Virus record (IMG/VR): IMGVR_UViG_3300034523_000143
Span: 1-43,026 of that record
Length of the DNA: 43,026 bases
Strand: one strand, 5' to 3'
From: a virus
Shown: one piece after another, positions 1-43,026 of the stretch
Numbering within the stretch: the stretch's first letter is position 1
Layout of the letters: the number at the start of each line of letters is the position of its first letter
Translations under genes and position numbers: made by a program
The notes under the pieces: generated by a model
The model's input: the letters and a program-made list of their open reading frames with translations, nothing else
Told to the model about the DNA's origin: nothing
Database searches by the model: none

Positions 1-10
1 ATGTCGCACC

Positions 11-1135
11 TCAGTAGGTAATGGCGATGTTCGGGATCTTGCGCTGGGCGATCAGGGTGACCGCTTGCTTAGCGCAGGCCTCGGGCATGCCGCCGGCAAT
101 GAATGCGTCCAGCGCGGCGCGGTTGATAGTGCGGCGGTGTGCCTCGTCGCGCTCCCGAGCTACCTGCTGGCGTACGATCTCTGCGGCTGCCGCATCGGCG
201 CGGCGCCGTTCTTCCTGGCGCGCCTGCTCGGCAGCTTCTTCCTGCCGGCGGGCTGCTGCCTGGCGCTCCTGCTCCATCCGCTGTTCGGTGGCGACGCGGT
301 CGGCCTCGGCCTGCACACGGGCGCGCTCTGCTTGCTCGGCCTGCAACTTGAGCTGGAGGCGCTGGTTCTCGGCTTCGCGTTCTTGGGCGGCAGCCTGGTC
401 GATCAGTTCCTGCTCGCGGCGGGCGGCGGCTTCACGCTCGGCCTGCTGCTCCTGGGCCACGCGCTGACGTTCGGCCTCGACAGCAGCTTCCTGCGCTGCA
501 CGGATTCGGTCTTGCTCGGCGCGTTCTTCTTCTGCTCGGCGCAGGCGCGCCAGTTCGGCCTGTTCGGCGTCGTACTTCTGGCGGGCGAGCAGGGCTGCCT
601 GCACTGCATTCAGCGAAGCCTCTTTGGTCCGAGCTGCCTCAGCCTCGAATTCCTCCCAGGCCTCGCCCAGCTGGAACGCAGACAGTTCGGTGATGCGCGC
701 CTGGAGCTGATCGGCATCCAGCGCGCCCAGCTCGGTTGCCATGTCTTTCATGCGGTTGATGGCGTCGTTGTGGCGATCGATGCGGGCGTCCTCGGCGGCC
801 TCCCACTCGGTGAGCGGCCGGCGGGTCTCGTCTCGCAGCGTATCCATCTTGGTCACGAACTCGCGAAGCTCGGCCTCGACCACCTTCGGCATTTCCTTGA
901 GCCGGCGCAGGTAGTCGCGGCCCGGCTTCTCGACGGCGGTCTTCGACTTGCTGACCTTGGCGGCCAGGCTGGCGATGCGCTCGCGGCCCTTGCGGGTGGT
1001 GAGGTCTGGCACTTCGCCTTCGATCTCGGCCTTCACCAGGTCAATGAATTGCTGCAGGCCGCCGGCCACGTAGATGGCCGGGGCGTTCGCCTCGCTGATC
1101 TCTTCGATCGCGATCAGTTTCTGTTCTGCGGACAT
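11..1135 (-). CDS. Phage early-operon coiled-coil protein (374 aa)
   Basis: Long, highly charged protein. Residues about 170 to 335 are a near-continuous Ala/Glu/Gln/Arg-rich coiled coil; the N-terminal 100 residues look globular, and the C-terminus ends in a short block finishing ...KIPNIAITY, which I have seen on early proteins of other Gram-negative phages. No catalytic motif is visible, so the function is unknown; such proteins often sit beside phage recombination genes (RecT or exonuclease), which would lie to the left of this window. The ATG at 1135 follows GAGG. The stop is followed by GAGGTGCGACAT, which looks like the ribosome site and the first two bases of the next gene cut by the window edge. 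Confidence 0.75.
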   Translation of the reverse strand: MSAEQKLIAIEEISEANAPAIYVAGGLQQFIDLVKAEIEGEVPDLTTRKGRERIASLAAKVSKSKTAVEKPGRDYLRRLKEMPKVVEAELREFVTKMDTLRDETRRPLTEWEAAEDARIDRHNDAINRMKDMATELGALDADQLQARITELSAFQLGEAWEEFEAEAARTKEASLNAVQAALLARQKYDAEQAELARLRRAEEERAEQDRIRAAQEAAVEAERQRVAQEQQAEREAAARREQELIDQAAAQEREAENQRLQLKLQAEQAERARVQAEADRVATEQRMEQERQAAARRQEEAAEQARQEERRRADAAAAEIVRQQVARERDEAHRRTINRAALDAFIAGGMPEACAKQAVTLIAQRKIPNIAITY

Positions 1136-1309
1136 TGGAAAACCTCGCGCCAGGCCGGCGCCGTCAGTTGAAAGTGGAGTGCCAGGTCACCCAGGCACGG
1201 AGGTACGCTCCAGGCCCTGGCTGCGGTGGATGGTTGCGCGCGCTCGCCGCTTACGCTCCGGGTAGGTCCGGTTATCCCCGAAGGGCCCGCCGGGCTCGGG
1301 TGCGTTGGA

Positions 1310-1426
1310 TCAGGAAGTTATGCGGTCAGCAAAAGCGCTGGCCAGCATCCAGAAGGTGCAGAAGGAAAGGGCGATGAAGCTGCCGCGCCAGGTGGCGAAA
1401 CGGCGTGCTCGCTGGTAGCGGGTCAT
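1310..1426 (-). CDS. Small membrane protein (38 aa)
   Basis: Short gene whose ATG overlaps the stop of the upstream 56-residue gene as ATGA. It has a basic N-terminus (MTRYQRARRF) followed by one hydrophobic segment at about residues 15 to 33 (FIALSFCTFWMLASAF), so it is probably a single-pass inner membrane peptide. No family is recognised. The tight coupling to the neighbouring small genes is the main reason to believe it is translated. Confidence 0.55.
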   Translation of the reverse strand: MTRYQRARRFATWRGSFIALSFCTFWMLASAFADRITS

Positions 1427-1593
1427 GGCCGTGGCCTCACAGCGATCTGGCCGGCCTTGAGCGCCGCGACGATCTCCGGCGGCAGCTTCTGCACCGGGAG
1501 TTCGCGGGGAAGGCCCACGCCGATAATCGCCAGGCTGCGCTCGATCTGCTCGAGCTGTTCGTCAATCAGGGATTTGACCGGTGCGGTACTCAT
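1423..1593 (-). CDS. Small hypothetical phage protein (56 aa)
   Basis: Begins MSTAPVKSLIDEQLEQIE, with GGGAGAG about 7 bases before the ATG at 1593. That ATG overlaps the stop of the preceding 76-residue gene (ATGA), and its own stop overlaps the next start, so these genes form a translationally coupled chain. Mostly helical and acidic at the N-terminus, with a Pro/Leu-rich middle (PRELPVQKLPPEIVAALKAG). Function unknown. The frame stays open upstream, but that part is a shadow of the neighbouring gene. Confidence 0.6.
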   Translation of the reverse strand: MSTAPVKSLIDEQLEQIERSLAIIGVGLPRELPVQKLPPEIVAALKAGQIAVRPRP

Positions 1594-1820
1594 GCGACTC
1601 TCCCGTTTGCTATCTGCCATTGCTGGTGGTCGGCCGTAACGAAGCGGTTCAGTCGCTCCTTGTAGTGGCGCTGTTCCTGCAGGTCGATCGCGCCAACGAG
1701 GCCGGCGAGGTCGATTGATGTGTCGAGCTCGGCCCGAAGCACATCCGTGAACCGCTCGCGCGCCCATTCAAAGCGCGCCTCGATGAAGTCGACAACGTCT
1801 TGCCTGGTCTTCTTGTTCAT
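1590..1820 (-). CDS. Small hypothetical phage protein (76 aa)
   Basis: Begins MNKKTRQDVVDFIEARFEWA and is predicted to be almost entirely helical and soluble. Both ends overlap neighbours by ATGA, placing it in the middle of the coupled early operon. No recognisable motif. Its composition and codon use look like real coding sequence, but no role can be assigned. Confidence 0.65.
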   Translation of the reverse strand: MNKKTRQDVVDFIEARFEWARERFTDVLRAELDTSIDLAGLVGAIDLQEQRHYKERLNRFVTADHQQWQIANGRVA

Positions 1821-1975
1821 GCTGCCTCCGGCTCATCTTGCGCAGCCTTCACCGGGCAGCGCTTCAGGTGTTGCATCAGGGCGAATTGGTTGCATGGCTG
1901 AGCCCCGCACCAGGGGCATTCGAACGAGTCGTCGTCCGGTTCCAGCCTGTGATCGCCTAGGTACGGGTAGGCCAT
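1817..1975 (-). CDS. Small zinc-finger-like protein (52 aa)
   Basis: Starts at the ATG at 1975 behind CTGGAGGCGACC, a strong ribosome site that is repeated almost exactly before the next gene upstream. Residues 20 to 40 hold CPWCGAQ, then His36 and Cys40, a C2-H-C arrangement like a small zinc knuckle (see-read C20, C23, H36, C40). Stop overlaps the next ATG. Probably a small nucleic-acid-binding or adaptor protein; the exact role is unknown. Confidence 0.6.
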   Translation of the reverse strand: MAYPYLGDHRLEPDDDSFECPWCGAQPCNQFALMQHLKRCPVKAAQDEPEAA

Positions 1976-1994
1976 GGTCGCCTCCAGGTATCGG

Positions 1995-2261
1995 TTAGTT
2001 TTGGCCGTGACCTTCGAAACCAGAGGTCAGCGGATGGCCCCAGTGGTCGTTTTCAAGAAGGCGATTGGCGTATTTCTTGATCGGGGAAATTCGGTTGTTG
2101 GGGTTGAGCTTTTCCCACTCAGCCTTGGTTCCGCCGAACTCCTGCTTGCTTGCCTTACACGACTTTGAACAGAAGCGGGCCCAGCCGCGTTTGCGGTCTG
2201 CTGTCCTTGCAGTGAATCGGCCTGAGCACCAGGCGCAGTTAACTTCCACAGTCGAAGCCAT
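1995..2261 (-). CDS. Zinc-ribbon-like phage protein (88 aa)
   Basis: Contains C9-x2-C12 and C31-x3-C35, spaced as a small treble-clef or zinc ribbon (CAWCSGRF ... RFCSKSCK). This resembles the N-terminal metal-binding patches of phage NinG/HNH-associated proteins but has no nuclease residues. The C-terminal half is charged and lacks motifs. It carries the same CTGGAGGCGACC ribosome site as the gene that follows, suggesting locally duplicated translation signals. Confidence 0.65.
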   Translation of the reverse strand: MASTVEVNCAWCSGRFTARTADRKRGWARFCSKSCKASKQEFGGTKAEWEKLNPNNRISPIKKYANRLLENDHWGHPLTSGFEGHGQN

Positions 2262-2282
2262 GGTCGCCTCCAGGTGGTGGGT

Positions 2283-2696
2283 TCAGTCGGTGTATGCGAT
2301 GTACTTGAAGCGGCCGTTGCCGAATTGCTCGAAGCGGCCGCCGAAGGTGCCAGTTACCTCGCACTCAACCTCATCGCGGGTCATGTGCGGCGGATATACC
2401 CCTTCCTTGATCATCGAGAAGTGGGTGTGAGGTACAAAGCGCCAATCGACCTTGCTTGGGTCGAGCGGTCGAGGTTCGGGCGGTTGCCATGGCTTGCCCT
2501 TATAAGCCTCGGGCGGCGGCGGTGGGTCTTCCGACTCCTCCCAGCCGCAGGCTTCGCAGTAGCTGCGCGGTGCGGTGCAAGCGCCGCAAGGTGGAGATAT
2601 GTGGCAGCTGCAATTCACCACCTTGTGCGATTCGATGACGCCCAAGCAGCCGTCACGGCCGCAGGTATCGCCCTCGCAATATCCGAGTTCGCTCAT
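2283..2696 (-). CDS. Cys-rich early phage protein (137 aa)
   Basis: The frame is open upstream, but the real start is likely MSELGYCEGD at 2696, because the upstream part runs through a strong hairpin and reads as low-quality sequence. Nine cysteines lie in residues 7 to 50 (C7, C12, C17, C29, C31, C37, C40, C47, C50), suggesting two or more bound zinc ions. A Pro-rich linker (about 58 to 75) leads to a C-terminal globular part ending FGNGRFKYIAYTD. No known family; probably a regulatory or host-takeover protein. Confidence 0.6.
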   Translation of the reverse strand: MSELGYCEGDTCGRDGCLGVIESHKVVNCSCHISPPCGACTAPRSYCEACGWEESEDPPPPPEAYKGKPWQPPEPRPLDPSKVDWRFVPHTHFSMIKEGVYPPHMTRDEVECEVTGTFGGRFEQFGNGRFKYIAYTD

Positions 2697-2716
2697 GTTC
2701 GTTTGCTCGATTGGCA

Positions 2717-2790
2717 ACCGCATTGGCCAGGAGCCAGGCGCGGGTGACCAAACCCACCGTGAAAGGTGGCCTGGCGCCTGCCAATGCGGT
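2717..2790 (-). ncRNA. Large imperfect hairpin between early genes
   Basis: Arms ACCGCATTGGC (2717..2727) and GCCAATGCGGT (2780..2790) pair perfectly. The stem continues inward with GCCAGGC (2733..2739) against its complement near 2769..2775, with one bulge and one mismatch, giving a stem of about 22 pairs. The loop region adds GGTG/CACC pairings. No T-run follows, so it is not a simple terminator. It may be an RNA processing or regulatory element in the left operon transcript. Confidence 0.5.
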
Positions 2791-2826
2791 CGATTTGAAG
2801 GGAAGGGGTGCCGTCTTTTCCGGCTG

Positions 2827-2889
2827 TCACGCTGCCTGTGCTTTAACGTCGAACTTGCGCAGCGATTCCCGACGGCCATTTATCGTCAT
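2827..2889 (-). CDS. Possible 20-residue leader peptide
   Basis: ATG at 2889 overlaps the upstream stop as ATGA and encodes a short basic peptide starting MTINGRRESL and ending FDVKAQAA. It lies just before the large hairpin at 2717..2790 in the same transcript. It may be a real micro-peptide, or only a coupling device that carries ribosomes towards the hairpin. The overlap geometry matches its neighbours; there is no other support. Confidence 0.35.
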   Translation of the reverse strand: MTINGRRESLRKFDVKAQAA

Positions 2890-3191
2890 GCTGACGTGGC
2901 GTTGGTTGCCTCTTCCTGCTCTTCGGTGATGCACGACTTGCCGCAGAGCGGGCAGTAGTTGGCGACCACCGAAACCGTTTTGTTCACGCGCTTCATGCCG
3001 CCGGTTTTCTTCGGCGCCATGTAGTGGCCGGTGACTTCTACGCAGAAGCGCCGACTAGCTTTCCCTGTCTCGATGTTCAGTGAAAGGTTGTAGCCCTCTG
3101 CGCGCATGTAGAAAGGCCCGGATCCTGGCGCCTCCTCAGCAAGCTGGTCCGAAACCAGCTTCACGGCATCGCTGATGCAGGTGCAGCTCAT
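2886..3191 (-). CDS. Small zinc-binding phage protein (101 aa)
   Basis: Start chosen at MSCTCISDAV (3191), which has CTGGAGGGC about 8 bases upstream; the frame extends further only through a TTG. The middle (about 35 to 75) looks like a beta-rich fold (YNLSLNIETG ... FCVEVTGHYM). The C-terminal YCPLCGKSC gives a CxxC-x2-C metal-binding knuckle. Function unknown. It is the second gene of the left operon. Confidence 0.6.
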   Translation of the reverse strand: MSCTCISDAVKLVSDQLAEEAPGSGPFYMRAEGYNLSLNIETGKASRRFCVEVTGHYMAPKKTGGMKRVNKTVSVVANYCPLCGKSCITEEQEEATNATSA

Positions 3192-3254
3192 CGTCTTGCC
3201 CTCCAGGGCGGTTGATTTCCCGTCTGGCCCTGTCGCCAAGGCCAGCCAGTGAAA

Positions 3255-3350
3255 TCAGGCAATCAGTTCGTACATTGCCCAGGCGCATCCGGCGAGGCCG
3301 GCGAACAGGCTCAAGACAAAGAGCCATGCGCCAATCGTGAGTTTCGGCAT
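3255..3350 (-). CDS. First gene of left operon: 31-aa membrane peptide
   Basis: MPKLTIGAWLFVLSLFAG starts at 3350 after GGAGGATCGCA, a clear ribosome site. Residues 6 to 29 form one hydrophobic helix. It is the first gene after the left promoter, the position where some temperate phages put superinfection or membrane-acting morons; function is not evident from the sequence. Confidence 0.5.
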   Translation of the reverse strand: MPKLTIGAWLFVLSLFAGLAGCAWAMYELIA

Positions 3351-3623
3351 TGCGATCCTCCGGCAGATTCACGACCTCGCTACTGGCGACAGGCCGGGAT
3401 CAAATCTCAAGTTGGTGACTCCGACCGCGGACCTTCCCGCCGGATAACTGATTTCGGCGCTTTACGCTGCACGCCCGGGGCAGTTGCCACCCCTCTGGAC
3501 CGTTGAGGCCTGTCCATCGCTGCCTTTGAATCTGGGCCGGTGTCGATCCGGCAAGGTGTGTCGCTAAAGAGCGGCGGCCTGTGAGGGCCTGGGCAGTCCC
3601 TGCTTGGTGACTGCCTGAGGTGA
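3351..3623 (-). other. Untranslated leader of the left operon
   Basis: About 270 bases between the left promoter and the first convincing start. A frame is open through part of it (3407..3658) but begins upstream of the promoter, has no ribosome site and reads as random. Close to the expected transcript start is a hairpin of GGCAGTC (3592..3598) and GACTGCC (3609..3615). That is the position of a nut or put type antitermination element in lambdoid phages, but no boxA is recognised. Confidence 0.35.
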
Positions 3624-3652
3624 AATTTATCTGCGCGATAAATGACTGTCAA
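3624..3652 (-). promoter_or_regulatory. Left early promoter (PL-like)
   Basis: On the minus strand, TTGACA (3652..3647), a 17-base spacer and TAAATT (3629..3624). The spacer and -10 box hold a complete operator palindrome (3625..3643), so repressor binding would block RNA polymerase. The same geometry is found at the rightward promoter. Confidence 0.7.
3625..3643. promoter_or_regulatory. Repressor operator OL1
   Basis: ATTTATC TGCGC GATAAAT: perfect 7-bp inverted repeat with a 5-base centre, inside the left promoter. Confidence 0.75.
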
Positions 3653-3668
3653 TATCAATTTGATAAAT
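3650..3668. promoter_or_regulatory. Repressor operator OL2
   Basis: CAATATC AATTT GATAAAT: the same half-site and 5-base spacing as OL1, with a weaker left arm. It overlaps the -35 box of the left promoter. Confidence 0.6.
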
Positions 3669-3692
3669 TTATCTCCTATCGATGATCGGTGC

Positions 3693-3711
3693 GTTTATCA
3701 GGTTGATTCCT
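3693..3711. promoter_or_regulatory. Possible operator half-site OL3
   Basis: GTTTATC AGGTT GATTCCT: one good half-site (TTTATC) and a degenerate second arm (GATTCC). Confidence 0.35.
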
Positions 3712-3717
3712 CAGGAC

Positions 3718-3744
3718 GAAAAAAAGCCCGCACATGGCGGGCTT
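3718..3744 (-). terminator. Repressor gene terminator
   Basis: AAGCCCGC/GCGGGCTT hairpin at 3724..3744, followed on the minus strand by a run of seven T. It lies just after the repressor stop and would insulate the repressor transcript from the left promoter. Confidence 0.75.
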
Positions 3745-3760
3745 GACTGGTTGATTGAGG

Positions 3761-4522
3761 CTAGAAGAACGAGGCGCCCCAGAAAACTCGACCGATGATG
3801 GTGATTTCCTCAGCCGCCAGCTCGTCGGCGGTGTACTCCTCGTCGGGATGCTCGTCGCGGTTGAAGCTGCGCAGGCGAAGGCCGCCGCGCGGAGTGCGGT
3901 AAAGCTGCTTTACCCGGACGTGCCCGGAATGATTAAGCGCGTACATCTTGCCGTCGACGACATCGGAAACCTTGTTCTTGGAACGATCCACGGCCACGGT
4001 GCCGCCATTCTGCAGCACCGGCTCCATCGAATTGCCTGAAATCGAAACGCACACAGCCTGGTCGGGCTGGACGCCCAGGTTGCGTACTGTGTACTTGCCG
4101 AATCTGAGCTTTCTGGTACCGCTGACCTCGATCACCGTTTTCCCGCCTCCTGCGGACAGCTCGACTTCCTTGAGGAAAGGAAGCTCGATTTCATCGTCAT
4201 CGAGCGGGGTATCGTCCGCCCACTCCTCAATGCCTTCCGACTCAATGGAGGCGTTCGGCTGTACCGAACGTTTCGCGATCTGTCCGTGGACCTGGTCCAT
4301 CCAGCCATGTGGCAGCCCTGCGGCCGCCTCGATCTTCCTGGCCAGCTTGTCGCCGAGATTTCTCTTTGGGTTGGGGGAAACGATCAGGCTGATAACTGAG
4401 GGTGCAGTCCCGCACGCCGCAGCGAATTCGGCCTGTGATGGGTAGCGCGCCGCAAGGGTGCGCAGGTTGTCGCGTCGAATGGTGTTCATGTCCATGCGCG
4501 GATGATCGCCGCTTTTATCCAT
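3761..4522 (-). CDS. CI/LexA-type prophage repressor (S24 peptidase)
   Basis: An N-terminal DNA-binding helix-turn-helix region (about residues 15 to 65, including PSQAEFAAACGTAPSVISLI) is followed by an acidic linker and a LexA/UmuD-like S24 peptidase domain. Visible landmarks are an Ala-Gly pair in SAGGG (expected cleavage site), the serine in SGNSMEPVL and the lysine in VRVKQL, the catalytic dyad. It should therefore be inactivated by RecA-stimulated self-cleavage during SOS. Start is uncertain: ATG 4522 (MDKSGDHP, AAGG 11 bases upstream) or the later MDMNTIRR at 4495. The 4522 ATG lies inside an operator palindrome, implying autoregulation. It faces the Cro-like gene. Confidence 0.88.
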   Translation of the reverse strand: MDKSGDHPRMDMNTIRRDNLRTLAARYPSQAEFAAACGTAPSVISLIVSPNPKRNLGDKLARKIEAAAGLPHGWMDQVHGQIAKRSVQPNASIESEGIEEWADDTPLDDDEIELPFLKEVELSAGGGKTVIEVSGTRKLRFGKYTVRNLGVQPDQAVCVSISGNSMEPVLQNGGTVAVDRSKNKVSDVVDGKMYALNHSGHVRVKQLYRTPRGGLRLRSFNRDEHPDEEYTADELAAEEITIIGRVFWGASFF

Positions 4523-4531
4523 GTGATAAAT
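4513..4531. promoter_or_regulatory. Repressor operator over the repressor start codon
   Basis: TTTTATC CATGT GATAAAT with a 5-base centre. The upstream ATG candidate of the repressor (minus strand) lies in the centre, so binding here would shut off repressor synthesis. Confidence 0.65.
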
Positions 4532-4553
4532 AACCTTGCTGATCAATCATCGG

Positions 4554-4582
4554 TTGCCTAAAAATTATCAGTGAGATAAATT
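4554..4582 (+). promoter_or_regulatory. Rightward early promoter (PR-like)
   Basis: TTGCCT (4554..4559), a 17-base spacer and TAAATT (4577..4582). The operator at 4563..4581 occupies spacer and -10 exactly as in the left promoter. Confidence 0.6.
4563..4581. promoter_or_regulatory. Repressor operator OR1
   Basis: AATTATC AGTGA GATAAAT, the same half-sites and spacing as the other operators, within the rightward promoter. Confidence 0.7.
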
Positions 4583-4584
4583 TG

Positions 4585-4603
4585 GTTTATCTCCCGGAAA
4601 GGT
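4585..4603. promoter_or_regulatory. Possible operator half-site OR2
   Basis: GTTTATC TCCCG GAAAGGT: one strong half-site; the second arm merges with the ribosome site of the Cro-like gene. Confidence 0.35.
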
Positions 4604-4610
4604 GACGAAG

Positions 4611-4856
4611 ATGAAAACCCCCATCCCAGATATGCAGAACTGGCTTTCAGGCGCCAGCGCCGATGAGCGCCAGCGCGTGGCCGACGCATCGGGAATCTCG
4701 GTCGGCTACCTGTGGCTGATCGCGGGAGGCCATCGGAAACCATCCGAGGACGTAGCCGCGAACCTGCACAAGGCAACCGACGGCCGCGTCTCGGCCTTCT
4801 CGTTTTTCCCGAAACTCGCAGCGATCGCGGCAACGACTGCCGAATCCGCCGCTTAA
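4611..4856 (+). CDS. Cro/YdaS-like early regulator (81 aa)
   Basis: Small helix-turn-helix protein divergent from the repressor. The core ADERQRVADASGISVGYLWLIAGGHRKPS looks like the YdaS/Cro family: helix 2 at about residues 20 to 26, recognition helix about 30 to 38. The ATG at 4611 is chosen because GGAAAGG lies upstream; a GTG at 4602 is possible. It is the first gene of the rightward operon and should compete with the repressor for the TTTATC-N5-GATAAA sites. Confidence 0.75.
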   Translation: MKTPIPDMQNWLSGASADERQRVADASGISVGYLWLIAGGHRKPSEDVAANLHKATDGRVSAFSFFPKLAAIAATTAESAA

Positions 4857-4885
4857 CCAATTCACAAGCAAGGAACCATCAACCG

Positions 4886-5080
4886 ATGAGCTACGACGAT
4901 AGCCGCCACCTGAAAGACAGGGAGATCAAGTCTCGCTACGACGAGGACACGTACGAGGCAGTCAGGGCAGTGGCGAAGCTCCACCGCCTGCAGCCAGCCG
5001 TATTCGTGCGCATGTGTGTGGAGGAGAAGCTCGCTCACCTGATCTCTCAGGATGATAACGAGACAACGCAGACGGCCTGA
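4886..5080 (+). CDS. Ribbon-helix-helix-like small protein (64 aa)
   Basis: Starts MSYDDSRHLKDREIKSRYD after AAGGA. A short strand-like segment (IKSRYDEDTYE) is followed by two helices (AVRAVAKLHRLQPAVFVRMCVEEKL), the pattern of Arc/CopG ribbon-helix-helix regulators. It could be a CII-like or accessory early regulator; the DNA target is unknown. The next gene has a similar fold pattern. Confidence 0.55.
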   Translation: MSYDDSRHLKDREIKSRYDEDTYEAVRAVAKLHRLQPAVFVRMCVEEKLAHLISQDDNETTQTA

Positions 5081-5099
5081 AGGCCCGGAAGGGGGACCC

Positions 5100-5279
5100 A
5101 TGGCTGAAACCACGATCTGCCACGGCCTCGAGGAGCGCTTTTACCGAAAGCTTGAAGAGAAGGCGAGGGAAGCCGGGATGACCCCGGAACAGTACGCCGT
5201 CCAGATAGTGCGGGAGAGCCTGGTCGAGAAAACGAGGCCTAAAGGCGCCGGAAAAATCCGGCACCTGCCTCGGCCTTAA
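5100..5279 (+). CDS. Second ribbon-helix-helix-like small protein (59 aa)
   Basis: Start at ATG 5100 after GAAGGGGGACC. MAETTICHGLEERFYRKLEEKAREAGMT... has a CopG-like strand-helix-helix pattern (LEERFYRKLEEKAREAGMTPEQ), similar to the gene just upstream, so the two may be related regulators. Ends with a basic tail. No specific function can be named. Confidence 0.5.
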   Translation: MAETTICHGLEERFYRKLEEKAREAGMTPEQYAVQIVRESLVEKTRPKGAGKIRHLPRP

Positions 5280-5313
5280 AAGGCCCTGAAAAGGGAAGCC
5301 CTGGAGACAGGCA

Positions 5314-5340
5314 CAAAAAAGCCGGGATTGCGGCCCGGCT
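5314..5340 (-). terminator. Hairpin with minus-strand T-run before rha-like gene
   Basis: AGCCGGG (5320..5326) pairs with CCCGGCT (5334..5340). The T-run (six T) is on the minus-strand side only, so it could stop leftward transcription; on the plus strand it is a structured 5' leader for the Rha-like gene. Confidence 0.45.
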
Positions 5341-5370
5341 ATCTGCAACATCACATAAGTGAGGCCAATT

Positions 5371-6171
5371 ATGCACATGCAGACCCCAAGTGTACAGGCC
5401 CTCAATCGGCCCGCGCCACAAAATGCGAACCACGATTCTGTGGCGCGCATGTCGTCGCGGGAGATTGCCGAGGTCACTCAAAAACGCCACGACAATGTCT
5501 GGCGGACCATCGAATCCCTTCACGCCAAAGGCCTGATCGGACTCCCTCAGTTTGAGGAAGTCCCTAATCCGGGGCCTGGCCCGCTTTGCATCAAGCAGTA
5601 CCTGATCGGTAAGCGCGACAGTTTCGTTGTCGTCGCCCAGCTTTCGCCCGAATTCACCGCGGCGCTGGTTGACCGCTGGCAGCAGCTGGAAGCCCAGGTA
5701 GCGAAGCCGATTCCCGCCGACCTCAGCAAGCTGGAAATCCTCCAGATGGCCCTGGAGTCGGAGAAAGCCCGCGTCCTGCTGACCGTCCAAGTGGAAGCCC
5801 AGGCCAAGAAGATCGATCACCTGGAGAACCTGTTCAAGGAAGGCATGAGCCACGTCCAGTTCTGCAAGGGCCTCAATGGGGTCAATGTGATGCAGGTTGG
5901 CCACTTCCTCGAGCGCCGCAGCTGGCTCTACAACGAGAGCAAGTCCGGTACCCGATACCGCGTGGCCGCCTATGCCCGCGACAAGTACATGACCGAGCAC
6001 CAGCAGGAGATCACCCCGCACGGGAAAGAGGCGTTCATCAGCTACACGCCGATCCTGCTGCGCAAGGGAGCCGTGCGCCTGTACGAGCTGTACCTGGCCG
6101 GCGAGTTGCCCATGAAGAAGAACTGGGACGGCCTGCACACCCACGACAAGGCCGTGCGAGGTGCAGCATGA
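5371..6171 (+). CDS. Rha-type regulator with antirepressor C-terminus (266 aa)
   Basis: Residues about 15 to 105 match the pRha family (MSSREIAEVTQKRHDNVWRTI ... YLIGKRDSFVVVAQLSPEFT). Residues about 150 to 262 match phage antirepressor C-terminal (KilAC/ANT) domains (HVQFCKGLNGVNVMQVGHFL ... FISYTPILLRKGAVRLYELYLAGELPM). Such proteins interfere with lysogenic repressors or host IHF-dependent control. Start at 5371 (MHMQTP) is favoured by GAGG upstream; the frame is open to a GTG at 5359. Its stop overlaps the next ATG. Confidence 0.8.
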   Translation: MHMQTPSVQALNRPAPQNANHDSVARMSSREIAEVTQKRHDNVWRTIESLHAKGLIGLPQFEEVPNPGPGPLCIKQYLIGKRDSFVVVAQLSPEFTAALVDRWQQLEAQVAKPIPADLSKLEILQMALESEKARVLLTVQVEAQAKKIDHLENLFKEGMSHVQFCKGLNGVNVMQVGHFLERRSWLYNESKSGTRYRVAAYARDKYMTEHQQEITPHGKEAFISYTPILLRKGAVRLYELYLAGELPMKKNWDGLHTHDKAVRGAA

Positions 6172-6317
6172 AACCGAGAATGCGCCAACGGGGCGCGCTC
6201 TGGCATTGCGAATGGCGCGGATACAACGCGCTGGGCGCGTCGATTGAGACTGCCTACTGGAACCTTGAGGAGTGCGTTCGCCAGCGCGGGGAATGCCTGC
6301 CTTTGGAGGCAGCATGA
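6168..6317 (+). CDS. Small coupled protein (49 aa)
   Basis: ATGA overlaps at both ends tie it to the Rha-like gene and the replication gene. The peptide MKPRMRQRGALWHCEWRGYN is basic and aromatic at the N-terminus, with two later cysteines. No family recognised. Confidence 0.5.
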   Translation: MKPRMRQRGALWHCEWRGYNALGASIETAYWNLEECVRQRGECLPLEAA

Positions 6318-7051
6318 GCATGGAGCTGATGGTCAAGGCCATGAAGACCAAGGTCGGCAATCCGCTGCGCAAGCTGGTGCTCATCAAGCTGGCCGACAAC
6401 GCCAACGACATGGGCGAATGCTGGCCGTCGTATCAGCACATTGCCGACCAATGCGAGATCGGGCGCTCGACGGTAAAGGTGCACATCCGAGAACTGGAAA
6501 AGTCCGGCCTGCTGCGCCGTGAGTTTCGCCGCAAGGGAGAGCTGAACCAGTCGAACGTGTTCCACCTGGCACTTGAGGGTGGGGCGGCTCCTGCCCTAGG
6601 GGGTGGGGCAGGAGATAACCCACCTGGGGCAGGAGATAACCCAGGGGGTGGGGCAGGAGCTGCCCCCAGAACCAGTCACTCTTTTGAACCAGTCACTGAA
6701 CCAGTGGAGCAGAAGGTCGCTGACGCTCCCTCGGCGAAGAAGAAGGCTGCGAAGTTCGACCCGATGACCTGCAAACCCACCAACGTGAGCGAGCAGGTCT
6801 GGGCGGACTGGTGCCAGCACCGCAAAGAGATCCGCAAGCCGCTGACCGCCACGACCTGCGCGAAGCAGGCCAAGACCCTGGCCGGCCACCACGCGCCCGA
6901 CGCCGTGATCAACCAGTCCATCAGCAACGGCTGGACCGGCCTGTTCCCGGAGAAGGTGCTGCCGGGTGCTCAGCAGGGCCAGCGCCGCCAATCCAATGAA
7001 CCTGACTTCGACGACTCAACCTGGGCCGAAGGGCTGATGGTGCGCACATGA
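6314..7051 (+). CDS. Replication initiator, lambda O-like (245 aa)
   Basis: The N-terminal helix-turn-helix domain (about 10 to 85: LVLIKLADNANDMGECWPSYQHIADQ ... STVKVHIRELEKSGLLRR) is typical of phage replication proteins that bind their own origin. The middle is a low-complexity Gly/Ala/Pro/Asn stretch (about 92 to 118) encoded by tandem DNA repeats, the place where lambda O carries its origin. The C-terminus (from about 145) is a separate helical domain with a VWADWCQHRKEIRKPL type motif seen in phage replication proteins. The following gene is P-like. Confidence 0.8.
   Translation: MSMELMVKAMKTKVGNPLRKLVLIKLADNANDMGECWPSYQHIADQCEIGRSTVKVHIRELEKSGLLRREFRRKGELNQSNVFHLALEGGAAPALGGGAGDNPPGAGDNPGGGAGAAPRTSHSFEPVTEPVEQKVADAPSAKKKAAKFDPMTCKPTNVSEQVWADWCQHRKEIRKPLTATTCAKQAKTLAGHHAPDAVINQSISNGWTGLFPEKVLPGAQQGQRRQSNEPDFDDSTWAEGLMVRT
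6577..6710 (+). repeat. Iteron-like repeats inside the O-like gene (candidate origin)
   Basis: GGGGCAGGAGATAACCCA occurs at 6605..6622 and 6626..6643, with diverged copies starting at 6581 (GGGGCGGCTCCTGCC) and 6650 (GGGGCAGGAGCTGCCCC). Right after it GAACCAGTCACT occurs at 6669..6680 and 6686..6697, with a partial copy GAACCAGTGG at 6698..6707. Tandem initiator sites inside the initiator gene are the hallmark of lambda-like origins. Confidence 0.6.
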
Positions 7052-7773
7052 AATCAGCAAACCAACTGATGGCTGCGATGCAGAACCGTCCGCCAGAGCT
7101 TCACGGCGGCCCGGTGGTGGTCTCTCTGGAGACTGCCGAAGTGGTCAACGGCCTGTTCCGCCGCCTGCGCGGGATATTCCCGGCCTGGCGCCAAGCCTGG
7201 CCATCCACCGAGGCCCTGGCCGCTGCCAAGGAGGAGTGGATCAAGGAGTTCGCCGCCGAGGGCATCCGCACCATCGAGCAAATCGAGTTCGGCATCGAGA
7301 AGTGCCGCAAGCTGAAAAAGCCCTTCGCGCCGAGCGTGGGTGAGTTCATCGCTATGTGCCAGCCGACCCCTGAGGACTTCGGCATGCCGGCGCCGGCCGC
7401 TGCCTGGGTCGAGGCCTTGCTGGGCGTCTACAGCCACGAGGGCGTGAAGATCGCGGCCGTGGCCACCGGCCTGTTCGACCTGCGCTCTGCCCAACAGAAC
7501 GACAAGGGCCTGCAGGCGCGCTTCGACCGGGCCTACGACATCGTGCTGCGCCGCGCCAAGGAAGGCCAGCCACTGGACGGCAAGATCGCCACCGGCATCG
7601 GCCACGACAGCCAGAAGGGCCTGGCCCAGCTGGCCGACGAGTACGCCGCCCAGAAGCAGGTTCGCCTGCTGGAGATCCAGCAGATCCCAACCAGCGCCGC
7701 TGCATGCCGCGCACACCTGCTGACCAAGTTGAACATCAAGCGCGCCGGGCAGCCGGCCGGGGAGGGCGCATGA
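7048..7773 (+). CDS. Replication protein P-like, helicase loader (241 aa)
   Basis: Follows the O-like gene with ATGA overlap. The region VVNGLFRRLRGIFPAWRQAW ... WIKEFAAEGIRTIEQIEFGIEKCRKLKKPFAPSVGEFIAMC matches the lambda P / replication P family, which brings the host DnaB helicase to the origin. Length is close to lambda P (233 aa). The C-terminal half is variable and ends in a coupled overlap with the next small gene. Confidence 0.8.
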   Translation: MKSANQLMAAMQNRPPELHGGPVVVSLETAEVVNGLFRRLRGIFPAWRQAWPSTEALAAAKEEWIKEFAAEGIRTIEQIEFGIEKCRKLKKPFAPSVGEFIAMCQPTPEDFGMPAPAAAWVEALLGVYSHEGVKIAAVATGLFDLRSAQQNDKGLQARFDRAYDIVLRRAKEGQPLDGKIATGIGHDSQKGLAQLADEYAAQKQVRLLEIQQIPTSAAACRAHLLTKLNIKRAGQPAGEGA

Positions 7774-7901
7774 AGCGCGTATGGACCGTAATCGTAGGCC
7801 CCAAGGCCTTCCAGATGGTGCTGATGGAGCAGAGCCTGGACCATGCCGGCGCGCTGCGTGAGGCGCGGTTGACCTGGCCAAACTGCGAGGTGCTGCCATG
7901 A
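7770..7901 (+). CDS. Small hypothetical protein (43 aa)
   Basis: MKRVWTVIVGPKAFQMVLME starts at an ATGA overlap with the P-like gene and ends at another ATGA overlap. It is predicted as a small alpha/beta peptide. Function unknown; coding status rests on the overlaps and on a reasonable ribosome site (GGGGAGGGC). Confidence 0.5.
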   Translation: MKRVWTVIVGPKAFQMVLMEQSLDHAGALREARLTWPNCEVLP

Positions 7902-8005
7902 GGGAGAAAATCTGCATAACGCTCGCAGTGCTTGTCCTGCTGTTCCAGTTCTTTGCCTTCATCCTCATCCAAATATGCCCAGGCGGCCAGGGAGTGTGCG
8001 CATGA
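7898..8005 (+). CDS. Small membrane peptide (35 aa)
   Basis: MREKICITLAVLVLLFQFFA is one hydrophobic helix (about residues 6 to 26) after a short charged start, with a Gly/Cys tail. Coupled at both ends by ATGA. Similar one-helix peptides are common between phage replication and nin genes; no function can be assigned. Confidence 0.5.
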   Translation: MREKICITLAVLVLLFQFFAFILIQICPGGQGVCA

Positions 8006-8379
8006 CCATCGACAAAGAGAAGCTGAAGGATCTGGCAGGGCAGTCAGCATTGGAGCCCAAGTGGTACGAAGCTGGAAGCCATGGCCTAAAGAACGTTTCT
8101 CATCTGCACGACAGGAAGTTCATCGCCGCCGCCAGCCCGGCCACTGTCCTGGCCCTGCTCGCGGAGATCGAGCGGCTTGAGTCGGAAGCGATGCATACAG
8201 CGGCCGGAGCTCAGTCGGATCGCGAACAGCGCGACCAGCTCAAGGCCGAGAACGAGGCGCTGCGCAAGGATGCCGAGCGGTACAGGTTCGTTCGCAAGAC
8301 CTGGTGTCCCGATTGGCCTTCGGAGAAAGCGGACGCCCAAATCGATGCGGCCATGGCCAAGGAGGTGAGCCATGGCTGA
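8002..8379 (+). CDS. Ead/Ea22-like phage protein (125 aa)
   Basis: Starts MTIDKEKLKDLA. It has the recurring pattern of Ead/Ea22-like proteins: HDRKFIAAASPATVLALLAEIERL, then a coiled coil (QRDQLKAENEALRKDAERYRFVRK), ending near an acidic C-terminus. These are variable accessory proteins of lambdoid phages with no settled function. The first eight bases of the NinB gene overlap its end. Confidence 0.65.
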   Translation: MTIDKEKLKDLAGQSALEPKWYEAGSHGLKNVSHLHDRKFIAAASPATVLALLAEIERLESEAMHTAAGAQSDREQRDQLKAENEALRKDAERYRFVRKTWCPDWPSEKADAQIDAAMAKEVSHG

Positions 8380-9139
8380 CCTCATGCTCCGCACCGAACA
8401 AGACCGCACCCGCCTGATGGGCTACCTGGCCGGCCTGGACCTGGCCAAGCCGCGCAAGATCGCAATCACGGAGGTGCGCAACAAGCGCAGCGACGCGCAG
8501 AACCGCCTGCTGTGGATGTGGAATGGCCTGATCCAGGCGCATCTGCGCGACTCGTTCGGCCAGATCGCCAGCTCTGATGAGTGGCACGAGATCCTGGTGG
8601 CGCGCCTGTGGCCGGCCGAGCTGCATCCGGTCCAGCTGCCCGACGGAACCCGGTATCGCGTCGGCCGGGCCAAGACCCGCAGCTTCAACACCCAGCAGAT
8701 GACCACCTACCTGGAACTGCTGGATGCGTACTGCGCCGAGCACCTGCAGCTCCTGCTGCCGCACCCTGACGACCTGATGATGGCGATCTACGGCGAGCGC
8801 CGGGGAGGGCGGCATGATGCAGGCCAAGGAGATCAAGCCGAAGAAGTGCAAGGCGCCTGGCTGCGGCAAGCACTTCAAGCCGACCGTGACCACGCAGAAG
8901 GTTTGCAGCATCGCCTGTGCCCTGGCCGCGGCCAAGGAACCGAAGGCGCAGAAGGTGGCAGCCAAGGCCATCACCAGGCAGAAGCGGGAAGACCTCAAGG
9001 AGCGCCGGGAGAAGCTGAAGTCGAAGGGCGACCACCTGCGGGAGGCCCAACAGGCGTTCAATGCCTACATCCGCGAGCGGGACAGGCTGGAAGGGCACTG
9101 CTGCATCTCCAGTGGTCGCCCGCTCGACTGGAACGGTAA
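8372..9139 (+). CDS. ninB: NinB-family recombination protein, reading past its usual end
   Basis: Residues 1 to about 145 match NinB/YbcN (KIAITEVRNKRSDAQNRLLWMW ... LQLLLPHPDDLMMAIYGER), a single-strand-DNA-binding recombination helper that replaces RecFOR-type functions in lambda. A normal NinB ends about here (near 8812). In this sequence the frame does not stop and runs another 109 codons across ninG in a different frame. That extension is Gly/Gln/Arg-rich and looks like out-of-frame ninG, so the true protein probably lacks it; one extra base in GGGCGGCATGA would create the expected TGA. Either a mutation, a sequencing error or an unusual fusion. Confidence 0.7.
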   Translation: MADLMLRTEQDRTRLMGYLAGLDLAKPRKIAITEVRNKRSDAQNRLLWMWNGLIQAHLRDSFGQIASSDEWHEILVARLWPAELHPVQLPDGTRYRVGRAKTRSFNTQQMTTYLELLDAYCAEHLQLLLPHPDDLMMAIYGERRGGRHDAGQGDQAEEVQGAWLRQALQADRDHAEGLQHRLCPGRGQGTEGAEGGSQGHHQAEAGRPQGAPGEAEVEGRPPAGGPTGVQCLHPRAGQAGRALLHLQWSPARLER

Positions 9140-9413
9140 CGCAGTCGATGCCGGCCACTATCGCAGCGTCGGATCTGCGCCGCACCTCCGCTTCAACGAG
9201 ATGAACTGCAACGCACAGAGCAAGCACGACAACCGGTATCTGTCGGGCAACGTGGCCGAGTACCGCCTCGGTCTCATCGCCCGATATGGCATTGAGGCTG
9301 TGGAGGCCCTGGAAAGGGACCAATCGGTCCGCCGCTACACCATCGAAGACCTGCAGGCCATCAAGGCCCTGTACAGGCAAAAACTCAAGGACCTACGGAG
9401 GGCTGCAGCATGA
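8814..9413 (+). CDS. ninG: NinG/Rap recombination protein (199 aa)
   Basis: Matches the lambda NinG (Rap) family of Holliday-junction/branched-DNA endonucleases. An N-terminal zinc motif (KKCKAPGCGKHFKP ... KVCSIACALA), a basic coiled coil (about 55 to 85), and the nuclease core YIRERDRLEGHCCISSGRPL ... DAGHYRSVGSAPHLRF ... NCNAQSKHDNRYLSGN are all present. Starts with ATGATG behind GGGGAGGGC; ends with ATGA overlap. Confidence 0.85.
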   Translation: MMQAKEIKPKKCKAPGCGKHFKPTVTTQKVCSIACALAAAKEPKAQKVAAKAITRQKREDLKERREKLKSKGDHLREAQQAFNAYIRERDRLEGHCCISSGRPLDWNGNAVDAGHYRSVGSAPHLRFNEMNCNAQSKHDNRYLSGNVAEYRLGLIARYGIEAVEALERDQSVRRYTIEDLQAIKALYRQKLKDLRRAAA

Positions 9414-10090
9414 ACTACCACAACGTCATTTCCGCGGTGGTGCGTGCACTCGCCGCCGAGACAATCAACGGCGCCGGTGGCTGCGACTTCGAGCCGAAGG
9501 TCCAGATGGCCAAGCAGAAGGGCGAGATCTCCGGCAAGGATGCCGCTTTGCTGGCTGACTGCATCGTGCACAAGCTGCTGCACGCCCAGCTCAGCCCGCG
9601 ACACTGGAATGCCCTGGTTGCGAAGTACAGCACGCACCGAGGGCGGAAAATCGATTCCATTGGGCGCCTGGTGGCCGTGGTGGAAAGTCCGGCGCCGCGC
9701 CGGTTCACCCAGCAGGCGGTGCTGACCTGGGCTGTGCCGCAGCAGTGCAAGGGCATTGCCCGCAGGGTTACCCAGGCAAAGGCGCCAGAGCCGCGCGAGA
9801 ACGAAAGGGAAGGGCAGTGGGATTGGCGTAACAAGGCGGCTGCCGAATCAGTCGCGCGCGCGAATAAGCATGCCCGAGCATTGGCCGAGTCGAAACCAGG
9901 CGAGATGATAGTTCTTGCCGAGTCGAACTACGACATGACCACATGGGATTCGCAGGGGCTCACCGAGCGCACCTACCAGCGCTGGAGCAAGGCGATCCGT
10001 GACAACCTGGAGTCGATGGTGGACGAGGCCCTGGTCGATGCTCAGCACATGCTGGAGGCGGTTGGCGTGCTGGCCGGCGAGGCAGCATGA
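9410..10090 (+). CDS. Gene at the antiterminator Q position (226 aa)
   Basis: No confident family match. It lies after ninG and ends 20 bases before a promoter followed by a leader terminator, the place of Q in lambdoid phages. The C-terminal part (GLTERTYQRWSKAIRDNLESMVDEALVDAQHML) looks like a helix-turn-helix followed by a long helix, as in Q-type or sigma-like antiterminators. The N-terminal 100 residues include a basic stretch (KYSTHRGRKIDSIGRLVAVV). Function as late activator is inferred from position. Confidence 0.5.
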   Translation: MNYHNVISAVVRALAAETINGAGGCDFEPKVQMAKQKGEISGKDAALLADCIVHKLLHAQLSPRHWNALVAKYSTHRGRKIDSIGRLVAVVESPAPRRFTQQAVLTWAVPQQCKGIARRVTQAKAPEPRENEREGQWDWRNKAAAESVARANKHARALAESKPGEMIVLAESNYDMTTWDSQGLTERTYQRWSKAIRDNLESMVDEALVDAQHMLEAVGVLAGEAA

Positions 10091-10109
10091 AAAAGGCCCT
10101 CAAAAGTGC

Positions 10110-10139
10110 TTGCAATGTCATGTCGCCATGTCGTAAATT
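10110..10139 (+). promoter_or_regulatory. Candidate late promoter (PR'-like)
   Basis: TTGCAA (10110..10115), an 18-base spacer and TAAATT (10134..10139), just after the Q-position gene and before a terminator and the holin genes. The -10 sequence equals that of the two early promoters. Confidence 0.55.
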
Positions 10140-10150
10140 TGCTCCATCCT

Positions 10151-10212
10151 GTCACTCCTGCGCGTGTTGAGGAGTGACGCACAAAGCCCGGCCATCGTGT
10201 CGGGCTTTTTGT
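10151..10212 (+). terminator. Late leader hairpin and terminator (tR'-like)
   Basis: First hairpin GTCACTCC/GGAGTGAC (10151..10178, 8 bp). Second hairpin AAAGCCCG (10183..10190) with CGGGCTTT (10201..10208) followed by TTTTTG. It lies between the late promoter and the first late gene, so late expression should need antitermination. Confidence 0.65.
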
Positions 10213-10229
10213 TGCCCGTAGGAAAGCGC

Positions 10230-10493
10230 ATGAAGCCATCAACCGCATGGAGCCTCCTGGCATTCGCCATGGCCCTGGCCAGCTACGCCCTTCACCGCGA
10301 CATCAGCGCCAATGTCTTCCTTGGCTGCGTCTTCATCATTCAGGGCCTCAAAAGGCCCGACGGTTCGGCCCAAGAGCGCCGGGCCACATTCCTGGCTGCC
10401 GCACTGAGCGCTGGCATCCTCATTTTCGCGCTATGGGCGCTCGCCACCGGCCTCGACATCCGCGGCCCGGCGCCATTCCGCTACAAACACTAA
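10230..10493 (+). CDS. Holin-like membrane protein (87 aa)
   Basis: First gene after the late terminator, with TAGGAAAG upstream. Two or three hydrophobic segments: about 6 to 22 (AWSLLAFAMALASYAL), 27 to 40 (ANVFLGCVFIIQGL) and 56 to 76 (LAAALSAGILIFALWALATG), with a short charged tail. Size, position and topology suit a holin or antiholin of the lysis cassette. No specific holin family recognised. Confidence 0.6.
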   Translation: MKPSTAWSLLAFAMALASYALHRDISANVFLGCVFIIQGLKRPDGSAQERRATFLAAALSAGILIFALWALATGLDIRGPAPFRYKH

Positions 10494-10503
10494 GGGACTG
10501 AAC

Positions 10504-10893
10504 ATGGCCGATGCCGCTACCCCAGCAGCTTGCACGGTTGTAGGGTTGGGCGGCATTGCCCTCGCAAGCTGCCTCCCCACGATCGACCTCAACGCTGTTG
10601 TCTGCGCCTTCGGTGGCGCGCTGCTCTTCATCCTCTGGGCGAAGGACATCAACCTGTGGCAACGCCTCGGGTACTTGCTCGTCGGCTGGATCGGCGGGTA
10701 CTACGGCTCTGCTGAGATCCTGGCTCAGGCTTGGACGAAGACCAGTGGCATTGCCGCCTTCGCCTGCGGCCTGGCCACGGTCCTGGTGAGCATCAGCGTT
10801 CTGGAGTCGTTCAACACCGGCAAACTGCCGAAGTGGGTAACCGAGCTGCCAGCAGCGATTGGCAGCCTGTTCCCCAAGCGAGGGGGCCAATGA
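10504..10893 (+). CDS. Phage holin-like protein (129 aa)
   Basis: Four hydrophobic stretches at about 8 to 25, 31 to 47, 54 to 70 and 82 to 98 (IAAFACGLATVLVSISVL), ending in a basic tail (SLFPKRGGQ), resembling the putative holins of Pseudomonas lambda-like phages. Coupled by an overlap (ATGA) to the next membrane gene. Of the three small membrane proteins here, which one forms the lethal hole cannot be told from sequence. Confidence 0.65.
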   Translation: MADAATPAACTVVGLGGIALASCLPTIDLNAVVCAFGGALLFILWAKDINLWQRLGYLLVGWIGGYYGSAEILAQAWTKTSGIAAFACGLATVLVSISVLESFNTGKLPKWVTELPAAIGSLFPKRGGQ

Positions 10894-11192
10894 CCCTAGA
10901 CCAAACCATCACCCTGGCCCACGCCGGGTTCTGCGGCGGTATCTGCTTCGTCATCGCGTTCATGTACCGGCGGGGCGAGTCGAGCTACAAGTTCTTGCCA
11001 AGCCTGTGCGCCTTCTGCCTGGCCTCGCTGTTCGGCCAGGAGTGGCTGAGCATCATCGGCGCGATCCTGCTCTACGGGCAGTGGCCGGTCACCTCGGTGC
11101 CCAGCACCCTGATATTCGGGATCCTGTTCATCCTGGCGCTGCGCTCGAAGGGTAACGTGGCCAGGTTGTTCGATCAGTCGCGGCGCAGGTAA
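10890..11192 (+). CDS. Three-helix holin family protein (100 aa)
   Basis: MTLDQTITLAHAGFCGGICF ... with hydrophobic segments at about 12 to 26, 34 to 62 and 72 to 86, and a basic C-terminus (KGNVARLFDQSRRR). This resembles the phage_holin_3 type of three-helix holins. Overlaps the preceding gene by four bases. The endolysin is 20 kb away at the other end of the late operon. Confidence 0.65.
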   Translation: MTLDQTITLAHAGFCGGICFVIAFMYRRGESSYKFLPSLCAFCLASLFGQEWLSIIGAILLYGQWPVTSVPSTLIFGILFILALRSKGNVARLFDQSRRR

Positions 11193-11239
11193 GTGCGCCA
11201 CAAAACAGAGGTGCGCCGTTTCGTGGCGCGGAGAACTGA

Positions 11240-11674
11240 ATGACCACCATTGCCTATAAGGGCGGCGTAATCGCCTACGACTCCCGCCAGACCCGCAGCG
11301 GCTCCATCGTTTCCGATGACTGCCAAAAGCTCACCGTCGTGGATGGCGTCAGCTTCTTCCTGTCCGGTGCCGTGTGCGACGAGAAGGCCCTGATTGCGGC
11401 CTACTTCGGAACACCATCGCCGGTTCCTGTCGAGTGCTCGGGCTATGTGGTGGATGGCGGCAGGCTGCAGATGGTGGGCCATGACGACAAGACCGGTGTA
11501 TGGCGGCAGGACCTGGACCCGTCCAACCCTGACGCGATTGGCAGCGGCTCGGCCTATGCCTTGGCAGCAATGGACATGGGCGCAAGTGCCGAAGAAGCGG
11601 TGCGCGCCGCCATGAAGCGTGACATTTACACCGGCGGCAAGGTTCGTACAGTTCGGATCGCCCGCGACCAGTAA
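11240..11674 (+). CDS. HslV/proteasome-like Ntn peptidase of the phage (144 aa)
   Basis: Begins MTTIAYKGGVIAYDSRQT, so removal of Met leaves an N-terminal Thr as in HslV and proteasome beta subunits. An aspartate (D14 in AYDSRQT) and lysine (K30 in DCQKL) fall close to the catalytic Asp17/Lys33 of HslV. The later block AIGSGSAYALAAMDMG matches HslV AIGSGGPYAQAAA, and DIYTGG matches the HslV ending region. It is shorter than HslV (about 175 aa). No HslU-like ATPase is nearby. It sits between holins and terminase, so it may process a head protein or act on a host target. Confidence 0.75.
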   Translation: MTTIAYKGGVIAYDSRQTRSGSIVSDDCQKLTVVDGVSFFLSGAVCDEKALIAAYFGTPSPVPVECSGYVVDGGRLQMVGHDDKTGVWRQDLDPSNPDAIGSGSAYALAAMDMGASAEEAVRAAMKRDIYTGGKVRTVRIARDQ

Positions 11675-11683
11675 GGAATCACC

Positions 11684-12283
11684 ATGACAGCAAAGCAACC
11701 CGACTGGGAGGTGATCGAACGAGCCTTCCGGGCCGGGGCGCTTTCCATCCGTACCATCGCTGACCGCAACGGGGTGAGTGACACCGCAATCAGGAAGAAG
11801 GCAAAGGCCTTGGGCTGGGAGCGGGACCTTTCCGAGCAGGTCCGCAAGGAGGTTCGCAACAAGCTGGTTCGCGGCGAGGTTCGCGAAGATCAATGTGCGA
11901 ACCCTGAGCGGGATGCTGAGATCATCGAAGAGGCGGCAGAAGAGGGCGCCACGGTTGTTCGCAGCCACCGCCGCGACATTCGCAAGGCCACGAACCTTGC
12001 GAACCTGCTGATGGATGATCTGCTGACGACCATCCAGCGACGCGAAGAGATCGAGGAAGCCATCGAGGAGGAGACAGCTGAAGACAGCAACGGCATGCGC
12101 CGGGCTACGATGCTTTCGGCTGTGGCTCTGCCCAGCAACGCCAAGACCCTTTTCCAGCTGTCCTCGGCCATGAAGAACCTGCAGGTGCTTGAGCGCACCG
12201 CATTCGGCCTGGACGACAAGGAGCAGTCGAAAGACGCCGACGAGCTGTCGCAGCTGATGGATGAACTATCGAAGGATGCCTGA
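11684..12283 (+). CDS. Terminase small subunit (199 aa)
   Basis: N-terminal helix-turn-helix (about 15 to 45: FRAGALSIRTIADRNGVSDTAIRKKAKALGW) for recognising the packaging site, then a long charged helical region that would form the oligomerisation core, and an acidic C-terminus. Lies immediately before the large subunit, with a 2-base gap, the standard order. Confidence 0.8.
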   Translation: MTAKQPDWEVIERAFRAGALSIRTIADRNGVSDTAIRKKAKALGWERDLSEQVRKEVRNKLVRGEVREDQCANPERDAEIIEEAAEEGATVVRSHRRDIRKATNLANLLMDDLLTTIQRREEIEEAIEEETAEDSNGMRRATMLSAVALPSNAKTLFQLSSAMKNLQVLERTAFGLDDKEQSKDADELSQLMDELSKDA

Positions 12284-12285
12284 CC

Positions 12286-13773
12286 ATGAAGCCCGAGCAC
12301 CTGAAACTGCTCCGGGACCGGTTCTGGCGGCTGAACAACCTGTATTTCATCACGGACAAGCAGGGCAAGAAGGTCCGCTTCCGCATGACGCAGGAGCAGG
12401 TCGATTACTTCCAGGGGATGCACACCCGCAACATCATCCTCAAGGCCAGGCAGCTGGGCTTCACCACGCTGGTCTGCATCGTCCAGCTGGATGCCGCGCT
12501 GTTCGAGGCTGCCAAGTGCGCTCTGATCGCGCACACCCTGAACGACGCCAAGCGCCTGTTCCGCGAGAAGATCAAGTATGCGTATGACCACCTTCCCAAG
12601 GAAATCCGCGCTGCTAATCCTGCTCGCAACGATGCCGCTGGCGAGCTTGTGTTCAGCAAAGGCGGATCGCTCTACGTTTCCACTTCCTTCCGGGGCGGCA
12701 CGCTGCGCTACCTGCACGTTTCCGAGTTTGGGAAGATCTGTGCCAAGTTTCCGCATAAGGCGCGGGAGATCGTCACCGGTGCGTTCGAGGCTGTGGCCGC
12801 TGAATGCTTCGTCACCATCGAGTCAACGGCAGAGGGCCGGGCCGGGTACTTCTTCGACTACAGCCAGTCCGCCGAAAAGCAGCAGCTCGCTGGCGTGCCC
12901 CTGGGCCTGCTCGACTGGAAGTTCTTCTTCTTCAGCTGGTGGCGCAACCCGCTGTACTGGCTGGACCCGGCCGGCGTGGTCATTCCCGACCGCCTGACCA
13001 AGTACTTCGACGACCTGACCGCCAAGCACGGCATCGTCACCAACCCAGGCCAGCGCGCCTGGTACGCCGCCAAGGAGAAGACCCTAGGCGAAGACATGAA
13101 GCGTGAGTACCCATCGATCCCAGCCGAGGCATTCCAGCAGACGATCGAGGGCGCCTACTACGCCAAGCAGTTCACCAAGCTCTACGCCAGCCAGCGCATC
13201 GGCAAGCTGCCTGACAACAGCCACCTGCCGGTGCACACGTTCTGGGACATCGGCGTGGGCGACTCGACCGCCATCTGGTTCGTCCGGATAGTTGGCGAGG
13301 AATTCCACGTCATCGACTTCTACCAGAACAGCGGCGAAGGCCTGCGGCACTACATGAAGGTGCTCAAGGATCGCGGATACACCTACGGCGAGCACTGGGG
13401 CCCCCACGACATCGATAACCGTGAATTTGGTAGCGATGGCAAGACTCGGCGCGAAATCGCGCGAGAAGGCTACGAGATCGACGGGCAGCGCTATTCACTC
13501 ACCTTCCAGGTGGTGCCGAAGCTGAGCATCGACGAAGGCGTCGAGCAGGCGCGGGAGATTCTGCCCCGCTGCGCCTTCGACGAAGCCAAGTGCGAGGAGG
13601 GCATCACTGCTCTGGAGAGCTACCGCAAGGAGTGGGACGACAAGCGCGGCTGCTGGAAAGACAAGCCGCTCCATGACTGGTCGTCCCACCCATCCGACGC
13701 CTTCCGCTACTTCGCCGTAGCCAAGACCAAACGCTCGAGAGTCGAGCACATACCTGTAACGTTCACATTCTGA
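12286..13773 (+). CDS. Terminase large subunit (495 aa)
   Basis: DNA-packaging ATPase and nuclease. Walker A variant KARQLGFTT (residues 53 to 61), Walker B LHVSEFG (about 143 to 149), coupling motif TIESTAEG (about 177 to 184). The C-terminal nuclease fold carries acidic residues in TFWDIGVGDSTA, GPHDIDNREFGSDG and the final HDWSSHPSDAFRYFAV. Length is typical. It is co-transcribed with the small subunit and the portal. Confidence 0.92.
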   Translation: MKPEHLKLLRDRFWRLNNLYFITDKQGKKVRFRMTQEQVDYFQGMHTRNIILKARQLGFTTLVCIVQLDAALFEAAKCALIAHTLNDAKRLFREKIKYAYDHLPKEIRAANPARNDAAGELVFSKGGSLYVSTSFRGGTLRYLHVSEFGKICAKFPHKAREIVTGAFEAVAAECFVTIESTAEGRAGYFFDYSQSAEKQQLAGVPLGLLDWKFFFFSWWRNPLYWLDPAGVVIPDRLTKYFDDLTAKHGIVTNPGQRAWYAAKEKTLGEDMKREYPSIPAEAFQQTIEGAYYAKQFTKLYASQRIGKLPDNSHLPVHTFWDIGVGDSTAIWFVRIVGEEFHVIDFYQNSGEGLRHYMKVLKDRGYTYGEHWGPHDIDNREFGSDGKTRREIAREGYEIDGQRYSLTFQVVPKLSIDEGVEQAREILPRCAFDEAKCEEGITALESYRKEWDDKRGCWKDKPLHDWSSHPSDAFRYFAVAKTKRSRVEHIPVTFTF

Positions 13774-13780
13774 GGCCAGC

Positions 13781-15235
13781 ATGCCGAATTACAGCGCTAC
13801 CCGGCAGGAGTACAGCGATGCTCTGCCGAGCTGGCGCCTGGTCAAGCGATGCGTGGCCGGCGCCCGAGAAATACGGAAGCACGAAGAATACCTGCCGATG
13901 CCGGACCCGACGAACCAGTCGGAGGAGAATCTGGAGCGGTACCGCCAGCTGAAGAAGCGGGCCATGTTCCTCAACGTGACCGGCCGCACCCGCACTGGCC
14001 TGCTCGGGGCGGTGTTCCGCAAGACGGCCGAGGTTCAGCTCCCATCCGGCGTGCAGTACCTGCTGGAGAACGCCAGCGGCGACGGTGCGAGCCTGGAGCA
14101 GCTGTCCAAGGAAGCGGTTGGCGAGTGCCTGGATACAGGCCGGGGTGGTTTCCTGACCGACTACCCGAAGCTGGAAGGCGAGACCGGGCGACCGCGCACC
14201 GCCGCCGAATCAGCCGGCAAGCAGGCCTGGATTCACCACTACCCGGCGCTGAGCATCATCAACTGGCGCGAGAAGGTCATCGATGGCCGCAAGCGCCTGG
14301 TGCTGGTTGTCCTGCATGAGCAGATCAGCGAGGAAAGTGCTGACGGCTTCGAGTTCGAAATCGTCGACCAGTACCGCGCCCTGGTGCTGCAAGACGGAGT
14401 GTACAAGCAGCGCCTGTACCGCGACGACATCCCGGAAGGCGAGGAGAGCATCCCAACCGACCAGGCCGGCAAGACCTTCGATCACATTCCATTCCACTTC
14501 TACGGCGCCGAGAACAACGACGCCGCGGTGGACAAGGGGCCACTAGAAGACATCGCCGACGTCAACATCCTGCACTACGGCAACAGCGCCACGGTGGAGG
14601 AGGCCGGGTTTATCAGCTCACAGCCCACGCTGTTCATGACCAGCAGCATCACCGCCGAGGATTTCGCCAAGTTCAACCCGAACGGCGTGCACATTGGCTC
14701 TCGCCGTGGAATCAACCTCGGGGCCCAGGGCAGCGCGACCATGCTGCAGGCCAAGGAAACCCAGCTGGCCCTGGAGCTGATGCGCGACAAGCAGGACCAG
14801 ATGCTGATGATCGGCGCTCGCATCGTCCAGAAGGGCGGCGGTGCCGAGACGGCTGAGGCCGTGCGCATCCGCTACAGCTCGGACAACAGCGTGCTTGGCA
14901 CTATCGCTGGCAACGTGTCCGAGGCGCTGAAGCTGGCAATCCTCGACGCCGAGCGCTTCATGGTCGGCCAGCCCGACATGACCGGGACGGTATTCTGGCT
15001 CAACCAGGAATTCTTCGACGAGGCCATGGATGCCCAGATGATCCTGGCCCAGGTCCAGCTATGGCAGCAGGGCATCATCGCGAAGAAGGACCTGCGCACC
15101 AACCTGCGCCAGGCCGGCACTATCGAGTCGGACCGGACGGACGACGACATCGACGAAGACATCGAGGCGCAGCCACCCGTGACCGGCAACGACGCGGGCA
15201 GCCAGCCGCAACCAGGTGACGGCGATGAGCAGTGA
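13781..15235 (+). CDS. Portal protein, DUF4055 family (484 aa)
   Basis: Follows the large terminase and has the DUF4055 portal signature: YSDALPSWRLVKRCVAGAREIRKHEEYLPMP at the N-terminus, LGAVFRKTAEVQLP, and the helical AKETQLALELMRDKQDQMLMIGARIVQ segment of the channel region. The acidic, Asp-rich C-terminus overlaps the start of the head morphogenesis gene by 11 bases. Confidence 0.85.
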   Translation: MPNYSATRQEYSDALPSWRLVKRCVAGAREIRKHEEYLPMPDPTNQSEENLERYRQLKKRAMFLNVTGRTRTGLLGAVFRKTAEVQLPSGVQYLLENASGDGASLEQLSKEAVGECLDTGRGGFLTDYPKLEGETGRPRTAAESAGKQAWIHHYPALSIINWREKVIDGRKRLVLVVLHEQISEESADGFEFEIVDQYRALVLQDGVYKQRLYRDDIPEGEESIPTDQAGKTFDHIPFHFYGAENNDAAVDKGPLEDIADVNILHYGNSATVEEAGFISSQPTLFMTSSITAEDFAKFNPNGVHIGSRRGINLGAQGSATMLQAKETQLALELMRDKQDQMLMIGARIVQKGGGAETAEAVRIRYSSDNSVLGTIAGNVSEALKLAILDAERFMVGQPDMTGTVFWLNQEFFDEAMDAQMILAQVQLWQQGIIAKKDLRTNLRQAGTIESDRTDDDIDEDIEAQPPVTGNDAGSQPQPGDGDEQ

Positions 15236-16268
15236 AGGCTACCTGGCTGACGCAGCCACCCGACACCAGGTCTACGTCCAGCGGTACGCCGCCGGCAACC
15301 TGAAGCGGGTGGCCAAGTTCATCACCAAGGCCATCAACACCGCCAAGGCAGCCGTTCGCGGCGGCTTGAGCGCCTACGGCACGCGCAGGTACACCAGCGA
15401 GATCGACGCATTGCAGCGCGACCTGCAGGGCATCTACAGCGATCTCAAAGGGCAGGCGATGCTGGATCTCGGCGATTTCGCCGGATACGAGGCTGCATTC
15501 AGTGCACGGATGCTTGGCCAGGTGGTCAACGCCGTGGTCCAGACCCAAGTGCCGGCCGCCGATTTGGTTGCCGCTGCTGCGCTGGCTGAGCCAATGCAGC
15601 TTGAGGCCAGGGCTGGGGTGCAGCGCATCAGCATCGCTGGCGCGCTTGACCAGTTCGGCACGGCCAAGTCAGCGCATATCGTGGGAGAAATCCAGATCGG
15701 CTCTGCCCTGGGCGAGACCAGCCAGCAGATCACCAGGCGGCTGACCAGCATGCACCAGCTGCAGCAGGATCAGGCATCGGCGCTGGTGCGCACGATGACC
15801 AACCACATCGCCAGCGCAGCGCGGGCTGAGACGTTCAAAGCCAATGACGACATCCTGGCCGGCAAACGACGCATCGCCACGCTGGACGGGCGCACATCGC
15901 CGTTCTGCCGCTCGATCGACAACACGGTGGTGCCATTCAGCGCGCCGTCGCCTCCGTTCCACTGGAACTGCCGGACGTCCGAGATACCGGTGCTCAAGCC
16001 TGAGTTCGAGCGGGAGATTCCCGGCTCGGTCAGGCCTGCAGTCGGGCCTGACGGTGCTGAGCAGGTATCGAGCAAGACCACCTACCAGCAGTGGCTCGCC
16101 CGCCAGCCTGCAGCCTTCCAGATCGATGTCCTGGGCCCGGCCCGCTACAAGCTGTTCAGCAAGGGCGAGCTGACCCTGGACAAGTTCGTGGACCAGAACG
16201 GCAAGCAGATCACGCTGGACGAGCTGAGACAGCTTGAACCGCGCGCCTTCGAGCGTGCAGGACTATGA
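15225..16268 (+). CDS. Minor head/morphogenesis protein, Mu gpF-like (347 aa)
   Basis: The long helical N-terminus is followed by a conserved Mu F/SPP1 gp7-type block: RTMTNHIASAARAETFKAND ... LDGRTSPFCRSIDN ... PPFHWNCRTSEIPV, where the Cys/His/Asp pattern is characteristic. Start at ATG 15225 is favoured over a GTG at 15216. Such proteins sit in the head near the portal and may be injected. A terminator-like hairpin follows directly. Confidence 0.82.
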   Translation: MSSEGYLADAATRHQVYVQRYAAGNLKRVAKFITKAINTAKAAVRGGLSAYGTRRYTSEIDALQRDLQGIYSDLKGQAMLDLGDFAGYEAAFSARMLGQVVNAVVQTQVPAADLVAAAALAEPMQLEARAGVQRISIAGALDQFGTAKSAHIVGEIQIGSALGETSQQITRRLTSMHQLQQDQASALVRTMTNHIASAARAETFKANDDILAGKRRIATLDGRTSPFCRSIDNTVVPFSAPSPPFHWNCRTSEIPVLKPEFEREIPGSVRPAVGPDGAEQVSSKTTYQQWLARQPAAFQIDVLGPARYKLFSKGELTLDKFVDQNGKQITLDELRQLEPRAFERAGL

Positions 16269-16270
16269 AC

Positions 16271-16293
16271 AGCCGGCCATGAGCCGGTTTTTT
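16271..16293 (+). terminator. Terminator-like hairpin after head morphogenesis gene
   Basis: CCGGC (16273..16277) and GCCGG (16283..16287) plus flanking A-T and G-T pairs, then seven T. It lies inside the late operon, so it probably attenuates or is read through by antiterminated polymerase. Confidence 0.6.
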
Positions 16294-16336
16294 TACGCCC
16301 GCGGCTGAGCCAACGGCAAATCATCCGGGGGATGAC

Positions 16337-17044
16337 ATGAAATACCTGATCGACAAAGCAGCATTCGACGCTCTGGAACCAGCCCTGCAAGCGCTCTACA
16401 AGGCCCAGGGCGAAAACTACGTCCTCGCGGTCGAGGGACTCCCTCAAAACGAGGATGTTGAAGGACTCAAGCGCCAGAACCAGACCCTGCTGGACGAAGC
16501 GAAGGAAGCCAAGCGCAAGGCGCGTGAGGCCCAAGAGCAGCTGACCCAGAAAGAGCTGGACGCAGCCAAGGCCAGAGGTGACTACGAGTCGCTGTACGCC
16601 AGCAGTGAGCAAGCCCTGGCCACCGAGCGCCAGAAGCTGGCAGACCTGCAGGCCGGTATCGAGAAGCGCGACCTGACCGGTGCGGCATCGAAGGTCGCAG
16701 CGCTGATCGCTGACGGCCCGAACGCCGAGATCCTGGCCGAGTTCCTCGAGCGCCGGCTGCGCATTGTCGATGGCCAGGTACGTGTCACCGATGCCAGCGG
16801 GAACCTCACGGTCTCCACGCTGGAAGACCTCGGCAAAGAGTTTCAGAAAGAGCCGCGCTACGCCTCCCTGGTGCGCGGCTCGCAGGCCAGTGGCGGCGGG
16901 GCTGCCGGTGGCGGGGGTGGCGGGGCCACCAAAACGTGGGACCAACTGAGCGGCATGGAGCGCGTAGAGCTCCGCCGAAATGACCCCGCCGAGCATGCAC
17001 GCCTCAAGGCGGCGCATGAAACGGCCCAGAAAAAAGGAAAGTAA
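16337..17044 (+). CDS. Capsid scaffold-like protein (235 aa)
   Basis: Directly upstream of the major capsid gene. The N-terminal 45 residues are globular, then a long coiled coil (about 42 to 118), a short conserved-looking block, a Gly-rich linker (about 183 to 198), and a basic amphipathic C-terminus (ERVELRRNDPAEHARLKAAHETAQKKGK) as expected for coat binding. Composition and position support a scaffold. Confidence 0.75.
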   Translation: MKYLIDKAAFDALEPALQALYKAQGENYVLAVEGLPQNEDVEGLKRQNQTLLDEAKEAKRKAREAQEQLTQKELDAAKARGDYESLYASSEQALATERQKLADLQAGIEKRDLTGAASKVAALIADGPNAEILAEFLERRLRIVDGQVRVTDASGNLTVSTLEDLGKEFQKEPRYASLVRGSQASGGGAAGGGGGGATKTWDQLSGMERVELRRNDPAEHARLKAAHETAQKKGK

Positions 17045-17047
17045 GCA

Positions 17048-18079
17048 ATGCCAACCATCCTCTCCGATGTGGTCTTCCGCGACGAGCTGCGCGACTACAT
17101 GCGCGTCAACACCGTCGAGAAGACCGCGTTCTTCCAGTCGGGCATCCTGGTCAACAACAGCGACATGTCCAGCCTGCTGGCCAGCCCGTCCAACACCTTC
17201 ACCATCCCGTGGTGGGTCGATCTGGACGCGTCCATCGAGTCGAACTACTCGAACGACGTGTACACCGACATCGCCGTGCCGCTGGCGGTGACCAGCGCCG
17301 AGATGCAGGCCCGCGCCGCCTACCTCAACGAAGGTTGGGCAGCCATGAGCCTGGTGAAGAACATCACCAACCAAGACCCGCTGGAGTTCGTGGCCAGCCG
17401 CCTGACCAGCTACTGGCAGCGCGTGGCCCAGCGCCGCACCATCGCCACTGTCGTGGGCATCTACAACGACAACGTGGCCGGCAACGGCGGGGACATGGTG
17501 GTGGATGCTGGCGGCCCCATCACCGCTGCTGCTGTCATCCGCGCCCGGGCGACCATGGGTGACTACACCCCGCAGATCATCACCCCGAACGGCACCAAGG
17601 CCCTCAGCGTGATCGCCATGCACTCGGCCGTGTACGCCGAGCTGTCGATCCTCAATCTGATCGACTTCACCCCGATCGCCGACCAGGTGCCCGAGTTTGG
17701 CCGCTACCAGAACATGCTGGTGGTGATCGACGACGGGCTGCCGGTGATCGGCACCGCGCCTGATCAGAAATACCTGTCGATCATCTTCGGCCCTGGCGCC
17801 ATCGGCTACGCCGAGGAGCAGGACGAGGACGACATGGAGTACGACCGCGAGCCGGCCCGCGGTAACGGTGGTGGCGCCGAAACCCTGTGGACCCGTCGCA
17901 ACTTCGTTGTGCACCCGCTGGGTTACTCGTTCCTGTCGGCGACCATCACCGGCACCCCAGGCACCACCCGCCCGGTATCGGCGAACTGGTCCGACCTGGC
18001 CCTGGCCACCAACTGGCAGCGCAAGTGGTCGCGTAAGCAGGTGCCGCTGGCGTTCATCACTTCCACCCTGGGCTCGTAA
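17048..18079 (+). CDS. Major capsid protein (343 aa)
   Basis: Position after scaffold and the length fit a HK97-fold coat protein. Features include the N-terminal FRDELRDYMRVNTVEKTAFFQSGI helix region, DPLEFVASRLTSYWQRVAQRRTIATVVGIY (spine helix) and the C-terminal RRNFVVHPLGYSF strand block typical of this coat family. It shows strongly codon-biased use, consistent with high expression. Confidence 0.85.
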   Translation: MPTILSDVVFRDELRDYMRVNTVEKTAFFQSGILVNNSDMSSLLASPSNTFTIPWWVDLDASIESNYSNDVYTDIAVPLAVTSAEMQARAAYLNEGWAAMSLVKNITNQDPLEFVASRLTSYWQRVAQRRTIATVVGIYNDNVAGNGGDMVVDAGGPITAAAVIRARATMGDYTPQIITPNGTKALSVIAMHSAVYAELSILNLIDFTPIADQVPEFGRYQNMLVVIDDGLPVIGTAPDQKYLSIIFGPGAIGYAEEQDEDDMEYDREPARGNGGGAETLWTRRNFVVHPLGYSFLSATITGTPGTTRPVSANWSDLALATNWQRKWSRKQVPLAFITSTLGS

Positions 18080-18103
18080 CAGAGCCCTTTCGAGGAGATC
18101 ACC

Positions 18104-18430
18104 ATGGCACTCGCAGAAGACAACCACATCGACCCGAACAACAAGGCACGCTGGGGCTTCGGCGGCAGCGCCGGCAAGATCACGGTAGGTCCGCAGACTG
18201 TCGGCGAGACAGGCGGTGTCGAATCGGTTCGCACCGAGCCAGACAACTCCGGCGCGCACAACACCGGCGGCGGCGAGCAGGTCCAGCAGTTGCAGCAGGC
18301 CAACGCCCAGCTGGCGGCCGAGAAGGAAGTCGAAGAGCTGAAGGCCAAGCTGGACGCCGCAGGGGTCACCTACCGGGCCAACGCCTCGAAAGAGTCGCTG
18401 CAGAAGCTGGTGGACGACATGCCCAAGTAA
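18104..18430 (+). CDS. Head accessory protein with C-terminal LEM/HeH-like motif (108 aa)
   Basis: Follows the capsid gene. The N-terminal half is Gly/Asn-rich and probably flexible; the middle is a short coiled coil (VQQLQQANAQLAAEKEVEELKAKLDAAG). The last 35 residues (LKAKLDAAGVTYRANASKESLQKLVDDMPK) look like a HeH/LEM helix-extension-helix domain, often found at the ends of phage proteins. Could be head decoration or filler. A UUCG-capped hairpin (GGGGC-TTCG-GCCCC, 18435..18448) follows the stop. Confidence 0.6.
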   Translation: MALAEDNHIDPNNKARWGFGGSAGKITVGPQTVGETGGVESVRTEPDNSGAHNTGGGEQVQQLQQANAQLAAEKEVEELKAKLDAAGVTYRANASKESLQKLVDDMPK

Positions 18431-18469
18431 TGCCGGGGCTTCGGCCCCATCCATCTCAGCGGAGGCCTG

Positions 18470-18862
18470 ATGGCTACCTACATCACCGTCGATGACGTCG
18501 ACGCCATCCTGGGTCCGACCTGGGCGCCAGACGACAAGAAGGCCATGGCGGTAGCGCAGGCCAACGCATACCTCACCTCGATCCGCCTGTGCGGCATCGA
18601 CATGGATGCCGTGCCTGAGGAAGTGAAGCAGGCCGGGGCCCAGCTGGCTCTGGTCGCGTCCACCGGCCAGCTGTACCAGCAGCAGACGGAGGGATCGCTC
18701 GAAGCCAAGAGCGTGAAGGCAGGTTCCGTATCGACCAGCCGCACCTATGCTGCGCTCGACCGGAACAGCGCAGGCGCGCAGCCTGAGGGCGTGCAGTTCG
18801 CCCTGGCCCTGGTTTCGCCCTGGCGCTGCAACCCGTTCACCTTTGCCGTGGACAGGGGGTAA
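18470..18862 (+). CDS. Head-tail connector protein, gp6/DnaT-like type (130 aa)
   Basis: Starts MATYITVDDVDAILGPTWAP, a pattern I associate with the head-tail connector family annotated as DnaT-like in siphophages: a helical bundle (VDDVDAILG ... KAMAVAQANAYLTSIRL ... VKQAGAQLALVASTGQLY). Located right after the capsid block, as expected for an adaptor that sits under the portal. Confidence 0.65.
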   Translation: MATYITVDDVDAILGPTWAPDDKKAMAVAQANAYLTSIRLCGIDMDAVPEEVKQAGAQLALVASTGQLYQQQTEGSLEAKSVKAGSVSTSRTYAALDRNSAGAQPEGVQFALALVSPWRCNPFTFAVDRG

Positions 18863-18864
18863 CC

Positions 18865-19245
18865 ATGGGCTTGCGAGATGAAGTCCAGGCTGACTTGGCT
18901 GCGGCGTTCGACGACGACCTCGCGGATGCGGTGTTCCCGTTCACCGGCTCCTACATGGGGCCAGGCGATTGGGACCCGGTGAGCGAGACCAGCACGGCCC
19001 AGCCGGTGACCTACACCGGGCGCGGCGTGTTCGACAGCTACGACAGCCGCCGGATCGACAACATCAACATCCTGGTGGGTGATGTGCTGCTGATCTGCCT
19101 GGCCAACGAAGTCACGGACAAGCCAGCTGTTGGACACCAGATCACGGCCGACGACCTGCTCACCGGCCGGCAAGTCACGTACCGCATCGTCAGCCCTGGC
19201 ATCGACCCGGCCAAGGCGCATTACGAGATCCAGCTAAGGAAGTGA
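18865..19245 (+). CDS. Head closure-like connector protein (126 aa)
   Basis: Second protein of the connector cluster. It is mostly beta-rich after a short acidic N-terminal helix (AAAFDDDLADAVFPFTGS), with VTYTGRGVFDSYDSRRIDNINILVGDVLLI, typical of head-closure (FII or gp16-like) proteins; database entries of this kind are sometimes mislabelled glutamate 5-kinase. Exact family not certain. Confidence 0.6.
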   Translation: MGLRDEVQADLAAAFDDDLADAVFPFTGSYMGPGDWDPVSETSTAQPVTYTGRGVFDSYDSRRIDNINILVGDVLLICLANEVTDKPAVGHQITADDLLTGRQVTYRIVSPGIDPAKAHYEIQLRK

Positions 19246-19247
19246 CT

Positions 19248-19637
19248 ATGGCCAAAGGAAGAGGGTGGAGCACGCCGCCGAGCGCTTTCGCTGGTGTGGT
19301 CGAGGAGCAGCTAGCGCAGAGGGTCCGAGTAATTGCCCTGGCCATGCTCAATGAGATTGTCTTGCGGTCACCAGTCGATACCGGACGGTTCCGTGGCAAC
19401 AACATCGTGAGCGTGGGCGCGCCAGTGTACGCCAGCAGCGAGAATCTCGATCCGTCGGGATCGGAGACCATCCAGCGCGGGCTATCCGCGATGAGCGGCC
19501 TGGAGCCGTACACGCAGGTCTATATCCAGAACAACCTTCCATACGCCACCGCGCTGGAGGACGGCCATTCGAAGCAGGCGCCCGGAGGCGTCTATGCGGT
19601 GTCGTTCAACGGCGTTTCCCAGGCCTATAGCTCATGA
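19248..19637 (+). CDS. HK97 gp10-like tail/neck protein (129 aa)
   Basis: Has the typical block VIALAMLNEIVLRSPVDTGRFRGNN ... YIQNNLPYATALEDGHSKQAPGG, the gp10/lambda Z-type pattern of tail completion or neck proteins (PVDTGRFR and NNxPYAxxLExG). A GTG lies six bases upstream, but ATG 19248 fits better. Ends with ATGA overlap. Confidence 0.8.
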   Translation: MAKGRGWSTPPSAFAGVVEEQLAQRVRVIALAMLNEIVLRSPVDTGRFRGNNIVSVGAPVYASSENLDPSGSETIQRGLSAMSGLEPYTQVYIQNNLPYATALEDGHSKQAPGGVYAVSFNGVSQAYSS

Positions 19638-20041
19638 CCTTCGAACAGATCCGCGCCATCGTGATAGGCCGCATGCAGCAGTGGGCGGGTATTCCCGCTG
19701 AAGCGGTCGATTACCCGAATCCACCGCAAGGGCCTTTCAACCCAGCCGGCAAGCCGATATGGGCCAGGCTGGCCGATGTACCTGGCCTGTCCAGCGCGCC
19801 GGAGATCGGCATCGGGCCCTGCGTGCGTCGCACCGGCATCATCATCGTCCAGCTGTTCGTACCCAGCTACAAGGGCACCCTGGCCATCACCAGAGCCGCC
19901 GACACGCTGGTCGAACACTTCCAGTTCTACAGCGACCCGACCGGCCCATTCGACTGCTACGCGGCCTCGGCCAGCACCATCGGCGATGACGGCCACGGCT
20001 GGTACCAGGTCAACGTGTCGATCCCATATCGGGCCTACTGA
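19634..20041 (+). CDS. Tail terminator-like protein (135 aa)
   Basis: Located just before the tail tube gene. The sequence has the tail terminator (lambda U/DUF4128) pattern: an N-terminal helix (FEQIRAIVIGRMQQWAG), strands around RRTGIIIVQLFVPSYKG, a helix AITRAADTLVEHFQFY, and a final strand (WYQVNVSIPYRAY). It caps the growing tail tube. Confidence 0.7.
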   Translation: MTFEQIRAIVIGRMQQWAGIPAEAVDYPNPPQGPFNPAGKPIWARLADVPGLSSAPEIGIGPCVRRTGIIIVQLFVPSYKGTLAITRAADTLVEHFQFYSDPTGPFDCYAASASTIGDDGHGWYQVNVSIPYRAY

Positions 20042-20054
20042 GCCCACCACTTGC

Positions 20055-20076
20055 ACCGCCACATGGCGGTTTTTTT
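20055..20076 (+). terminator. Terminator-like hairpin before the tail tube gene
   Basis: ACCGCC (20055..20060) pairs with GGCGGT (20065..20070), tetraloop ACAT, then a run of T ending TTTTTTACGCC, much like the hairpin at 16271. Confidence 0.6.
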
Positions 20077-20102
20077 ACGCCTATCGATAGGAGAAACACC
20101 CC

Positions 20103-21272
20103 ATGAGTAGCGGTGCAAAACGCTCGACCGCGTGGATTCGCGAAGTGACCCCGGGGATCACCCCGCCAGGTCCATGGAACGTGCTGACGCGCGCCAGTTT
20201 CGGCCTGGGACCAACCTACAACACCGAAGAGAACAACGAGATCGGTGAAGACCGGATGTCCCAAGGCACCGCCCAGACCACGGTCGATGTAGGCGGCGAT
20301 GTCGAAACCAAATTCCGCTACGGCGCGCTGGACGAATTCCTGGCGTCGTGCTTCGGCGCGAACTGGAATGCCAATGTCCTGACCATGGGCAACGAGCGAA
20401 TCTCGTTCTCCATCGCGTCATACGACGCTGACGTCGGCATCGCTGGTATCGCCCGCGGTGCCCAGGTCGACACGATCAACATCGAGATCCCAAGCGACAA
20501 CGAGATCAGCGTCACCACCACGTTCATGGCCACCTCGTGGGATGACAAGGCCGACAACACGTCGTACATCGCCAGCCCGGCGCCAGAGGCAAACCAGCGG
20601 CGCTATGGATTCAAGGACGTCACCGGCCTGAAGATCAACGGCGTGCAGTTGGGTGATGACAACGCCTGCGTGAGCTCTCTAAGCCTGCAATTCACGAACA
20701 ACTCTCAGACCCAGCGCTGCATCGGCAACGGCAACCCGTTCCCGGGGAATATCCTCCAAACCACCTTTACTCCGTCTGGTGGGATCACCCTGAGCTGGTC
20801 CAAGACTGCCTACGAGTACTGGAAAGCCCAGCAGACCGGCAGCGCATTGAGCTTGGAATTCACGCTGAATAATGCGGATGGCGGGTACACCTTCTCCATC
20901 CCAGAGATGGAAGTGAGTGGTGACTGGCCTGATGGTGGAGCCACAGACATCGTTGAGCTGGAGCTTAAATACACCGCCCGCCGCGTGCCGCCGACCATCA
21001 CCCGCCTGCCGGCGCCGATCGCCATCGCCGCGGTAAACGTGACGCCGGCCACGCTGGCGCTGGAGGTTGGCGAAACTGGCGATCTCGAAGCTGTCGTGAC
21101 CCCAGTAGGCGCAAGCCAGCTGGTCACCTGGACTTCTTCGGCCCCGGCTATCGCCAGTGTGAGCGCCACTGGCCTGGTAACCGCGATCGCCGCCGGCACC
21201 GCCACCATCACCGCCACCAGCGCCGCAGACGGCACCAAGACCGACACCTGCGCAGTCACCGTCACTGTTTAA
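20103..21272 (+). CDS. Major tail tube protein with C-terminal Ig-like (Big_2) domain (389 aa)
   Basis: Residues 1 to about 300 are the tail tube subunit (long beta-rich protein beginning MSSGAKRSTAWIREVTPG). Residues about 310 to 389 form a bacterial Ig-like group 2 domain: VNVTPATLALEVGETGDLEAVV ... VTWTSSAPAIASVSATGLVTAIAAGTATITATS. Such add-on domains decorate the tail surface and are thought to bind cell-surface sugars weakly. The domain is Ala/Thr-rich. Confidence 0.85.
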   Translation: MSSGAKRSTAWIREVTPGITPPGPWNVLTRASFGLGPTYNTEENNEIGEDRMSQGTAQTTVDVGGDVETKFRYGALDEFLASCFGANWNANVLTMGNERISFSIASYDADVGIAGIARGAQVDTINIEIPSDNEISVTTTFMATSWDDKADNTSYIASPAPEANQRRYGFKDVTGLKINGVQLGDDNACVSSLSLQFTNNSQTQRCIGNGNPFPGNILQTTFTPSGGITLSWSKTAYEYWKAQQTGSALSLEFTLNNADGGYTFSIPEMEVSGDWPDGGATDIVELELKYTARRVPPTITRLPAPIAIAAVNVTPATLALEVGETGDLEAVVTPVGASQLVTWTSSAPAIASVSATGLVTAIAAGTATITATSAADGTKTDTCAVTVTV

Positions 21273-21278
21273 CCCTTT

Positions 21279-21314
21279 GCCCGGCGCGCCCTGCGGTGTG
21301 CGTCGGGCCTTTTA
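21279..21314 (+). terminator. Terminator-like hairpin after tail tube gene
   Basis: GCCCG (21279..21283) pairs with CGGGC (21304..21308), followed by CTTTT. The loop is long (about 20 bases), so it is weaker than the other late-operon hairpins. Confidence 0.4.
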
Positions 21315-21329
21315 CCGCAGAGGAAGATC

Positions 21330-21773
21330 ATGGGCATCACCATTGCAAAGAAGCCTCAGCTGGACATCAACGGCCAGCGCTGGGTCGAGATCGCGCCTGG
21401 GGCAGAGATCTTGGTTGGATCGATTGCTGCCCCGCTGTATCGATCGCATCTTGCTGTACTGAACCGTCATATGAGCGCCATCAACAGCCAGTGCGGCGTG
21501 GGGACCGCCGAGTTCAGAATCGCCAGCCTTCCCGATGTTGAGTTCGAGAATAGCGATGACCTTTACTTCGACCTGGTGGCCACCCACCTGGTCACGGACT
21601 GGAAAGGCGTCGACATTTCTGAGACCCCAGGTGTACCGGCGCCATACTCCCCGGCCCTGTGTAAGGCGCTGTTCGAACAAATGCCATCCGCTTACTTCGC
21701 CGCACTGCAAGCTGGGCACGACATCGCCAGGCGCATCGAAGAGAAGGCTGCAGTAACAGCGGAAAAGCAGTAG
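21330..21773 (+). CDS. Tail assembly chaperone (G-like, 147 aa)
   Basis: Position between tail tube and tape measure and helical C-terminus suit the lambda G chaperone. N-terminal beta-rich domain (ITIAKKPQLDINGQRWVEIA), then YFDLVATHLVTDWKGVD and a helical tail. Its stop (21771..21773) follows GGAAAAG, a possible slip site leading into the T-like frame that is open downstream. Confidence 0.72.
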   Translation: MGITIAKKPQLDINGQRWVEIAPGAEILVGSIAAPLYRSHLAVLNRHMSAINSQCGVGTAEFRIASLPDVEFENSDDLYFDLVATHLVTDWKGVDISETPGVPAPYSPALCKALFEQMPSAYFAALQAGHDIARRIEEKAAVTAEKQ

Positions 21774-22141
21774 CGGCATATCTCTGGGGCAGGGACTGGT
21801 CAGGGCCGGCGTCGGAGAAGGAGCGGTGGAAGCGTGAGCGGCTGAAGGGAGTGGCCCCGCCACCTCCGATGCCGGATATCGATGAGGTCACCACCCAAGT
21901 GCTGGAGGCCTACTCCGTCATTAATCGCACTCGCCAGTACATCGGCATGGTCGGCGCGCCGGCGCCAATCTCACCCGCGGCCATCACCGAATACCTCTCC
22001 CGAAACCCATCCGCGATATGCCGCGAAGAGTTCGACGCCGCGATCTACGCCCTTGATGACGAGTTCCGCAAGCACTGGGACGAGCAGCAGGAGAAGGCGA
22101 GCGCCGAAGAAGAACGCAAGAACAAACCCAAGAGGCGATGA
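21767..22141 (+). CDS. T-like extension of the tail chaperone, reached by -1 frameshift
   Basis: The -1 frame is open from the G gene without a good start until an internal ATG at 21890 or GTG 21851, and encodes AVAAYLWGRDWSGPASEKER, a basic linker, PPPPMPDIDEV and a helical charged tail. This is the layout of lambda GT: a longer chaperone that recruits the tape measure. An independent start at 21851 (GTG, APPPPMP) cannot be excluded. The stop overlaps the tape measure region. Confidence 0.6.
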   Translation, partial: AVAAYLWGRDWSGPASEKERWKRERLKGVAPPPPMPDIDEVTTQVLEAYSVINRTRQYIGMVGAPAPISPAAITEYLSRNPSAICREEFDAAIYALDDEFRKHWDEQQEKASAEEERKNKPKRR

Positions 22142-22155
22142 CGCCGGAGGATGAC

Positions 22156-25100
22156 ATGGCGCAAGAATCCCGCCTGGCGGTGACGATCGACTCGCGCGGG
22201 GCAAAGCGCAATGCGGATGACCTGACCGGCTCGCTTGATGGTCTAACTCGGGCCGGCGATGCCGCCGCTGCGTCCGCTGATGGGGTCAGCAGCAGTCTCG
22301 ACGACCAACGTAAAGAACTGGCCCAACTGCTCGGCCAGATCAACCCGACAGTCGCCGCGCTGGGCCGCTTGGACGACATGCAGGCGAAGCTGGCCAAGCT
22401 CAAAAAAGCCGGAGTAGTCGAGAGTGACACCTTCGTCGAGTATACCCAGCGCATCAACACGATGCGTGACGCTCTCGGCGAGTCGACCACCAGCATGAAT
22501 AAGGCCGGTATGTCGGCCAAGGCCTACAGCGCCGCGCTGCGCGGTGTCCCTGCTCAGTTCACCGACATCGCCGTGAGCCTGCAGGCTGGCCAGGCTCCGC
22601 TGACCGTACTGCTGCAACAAGGCGGCCAGCTCAAGGACATGTTCGGCGGTATCGGGCCTGCGGCCCAAGCGCTCGGCGGGTACATACTTGGCCTCGTCAA
22701 CCCTTTCACAGTGGCCGCCGCCGCGGCTGGCGCGCTGGCGCTGGCCTACTACAAGGGTTCTGAGCAGAGCGATGCGCTGCGCGACAGCCTCATTCTGACG
22801 GGGAATTTCTCCAAGGCATCAGAAGCGCAACTGATCGCGCTGGCTGATTCTGCCGACCAGGTGACCGGAACGTTTGGGCAGGCCGCTGGCGCGTTGGCTC
22901 AACTGACAGCAGCCAGCGTGAACACCACTGGAAACCTGAAACTGATCACCACCACTGCCGTGGAGATGCAGCGGGTCACCGGCAAGGCGGTTGAGGACAC
23001 AGTCGCCGAATTCATCAAGCTCGGCAAGGATCCGGTCGCCGGGATTGTTGAGCTTGATGAGAAGTACCGATTCCTGACAGCCTCGGTCTATTCCCAGATC
23101 AAGGCGCTGAAGGACCAGGGCAATGCAGTAGCAGCTGCAGATCTGGCCGAGCGCACCTATGCCGAAGCCATGGGGCAGCGCACGTCGAAGATCCGCGAGA
23201 ACCTCGGCCTTATCGAGCGCGGCTGGCTCAACATCAAGGATGCCACCAACGATGTCCTTGACGCTTTCGCCAGCATTGGCCGGAAGAGCGTCGAGAGCGA
23301 AGGCAAGGCCATCACCCAGCTGCAGCAGAAGATCGCCTACCTGCAAAGCACCCTGGACACGGCATACGAGGACAACGACGCCCGCGAGCGCATAGCAAGC
23401 CTCCAGGCTGAACTGAAGCAGCGCCAGGGCATCCAGCAGACCAACGCGAAAACCCTGGAAGAAGAAGAGAAGCGGCGCCGCATCCAGGAGGAGGGTCGCA
23501 AGGGACTGGACGCCCTCGATGCTACCTACAAATCTTCGATGACCCAGACCCAGCGCCTGAACAAGGAGCTGTCTGACCTCGACAAGGCCAAGGCAAAGGC
23601 TGTTGCTGCTGGTGTATTCAACGCTGCCGAGGAGACGAAGTACACGCAGTCGCGCAAAAACATCGAGCAGGAAATCGCCGACATCAAGGAGCGGGAGGCG
23701 AAGAAGAACAAGCCGAAAGGTGCCAACAAGGGTGTTTCTGAGGCGGAAACCACATTCGCCCGCCTGTACAACCAGTATGACCCGGCCGCCCAGGCCGCCC
23801 GCGCTCTGACCAAAGAGCAAACTCAGCTGCAGCTTGCCTTGAGCAAAGGAAAGATCACCCAGGAGGAGTACGGCAAGGCCCTGGCCCAAGCTTCGATCAA
23901 CTACGCCGCAGCCATAAAGGGCGCCCAAGGCCTCACCCAGGCCGAACAGTACCGGGCGCAGCTTGAGCGTCAGCTTGCAGGTCAGCGCAGCGAGTACAGC
24001 ATCGCGGCCGCCGGCGTCGGTATGGGTGACCAGCAGACGCAGCGCATGCAACAGCGCGTGCAGCTGGAGCAGCAGACCAACGACCGAATCCTACAGCTGC
24101 GCACCGAACTGGCGAACGCCACGACGGAGAAGCAGCGCCAGGACCTGCAGGCGCAGATTGACCTGAACAATGAGTTCTTGCCCAAGCAGCTTGCTGCCCA
24201 GCAGGCCGGGTGGGCCCAGATGGATCAGGCGATACTCAACCCTATCAACGGGTGGACTGCTGCGCTGCAGAACTTCCAGGCCACGGCAACAAACGTGGCC
24301 GGGCAGACGCAGTCAATCTTCACCAATGCATTCGGCACCATAACCACCGGCGTCGGGAGCGCATTCGAGAAGATGGCGCTGGACGGCCAGACGTTCGGTG
24401 AGTCTGCGCAGCAGGTCCTGCGAAGCCTGGTCGGCGGGGTGATCAACGGCCTGGGACAGATGGCCGCACAGTGGCTGATCAATCAGGGCATTCAGCTTGC
24501 CTTCGGGCAAACCTCTGCCGCCCTGGCTGCCCAGCAGATCGCGCAGGTCGGCGCGGTGACGGCAGCGGAAACCACCGGTGCGGCTGCGGTTGCCACGGCG
24601 AAAGTCGCTGCTGACGGCGTAGCAACTGCCTCGAGCATCGCAGCCACGACAGCGACAACCACCGCGCAGACAGCGGCAGCGGCAACCACCGCCAGCGCAT
24701 GGCTGCCGGCGGCGCTCGTCGCATCTATCGGCTCGTTCGGTGCGGCGGCTGTGGTCGGCGGTACGGCGCTCTTGGCGGCCTTCGCACTGATCAAGGGCTT
24801 CGCCACCGGCGGATACGTCTCCGGATCGGGAACTGGAACCTCCGACAGCATCCCTGCGCGCCTCAGCAATGGCGAGTTCGTTGTGAATGCCAAGGCAACT
24901 GCGCGCAATCGGGAGCTGCTAGAGGCGATCAACTCGAACGAGAGGGTCTCCTTCGCCGGCGAAAACATCTCGATGAGCAAGGTCAGTAGTTCTGGGGAGC
25001 AATCGCCCGCAGCCGCACAAGCGAACGTCTACGTGAACCTGATCCAGGACCAAAGCAGGGCAGGCACCGTCCAGCAGCGCACTGCCGAAGATGGAAGCGT

Positions 25101-25194
25101 GCAGGTTGATGCCTTTGTGGCGGACATTTTCGGCGGCGGTGAACGCGCCCAGGCGCTTGAAAGCGCTTATGGCCTGCGCCGCCAGGGAACCTAA
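22156..25194 (+). CDS. Tail tape measure protein (1012 aa)
   Basis: Very long protein that sets tail length. An N-terminal helical region is followed by hydrophobic stretches (about 180 to 205, YILGLVNPFTVAAAAAGALALAYYK), a long coiled-coil middle (about 370 to 620), an Ala-rich membrane-like segment (about 815 to 880) and a C-terminal block SGTGTSDSIPARLSNGEFVVNAKA that is typical of lambda-type tape measures. Start at 22156 is chosen because GGAGG lies 4 to 8 bases upstream; an ATG at 22138 overlaps the previous stop. Confidence 0.88.
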   Translation: MAQESRLAVTIDSRGAKRNADDLTGSLDGLTRAGDAAAASADGVSSSLDDQRKELAQLLGQINPTVAALGRLDDMQAKLAKLKKAGVVESDTFVEYTQRINTMRDALGESTTSMNKAGMSAKAYSAALRGVPAQFTDIAVSLQAGQAPLTVLLQQGGQLKDMFGGIGPAAQALGGYILGLVNPFTVAAAAAGALALAYYKGSEQSDALRDSLILTGNFSKASEAQLIALADSADQVTGTFGQAAGALAQLTAASVNTTGNLKLITTTAVEMQRVTGKAVEDTVAEFIKLGKDPVAGIVELDEKYRFLTASVYSQIKALKDQGNAVAAADLAERTYAEAMGQRTSKIRENLGLIERGWLNIKDATNDVLDAFASIGRKSVESEGKAITQLQQKIAYLQSTLDTAYEDNDARERIASLQAELKQRQGIQQTNAKTLEEEEKRRRIQEEGRKGLDALDATYKSSMTQTQRLNKELSDLDKAKAKAVAAGVFNAAEETKYTQSRKNIEQEIADIKEREAKKNKPKGANKGVSEAETTFARLYNQYDPAAQAARALTKEQTQLQLALSKGKITQEEYGKALAQASINYAAAIKGAQGLTQAEQYRAQLERQLAGQRSEYSIAAAGVGMGDQQTQRMQQRVQLEQQTNDRILQLRTELANATTEKQRQDLQAQIDLNNEFLPKQLAAQQAGWAQMDQAILNPINGWTAALQNFQATATNVAGQTQSIFTNAFGTITTGVGSAFEKMALDGQTFGESAQQVLRSLVGGVINGLGQMAAQWLINQGIQLAFGQTSAALAAQQIAQVGAVTAAETTGAAAVATAKVAADGVATASSIAATTATTTAQTAAAATTASAWLPAALVASIGSFGAAAVVGGTALLAAFALIKGFATGGYVSGSGTGTSDSIPARLSNGEFVVNAKATARNRELLEAINSNERVSFAGENISMSKVSSSGEQSPAAAQANVYVNLIQDQSRAGTVQQRTAEDGSVQVDAFVADIFGGGERAQALESAYGLRRQGT

Positions 25195-25205
25195 GAGGAG
25201 TGGCA

Positions 25206-25658
25206 ATGATTCAGTATCCGGCCGAATTGCCACCCCCTCTACAAGAGGGGTATGGCCTCAACACTGTGGACCCGATGCTGGCCACGCCGATGGTCACTGG
25301 GCGGCGCCGGTACCGGGTCGTCCATGACTACGTGCCGACCGAGGTTCAAGCGAACTTCAATTTCGACCAGGCTCAGGCCTCATTCTTCGAGGCCTGGTAT
25401 GCGCGCACGCTGAACAACGGCTTTGAGTGGTTCGAGTGCCCGCTGATCACACCCGTTGGCTTCAAGCTGTACGAGGCCCACTTCCAGGCCATATACGAAG
25501 GGCCAAGCCTGGTCCAGGTAAGCCGCTGGCGGTATTCGGCGCGGCTTGAACTGCGTGAGCGGCCTCTCATTCCAGATGGATGGGAGCAGTTCCCTGAATT
25601 CTGGTTCAACAAGAACATCATCGATGTCGCTGTAAACCGTGAGTGGCCTGAGTCATGA
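25206..25658 (+). CDS. Minor tail protein at the lambda M position (150 aa)
   Basis: Begins MIQYPAELPPPLQEGYGLN with GAGGAG upstream. Beta-rich throughout; FNFDQAQASFFEAWYARTLNNGFEWFECPL is a conserved-looking segment of distal tail proteins. The gene order tape measure, this gene, DUF1833-like, NlpC-like, hub matches the lambda H-M-L-K-I-J logic. Overlaps the next start by four bases. Confidence 0.65.
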   Translation: MIQYPAELPPPLQEGYGLNTVDPMLATPMVTGRRRYRVVHDYVPTEVQANFNFDQAQASFFEAWYARTLNNGFEWFECPLITPVGFKLYEAHFQAIYEGPSLVQVSRWRYSARLELRERPLIPDGWEQFPEFWFNKNIIDVAVNREWPES

Positions 25659-26137
25659 GCCTGATCGAAGAATGCTACGCCTCAGGCATGGGCAGCTTCG
25701 TCGACACGATCGAGGCTACATGGGAGGGTCAGCCCAGGCAGTACCTGTACTGCTCTGGATTCAAAGACCGGACATTCTCAACGGAGGACGGGCGCACCTT
25801 GTTTTTCACGGCAATGGCCATGGACCAAGCCCTGCCGAAGAACGACAACAGCGCATTCCAGAACCTGGTGATTGGACTGGATAACACGACCGGCGAGGTC
25901 CAGGAGGCGATAGAGATCGCAAAAGAGCAGGGTAAACGGATCATCGTGACGTTCCGACGATACCTCCTCTCTGACGCCACATTTCCCGCCGAGAAGTATC
26001 GGCTGACCCTGCTGAGTCGAGAATACGGCGACGACAGTATCGCCAAGCTGACCTGCGGATTCTTCGACCTTCTCAACACAAACGGCCTTCGCCGAATCCT
26101 TACCACTTCTCTTGCCCCTGGGCTCAAGTACCTATAG
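25655..26137 (+). CDS. DUF1833-family tail tip protein, lambda L-like (160 aa)
   Basis: Contains the typical pattern WEGQPRQYLYCSGFKDRTFST ... FQNLVIGLDNTTGEVQEAIEIAKEQGKRIIVTFRRYLLSD of DUF1833 proteins found between tape measure and hub. Lambda L carries an iron-sulfur centre; here cysteines are few, so metal binding is doubtful. Role: distal tail assembly. Confidence 0.7.
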   Translation: MSLIEECYASGMGSFVDTIEATWEGQPRQYLYCSGFKDRTFSTEDGRTLFFTAMAMDQALPKNDNSAFQNLVIGLDNTTGEVQEAIEIAKEQGKRIIVTFRRYLLSDATFPAEKYRLTLLSREYGDDSIAKLTCGFFDLLNTNGLRRILTTSLAPGLKYL

Positions 26138-26139
26138 CC

Positions 26140-26547
26140 ATGATCGAAAAATTCATGCGCGCCCCGTATCGCGAGGGTGCACGGGGGCCTATTGCCTTCG
26201 ACTGCTGGGGGATGTGCATCGCGGTGCGCCATGAGGTGTTCGGCCTGCCGCTGCTGCCCAGCCTCGGCGCCGTGGGAAAGGACAAGGTTAAGGCCAATAC
26301 CGAGGCTTATCACGACCTTCGCCAGGACATGGAAGAGTGTGCCCCGGAGCCTGGCGCCATCGCTGCCGCGTTTCGCGGCCCGCTCTGCCTGCATGTTGGA
26401 GTGGTGATTGAAAGCGAGGGCCGGCTGAAGGTGTTGGACACAAACCCCGGCGGAGCCTGCGTCCGGACAACCGGCGAGTTCGAAGCCGCTCATTCAAAGG
26501 TGGTGTACTACCGTGACCGTCGAGTTCTATCCCAACAAGCTGTCTGA
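26140..26547 (+). CDS. NlpC/P60-like tail assembly protein (135 aa)
   Basis: Cys22 in FDCWG, followed by His84 in LCLHVGVVIE, gives the catalytic Cys-His pair of NlpC/P60 peptidases, as in lambda K, which cuts peptidoglycan peptide links during infection or tail assembly. Shorter than lambda K: only the NlpC part, without the N-terminal Mov34/JAB domain. The last 35 bases overlap the hub gene. Confidence 0.75.
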   Translation: MIEKFMRAPYREGARGPIAFDCWGMCIAVRHEVFGLPLLPSLGAVGKDKVKANTEAYHDLRQDMEECAPEPGAIAAAFRGPLCLHVGVVIESEGRLKVLDTNPGGACVRTTGEFEAAHSKVVYYRDRRVLSQQAV

Positions 26548-29215
26548 CACAGCGCCGCTCGGCGACTGGAAGACCGATCGCCGCATGACTATTGAGGCAT
26601 GGCTGAAGAGCCAGGCACCATCCTACGAGCGCCGGGGAAGCCCGCCAATCAGCGTACTGCTGAACGACGAGGTGATCGAGCAGAGCCTGTGGCACAAGGT
26701 GAAGTTCAAGCCTTCCGACCTGCTGCAGATCTACCGCGAGCCGAAGGGCACTGACCCGTTCTCGATCACCTTCGCCCTGTTCAAAGGCGCCCAGGCAGTT
26801 CTCAAGGCAATCATGCCGAAGATGCCGGGCATGCCCTCCACCGCTGGGCCCCAGCAGGGCGACCCACTCACTGAGGCCAGCGCAAAGGGGAACAAGGTCA
26901 AGCTCGGCGATGCTGTGCGCCAGATCGCCGGATTCCAGAGGACCTATCCATCGTACTTGAGCCAGCCGCGCAGATCCTTCAAGGGCCCGAGAGATCAGAG
27001 GATCGAGATGCTCCTCTACATCGGCGAGGGGAGCTATCAGATCCCAACGAACAAGGTTCGTGTCGGACAGACGCCTCTTATCTCGCTAGGGTCTGACGCT
27101 CAGTTCCATATCTACCCGCCGGGCGCTGACTTGTCGGCTGATCCGGCGCACATCAACTGGTTCAACGTCCCAGAGGTCGGCGCCAGTTCCAATGGATCGG
27201 CTGGCCTTGAACTCACTGTGACCACTGATCTCACGAGGTCAGCAAATGCTGCCGTGTACCAGTTCTCTGGCGACACCATCAGCATCCCATCAGGCTCTGG
27301 AGCATTCCCAGCGGACTGGTTCTCTGGGTTGATTTTGAGGGTGGTGGCCCCGTATTCGTACACCGCGGTCGATGGCGGGGCGGCGCGCGACATCATCAGC
27401 GGTCCGCTGGAGATGCTGAATCCCTATCCGGGCATGACGATTGAGGTTGCCGGCAGCAATGCCGGCCTGTACGTGGTCAACAGCTACTCGCCAGCGTCAG
27501 GCGGCGATCCCGCAGAAATGACGCTCGACTACGACGGTGGTTCGCCGGTGATCGGCCTAACCCCAGGAACTGGACAGGCAAGTATCGGCCCGCGCGGGCT
27601 CAGATACAGGATCACCGCCTTCAGCGCCAGCGCAATCACTCTTGAGAGGCTTGCGTCTGACGGCTCAGTAGACGAGGACTGGCCCGGGTTCGACACGATG
27701 CAGTCTGTCGTGGCGATCATCACCCTGGATTCATCGAACTTCCAGGGCGGCTATCGAGGTCCGTTCGCATGCTGTCCAGAGGGAGAGAAGGTTTCAGAGC
27801 TAGAGTGGAGTGTGTTCTACGCCAGTGGTCTTTGCGGGATAGGGCGAGAAGGTCAAATCTACGATATGTCGTCTTCGCATGTTTTTGAGTATCGCGATAT
27901 GGACTCGGCGGGAGCATGGACCGAGTTGACGTACACGCACACCGGTAGTTCTCTGGACGCACAGGGATTCACCAACAGGATCGTTCTTCCATACCCGATG
28001 CGAGCAGAGGCGAGGATTCGCCGGCTTCCAAACGGAAACTCTGAAGCCCGTGACGACGCTACCTGGTATGACCTGCGCGGGAGAATGATGAATTCCCCAA
28101 CTAGCTACCCGGGCCTTACCGTGATGACGGCCGAGATCCGCGGCGGCGACAGGCTTTCTGCTCAGTCTGAGAGCCAGATAAGCGCAGAGGTCACACGAAT
28201 ACTGCCGCTAGTCGGCGGCGGCGTTGGCGCAACGAGAGACATAGTCCCGTGGTGTCTTCATCAATTGCGCGAGCGAGGCTACACCGATGATGACTTCGAT
28301 ATGCCGGAGTGGGTAGCATTCCACAACACATGCGTTTCGCGAGGCGACAGGTACGACGAGACACTCGATTCGTCAATAACCGTCAAGGACATGGTGAACA
28401 ACGCGTTGGCCTGCGGTTTCGCCGAACTGGTCGTGTTCCGCGGGCTATTGCGGCCTGTCAGGGACGAGAAAAGACCGATCTTTGAGGCGATACAGTACGG
28501 CCCAAAAACTCAGGCGTACTCCCCGCAGAACATGACCAAGATGCTCAAGATCAGCGGCTCAATGCCGTCGATCAACGACTTCGACGGCGTGGATATCGAG
28601 TACTACTCGATCAAGACATGGGCCTGGGAAACGGTTGAGTGCAGATGGCCAGGCGACGAAGGCTTCAAGGTAGAGAAGATCAAGCTCCCCGGGGTTTCTG
28701 ACGAGACTCGCGCCTGGCGTATCGGTATGCGTCGGCGCGGCCATCAGAAGTTCAGGACCGATACCTACAGCTGGGAGACTGAGCTGGACGGCCGGAACAG
28801 TGGCTATCTGAGCTTCGCCGTGATTGCTGACGATCTGCCAAAGCGGTGCCAGAGCGCAATCCTGACAGGGTATCAGCAGGCCGGCGCAGGCGCTGTGCTT
28901 AAAGCCTCTGAGGTCCTCGACTGGTCCGCTGGCGGTGAGCATTGGATCGGCGTCCGCAAGCTGGACGGCACCCTTTCAGGTCCATGGCCAGCCACGAGGA
29001 TTGATGACAGGACCGTGAGTGTGAACCAGTTCGACTTCGCTCCGGTCATAGGCGGCCCTCTCGAACAGCCTCATGTGATCTTCGGTCCAGCGACGAAGTG
29101 GGCATACCCTGCGCTGGTCACGAGCTCAGATCCTGCAAACGGAAACGTGGCCATGAAAGCGATGCCATACGACGAACGTGTCTACACATACGACAACTCA
29201 TCCCCGCCGGCCTGA
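26513..29215 (+). CDS. TipJ-type tail hub / host specificity protein (900 aa)
   Basis: Starts at GTG 26513 inside the NlpC-like gene. Long beta-rich protein with the start MTVEFYPNKLSDTAPLGDW and the block LLNDEVIEQSLWHKVKFKPSDLLQIYREPKG, both characteristic of the TipJ family that includes lambda J-like central tail hubs. Later parts include GDRLSAQSESQISAEVTRIL and a C-terminal domain ending VYTYDNSSPPA. It should form the tail tip that contacts the receptor. The coding region appears somewhat less GC-rich than the genes before it. Confidence 0.8.
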   Translation: MTVEFYPNKLSDTAPLGDWKTDRRMTIEAWLKSQAPSYERRGSPPISVLLNDEVIEQSLWHKVKFKPSDLLQIYREPKGTDPFSITFALFKGAQAVLKAIMPKMPGMPSTAGPQQGDPLTEASAKGNKVKLGDAVRQIAGFQRTYPSYLSQPRRSFKGPRDQRIEMLLYIGEGSYQIPTNKVRVGQTPLISLGSDAQFHIYPPGADLSADPAHINWFNVPEVGASSNGSAGLELTVTTDLTRSANAAVYQFSGDTISIPSGSGAFPADWFSGLILRVVAPYSYTAVDGGAARDIISGPLEMLNPYPGMTIEVAGSNAGLYVVNSYSPASGGDPAEMTLDYDGGSPVIGLTPGTGQASIGPRGLRYRITAFSASAITLERLASDGSVDEDWPGFDTMQSVVAIITLDSSNFQGGYRGPFACCPEGEKVSELEWSVFYASGLCGIGREGQIYDMSSSHVFEYRDMDSAGAWTELTYTHTGSSLDAQGFTNRIVLPYPMRAEARIRRLPNGNSEARDDATWYDLRGRMMNSPTSYPGLTVMTAEIRGGDRLSAQSESQISAEVTRILPLVGGGVGATRDIVPWCLHQLRERGYTDDDFDMPEWVAFHNTCVSRGDRYDETLDSSITVKDMVNNALACGFAELVVFRGLLRPVRDEKRPIFEAIQYGPKTQAYSPQNMTKMLKISGSMPSINDFDGVDIEYYSIKTWAWETVECRWPGDEGFKVEKIKLPGVSDETRAWRIGMRRRGHQKFRTDTYSWETELDGRNSGYLSFAVIADDLPKRCQSAILTGYQQAGAGAVLKASEVLDWSAGGEHWIGVRKLDGTLSGPWPATRIDDRTVSVNQFDFAPVIGGPLEQPHVIFGPATKWAYPALVTSSDPANGNVAMKAMPYDERVYTYDNSSPPA

Positions 29216-29233
29216 CCGGCACCTATCGAGCAT

Positions 29234-29255
29234 GCCCGCCTTTGAGCGGGCTTTT
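29234..29255 (+). terminator. Terminator-like hairpin before the tail spike gene
   Basis: GCCCGC (29234..29239) and GCGGGC (29246..29251) with a 6-base loop, followed by TTTTT and almost immediately by GGAG of the spike gene. Confidence 0.6.
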
Positions 29256-29272
29256 TCATGCCCGGAGAAAAT

Positions 29273-31177
29273 ATGCGCTACAACACTGGCAACCCGGTAG
29301 GTACTGATGGTTCGAGCGATCCTCGCGACCTGTTTGATAACTCGGGCATCATCGATGTCTACGTGAATTCGAACAACCCTACGGTCCAAGACCGTCTCGG
29401 GGTTCAAAGGAAAACTCTTGCAGGGCAGAAGCAGGACTTCGACACGGCTCTGGCGGCGATCGGATACGAGTTCCTCGGAAACTATGACGACGGTCCGATC
29501 CTGGTCGAGCGAGTGAACCAGGTATTCAAGAAAGATGGAGAGTACTGGCGCGCTGGCCCCGGCCTAAATCTCCCTTACACCACAGTTGAGAACTGGGTTG
29601 TCGATCAGCCGAAGTTTGTTTCTGTTGGCGATGCCGCCCTGCGGTCTCAACTTGCCTCTACAAGTGGCGGAACCTACGTTGGCTTTGAGCAGACAATGCC
29701 CGGCGCGGTAGCGCGCAATGTTGATTCAGCTGTGCGCGATGCAGTGGTCTCTGATCGAGATTTCGTAGACGTTCAGTCAGCATTCGCCGGTGTTGGCAAG
29801 CAGCCGCGGCCGCTTAGCCTTGGGGGTAGGACTGTGACCTTGAGCGCTATTCCTGATAACGAATTCGGAACTCGAATCGAGGACGGAAAGCTACTCATCC
29901 CGTCCAAGATCGCCGGGCAAGTCACCCAGCTGAACACGTATGCGGACGACGTCAACGGCCTGATGATCGGCCGCGAAAACTTCGCATGGTTCTGGAAGGG
30001 TGTGACGCTCGGGACGACATTCAAGGTCTTCATGTTTGGCGACAGCACTGTAGAATTGAACGAGGGCTACCCAAAACAGGCACATGAGCTCGTAGCGATG
30101 GCATTTCAGGATGCCGGTATCAACAACGCCGTCATCACAAACCGAGGTGTCAGCGGTACATCGTGGTCTGATCTAAACGCTATTCCTGATATCAGCGACA
30201 CAACCTACCTGTTCATCATCAAGTATGGCATCAACGATGCGGCGAAGGTTAACCCACTCGAAACCTTCATGACCGACGCGCGCGCCAAGCTGACGGCAAT
30301 TCGTGCAACTCCATATGGCGGACCTACCATCCTGAACATCCTGTTGATGGGGCCGAACAGCACATATGGTCCAACCTTCAACCAGGACGCAAAGTGGTAC
30401 GAAGACCTGCGGAACTGTTACCTGCAGCTCTGCAAGGAGTTCGACTGCGCATACTTCGATACTTACGCCTACCTGCAGCAGACTAAGAATGCCCCAGGGT
30501 TCTGGATGGATGACCTTACTGCTATAGGTCGCCCTGGAGAGGGGCTGCACCCAGACACATTCGCCGTGTACTGGATATATCGCGCAGCCATCAAGGACTT
30601 CGTCCTGGGCGATGGAGGATTCAGCACAGTCAAAGCCAACACGAACTGGAACCTGAGCCACGACACAAAGCCATCTCTGGCTGCCGATCTACCGACAGCA
30701 TATGAATTCGGCATGACCAGGCAATTTGCATTCGAATCGAACGGCTGGCCGCTCAGTGGGCACTTGCTCACAGAGAAGCATGCAAACGGGGCTACTTCCC
30801 AGGTAATCAAAACCCTTGATGGCGTTCCAAGAACATGCGGCCGGCGCGGCATTGACGCCGTATGGACCCAGTTCTATGGCGTGCCAATCCTTGTTTCCGT
30901 TTTTCAGAATAGCTGGACAAACAAAGGCTCTGGGTATGCTTCAGCCGGATACCAAATTGGTGACGACGGCTTTGTTGAGTTGTTCGGTGTCGTGACGGGT
31001 GGGGGCGCTTCGTCCGTTATTTTCACCCTGCCAGAAGGCACGCGCCCGGCATCGGCCCACGTGTACCCGGCAACTGGAGGCGGGACAATATCCGTTTTCG
31101 CGAATGGCGAGGTGTCAGCCACCAGCGTTTCGCCCACGACGATTGGGCTCGACGGCATCAGATTCCGTGCATTGTGA
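29273..31177 (+). CDS. Tail spike with N-terminal docking domain and SGNH hydrolase (634 aa)
   Basis: Residues about 25 to 110 match the virion-docking N-terminus of capsule-degrading spikes (VYVNSNNPTVQDRLGV ... DFDTALAAIGYEFLGNYDDGPI ... VFKKDGEYWR). Residues about 250 to 450 form an SGNH (GDSL) hydrolase: GDST with Ser258, GIND (319 to 322) and LHPD with His426. That is the block I, III and V set of carbohydrate deacetylase-type esterases. The C-terminus (about 530 to 634) is beta-rich and may be a trimer or sugar-binding tip. Likely removes acetyl groups from capsule or O-antigen. Start: ATG 29273 after GGAG. Confidence 0.85.
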   Translation: MRYNTGNPVGTDGSSDPRDLFDNSGIIDVYVNSNNPTVQDRLGVQRKTLAGQKQDFDTALAAIGYEFLGNYDDGPILVERVNQVFKKDGEYWRAGPGLNLPYTTVENWVVDQPKFVSVGDAALRSQLASTSGGTYVGFEQTMPGAVARNVDSAVRDAVVSDRDFVDVQSAFAGVGKQPRPLSLGGRTVTLSAIPDNEFGTRIEDGKLLIPSKIAGQVTQLNTYADDVNGLMIGRENFAWFWKGVTLGTTFKVFMFGDSTVELNEGYPKQAHELVAMAFQDAGINNAVITNRGVSGTSWSDLNAIPDISDTTYLFIIKYGINDAAKVNPLETFMTDARAKLTAIRATPYGGPTILNILLMGPNSTYGPTFNQDAKWYEDLRNCYLQLCKEFDCAYFDTYAYLQQTKNAPGFWMDDLTAIGRPGEGLHPDTFAVYWIYRAAIKDFVLGDGGFSTVKANTNWNLSHDTKPSLAADLPTAYEFGMTRQFAFESNGWPLSGHLLTEKHANGATSQVIKTLDGVPRTCGRRGIDAVWTQFYGVPILVSVFQNSWTNKGSGYASAGYQIGDDGFVELFGVVTGGGASSVIFTLPEGTRPASAHVYPATGGGTISVFANGEVSATSVSPTTIGLDGIRFRAL

Positions 31178-31212
31178 TGGTAAGATGTGGCTTCAAGGGA
31201 ATGGAGCCAACC

Positions 31213-31506
31213 ATGCACAAAATCATTGCAGCATTTTCCGTCGTCATTCTGCTGGCCGCGTGTGGCGACGATGACTACTCAGTAGCAGCGCCTGCTGTTG
31301 AGCAATTCGTTCAGGGTAAGACCACGGTTGCCGAGGTGGAAAAGGTCCTTGGCGCCCCATTGGCGACAATGCCGATGGCTGATGGATCTTCTCGCCATCA
31401 GTGGGCATTCAAGCAGAGCGGCTTTTCCGGGACTGAGCCGGAAACCAAAGTTATGACTGCGACAGTAACAAAGCATGGGGTTTTAAAGGACTTTTCTGTC
31501 AATTAA
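31213..31506 (+). CDS. BamE/SmpA-like lipoprotein carried by the phage (97 aa)
   Basis: A signal peptide with lipobox (VVILLAACG, Cys17) means a lipid-anchored periplasmic protein. The mature part has the SmpA/OmlA/BamE pattern: FVQGKTTVAEVEKVLGAPLATMP (helix pair), then an aromatic-containing strand SRHQWAFKQSG, then strands KVMTATVTKHGVLKDFSVN. Host BamE assists outer-membrane protein assembly. A phage copy right after the spike gene is a candidate lysogenic conversion or receptor-blocking gene. Start chosen behind ATGGAGCC. Confidence 0.75.
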   Translation: MHKIIAAFSVVILLAACGDDDYSVAAPAVEQFVQGKTTVAEVEKVLGAPLATMPMADGSSRHQWAFKQSGFSGTEPETKVMTATVTKHGVLKDFSVN

Positions 31507-31523
31507 CCCCTGATATCACGAAT

Positions 31524-31546
31524 GCCCGCCATGTGCGGGCTTTTTT
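31524..31546 (+). terminator. Terminator-like hairpin before the endolysin gene
   Basis: GCCCGC (31524..31529), loop CATGT, GCGGGC (31535..31540), then TTTTTT. Followed by GGAGA, the ribosome site of the endolysin. Confidence 0.65.
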
Positions 31547-31563
31547 GTGCCTGGAGATAATAG

Positions 31564-32202
31564 ATGCCGATAACTGAGCAGCAACTGCTGCAGATCCTCC
31601 CCAATGCCCGCCCTGTCGCGGGCATTTTTGTGCCAGCACTGAACCGAGCAATGGCACGCTGGAAGATCGACAGCCAAGTTCGGCAGGCGGCCTTCCTCGC
31701 CCAGGTCGGTTACGAGTCTGGTCAGCTGCGCAGGCTGGTAGAGAACCTGAACTACAGCGCCGAGGGTTTGGCGGCCACCTGGAAGAGCCGGTACCGCGGC
31801 CCAGATGGCAAGCCGAACGCGAAGGCCGTGGCGCTGGCGCGGAAGCCTGAAGCGATCGCGAACGACGCCTATGCAGGCCGCAATGGCAACTCCCAGCAGG
31901 GCGACGGCTGGCGGTACCGTGGGCGCGGCCCGATCCAACTGACCGGCCGCGACAACTACCGCGCTGCCGCCCAGGCCTTGGGCCTTCCGCTGCTCGAGCA
32001 ACCTGAACTACTCGAGCAACCAGAGCACGCCGCCCAGTCCGCCGCCTGGTGGTGGGCCACCCATGGTCTGAACGAGCTGGCCGACGCCGGCCGCTTCAGC
32101 GACATCGGCAGCATAATCAATACCGGCAAGCCGGGACGGGTGCCGCACGGGGCGCACGAGCGGAAAGCGCTGTATGACCTGGCCGTGCGGGTGCTGTCGT
32201 GA
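31564..32202 (+). CDS. Endolysin, glycoside hydrolase family 19 (212 aa)
   Basis: Chitinase/lysozyme-like GH19 domain covers nearly the whole protein: QAAFLAQVGYESGQLRRLVENLNYSAEGL (catalytic Glu51 in YESG and Glu60), YRGRGPIQLTGRDNYRA, and the C-terminal GSIINTGKPGRVPHGAHERK block. There is no signal peptide, so it needs the holin to reach the peptidoglycan. The first 75 bases contain a terminator-like hairpin (31604..31629). Confidence 0.88.
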   Translation: MPITEQQLLQILPNARPVAGIFVPALNRAMARWKIDSQVRQAAFLAQVGYESGQLRRLVENLNYSAEGLAATWKSRYRGPDGKPNAKAVALARKPEAIANDAYAGRNGNSQQGDGWRYRGRGPIQLTGRDNYRAAAQALGLPLLEQPELLEQPEHAAQSAAWWWATHGLNELADAGRFSDIGSIINTGKPGRVPHGAHERKALYDLAVRVLS

Positions 32203-32561
32203 AGGCCTGGGCACTGCGCCTCACTGGCGCCGGCCTGCTGATCCTGCTCGGCATGGCCGTCGGCACTTGGGCCACCACCAGCCACTTCCGCCCGCTGCTC
32301 GACACCGAGCAGGACCAGGTGGCCACCTGCAAGGCAGCCCGCGACAACCTCGCTGGGCTGGCAGCGGAGCAGGGTAAGGCCCTGGGTGAACTGGCTCTGG
32401 CCGCGAAAGAGCGCCAGGCCAAGGCGGCGCAGGCCGTGGACGAGGCGGCGGCCAGCGCCAAGGGCGACTTCGCCGCAGCGAACCGACTGCAGCAGGAGCG
32501 TACCGGAGGCGACCAGTGCGCTGCCGCCACCTCGATCATCGACAAGGAGCTTGGCTTATGA
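32199..32561 (+). CDS. Inner-membrane spanin, Rz-like (120 aa)
   Basis: Single N-terminal membrane anchor (about 8 to 25, LTGAGLLILLGMAVGTWAT) followed by a periplasmic coiled coil (about 45 to 105) rich in Ala, Glu and Lys, as in Rz. ATG overlaps the endolysin stop; its own stop overlaps the lipoprotein gene. Confidence 0.8.
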   Translation: MKAWALRLTGAGLLILLGMAVGTWATTSHFRPLLDTEQDQVATCKAARDNLAGLAAEQGKALGELALAAKERQAKAAQAVDEAAASAKGDFAAANRLQQERTGGDQCAAATSIIDKELGL

Positions 32562-32842
32562 GTACTGCAGGACGAATCCTGCGAGGGGTGGGGGTGCTCG
32601 CAGGCATCGCGTTGCTGGCCGCCTGCGCAGGGAAGGCCGAACCCCAAGTCCAGTACGTGCGAGTCGAGGTGCCGGTGCAGGTGGCGTGTCGTGCTCCAGA
32701 GGTGGCTGTGCCGCCGTGGGCAGCTGCCGGCCTGCGCAAGAGCGACAGCCTGGAAGTGAAGGTGCGTGCGCTGCTGGCCGAGCGCCGGCAGAGGATCGGG
32801 TACGAGAAGCAGCTGGAAGCGGCAAATTCTGCCTGTCGATAG
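32558..32842 (+). CDS. Outer-membrane spanin lipoprotein, Rz1-like (94 aa)
   Basis: Lipobox IALLAACAG gives lipidated Cys23, then a Pro/Val-rich segment and a charged helix (SLEVKVRALLAERRQRIGYEKQL). Together with the upstream Rz-like gene it forms the spanin pair that fuses the inner and outer membranes at the end of lysis. Overlap ATGA; here Rz1 follows Rz rather than nesting inside it. Confidence 0.8.
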   Translation: MSTAGRILRGVGVLAGIALLAACAGKAEPQVQYVRVEVPVQVACRAPEVAVPPWAAAGLRKSDSLEVKVRALLAERRQRIGYEKQLEAANSACR

Positions 32843-32878
32843 TCGGTACTGGCCCGGCAATCCGTTTGAATGGTCAAA

Positions 32879-32898
32879 TACTGTATCGATATACAGTA
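32879..32898. promoter_or_regulatory. LexA (SOS) box
   Basis: CTGTATCGATATACAG at 32881..32896, flanked by TA on both sides. Eight-base half-sites with a four-base centre; it differs from the E. coli TACTG(TA)5CAGTA consensus only at two central bases. A possible promoter TTGAAT (32866..32871), N18, TATACA (32890..32895) overlaps it, so LexA would block transcription of the two genes that follow. Confidence 0.8.
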
Positions 32899-32908
32899 TT
32901 GGTGCCGC

Positions 32909-33202
32909 ATGTACTTCCTCCTTGTTCGCCGTCGAGAGCGCGGCGTAGCGATCCCCAACGAAAAGCTCGCGAAGGTCAAACCGCTCAGGGCTGACGTTCA
33001 CCTACACGAGTGCCATAGCGCAGCTCTTGGGCGCTGCTGCATTGAGGCCTGGGTGTTCAATCCGGCCCCGGGCGAAGACATCATCCCGCGCCTGCTGGAT
33101 GCCAAGGTGAATGGCATGGGCAGTCTGGGGCTGAACATCACGGGCGTTGAGGATGTAGACGGCGTGCTCTATGCGCAGTCCTGGTGGTGCCGTGTTGAGT
33201 AG
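32909..33202 (+). CDS. SOS-controlled small protein (97 aa)
   Basis: The best start is [12 protein letters not shown] at 32909, right after the LexA box and its -10; the frame is open upstream through the operator. Contains [25 protein letters not shown] ... [30 protein letters not shown], which I do not recognise as a named family. Its end overlaps the next gene. Position at the prophage end after spanins and the SOS box suggest a function upon induction or damage. Confidence 0.65.
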
Positions 33203-33458
33203 CTTGGCGGGCATCCCGCGTCCGTGGTTGGACGAGCTCTACGACAGTTCGGCCCTGGTCACCGATCCGGACGGACGCGCCGCGGTGCTCAATGAAATGG
33301 CCTATGCCGCCAGCCGGCGAAAGGAAGTCGATGCCGGCGTGCTGTCCGACATGCTGGAGCTTGCCGAGGCGGCCAGGACCTGGGCTCTACTGGAGCACGA
33401 GGAGGCCTGGGCCATGGGAATTTTTGCCGAATACGAGCCAGATCACCCGATTGGGTGA
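33192..33458 (+). CDS. SOS-operon second gene, hypothetical (88 aa)
   Basis: Starts at a GTG (33192) or the next TTG, overlapping the previous stop; GGTGGTG lies upstream. Sequence [29 protein letters not shown] ... helical and acidic ([32 protein letters not shown]). No family recognised. It is the last phage gene before the attachment site. Confidence 0.55.
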
Positions 33459-33649
33459 CGGGTGCTTAGGGCTGGGACAAAGTAGCCATATAAAGGAAGG
33501 GTGACTCGGCAGAACGCCGTTGGCGGGCTGGCATGGGCCAGTGACTTTCGAAGTGACTTTGTTCGTAGCTGTCCGCCCTTGTTGGCCTTCGTTGCAGCGA
33601 GCGCCTGGCGGAAAATCCTGTGGTATCATGCCCTTACGGTGGCTTGGCA
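33459..33649. other. Non-coding phage end next to attachment site
   Basis: About 190 bases without a convincing gene. Contains the direct repeat AGTGACTTT at 33540..33548 and 33552..33560, which could be integrase arm-binding sites. A TATCAT sequence follows near 33625. Confidence 0.35.
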
Positions 33650-33697
33650 TGCATGGGGTGCAAGGGGTCGAGTGTTCGAATCACTCCGTCCCGACCA
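33650..33697 (+). pseudogene. attR: 3' fragment of tRNA-Pro(GGG)
   Basis: The sequence from the anticodon loop onward matches tRNA-Pro(GGG): anticodon stem-loop remnant GCATGGGGTGC, T-arm GAGTGTTCGAATCACTC and acceptor end CGTCCCG-A-CCA. The 5' half (CGGGACG acceptor strand and D-arm) is absent. This is what remains at one junction when a phage integrates into the 3' part of a tRNA gene; the repaired full tRNA should stand at the left junction outside the window. Confidence 0.8.
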
Positions 33698-33710
33698 AAA
33701 TACTCCAAAG

Positions 33711-33743
33711 AATCCAGTCACTTAGCGGTGACTGGATTTTTTT
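33711..33743 (+). terminator. Original tRNA-Pro terminator
   Basis: AATCCAGTCAC (33711..33721) pairs with GTGACTGGATT (33728..33738), 11 bp, then TTTTT. It lies 13 bases after the tRNA CCA end and marks the start of chromosomal, non-phage DNA. Confidence 0.8.
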
Positions 33744-33905
33744 ATGCCTACACATTTTGCTGCTGATAGAAATTTCGCCTCACTTTCTGCCCACCGAGAT
33801 GTTGATTAGATTTCGCGGGCTGCTTAGTACATCGAAATCCGAGATTAAGGTTCGACCCAAAGCTGCCAGTGAGCGATCACAGGGAGCTCTTGACATCCTA
33901 GAAAA

Positions 33906-33930
33906 AAGCAGCTCTCAAGAGCTGCTTTTT
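33906..33930. terminator. Bidirectional terminator
   Basis: AAGCAGCTC (33906..33914) and GAGCTGCTT (33919..33927) with T-runs on both strands. It closes the small minus-strand gene at 33936..34064. No gene is seen between 33744 and 33905. Confidence 0.7.
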
Positions 33931-33935
33931 CTTCC

Positions 33936-34064
33936 CTATTCGCCCTTTTTGTGCTTATGGGGTTTCAGGTCCGGGTGCTCCTTCTGCTTTTCAGGAGTGA
34001 CTCGCTGCCTTTTGTCCGGAGTGCCATCTTCGTTGGTGCGTTTAGGACCTGGCTTGATGCTCAT
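33936..34064 (-). CDS. Small Lys/Pro-rich protein (42 aa)
   Basis: MSIKPGPKRTNEDGTPDKRQ starts at 34064 after AAGGAAATTTTGC; the rest is equally charged (RVTPEKQKEHPDLKPHKHKKGE). Ends directly before the bidirectional terminator. It is intrinsically disordered and basic, so it may bind nucleic acid. Too short for family recognition, but start signal and terminator support a real gene. Confidence 0.5.
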   Translation of the reverse strand: MSIKPGPKRTNEDGTPDKRQRVTPEKQKEHPDLKPHKHKKGE

Positions 34065-34309
34065 GCAAAATTTCCTTTTCTGCTTGGGTTGTTGAGTACT
34101 GCTATGTTGTTAGTCCAATCTCTTGCAGCAGTCAACGCAGGCCGGCTCATTAGCGCTTGGCAGCCTAATGGTTGTATCCCGAATTCAGCACTAGAGGCCT
34201 GAGTATGAGCTTACGGCCAAAGGCTTGCACCAACGCAGTGCGATCCGAGGACCGACTTTCCACCGACGGCATTGGCAGGTTTACAGAACTCAGCCACTAG
34301 CGAGAAAAG

Positions 34310-34834
34310 CTAAACGCCGTACCGTTTGTTTCCCCCAGATGTGATGCAGTAGCGACCGCCTCTTGGCCCTATGCAGATACGACCCGAAGAGCAGGGGCAC
34401 GATGAACCATATTCTGACGTTTTGCTGCGAGCTGGTTGTGGAGTGGGTCGCTCTCTTTTGGGCTGTAAGCTAATAAAGCAATTTACGCCGCTGCAGAGAT
34501 TTTTATAGGAAATCCACCGCTGCGGCTGTCCATCAAGGCTGATGCGGGCCCACTCATTCTGCTGCTCATAGACCTGCACCTTCTCGCCGCGGTTGAGTTG
34601 GGAAATCACTTTTCCGCCTGGCTGAGCGCGCAGGTTCAGCTTGTCCGCGTTGACGAAGTGCTCTGTTGTAGATTCTTGTGTTGTCTGTGGCGCCAGTGAT
34701 GAGGCCGTTGTCAAGGACCTCACAGGTGCCTGACTAAGAGGCGCCTCTATTCTAGGCGAGTCCTTTTTTCCGACTGCCCAGAGCACTACAAAGAATATAA
34801 GCAGTAACAGCCAAGACTGACCTTTTTTGCGCAT
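34310..34834 (-). CDS. Membrane-anchored SH3 protein with Cys-rich C-terminus (174 aa)
   Basis: Short basic start, one membrane helix (about 7 to 21, SWLLLLIFFVVLWAV), a linker, a bacterial SH3 domain (about 58 to 112: NADKLNLRAQPGGKVISQLNRGEKVQVYE ... WARISLDGQ), and a C-terminal motif with Cys146, Cys148, Cys154 and Cys163 ending GPRGGRYCITSGGNKRYGV. This last part resembles small basic adaptor domains found at the end of some phage and bacterial proteins. AAGGGAT precedes the ATG. Role unknown. Confidence 0.7.
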   Translation of the reverse strand: MRKKGQSWLLLLIFFVVLWAVGKKDSPRIEAPLSQAPVRSLTTASSLAPQTTQESTTEHFVNADKLNLRAQPGGKVISQLNRGEKVQVYEQQNEWARISLDGQPQRWISYKNLCSGVNCFISLQPKRERPTPQPARSKTSEYGSSCPCSSGRICIGPRGGRYCITSGGNKRYGV

Positions 34835-35318
34835 ATCCCTTGCACCTCGAATAGAGAACTGTCCCAGTGACGTAACCTTATGAAACGCCTCACCTTTTGG
34901 CCATCAAGGCAGGCGGTACAGCGAAAAGTTCCGGTAGGTATGTATGCCTAAGCTTTTCAGCTTAGCCGAGTAGCGTAGTTAGCACGGAGGATTGCAACCA
35001 GGCTGTGCGTCCACTTGGGGTCGTAAGCGGACGGTCGTAAACTGCGGGCTACACGTGTCCCCCACACCGCTGCAGCGGCAAGTACACCAGGTAGAAAATG
35101 AGCCAGCACGCATAGATGCTGGAATGCAGGTAACAGGCGCGTGCGACCTGTTCCTGACTAACCTCAACGTAACGAGATATTTCCTCATCTCATTGCTCCG
35201 TTAGGTGGTGGCCATTGGCCAAGTGCAAAGGCTACTATGGTGCATGGTTGCCATTGCTTCACGCTGACAACTTTCACTCGGAAAGCTTTCACGTTGAAGA
35301 CGTCCAGGGAGGGTTTCC
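34835..35318. other. Upstream region of the qat operon, no gene seen
   Basis: About 480 bases. Short open frames on both strands (for example 34979..35204) have no ribosome site and look random. The qat promoter probably lies in the last 150 bases, which are AT-richer; a clear -35/-10 pair was not identified. Confidence 0.4.
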
Positions 35319-37190
35319 ATGTGGGTAGATAACGAGACGGAAACAGACTTCCTAAACTTTTCTGGGGTCGCTGACACGGTCGCCGAGATCGTCTACCAAG
35401 CTGATGGCCGCCCGATTTCCATCGGTGTGTCTGGTGCGTGGGGCGCGGGTAAGTCGTCCATGATCAAGTTGATCCAGGCGTCCCTCAAAGCTCCGCCCCA
35501 AGTCGAGGAGAAGCCTGCGAAGGACTTTGTATTCGTCGAATTCAACGCTTGGCTGTACCAAGGCTACGATGACGCCCGCGCCGCCCTGATGGACGTGATC
35601 GCCACGCGTCTGGAAGCCGAGGCCAAGAAGCGCGCGAAAGGTCTAGATAAAGCTTCTGAGCTGCTTTCACGGGTGAATTGGCTCCGGGCTGCGAAGCTCG
35701 CCGGCAGCACGGCCTTGTCCTTTGCTACGGGAGTACCCGCGCCGGGCCTGCTAGGCGAGATCATCGGCCTTGTTGACCGAGTTCGATCTGGGCAGGTCGA
35801 TCAGGATGCCATCGAGGCATTGCACGACACTGCCGAAAAAGCCAAGGATGAGGCCGGCAAGCTATGGAGTAGCGCACCTGCCAAAAAGTCTCCGCCGAAG
35901 GAAATCCAAGCACTCAGGGATAACTTCGAGACCATCCTGGAAGAGCTGGGGGTCACCCTGGTCGTGTTGATCGACGACCTGGATCGCTGCCTGCCCGAGA
36001 CCACTATCTCTACGCTGGAAGCGATTCGACTCTTCCTGTTCCTACGCAATACAGCGTTCGTTATCGCTGCGGACAACGAGATGATCAAGCACGCGGTGCG
36101 CAAGCACTTTAGCGGCGTGCCCGATGATGTCTTGGTGACCAGCTATTTCGACAAACTGATTCAGGTGCCGATTCGTGTTCCTCCCCTGGGTACCCAGGAA
36201 GTCCGGGCGTACATGATGATGCTGTTCCTGGAGAACAGTAAGCTGCCCAAAGAGGTCGTCGAAGAAATTCGGGTTCAGGTGCGCGGACAGCTTCGGACAA
36301 CCTGGCAGGGCAACCGAGTGGATCGCGCGTTCATGCAGAGCTTGTATAGCGACTACCCCACAGACCTGATCGGCAAGTTCGACACCGCTGAGCGCCTGGC
36401 TGCAGTCATGACGTCTGCCTCAGGTATCCAGGGAAACCCTCGACTAATCAAGCGCTTCCTGAACGCCCTGTCTATCCGCATGAGCATCTCTCGTGCCCAA
36501 GGGGTGGGTGTCGATGAAGCGGTGCTGGTCAAGCTGATGCTTTTCGAGCGTAGCGGTAACCCAAAGGCCTACGAAGAACTGATGAAGGCGGTGGCATCCC
36601 ACAAGGACGGCAAGCCCGTGCTGCTTGGCGAGTGGGAAGCTGATATGAAGTTGGGCAAAGCCCTAGCGCTCCACCAGCCCTGGGATCTTCCTTTCGTCAA
36701 AGAGTGGCTCGCCCTGCCTCCTGCGTTGGCAGACAAAGATCTGCGGGGGGCAATCTACGTCAGTCGTGAGCATGCTCCGATCATCACAGACGAAGACCGA
36801 CTGTCTTCGGAAGCTGCCGAGCTGCTTACCGCACTGCTCGCTACCCCTGACATGGCTGAGCAGCTCAAGGATAGGTTGGCACTCATAGCGCCTGTCGATA
36901 TCAACGTGGTGATGGATCGTTTGTTAGACAAAGCAGGTGCTGAGCAAGAGTGGGGAGTACCTGACATCCTGGAGGCCTTGCTCGTAGTCGGACGACTTGA
37001 TACTCAGCAGGGGCTTCGATTGGCTGCGTTTCTGAAAGCTCGTCCGCCGGCACAAATCCAGGCGGGCATTGTGCCGAAGCTTACAGACGAGGTTTGGGCG
37101 AAGTCAGTGTACGAATTTTGGAAGACGGCTGAAGTCAGTCCGCCGGTGAAGGCTGCAATAAGGAAGTTTGATGGGAACCTCACAAAATAA
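35319..37190 (+). CDS. qatA: QatA, KAP-family P-loop ATPase (623 aa)
   Basis: First gene of a three-gene operon. Walker A GAWGAGKSS (residues 39 to 47), KAP motif FNAWLYQ (74 to 80), Walker B VVLIDDLDR (214 to 222) and a following sensor-like region (FVIAADNEMIKHAVRKHF). A helical insertion between about 110 and 200 carries hydrophobic stretches as in other KAP ATPases. The C-terminal half is helical. The next two genes match QatB and QatC, which identifies it as QatA of the QatABCD anti-phage system. RBS GGGAGGG. Overlaps qatB by 20 bases. Confidence 0.8.
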   Translation: MWVDNETETDFLNFSGVADTVAEIVYQADGRPISIGVSGAWGAGKSSMIKLIQASLKAPPQVEEKPAKDFVFVEFNAWLYQGYDDARAALMDVIATRLEAEAKKRAKGLDKASELLSRVNWLRAAKLAGSTALSFATGVPAPGLLGEIIGLVDRVRSGQVDQDAIEALHDTAEKAKDEAGKLWSSAPAKKSPPKEIQALRDNFETILEELGVTLVVLIDDLDRCLPETTISTLEAIRLFLFLRNTAFVIAADNEMIKHAVRKHFSGVPDDVLVTSYFDKLIQVPIRVPPLGTQEVRAYMMMLFLENSKLPKEVVEEIRVQVRGQLRTTWQGNRVDRAFMQSLYSDYPTDLIGKFDTAERLAAVMTSASGIQGNPRLIKRFLNALSIRMSISRAQGVGVDEAVLVKLMLFERSGNPKAYEELMKAVASHKDGKPVLLGEWEADMKLGKALALHQPWDLPFVKEWLALPPALADKDLRGAIYVSREHAPIITDEDRLSSEAAELLTALLATPDMAEQLKDRLALIAPVDINVVMDRLLDKAGAEQEWGVPDILEALLVVGRLDTQQGLRLAAFLKARPPAQIQAGIVPKLTDEVWAKSVYEFWKTAEVSPPVKAAIRKFDGNLTK

Positions 37191-38064
37191 CGATCCGCCT
37201 GGCAAGGGCCTACCGTACGTACCACCTTGGACTCCTCCGCTGCCCCCTGTGCCGCCAAAGCCGCCCGAGCCACCGGATGCAGATCCACAAGATGACAGGC
37301 CATACGAGCCAGACAAGGATGAGTCCGAGGATGGTAGTGACCAAGCCGATGACCCAAGACAGGCACCCCAGGCACCTTCACCCTTAGCACCTCCTGCACG
37401 ATTCAAGGGGGCGCGGCGGGGGCTCGGTGACTTCGCAAGCAGCGGTAATCGCAATAGCTTGCGCAAGAGCCTGCGGGAATATGTGCGCCATGGATATGGT
37501 GGATCAAAAACCACCACGGCTCGCTTTGGAGGCACCGCGTCGATCGCCGGGGTCTTCGGCAGTGCGCTTGAGTCGGTCGCTGATGGCAGCCAGCAAGCCG
37601 GCCCCGGTGTACTTGACCGAGTCCTTCTGCAAGGTCGCTCTGCCTCCGAAGTGATGGATGCACTGGTTGAAGCCGTGCGCCCAGTAGACGGTACTCAGGA
37701 TGCGGAGGCTGAGCGTTCCTCGATCCGTGGCTCGCTATCCGATGTTCTTGTGCGTTACCCAGACGCTGACCTACTCAACCTGTCAGCCGAGCAGCGGACG
37801 TTTGCGATTGAGCGTTTCACAGCGATGGACGTCTTCCATCGGTACGAGCTCGATATGTGCAAGACGATCCAGGAAAAAGCGCCTTCAGCATCCGTCGCAA
37901 TGCGTCGATTGAAGGAGATCAAGGACTACATCAAAGAATGCGTGAGCGCGTCGTTCCGCAAGATCGCAAACGCCAGAACGCCCTTGACTACTGGGAGGAT
38001 TTCTCAGGTTGTTACCCAGGCGCTGCAGGACACCTTTGAAGTCTTTGAGGGGTACGTAGAATGA
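37171..38064 (+). CDS. qatB: QatB, uncharacterised Qat defence component (297 aa)
   Basis: Starts MGTSQNNDPPGKGLPYVPPW, matching the QatB-type start with conserved GTS and VPPW. Residues 18 to 78 are Pro/Asp-rich and look disordered. Then a conserved-looking block (PPARFKGARRGLGDFASSG ... YVRHGYGGSKTTTARFGGTASIAG) is followed by a helical C-terminal half. No enzyme motif. AAGGAAG upstream and overlap with qatA suggest translational coupling; the qatC ATG overlaps its stop. Confidence 0.72.
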   Translation: MGTSQNNDPPGKGLPYVPPWTPPLPPVPPKPPEPPDADPQDDRPYEPDKDESEDGSDQADDPRQAPQAPSPLAPPARFKGARRGLGDFASSGNRNSLRKSLREYVRHGYGGSKTTTARFGGTASIAGVFGSALESVADGSQQAGPGVLDRVLLQGRSASEVMDALVEAVRPVDGTQDAEAERSSIRGSLSDVLVRYPDADLLNLSAEQRTFAIERFTAMDVFHRYELDMCKTIQEKAPSASVAMRRLKEIKDYIKECVSASFRKIANARTPLTTGRISQVVTQALQDTFEVFEGYVE

Positions 38065-39329
38065 GGTTTGTGTGCGGTCCAGCTGGATTCACAGTGCCGG
38101 GTATGGATGGCGCCATGCAAGTGGTGATCTACGGTAAAGCGGAGGATGGGCAGGTCAGCGTTGGTGGCTATGCTCGGGAACTGCTGGATAGGTCCCATTT
38201 GGAAATCAGCCCTCAAGCCTGGGACTTTCTGAGTATCGCGCTTTCAGTGGTGGCTGCTGATTTCACTGATCTGAGAGCAAAAAGTGCTGATGCCTGGACT
38301 CGCCAGATCAGCCTTGAAATTGCTGTGCTGGATCCGGTGTTTTGGAATGCGCAGGCTCGTGCCTTGGAGGCGGCGTTGCGGTTCCTCACAACGGATCAGT
38401 GGACACTGGCTTTTCACCCTGGTGGTTTTGGGCCGCCGGCACAGATGCAGGTACTGCATCCTGTTGAAGATTCGGTGGTGCTGCTCTCTGGTGGTCTAGA
38501 CAGCTTGATTGGCGCAATTGACCTGGTCGAACAGGGGGTGAAACCCTACGCAGTGAGCCAGATTGTTCGAGGCGATGGTGAGAAGCAGGATCTGTTCGCA
38601 CAGAGTCTTGGTTTGAACCGGATCGGTCTCAACCACGTGGCCAGGTCGCCCGGGCAGCAAGAGCCGTCCCAGCGCGCGCGCTCGATCGTATTTTTGGCAT
38701 TTGGCCTAGCCGTAGCGACTTCGCTCGATCGCTACCATCGTGGCGAGACCGTGCCGCTGTATATCTGCGAGAACGGGTTTATCGCCATCAATCCACCGCT
38801 GACCATGTCCCGGGTCGGTAGCCTGAGCACTCGCACTGCGCATCCCGAATACTTGGGGCGGCTCCAACAGATATTTGATGCTGCTGGCATCAACGTTCAG
38901 ATTCGCAATCCCTATGCTTTGCTCACGAAAGGCGAAATGATGGTGGGCTGCAAAAATCAGGATTTGCTCAAGCAGCATGCCGTGGCATCCACCAGTTGTG
39001 GGCGCTTCCAGCGGTTCGGCTATAAACATTGTGGTCGCTGCGTTCCGTGCCAAGTGAGGCGAGCATCGTTCAAGCGTTGGTCAGAGCTCGATGACGATAC
39101 TTGCTACGTCTACGACAACCTCAACCAAGATGACCTGCAGCACGGGAGATTCGAAGACGTGCGCTCGGTGGGTATGGCGTTGGCAAACGGGGCTCAAAAT
39201 GGCTTCGAGGAATGGCTTGGCCACAGTATCTTTTCTCCCTTTATCCATGATCGCCAGGGGTACAGTCAGATGCTCGCGCGAGGGCTGGATGAGCTTGGCG
39301 TTTTGCATCGTGATTATCGGCTGATCTAG
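38061..39329 (+). CDS. qatC: QatC, QueC-like enzyme of the Qat system (422 aa)
   Basis: Residues about 135 to 340 resemble QueC (7-cyano-7-deazaguanine synthase): PP-loop SGGLDS at 143 to 148 for ATP activation, and a zinc site C313-x10-C324-x2-C327-x2-C330 (CGRFQRFGYKHCGRCVPC), close to the QueC C-x8-C-x2-C-x2-C pattern. The N-terminal 130 residues are extra compared with QueC, as expected for QatC. Active-site motifs are intact, so it should modify a base, nucleotide or protein. Coupled to qatB by ATGA. Confidence 0.82.
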   Translation: MRFVCGPAGFTVPGMDGAMQVVIYGKAEDGQVSVGGYARELLDRSHLEISPQAWDFLSIALSVVAADFTDLRAKSADAWTRQISLEIAVLDPVFWNAQARALEAALRFLTTDQWTLAFHPGGFGPPAQMQVLHPVEDSVVLLSGGLDSLIGAIDLVEQGVKPYAVSQIVRGDGEKQDLFAQSLGLNRIGLNHVARSPGQQEPSQRARSIVFLAFGLAVATSLDRYHRGETVPLYICENGFIAINPPLTMSRVGSLSTRTAHPEYLGRLQQIFDAAGINVQIRNPYALLTKGEMMVGCKNQDLLKQHAVASTSCGRFQRFGYKHCGRCVPCQVRRASFKRWSELDDDTCYVYDNLNQDDLQHGRFEDVRSVGMALANGAQNGFEEWLGHSIFSPFIHDRQGYSQMLARGLDELGVLHRDYRLI

Positions 39330-39374
39330 CCGAGTGACACGTGCCTCTAGGTACCGGCAGCGTTGTCAATCAAC

Positions 39375-40466
39375 TTAGCCTTCAATTGCATTAAGTCGCT
39401 GCTTCAACTGCTCATTAAGCGACACACCATGTACACCTGAGTGAATCTCGCGATGACAGGATGGGCACACAGCACCTACGTACCGAGGGTGGTCGAGGCC
39501 ACCGTCGGAGAGCCGATTTACATGATGCGGCTCCAGGTATGGGGTTCCATCTTTCTTAAAAAAAGGAGCTGGCTTGTCACAGCTTTCACATAAGCCTTTG
39601 GCACGCATGAGGACGTAGTGAGCGACCTTTCGGCTACGTTGGTAAATTTTGCGCTGTGCTGATTGGTCCATTGCATTCGTTACCGGCTTACAGGCAGCCA
39701 GAGCAGCTATCCGAGCCGCAGCTAACGAATCTGCGAGTTCAACCGCTGTCTCCAACTCAGTTTCGATATCCATCTCTGGACTACTCACAGGTACCAATCT
39801 GAATACAAGAGCAGTGCGGTCCTTGCCATCAACATCCGGTTGGATTCGTTCAAAGACGTCGGCGCAGCAGAACTCACCTATGTAACGATTACCTTTTCCT
39901 TTGCCGAGCGATTTGAACAGATGAAGCGCACGACCTGTCTCTGCATGCTCAGCGACAGCTCTGTTGCCACGGTTCAATGTCATCGGCCCACGCTGCCCCT
40001 CTCCGGTGTAGAGAAATGCACCGTTGTCCCAGCGGTCGGCATAGCCGTATTGCTCGCCACTATCGCCAGTAAACAAAAAAATCGCCGGGTAGGTAGCGGA
40101 TGCCGCTATGCCGCTCTGCCGGCTACCCCCGAATGGTCCGTTGATTTCAGTCACTCGATCGTAAATGGCCCCAGGCTCGAACTGCAGGACTGGTTCTAGA
40201 CCAGTGCTTTGCAGCTCGATGATCGAAAATCCACGCTTTTCTAAATAGCGGTTTGTGAGGTGTCCGCCTGGGAATTGGCTAACTGCGATGCCGGTAGCCA
40301 AGGAGACTATTTTCTTTGCTGGGTACGATGTACCCCCTACAGCAATCGCGTAGCGGTGGGCAGGGTTCGTCTCCCAACCATGCCACTCTCGTCTTCCTCT
40401 AAAGTCGCGGTCAAATTCCAGCAAAGCCTTATCAATACGTTCCTTCGATACAGCTTTGATCGCCAC
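39375..40466 (-). CDS. ScoMcrA-like SRA-HNH endonuclease (363 aa)
   Basis: Convergent to qatC with 45 bases between the stops. N-terminal domain (about 1 to 85) has the IKAVSKERIDKALLEFDRD ... YPAKKIVSLATG ... GGHLTNRYLEKRGF pattern of ScoMcrA-like head domains. Residues about 95 to 220 match an SRA-type modified-base reader (YDRVTEINGPFGGSRQSGI ... IFLFTGDSGEQYGYADRW ... YTGEGQ). The C-terminal HNH nuclease has C293/C296, H314/H315, C334/C337 and H338/H342 (PHHVNRLSDGG ... CPSCHREIHSG). This should be a type IV restriction enzyme for modified DNA. Start uncertain: GTG 40466 with AAGGG upstream is favoured over a TTG at 40550. Confidence 0.78.
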   Translation of the reverse strand: MAIKAVSKERIDKALLEFDRDFRGRREWHGWETNPAHRYAIAVGGTSYPAKKIVSLATGIAVSQFPGGHLTNRYLEKRGFSIIELQSTGLEPVLQFEPGAIYDRVTEINGPFGGSRQSGIAASATYPAIFLFTGDSGEQYGYADRWDNGAFLYTGEGQRGPMTLNRGNRAVAEHAETGRALHLFKSLGKGKGNRYIGEFCCADVFERIQPDVDGKDRTALVFRLVPVSSPEMDIETELETAVELADSLAAARIAALAACKPVTNAMDQSAQRKIYQRSRKVAHYVLMRAKGLCESCDKPAPFFKKDGTPYLEPHHVNRLSDGGLDHPRYVGAVCPSCHREIHSGVHGVSLNEQLKQRLNAIEG

Positions 40467-40740
40467 GTGCGTTGCCCTTTGTCGCCGATGCTTGTAGGAA
40501 ATTTCCCCATCGTCGCCAAAGTGATCAAACGGTTCAAGAAAAACTGGCAAAGCGCCATTGCGATCGTAGCGTCCGCGCGAGAGTTCGTATGCGTTTCAGG
40601 TTCATATTCGTTGTGGCAGCAGGCGTGCCCAGGGTCTACGGAATCGGATTTTCCCTCTTCTCTGTAGTCCGTTTCCGAAACATACTTCTACCCCCTTACA
40701 GCCCGTTGCAGCCGCTGCATCACCCATCTAGTCTCGCCAG
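40467..40740. other. Right side of the island, no gene seen
   Basis: About 270 bases. Short open frames (for example 40472..40801 and 40260..40667 on the plus strand) are without ribosome sites and overlap the HNH gene or the structured region, so they are not believed. Presumably holds the promoter of the HNH gene and the island edge. Confidence 0.35.
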
Positions 40741-40938
40741 GTCGCTGCCAATTCAGCGACCGGTTTTGACAGACCGGGAAGATAGTAACGCGCGTGCATA
40801 GCCGTCTATGGTGGCTGTACGTGGGGCACTTCGGTGCGCCGGTTTCCTATTTTCCCGGTCTGTCAACCCGCGTACAGCTGCCACCTTTCTGTTTGACAGC
40901 AGAGAACGGTAGCTCCATTTGAAAATAGGAGCTCTACC
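40741..40938 (+). ncRNA. Structured 5' region of the DUF6124-like gene
   Basis: A 15-bp perfect inverted repeat, TTGACAGACCGGGAA (40766..40780) and TTCCCGGTCTGTCAA (40852..40866), encloses a GCAC-TTCG-GTGC hairpin near 40827..40838. A smaller hairpin GTCGCT/AGCGAC (40741..40760) precedes it, and AGCTCC/GGAGCT (about 40913..40933) near the start codon pairs with the ribosome site. Could be a cis-acting RNA or a repeated element; the folding is visible, the function is inferred. Confidence 0.45.
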
Positions 40939-41175
40939 ATGCTGAAAATAGTCCCCGATCCACCCCTACACGACAAATACACCACCCACACCCTCGAAGA
41001 CCTCCTGGTCCAGATCTCCGAATACCTCGTCTGCGCCCTGACCGTCAGCCAGCAGACCGTCCTGCTCCACGCCAAACCCCCAGGCCAGGTCCTGACCCTC
41101 GCCGCCATGCACGAAATCGACAGCGCCCGCACCCTGGTGGAAGTGGCGCTGAGCCGCGTGCAATCCCGGCACTGA
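40939..41175 (+). CDS. DUF6124-like Pseudomonas small protein (78 aa)
   Basis: MLKIVPDPPLHDKYTTHTLE has the MLK-x-x-PDPP start I associate with DUF6124 proteins, widespread in Pseudomonas genomes. The remainder is two predicted helices (LEDLLVQISEYLVCALTVSQQ and LAAMHEIDSARTLVEVALSRV). No known function. The AGGAG ribosome site can be closed by pairing with upstream GCTCC, so translation may be controlled. The next gene has the related DUF3077-like pattern. Confidence 0.65.
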   Translation: MLKIVPDPPLHDKYTTHTLEDLLVQISEYLVCALTVSQQTVLLHAKPPGQVLTLAAMHEIDSARTLVEVALSRVQSRH

Positions 41176-41251
41176 CCTGGCGAGCCTGGGCTCGCACTTG
41201 ATGTTCACCGATCAGGCCCCGCGCCGTTCGCGGGGTCGCAGGAGGAATGGT

Positions 41252-41560
41252 ATGGATAAGGAATTGCAGATCCCGCGCATCAAGAAACTCGCCACCACCG
41301 GCGTCGGGCATTTCGGCGAAGGCGCGCAGGTGAATGTGCAAGACCCGCTGTTCCGCGTGGTGGCGGGGCATCCGCTGGACCATGCGGTGGAGCAGGCGAC
41401 CGTGCTGATGTGTGCGGTGCACAAGATCAGTGATCTGGCGATGGTGGAGACTGATCATCTGCCTACGCTGCTGACGGCGGTGCATTACCTCAGTGGCATG
41501 GCCAAGGCGTTGGCCCAGGATGTAAATCATGGGTTGATGGTTGGGCGGGGGGCTGAGTAG
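41252..41560 (+). CDS. DUF3077-like small protein (102 aa)
   Basis: Contains the block LFRVVAGHPLDHAVEQATVLMCAVHKISDLAMV ... LLTAVHYLSGMAKALAQDV that matches DUF3077-type proteins, helical and of unknown function, common in Pseudomonas. Start at MDKELQIP behind GGAGGAATGGT. A strong hairpin CCCCGCG/CGCGGGG (41217..41235) lies just before the ribosome site. DUF6124-like and DUF3077-like neighbours are often seen together. Confidence 0.65.
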   Translation: MDKELQIPRIKKLATTGVGHFGEGAQVNVQDPLFRVVAGHPLDHAVEQATVLMCAVHKISDLAMVETDHLPTLLTAVHYLSGMAKALAQDVNHGLMVGRGAE

Positions 41561-41599
41561 GGGGAGGGTATCTGCCTGGGGAGCTTGGCTGTCTGGGCT

Positions 41600-41632
41600 G
41601 GCCCCTTCGCGGGCAAGCCCGCTCCCACAGGA
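41600..41632. repeat. P. putida-type REP palindrome
   Basis: GGCCCCTTCGCGGGCAAGCC followed by CGCTCCCACAGG: the core GCGGGC-AA-GCCCGC with the flank CTCCCACAGG is the repetitive extragenic palindrome typical of P. putida-group genomes. It may serve as a transcript end for the converging genes on both sides. Confidence 0.8.
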
Positions 41633-41651
41633 TTTGTTTTTCGCCTTGCCG

Positions 41652-42041
41652 CTATGGCGCCAGGTTCACGCCATTACAGCGCCCCTTGGTGGAGAAGTCG
41701 TTGATCTGCCGCGCCTTGTTCACCGACATCAAAATCGTGCAGCCGCCAGGGTGGGCCACGTCGTCCCAGTAATTGGTATGGATCATCACGTTGCCTTGCA
41801 TCTCGGCGGTGCTGCCGACCACCTCCTTTTGCACGTAGGTGGTATCGCGGTACCAGCCCAACTGCACCCCAGCACCGTCGGGCAACGGCTCCATGCGCAT
41901 GGGCGGGCCGAAGAAGTCGATGGCCTGCTTGGCGTCGCGGCCTTGCCATTGGTTGCCCGCCATCAGCTCCGGCAGGGTCGGGATGCAGCCGGCCAACGTC
42001 GGCAGCAACAGGCCAAGGATCAGCAGAGAGCGCGTGCTCAT
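41652..42041 (-). CDS. Lipoprotein, hypothetical (129 aa)
   Basis: N-terminal signal with lipobox LPTLAGC (Cys19). The mature part has a beta-rich pattern with [31 protein letters not shown] and ends with [22 protein letters not shown]. No family recognised. ATGA overlap with the upstream gene for an exported protein indicates a two-gene operon, probably acting in the envelope. Confidence 0.7.
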
Positions 42042-42601
42042 CGTGGGGTGTTCGCCAGCATGTCGTCCAGCTCCTGCACCGCCTGGCTGTTGGCCTGCAC
42101 GCCGATCAACTGGATGAACATGGCCTGGATGGTGGCGACCATCTTCGCCGCCGGCATCTTGCCGATCGACAGCATCTGGTTGCGCGCGCGGTTATCGGGG
42201 GCGCAGACGAAGGCGAAGGTGCGCTGCAACCAGTAGTCCTTTGGTGCTACCCAGTCTTTGGCGTTGGTTTTCACATCCCTCACGGCACCGTCGAAGCGAC
42301 GTATCGCCCGGGCGCTGTCCAGGCGGATCTGGCGCTGTTTGCACTTGGCCTGCACCTCGTAGGCGACGAGGGTCGGGAAGGCCGGGTCTTCGAATAGCTG
42401 CATGACCTGGGCCGATTGCACGCCACCGGGCTTTTGCAGGATGCTGGCGGCATCGGCGACGTAGACCTCGTTGTGCAGGCGTTCCCCTTTGCCGTAGATG
42501 ATCCAGTAGTCGCCTGAGGCGGGTGCGGCCAGGGCCTGGGTGCTGCAGGTGAGGGCCAGGATCGCCAGCCATTGGCAGAGGGGTGGAAGTTTGTGACCCA
42601 T
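42038..42601 (-). CDS. Exported hypothetical protein (187 aa)
   Basis: Sec signal peptide ([20 protein letters not shown]) cut near residue 26. The mature protein [23 protein letters not shown] ... has a surface-adhesion-like or SmpA-unrelated beta pattern with later helical part ([21 protein letters not shown]). Two cysteines may form a disulfide. Function unknown. It overlaps the lipoprotein gene by four bases and is preceded by GGAAAGGACTCC. Confidence 0.65.
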
Positions 42602-42783
42602 GGAGTCCTTTCCCGGTTTTTGTAATTCAGGACGACTATACGAGGCCTGGGGGATCAGGGTCGATTAGGGCGCTTGTGCTAATGGCCAGAGGCCTGCAGC
42701 ACCTAGGCTTATACGAGAAGTGAGCGGGACGATGCTTCATCGCCACTGCCCCAGGATGAAAAACCGTACTCAGGGTGTGGTCA

Positions 42784-43026
42784 TTATAGGAAGCCGCAAC
42801 GCGTTAATGTTTTGTTGATCTCTGAGCTCAATGTCTCTTGATCCAATTCGTAGTCTTTTTTGTCAGCATCGGATGTGTAGCGTTCGGCAAAATCGAATAG
42901 TTCATATAGGCAGTCTTTTATTTCCTGGGTGTCCTGTGCCAGAAGACCTGACGTTCCCTTTTGGTACCAGATTTCAAAAAACTGTGCCTCGAAGTTGTCT
43001 GCAGTGATTTCCGATCGGATGAACGA
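42784..43026 (-). CDS. Colicin D-type immunity protein, partial (3' part, 80 codons)
   Basis: Reads without interruption from the window edge: SFIRSEITADNFEAQFFEIW ... LLAQDTQEIKDCLYELFDFAERYTSD ... LSSEINKTL. This helical, acidic pattern matches the colicin D/pyocin immunity family (Colicin_immun), which binds and blocks a tRNase toxin. The start and any toxin gene lie outside the window to the right. The 180 bases between this gene and 42601 hold no gene. Confidence 0.65.
   Translation of the reverse strand, partial: SFIRSEITADNFEAQFFEIWYQKGTSGLLAQDTQEIKDCLYELFDFAERYTSDADKKDYELDQETLSSEINKTLTRCGFL

Follow-up and report, generated by a model that had tools for sequence, protein, structure and literature searches.

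A qatABC operon that appears to have lost qatD lies in a tRNA-Pro defence hotspot of Pseudomonas

Three overlapping genes on the plus strand make up the locus described here, which is part of IMG/VR virus record IMGVR_UViG_3300034523_000143, analysed over its whole stretch of 43,026 nt (the window). They are qatA (35319-37190), encoding a KAP-family P-loop ATPase of 623 aa, qatB (37171-38064), encoding a protein of 297 aa with an MGTS N-terminus and a long Pro-rich tail, and qatC (38061-39329), encoding a QueC-like protein of 422 aa; the qatB frame shares 20 nt with qatA and 4 nt with qatC. The start of QatB was corrected from TTG at 37168, which adds one Met, to ATG at 37171, giving an N-terminus that begins MGTSQNN. 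MGTS, or its GTG-started equivalent, opens nearly all QatB frames found, the exceptions including loci with decayed or broken frames.

The reading of these genes as qatA, qatB and qatC, proposed by the first-pass annotation, is borne out by PADLOC and NCBIfam profiles and by the structures PDB 9VLK/9ZEE. QatB (129 bits, cut-off 100) and QatC (305.6 bits, cut-off 280) exceed the NCBIfam cut-offs, QatC matches 9VLK/9ZEE with E ~1e-48 and QatB aligns to 9ZEE_A from residue 1, the best PDB matches of the two proteins being the solved QatB and QatC chains. QatA, recognized by PF07693 (220 bits) and by the PADLOC QatA model (478 bits, E 8.5e-144), reaches 464 bits with the NCBIfam model, under the equivalog cut-off of 600, and is thus a divergent member. 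Residue inspection also upheld the intactness of Walker A (GAWGAGKS) and Walker B (VVLIDDLDR) in QatA and of SGGLDS (residues 143-148) and the zinc cysteines (C313/C324/C327/C330) in QatC, which in addition carries TxT as T257/T259. A KAP ATPase QatA, an MGTS-starting QatB and a QatC with its motifs are present in the operon, and QatD is absent from it.

Gene order, overlapping frames, the KAP-type QatA, the MGTS of QatB and the SGGxDS, TxT and zinc cysteines of QatC are shared with the Qat system (qatABCD) of P. aeruginosa and E. coli, from which the window differs by the missing qatD and the divergent QatA. The operon without qatD (D-less hereafter) is a variant of the known Qat system; the name QatABC was not found in the open-access papers searched, subscription papers lying outside the search. 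Type IV CBASS, with Cap9 and a CD-NTase, likewise combines a QueC-like enzyme with a partner exposing an N-terminal glycine, but the window encodes no CD-NTase or Cap10, and TxT takes the place of Y/D in the active site of QatC. Scanning the region 5′ of qatA for promoters and searching E. coli DNA both found nothing, single-sequence scans of IMG/VR for relatives of QatC and of the HNH protein described below returned none, and the phage records contained only two distant QatC matches (24% identity).

From position 1 to ~33.6 kb the window is a tailed prophage that encodes NinG, a terminase, tail and tape measure proteins and an endolysin. It is followed on the plus strand by the 3′ 48 nt of a tRNA-Pro(GGG) (33650-33697), which are 100% identical to the tRNA-Pro 3′ ends in the loci L100 and L105. 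This piece is the attachment-site end of the prophage, and all that follows is host chromosome. From 33870 onward the window is collinear with the P. peradeniyensis chromosome (96%), and the alignment of L001 to the window begins within the tRNA of L001. Together, the tRNA-Pro 3′ end and the collinearity with P. peradeniyensis place the qat locus outside the prophage, in the host chromosome; qatABC as prophage cargo is ruled out by the tRNA-Pro 3′ end at 33650. In P. matsuisoli (L006), qatABC is also located ~1 kb from tRNA-Pro(GGG).

Downstream, as described at first pass, a nuclease gene converges on qatC with a gap of 45 nt between the qatC stop and its 3′ end and, being convergent, does not belong to the qatABC transcript. 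This McrA/ScoMcrA-like gene lies on the minus strand at 39375-40550 when started from TTG 40550, with GTG 40466 as the other possible start, and its product consists of an N-terminal domain, an SRA-like middle domain and an HNH domain. The HNH nuclease domain is identified by 6GHC McrA (E 1e-20) and PADLOC mREase_IV, and 5ZMM ScoMcrA is matched with E 7.7e-12; the protein is EcoKMcrA-like in its HNH domain, and its resemblance to ScoMcrA extends over the SRA and HNH regions, the putative SRA assignment coming from the corresponding region of 5ZMM/5ZMN with no Pfam SRA hit. While an HNH domain and a putative SRA-like domain are common to it and the type IV restriction enzymes ScoMcrA and EcoKMcrA, the N-terminal domain is a different one, the match to ScoMcrA covers only the SRA and HNH regions and the sulfur-binding domain of ScoMcrA is not seen; the gene is a neighbour outside the Qat unit. 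The conserved flank past the HNH gene also contains a C4 antisense RNA, a phage-immunity RNA, with its a1/b1 target (40728-40888; Rfam, 80.6 and 64.3 bits).

Homology on the qat side stops at 39295-39347 in HNH-free relatives, and homology on the HNH side begins at 39347-39436 in qat-free genomes. The junction between the qatABC cassette and the resident flank falls in or beside the 45-base gap (39330-39374), which contains no qatD or remnant thereof. In six genomes the HNH gene is located in the same flank without qatABC, with 90-95% identity at the DNA level from ~39,350 to 42,700, and tRNA-Pro was found in the retrieved stretch of five of the six. Between tRNA and HNH gene these genomes carry Hachiman genes (L100:10832-13993; HamB in L105:5156-8582), Olokun (L104:7497-10921), an LmuA/NACHT-like protein (L101:4544-9145), an OLD-like ATPase (L102:5305-8269) or a gene pair with no assigned system (L103:4580-8850). 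The interval from tRNA-Pro(GGG) to the HNH gene is thus a defence hotspot of P. putida-group genomes, of which the HNH gene is a resident and qatABC (35319-39329 in the window) one interchangeable guest.

The pair in L103, to which PADLOC assigns no system, encodes a 617-aa protein with no family and one of 804 aa containing two HATPase domains; it is a candidate new defence pair. Two D-less loci of the lineage described below have an HNH/SAVED-effector-like nuclease gene (PDC-M68A-like; L093:13438-15114 and L002:10357-11928), which lies on opposite sides of qatABC in the two loci and belongs to a family different from that of the window HNH protein.

No QatD-like sequence was detected in the 43,026 nt of the window, in line with the first-pass remark that no TatD-like gene follows qatC. 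With QatC as query 17 genomic relatives were found, eight of which (79-99% QatC identity; Pseudomonas and Vreelandella) possess qatABC without qatD; in the remaining relatives (48-55% QatC identity) qatD directly follows qatC wherever sequence is available. Plasmid relatives at 53-58% retain qatD, and in close outgroups qatD overlaps qatC. A survey of 400 Pseudomonas genomes added G262 and G223 to the D-less lineage, although the QatC sequences of G262 and L004 are identical and the two may represent a single locus. Besides the window, the D-less lineage comprises ten genomes, from Pseudomonas and one Vreelandella, in which the surroundings of the operon mostly differ, and qatD does not adjoin qatC in any member of the lineage.

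When the ten lineage genomes were searched in full with the QatD model, none had a match above the curated cut-off and each yielded only three TatD paralogues, versus six of six qatD-bearing Pseudomonas controls with a match above it; of the fates of qatD considered at first pass, loss is the one favoured. Nor was a decayed or hidden qatD detected 3′ of qatC in 13 D-less loci (best E 0.16 over 1.5 kb after qatC, 1.1 kb in L003). Eight loci compared with each other have no common fourth gene, and the search for residue switches in QatC tied to qatD loss gave a single weak column, Ile49. In QatC trees, which were quick trees, the D-less lineage forms a single clade (100% support) within qatD-bearing kin. 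The qatABC operon of the window would accordingly descend from a lineage that appears to have lost qatD once and subsequently spread between Pseudomonas species and Vreelandella.

A second D-less group consists of three other Pseudomonas genomes (L094-L096) with qatABC and no qatD, the nearest relative of which, on an Azospirillum plasmid (64% identity), has qatD, as have the next relatives. One joint clade of both D-less groups was rejected by the AU test (p = 0.0116, and p = 0.000666 once more relatives had been added), the p-values being somewhat flattering as the groups were named after the first tree had been seen. This rejection indicates that qatD was lost independently in a second Pseudomonas lineage. 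Within the 400-genome Pseudomonas sample qatD is missing from nine of 22 Qat loci and present in 13, one of which is cut by a contig end. It is kept in 15 of 15 sampled alphaproteobacterial and actinomycete Qat loci, a count that includes some actinomycete loci with no detectable QatA or QatB and leaves out three more actinomycete matches that resemble other QatC-like families.

Several QatC-like units stand apart from these operons. In an actinomycete (L133:6730-8837), the gene for a 262-aa MGTS-starting protein overlaps one that is QatC-like (202 bits); neither QatA nor QatD was seen in the vicinity, and the two genes could represent a stand-alone QatBC-type system. A 458-aa divergent QatC-like protein of Pseudomonas with the degenerate PP-loop SDGMDS (L098:5332-8440; also L048 and L050-L054) is encoded next to a 189-aa gene and an RmrA-like HTH/protease gene, and a 712-aa divergent QatC-like protein with intact SGGLDS and TxT (L090:642-3558; L091) beside a 262-aa gene.

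With respect to function, SGGxDS, the ATP-contacting R and F, TxT and the four zinc cysteines of QatC are invariant in both D-less groups, as they are in 33 qatD-bearing alignment rows, and MGTS is kept in QatB of the D-less lineage. Between the window and more distant lineage members dN/dS is ~0.05-0.11 for A, B and C; no value was obtained for saturated pairs, and that of the near-identical QatB pair with L001 (0.46) is uninformative. The lineage qatABC is thus under strong purifying selection, and the invariant residues together with the low dN/dS suggest that the operon has worked for long without qatD. By this alignment, the basic patch R407/R410/R414 in the C-terminal extension of P. aeruginosa QatC is not conserved in the window QatC; it is also not conserved in most QatD-bearing relatives and varies in all alignment groups.

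The first-pass annotation had offered the neighbouring nuclease as a replacement of QatD, that is, as the effector of a new Qat variant in which a modified-base reader is coupled to a base-modifying enzyme. The gene is adjacent, intact and a nuclease by family, but it adjoins qatABC solely in the window and in P. peradeniyensis and is absent beside the other nine lineage relatives, its orthologues occupy the same flank where qatABC is lacking, and its orientation is convergent. Its co-occurrence with Qat is not above chance either, as only two of the 41 among 400 Pseudomonas genomes that carry it have Qat (2/22 Qat genomes with about 2.3 expected), G003, one of these, having a 55% relative on a different contig. 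Association of the HNH gene with qatABC is consequently not conserved, and the premise of base modification is itself weak, as in QatC TxT replaces the deazaguanine-binding residues of QueC, the enzyme being thought to modify the N-terminus of QatB (PMC13279940). On this neighbourhood comparison the HNH protein is rejected as replacement effector, and such a variant is considered very improbable.

Very improbable as well is a decaying, non-functional remnant after qatD loss, which the missing part of a known system and the decayed look of another locus, on Paracoccus pPAN2, might bring to mind; three intact frames with all catalytic residues kept and the dN/dS values over a long D-less divergence stand against it. 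In the pPAN2 locus (L019, 5351-9002) an IS5 element occupies the position of qatA, and qatD is frameshifted. A host housekeeping TatD-family nuclease that acts as QatD in trans would find its candidates in the three TatD paralogues of every D-less genome, but qatD-bearing genomes possess the same three besides QatD, with neither an additional nor an adapted copy apparent, and in the published system deletion of QatD leaves defence (PMC13279940), so that this explanation is considered unlikely.

Cumulatively, it is with good confidence that qatABC is regarded as a complete three-gene Qat operon, derived from a lineage in which qatD was lost once before the lineage spread, situated in the tRNA-Pro hotspot and built around a QatBC core that needs no dedicated QatD. 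The cassette would have landed in the tRNA-Pro hotspot, the right flank of which carries the McrA-like HNH gene. In a studied Qat system, QatB and QatC form a complex sufficient against lambda, and defence requires both the glycine of QatB and the active site of QatC (PMC13279940). By analogy, and in view of the intact active site and the MGTS motif, QatC may bind QatB and use ATP to modify the N-terminal glycine of QatB exposed after Met removal, and the QatBC complex would be the phage-blocking core. The DNA-binding ATPase QatA might tune which phages are answered, and the QatD nuclease would not be required, the core presumably working without it in the window lineage. Deletion of QatA or QatD did not abolish defence but affected the phage range, while their joint deletion restored susceptibility to some phages (PMC13279940), which suggests that the D-less form may defend more narrowly. 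In a survey of the QueC family, qatA and qatD were each found beside about one third of the QatC cluster (PMC13329287).

Whether Qat immunity needs a dedicated nuclease at all is a wider question, and the odds seem even that it does not: at least two natural lineages would run wholly via QatABC, the effector being modified QatB or else QatA acting on DNA, and QatD would be a range-widening accessory repeatedly shed in Pseudomonas. As the locus illustrates, a gene that adjoins a defence system in a hotspot can be taken in error for one of its components. Two independent natural losses of qatD, as indicated here, fit recent evidence that the nuclease is unneeded for core activity, and the D-less operons offer ready-made material to find the Qat effector and the reaction catalysed by QatC.
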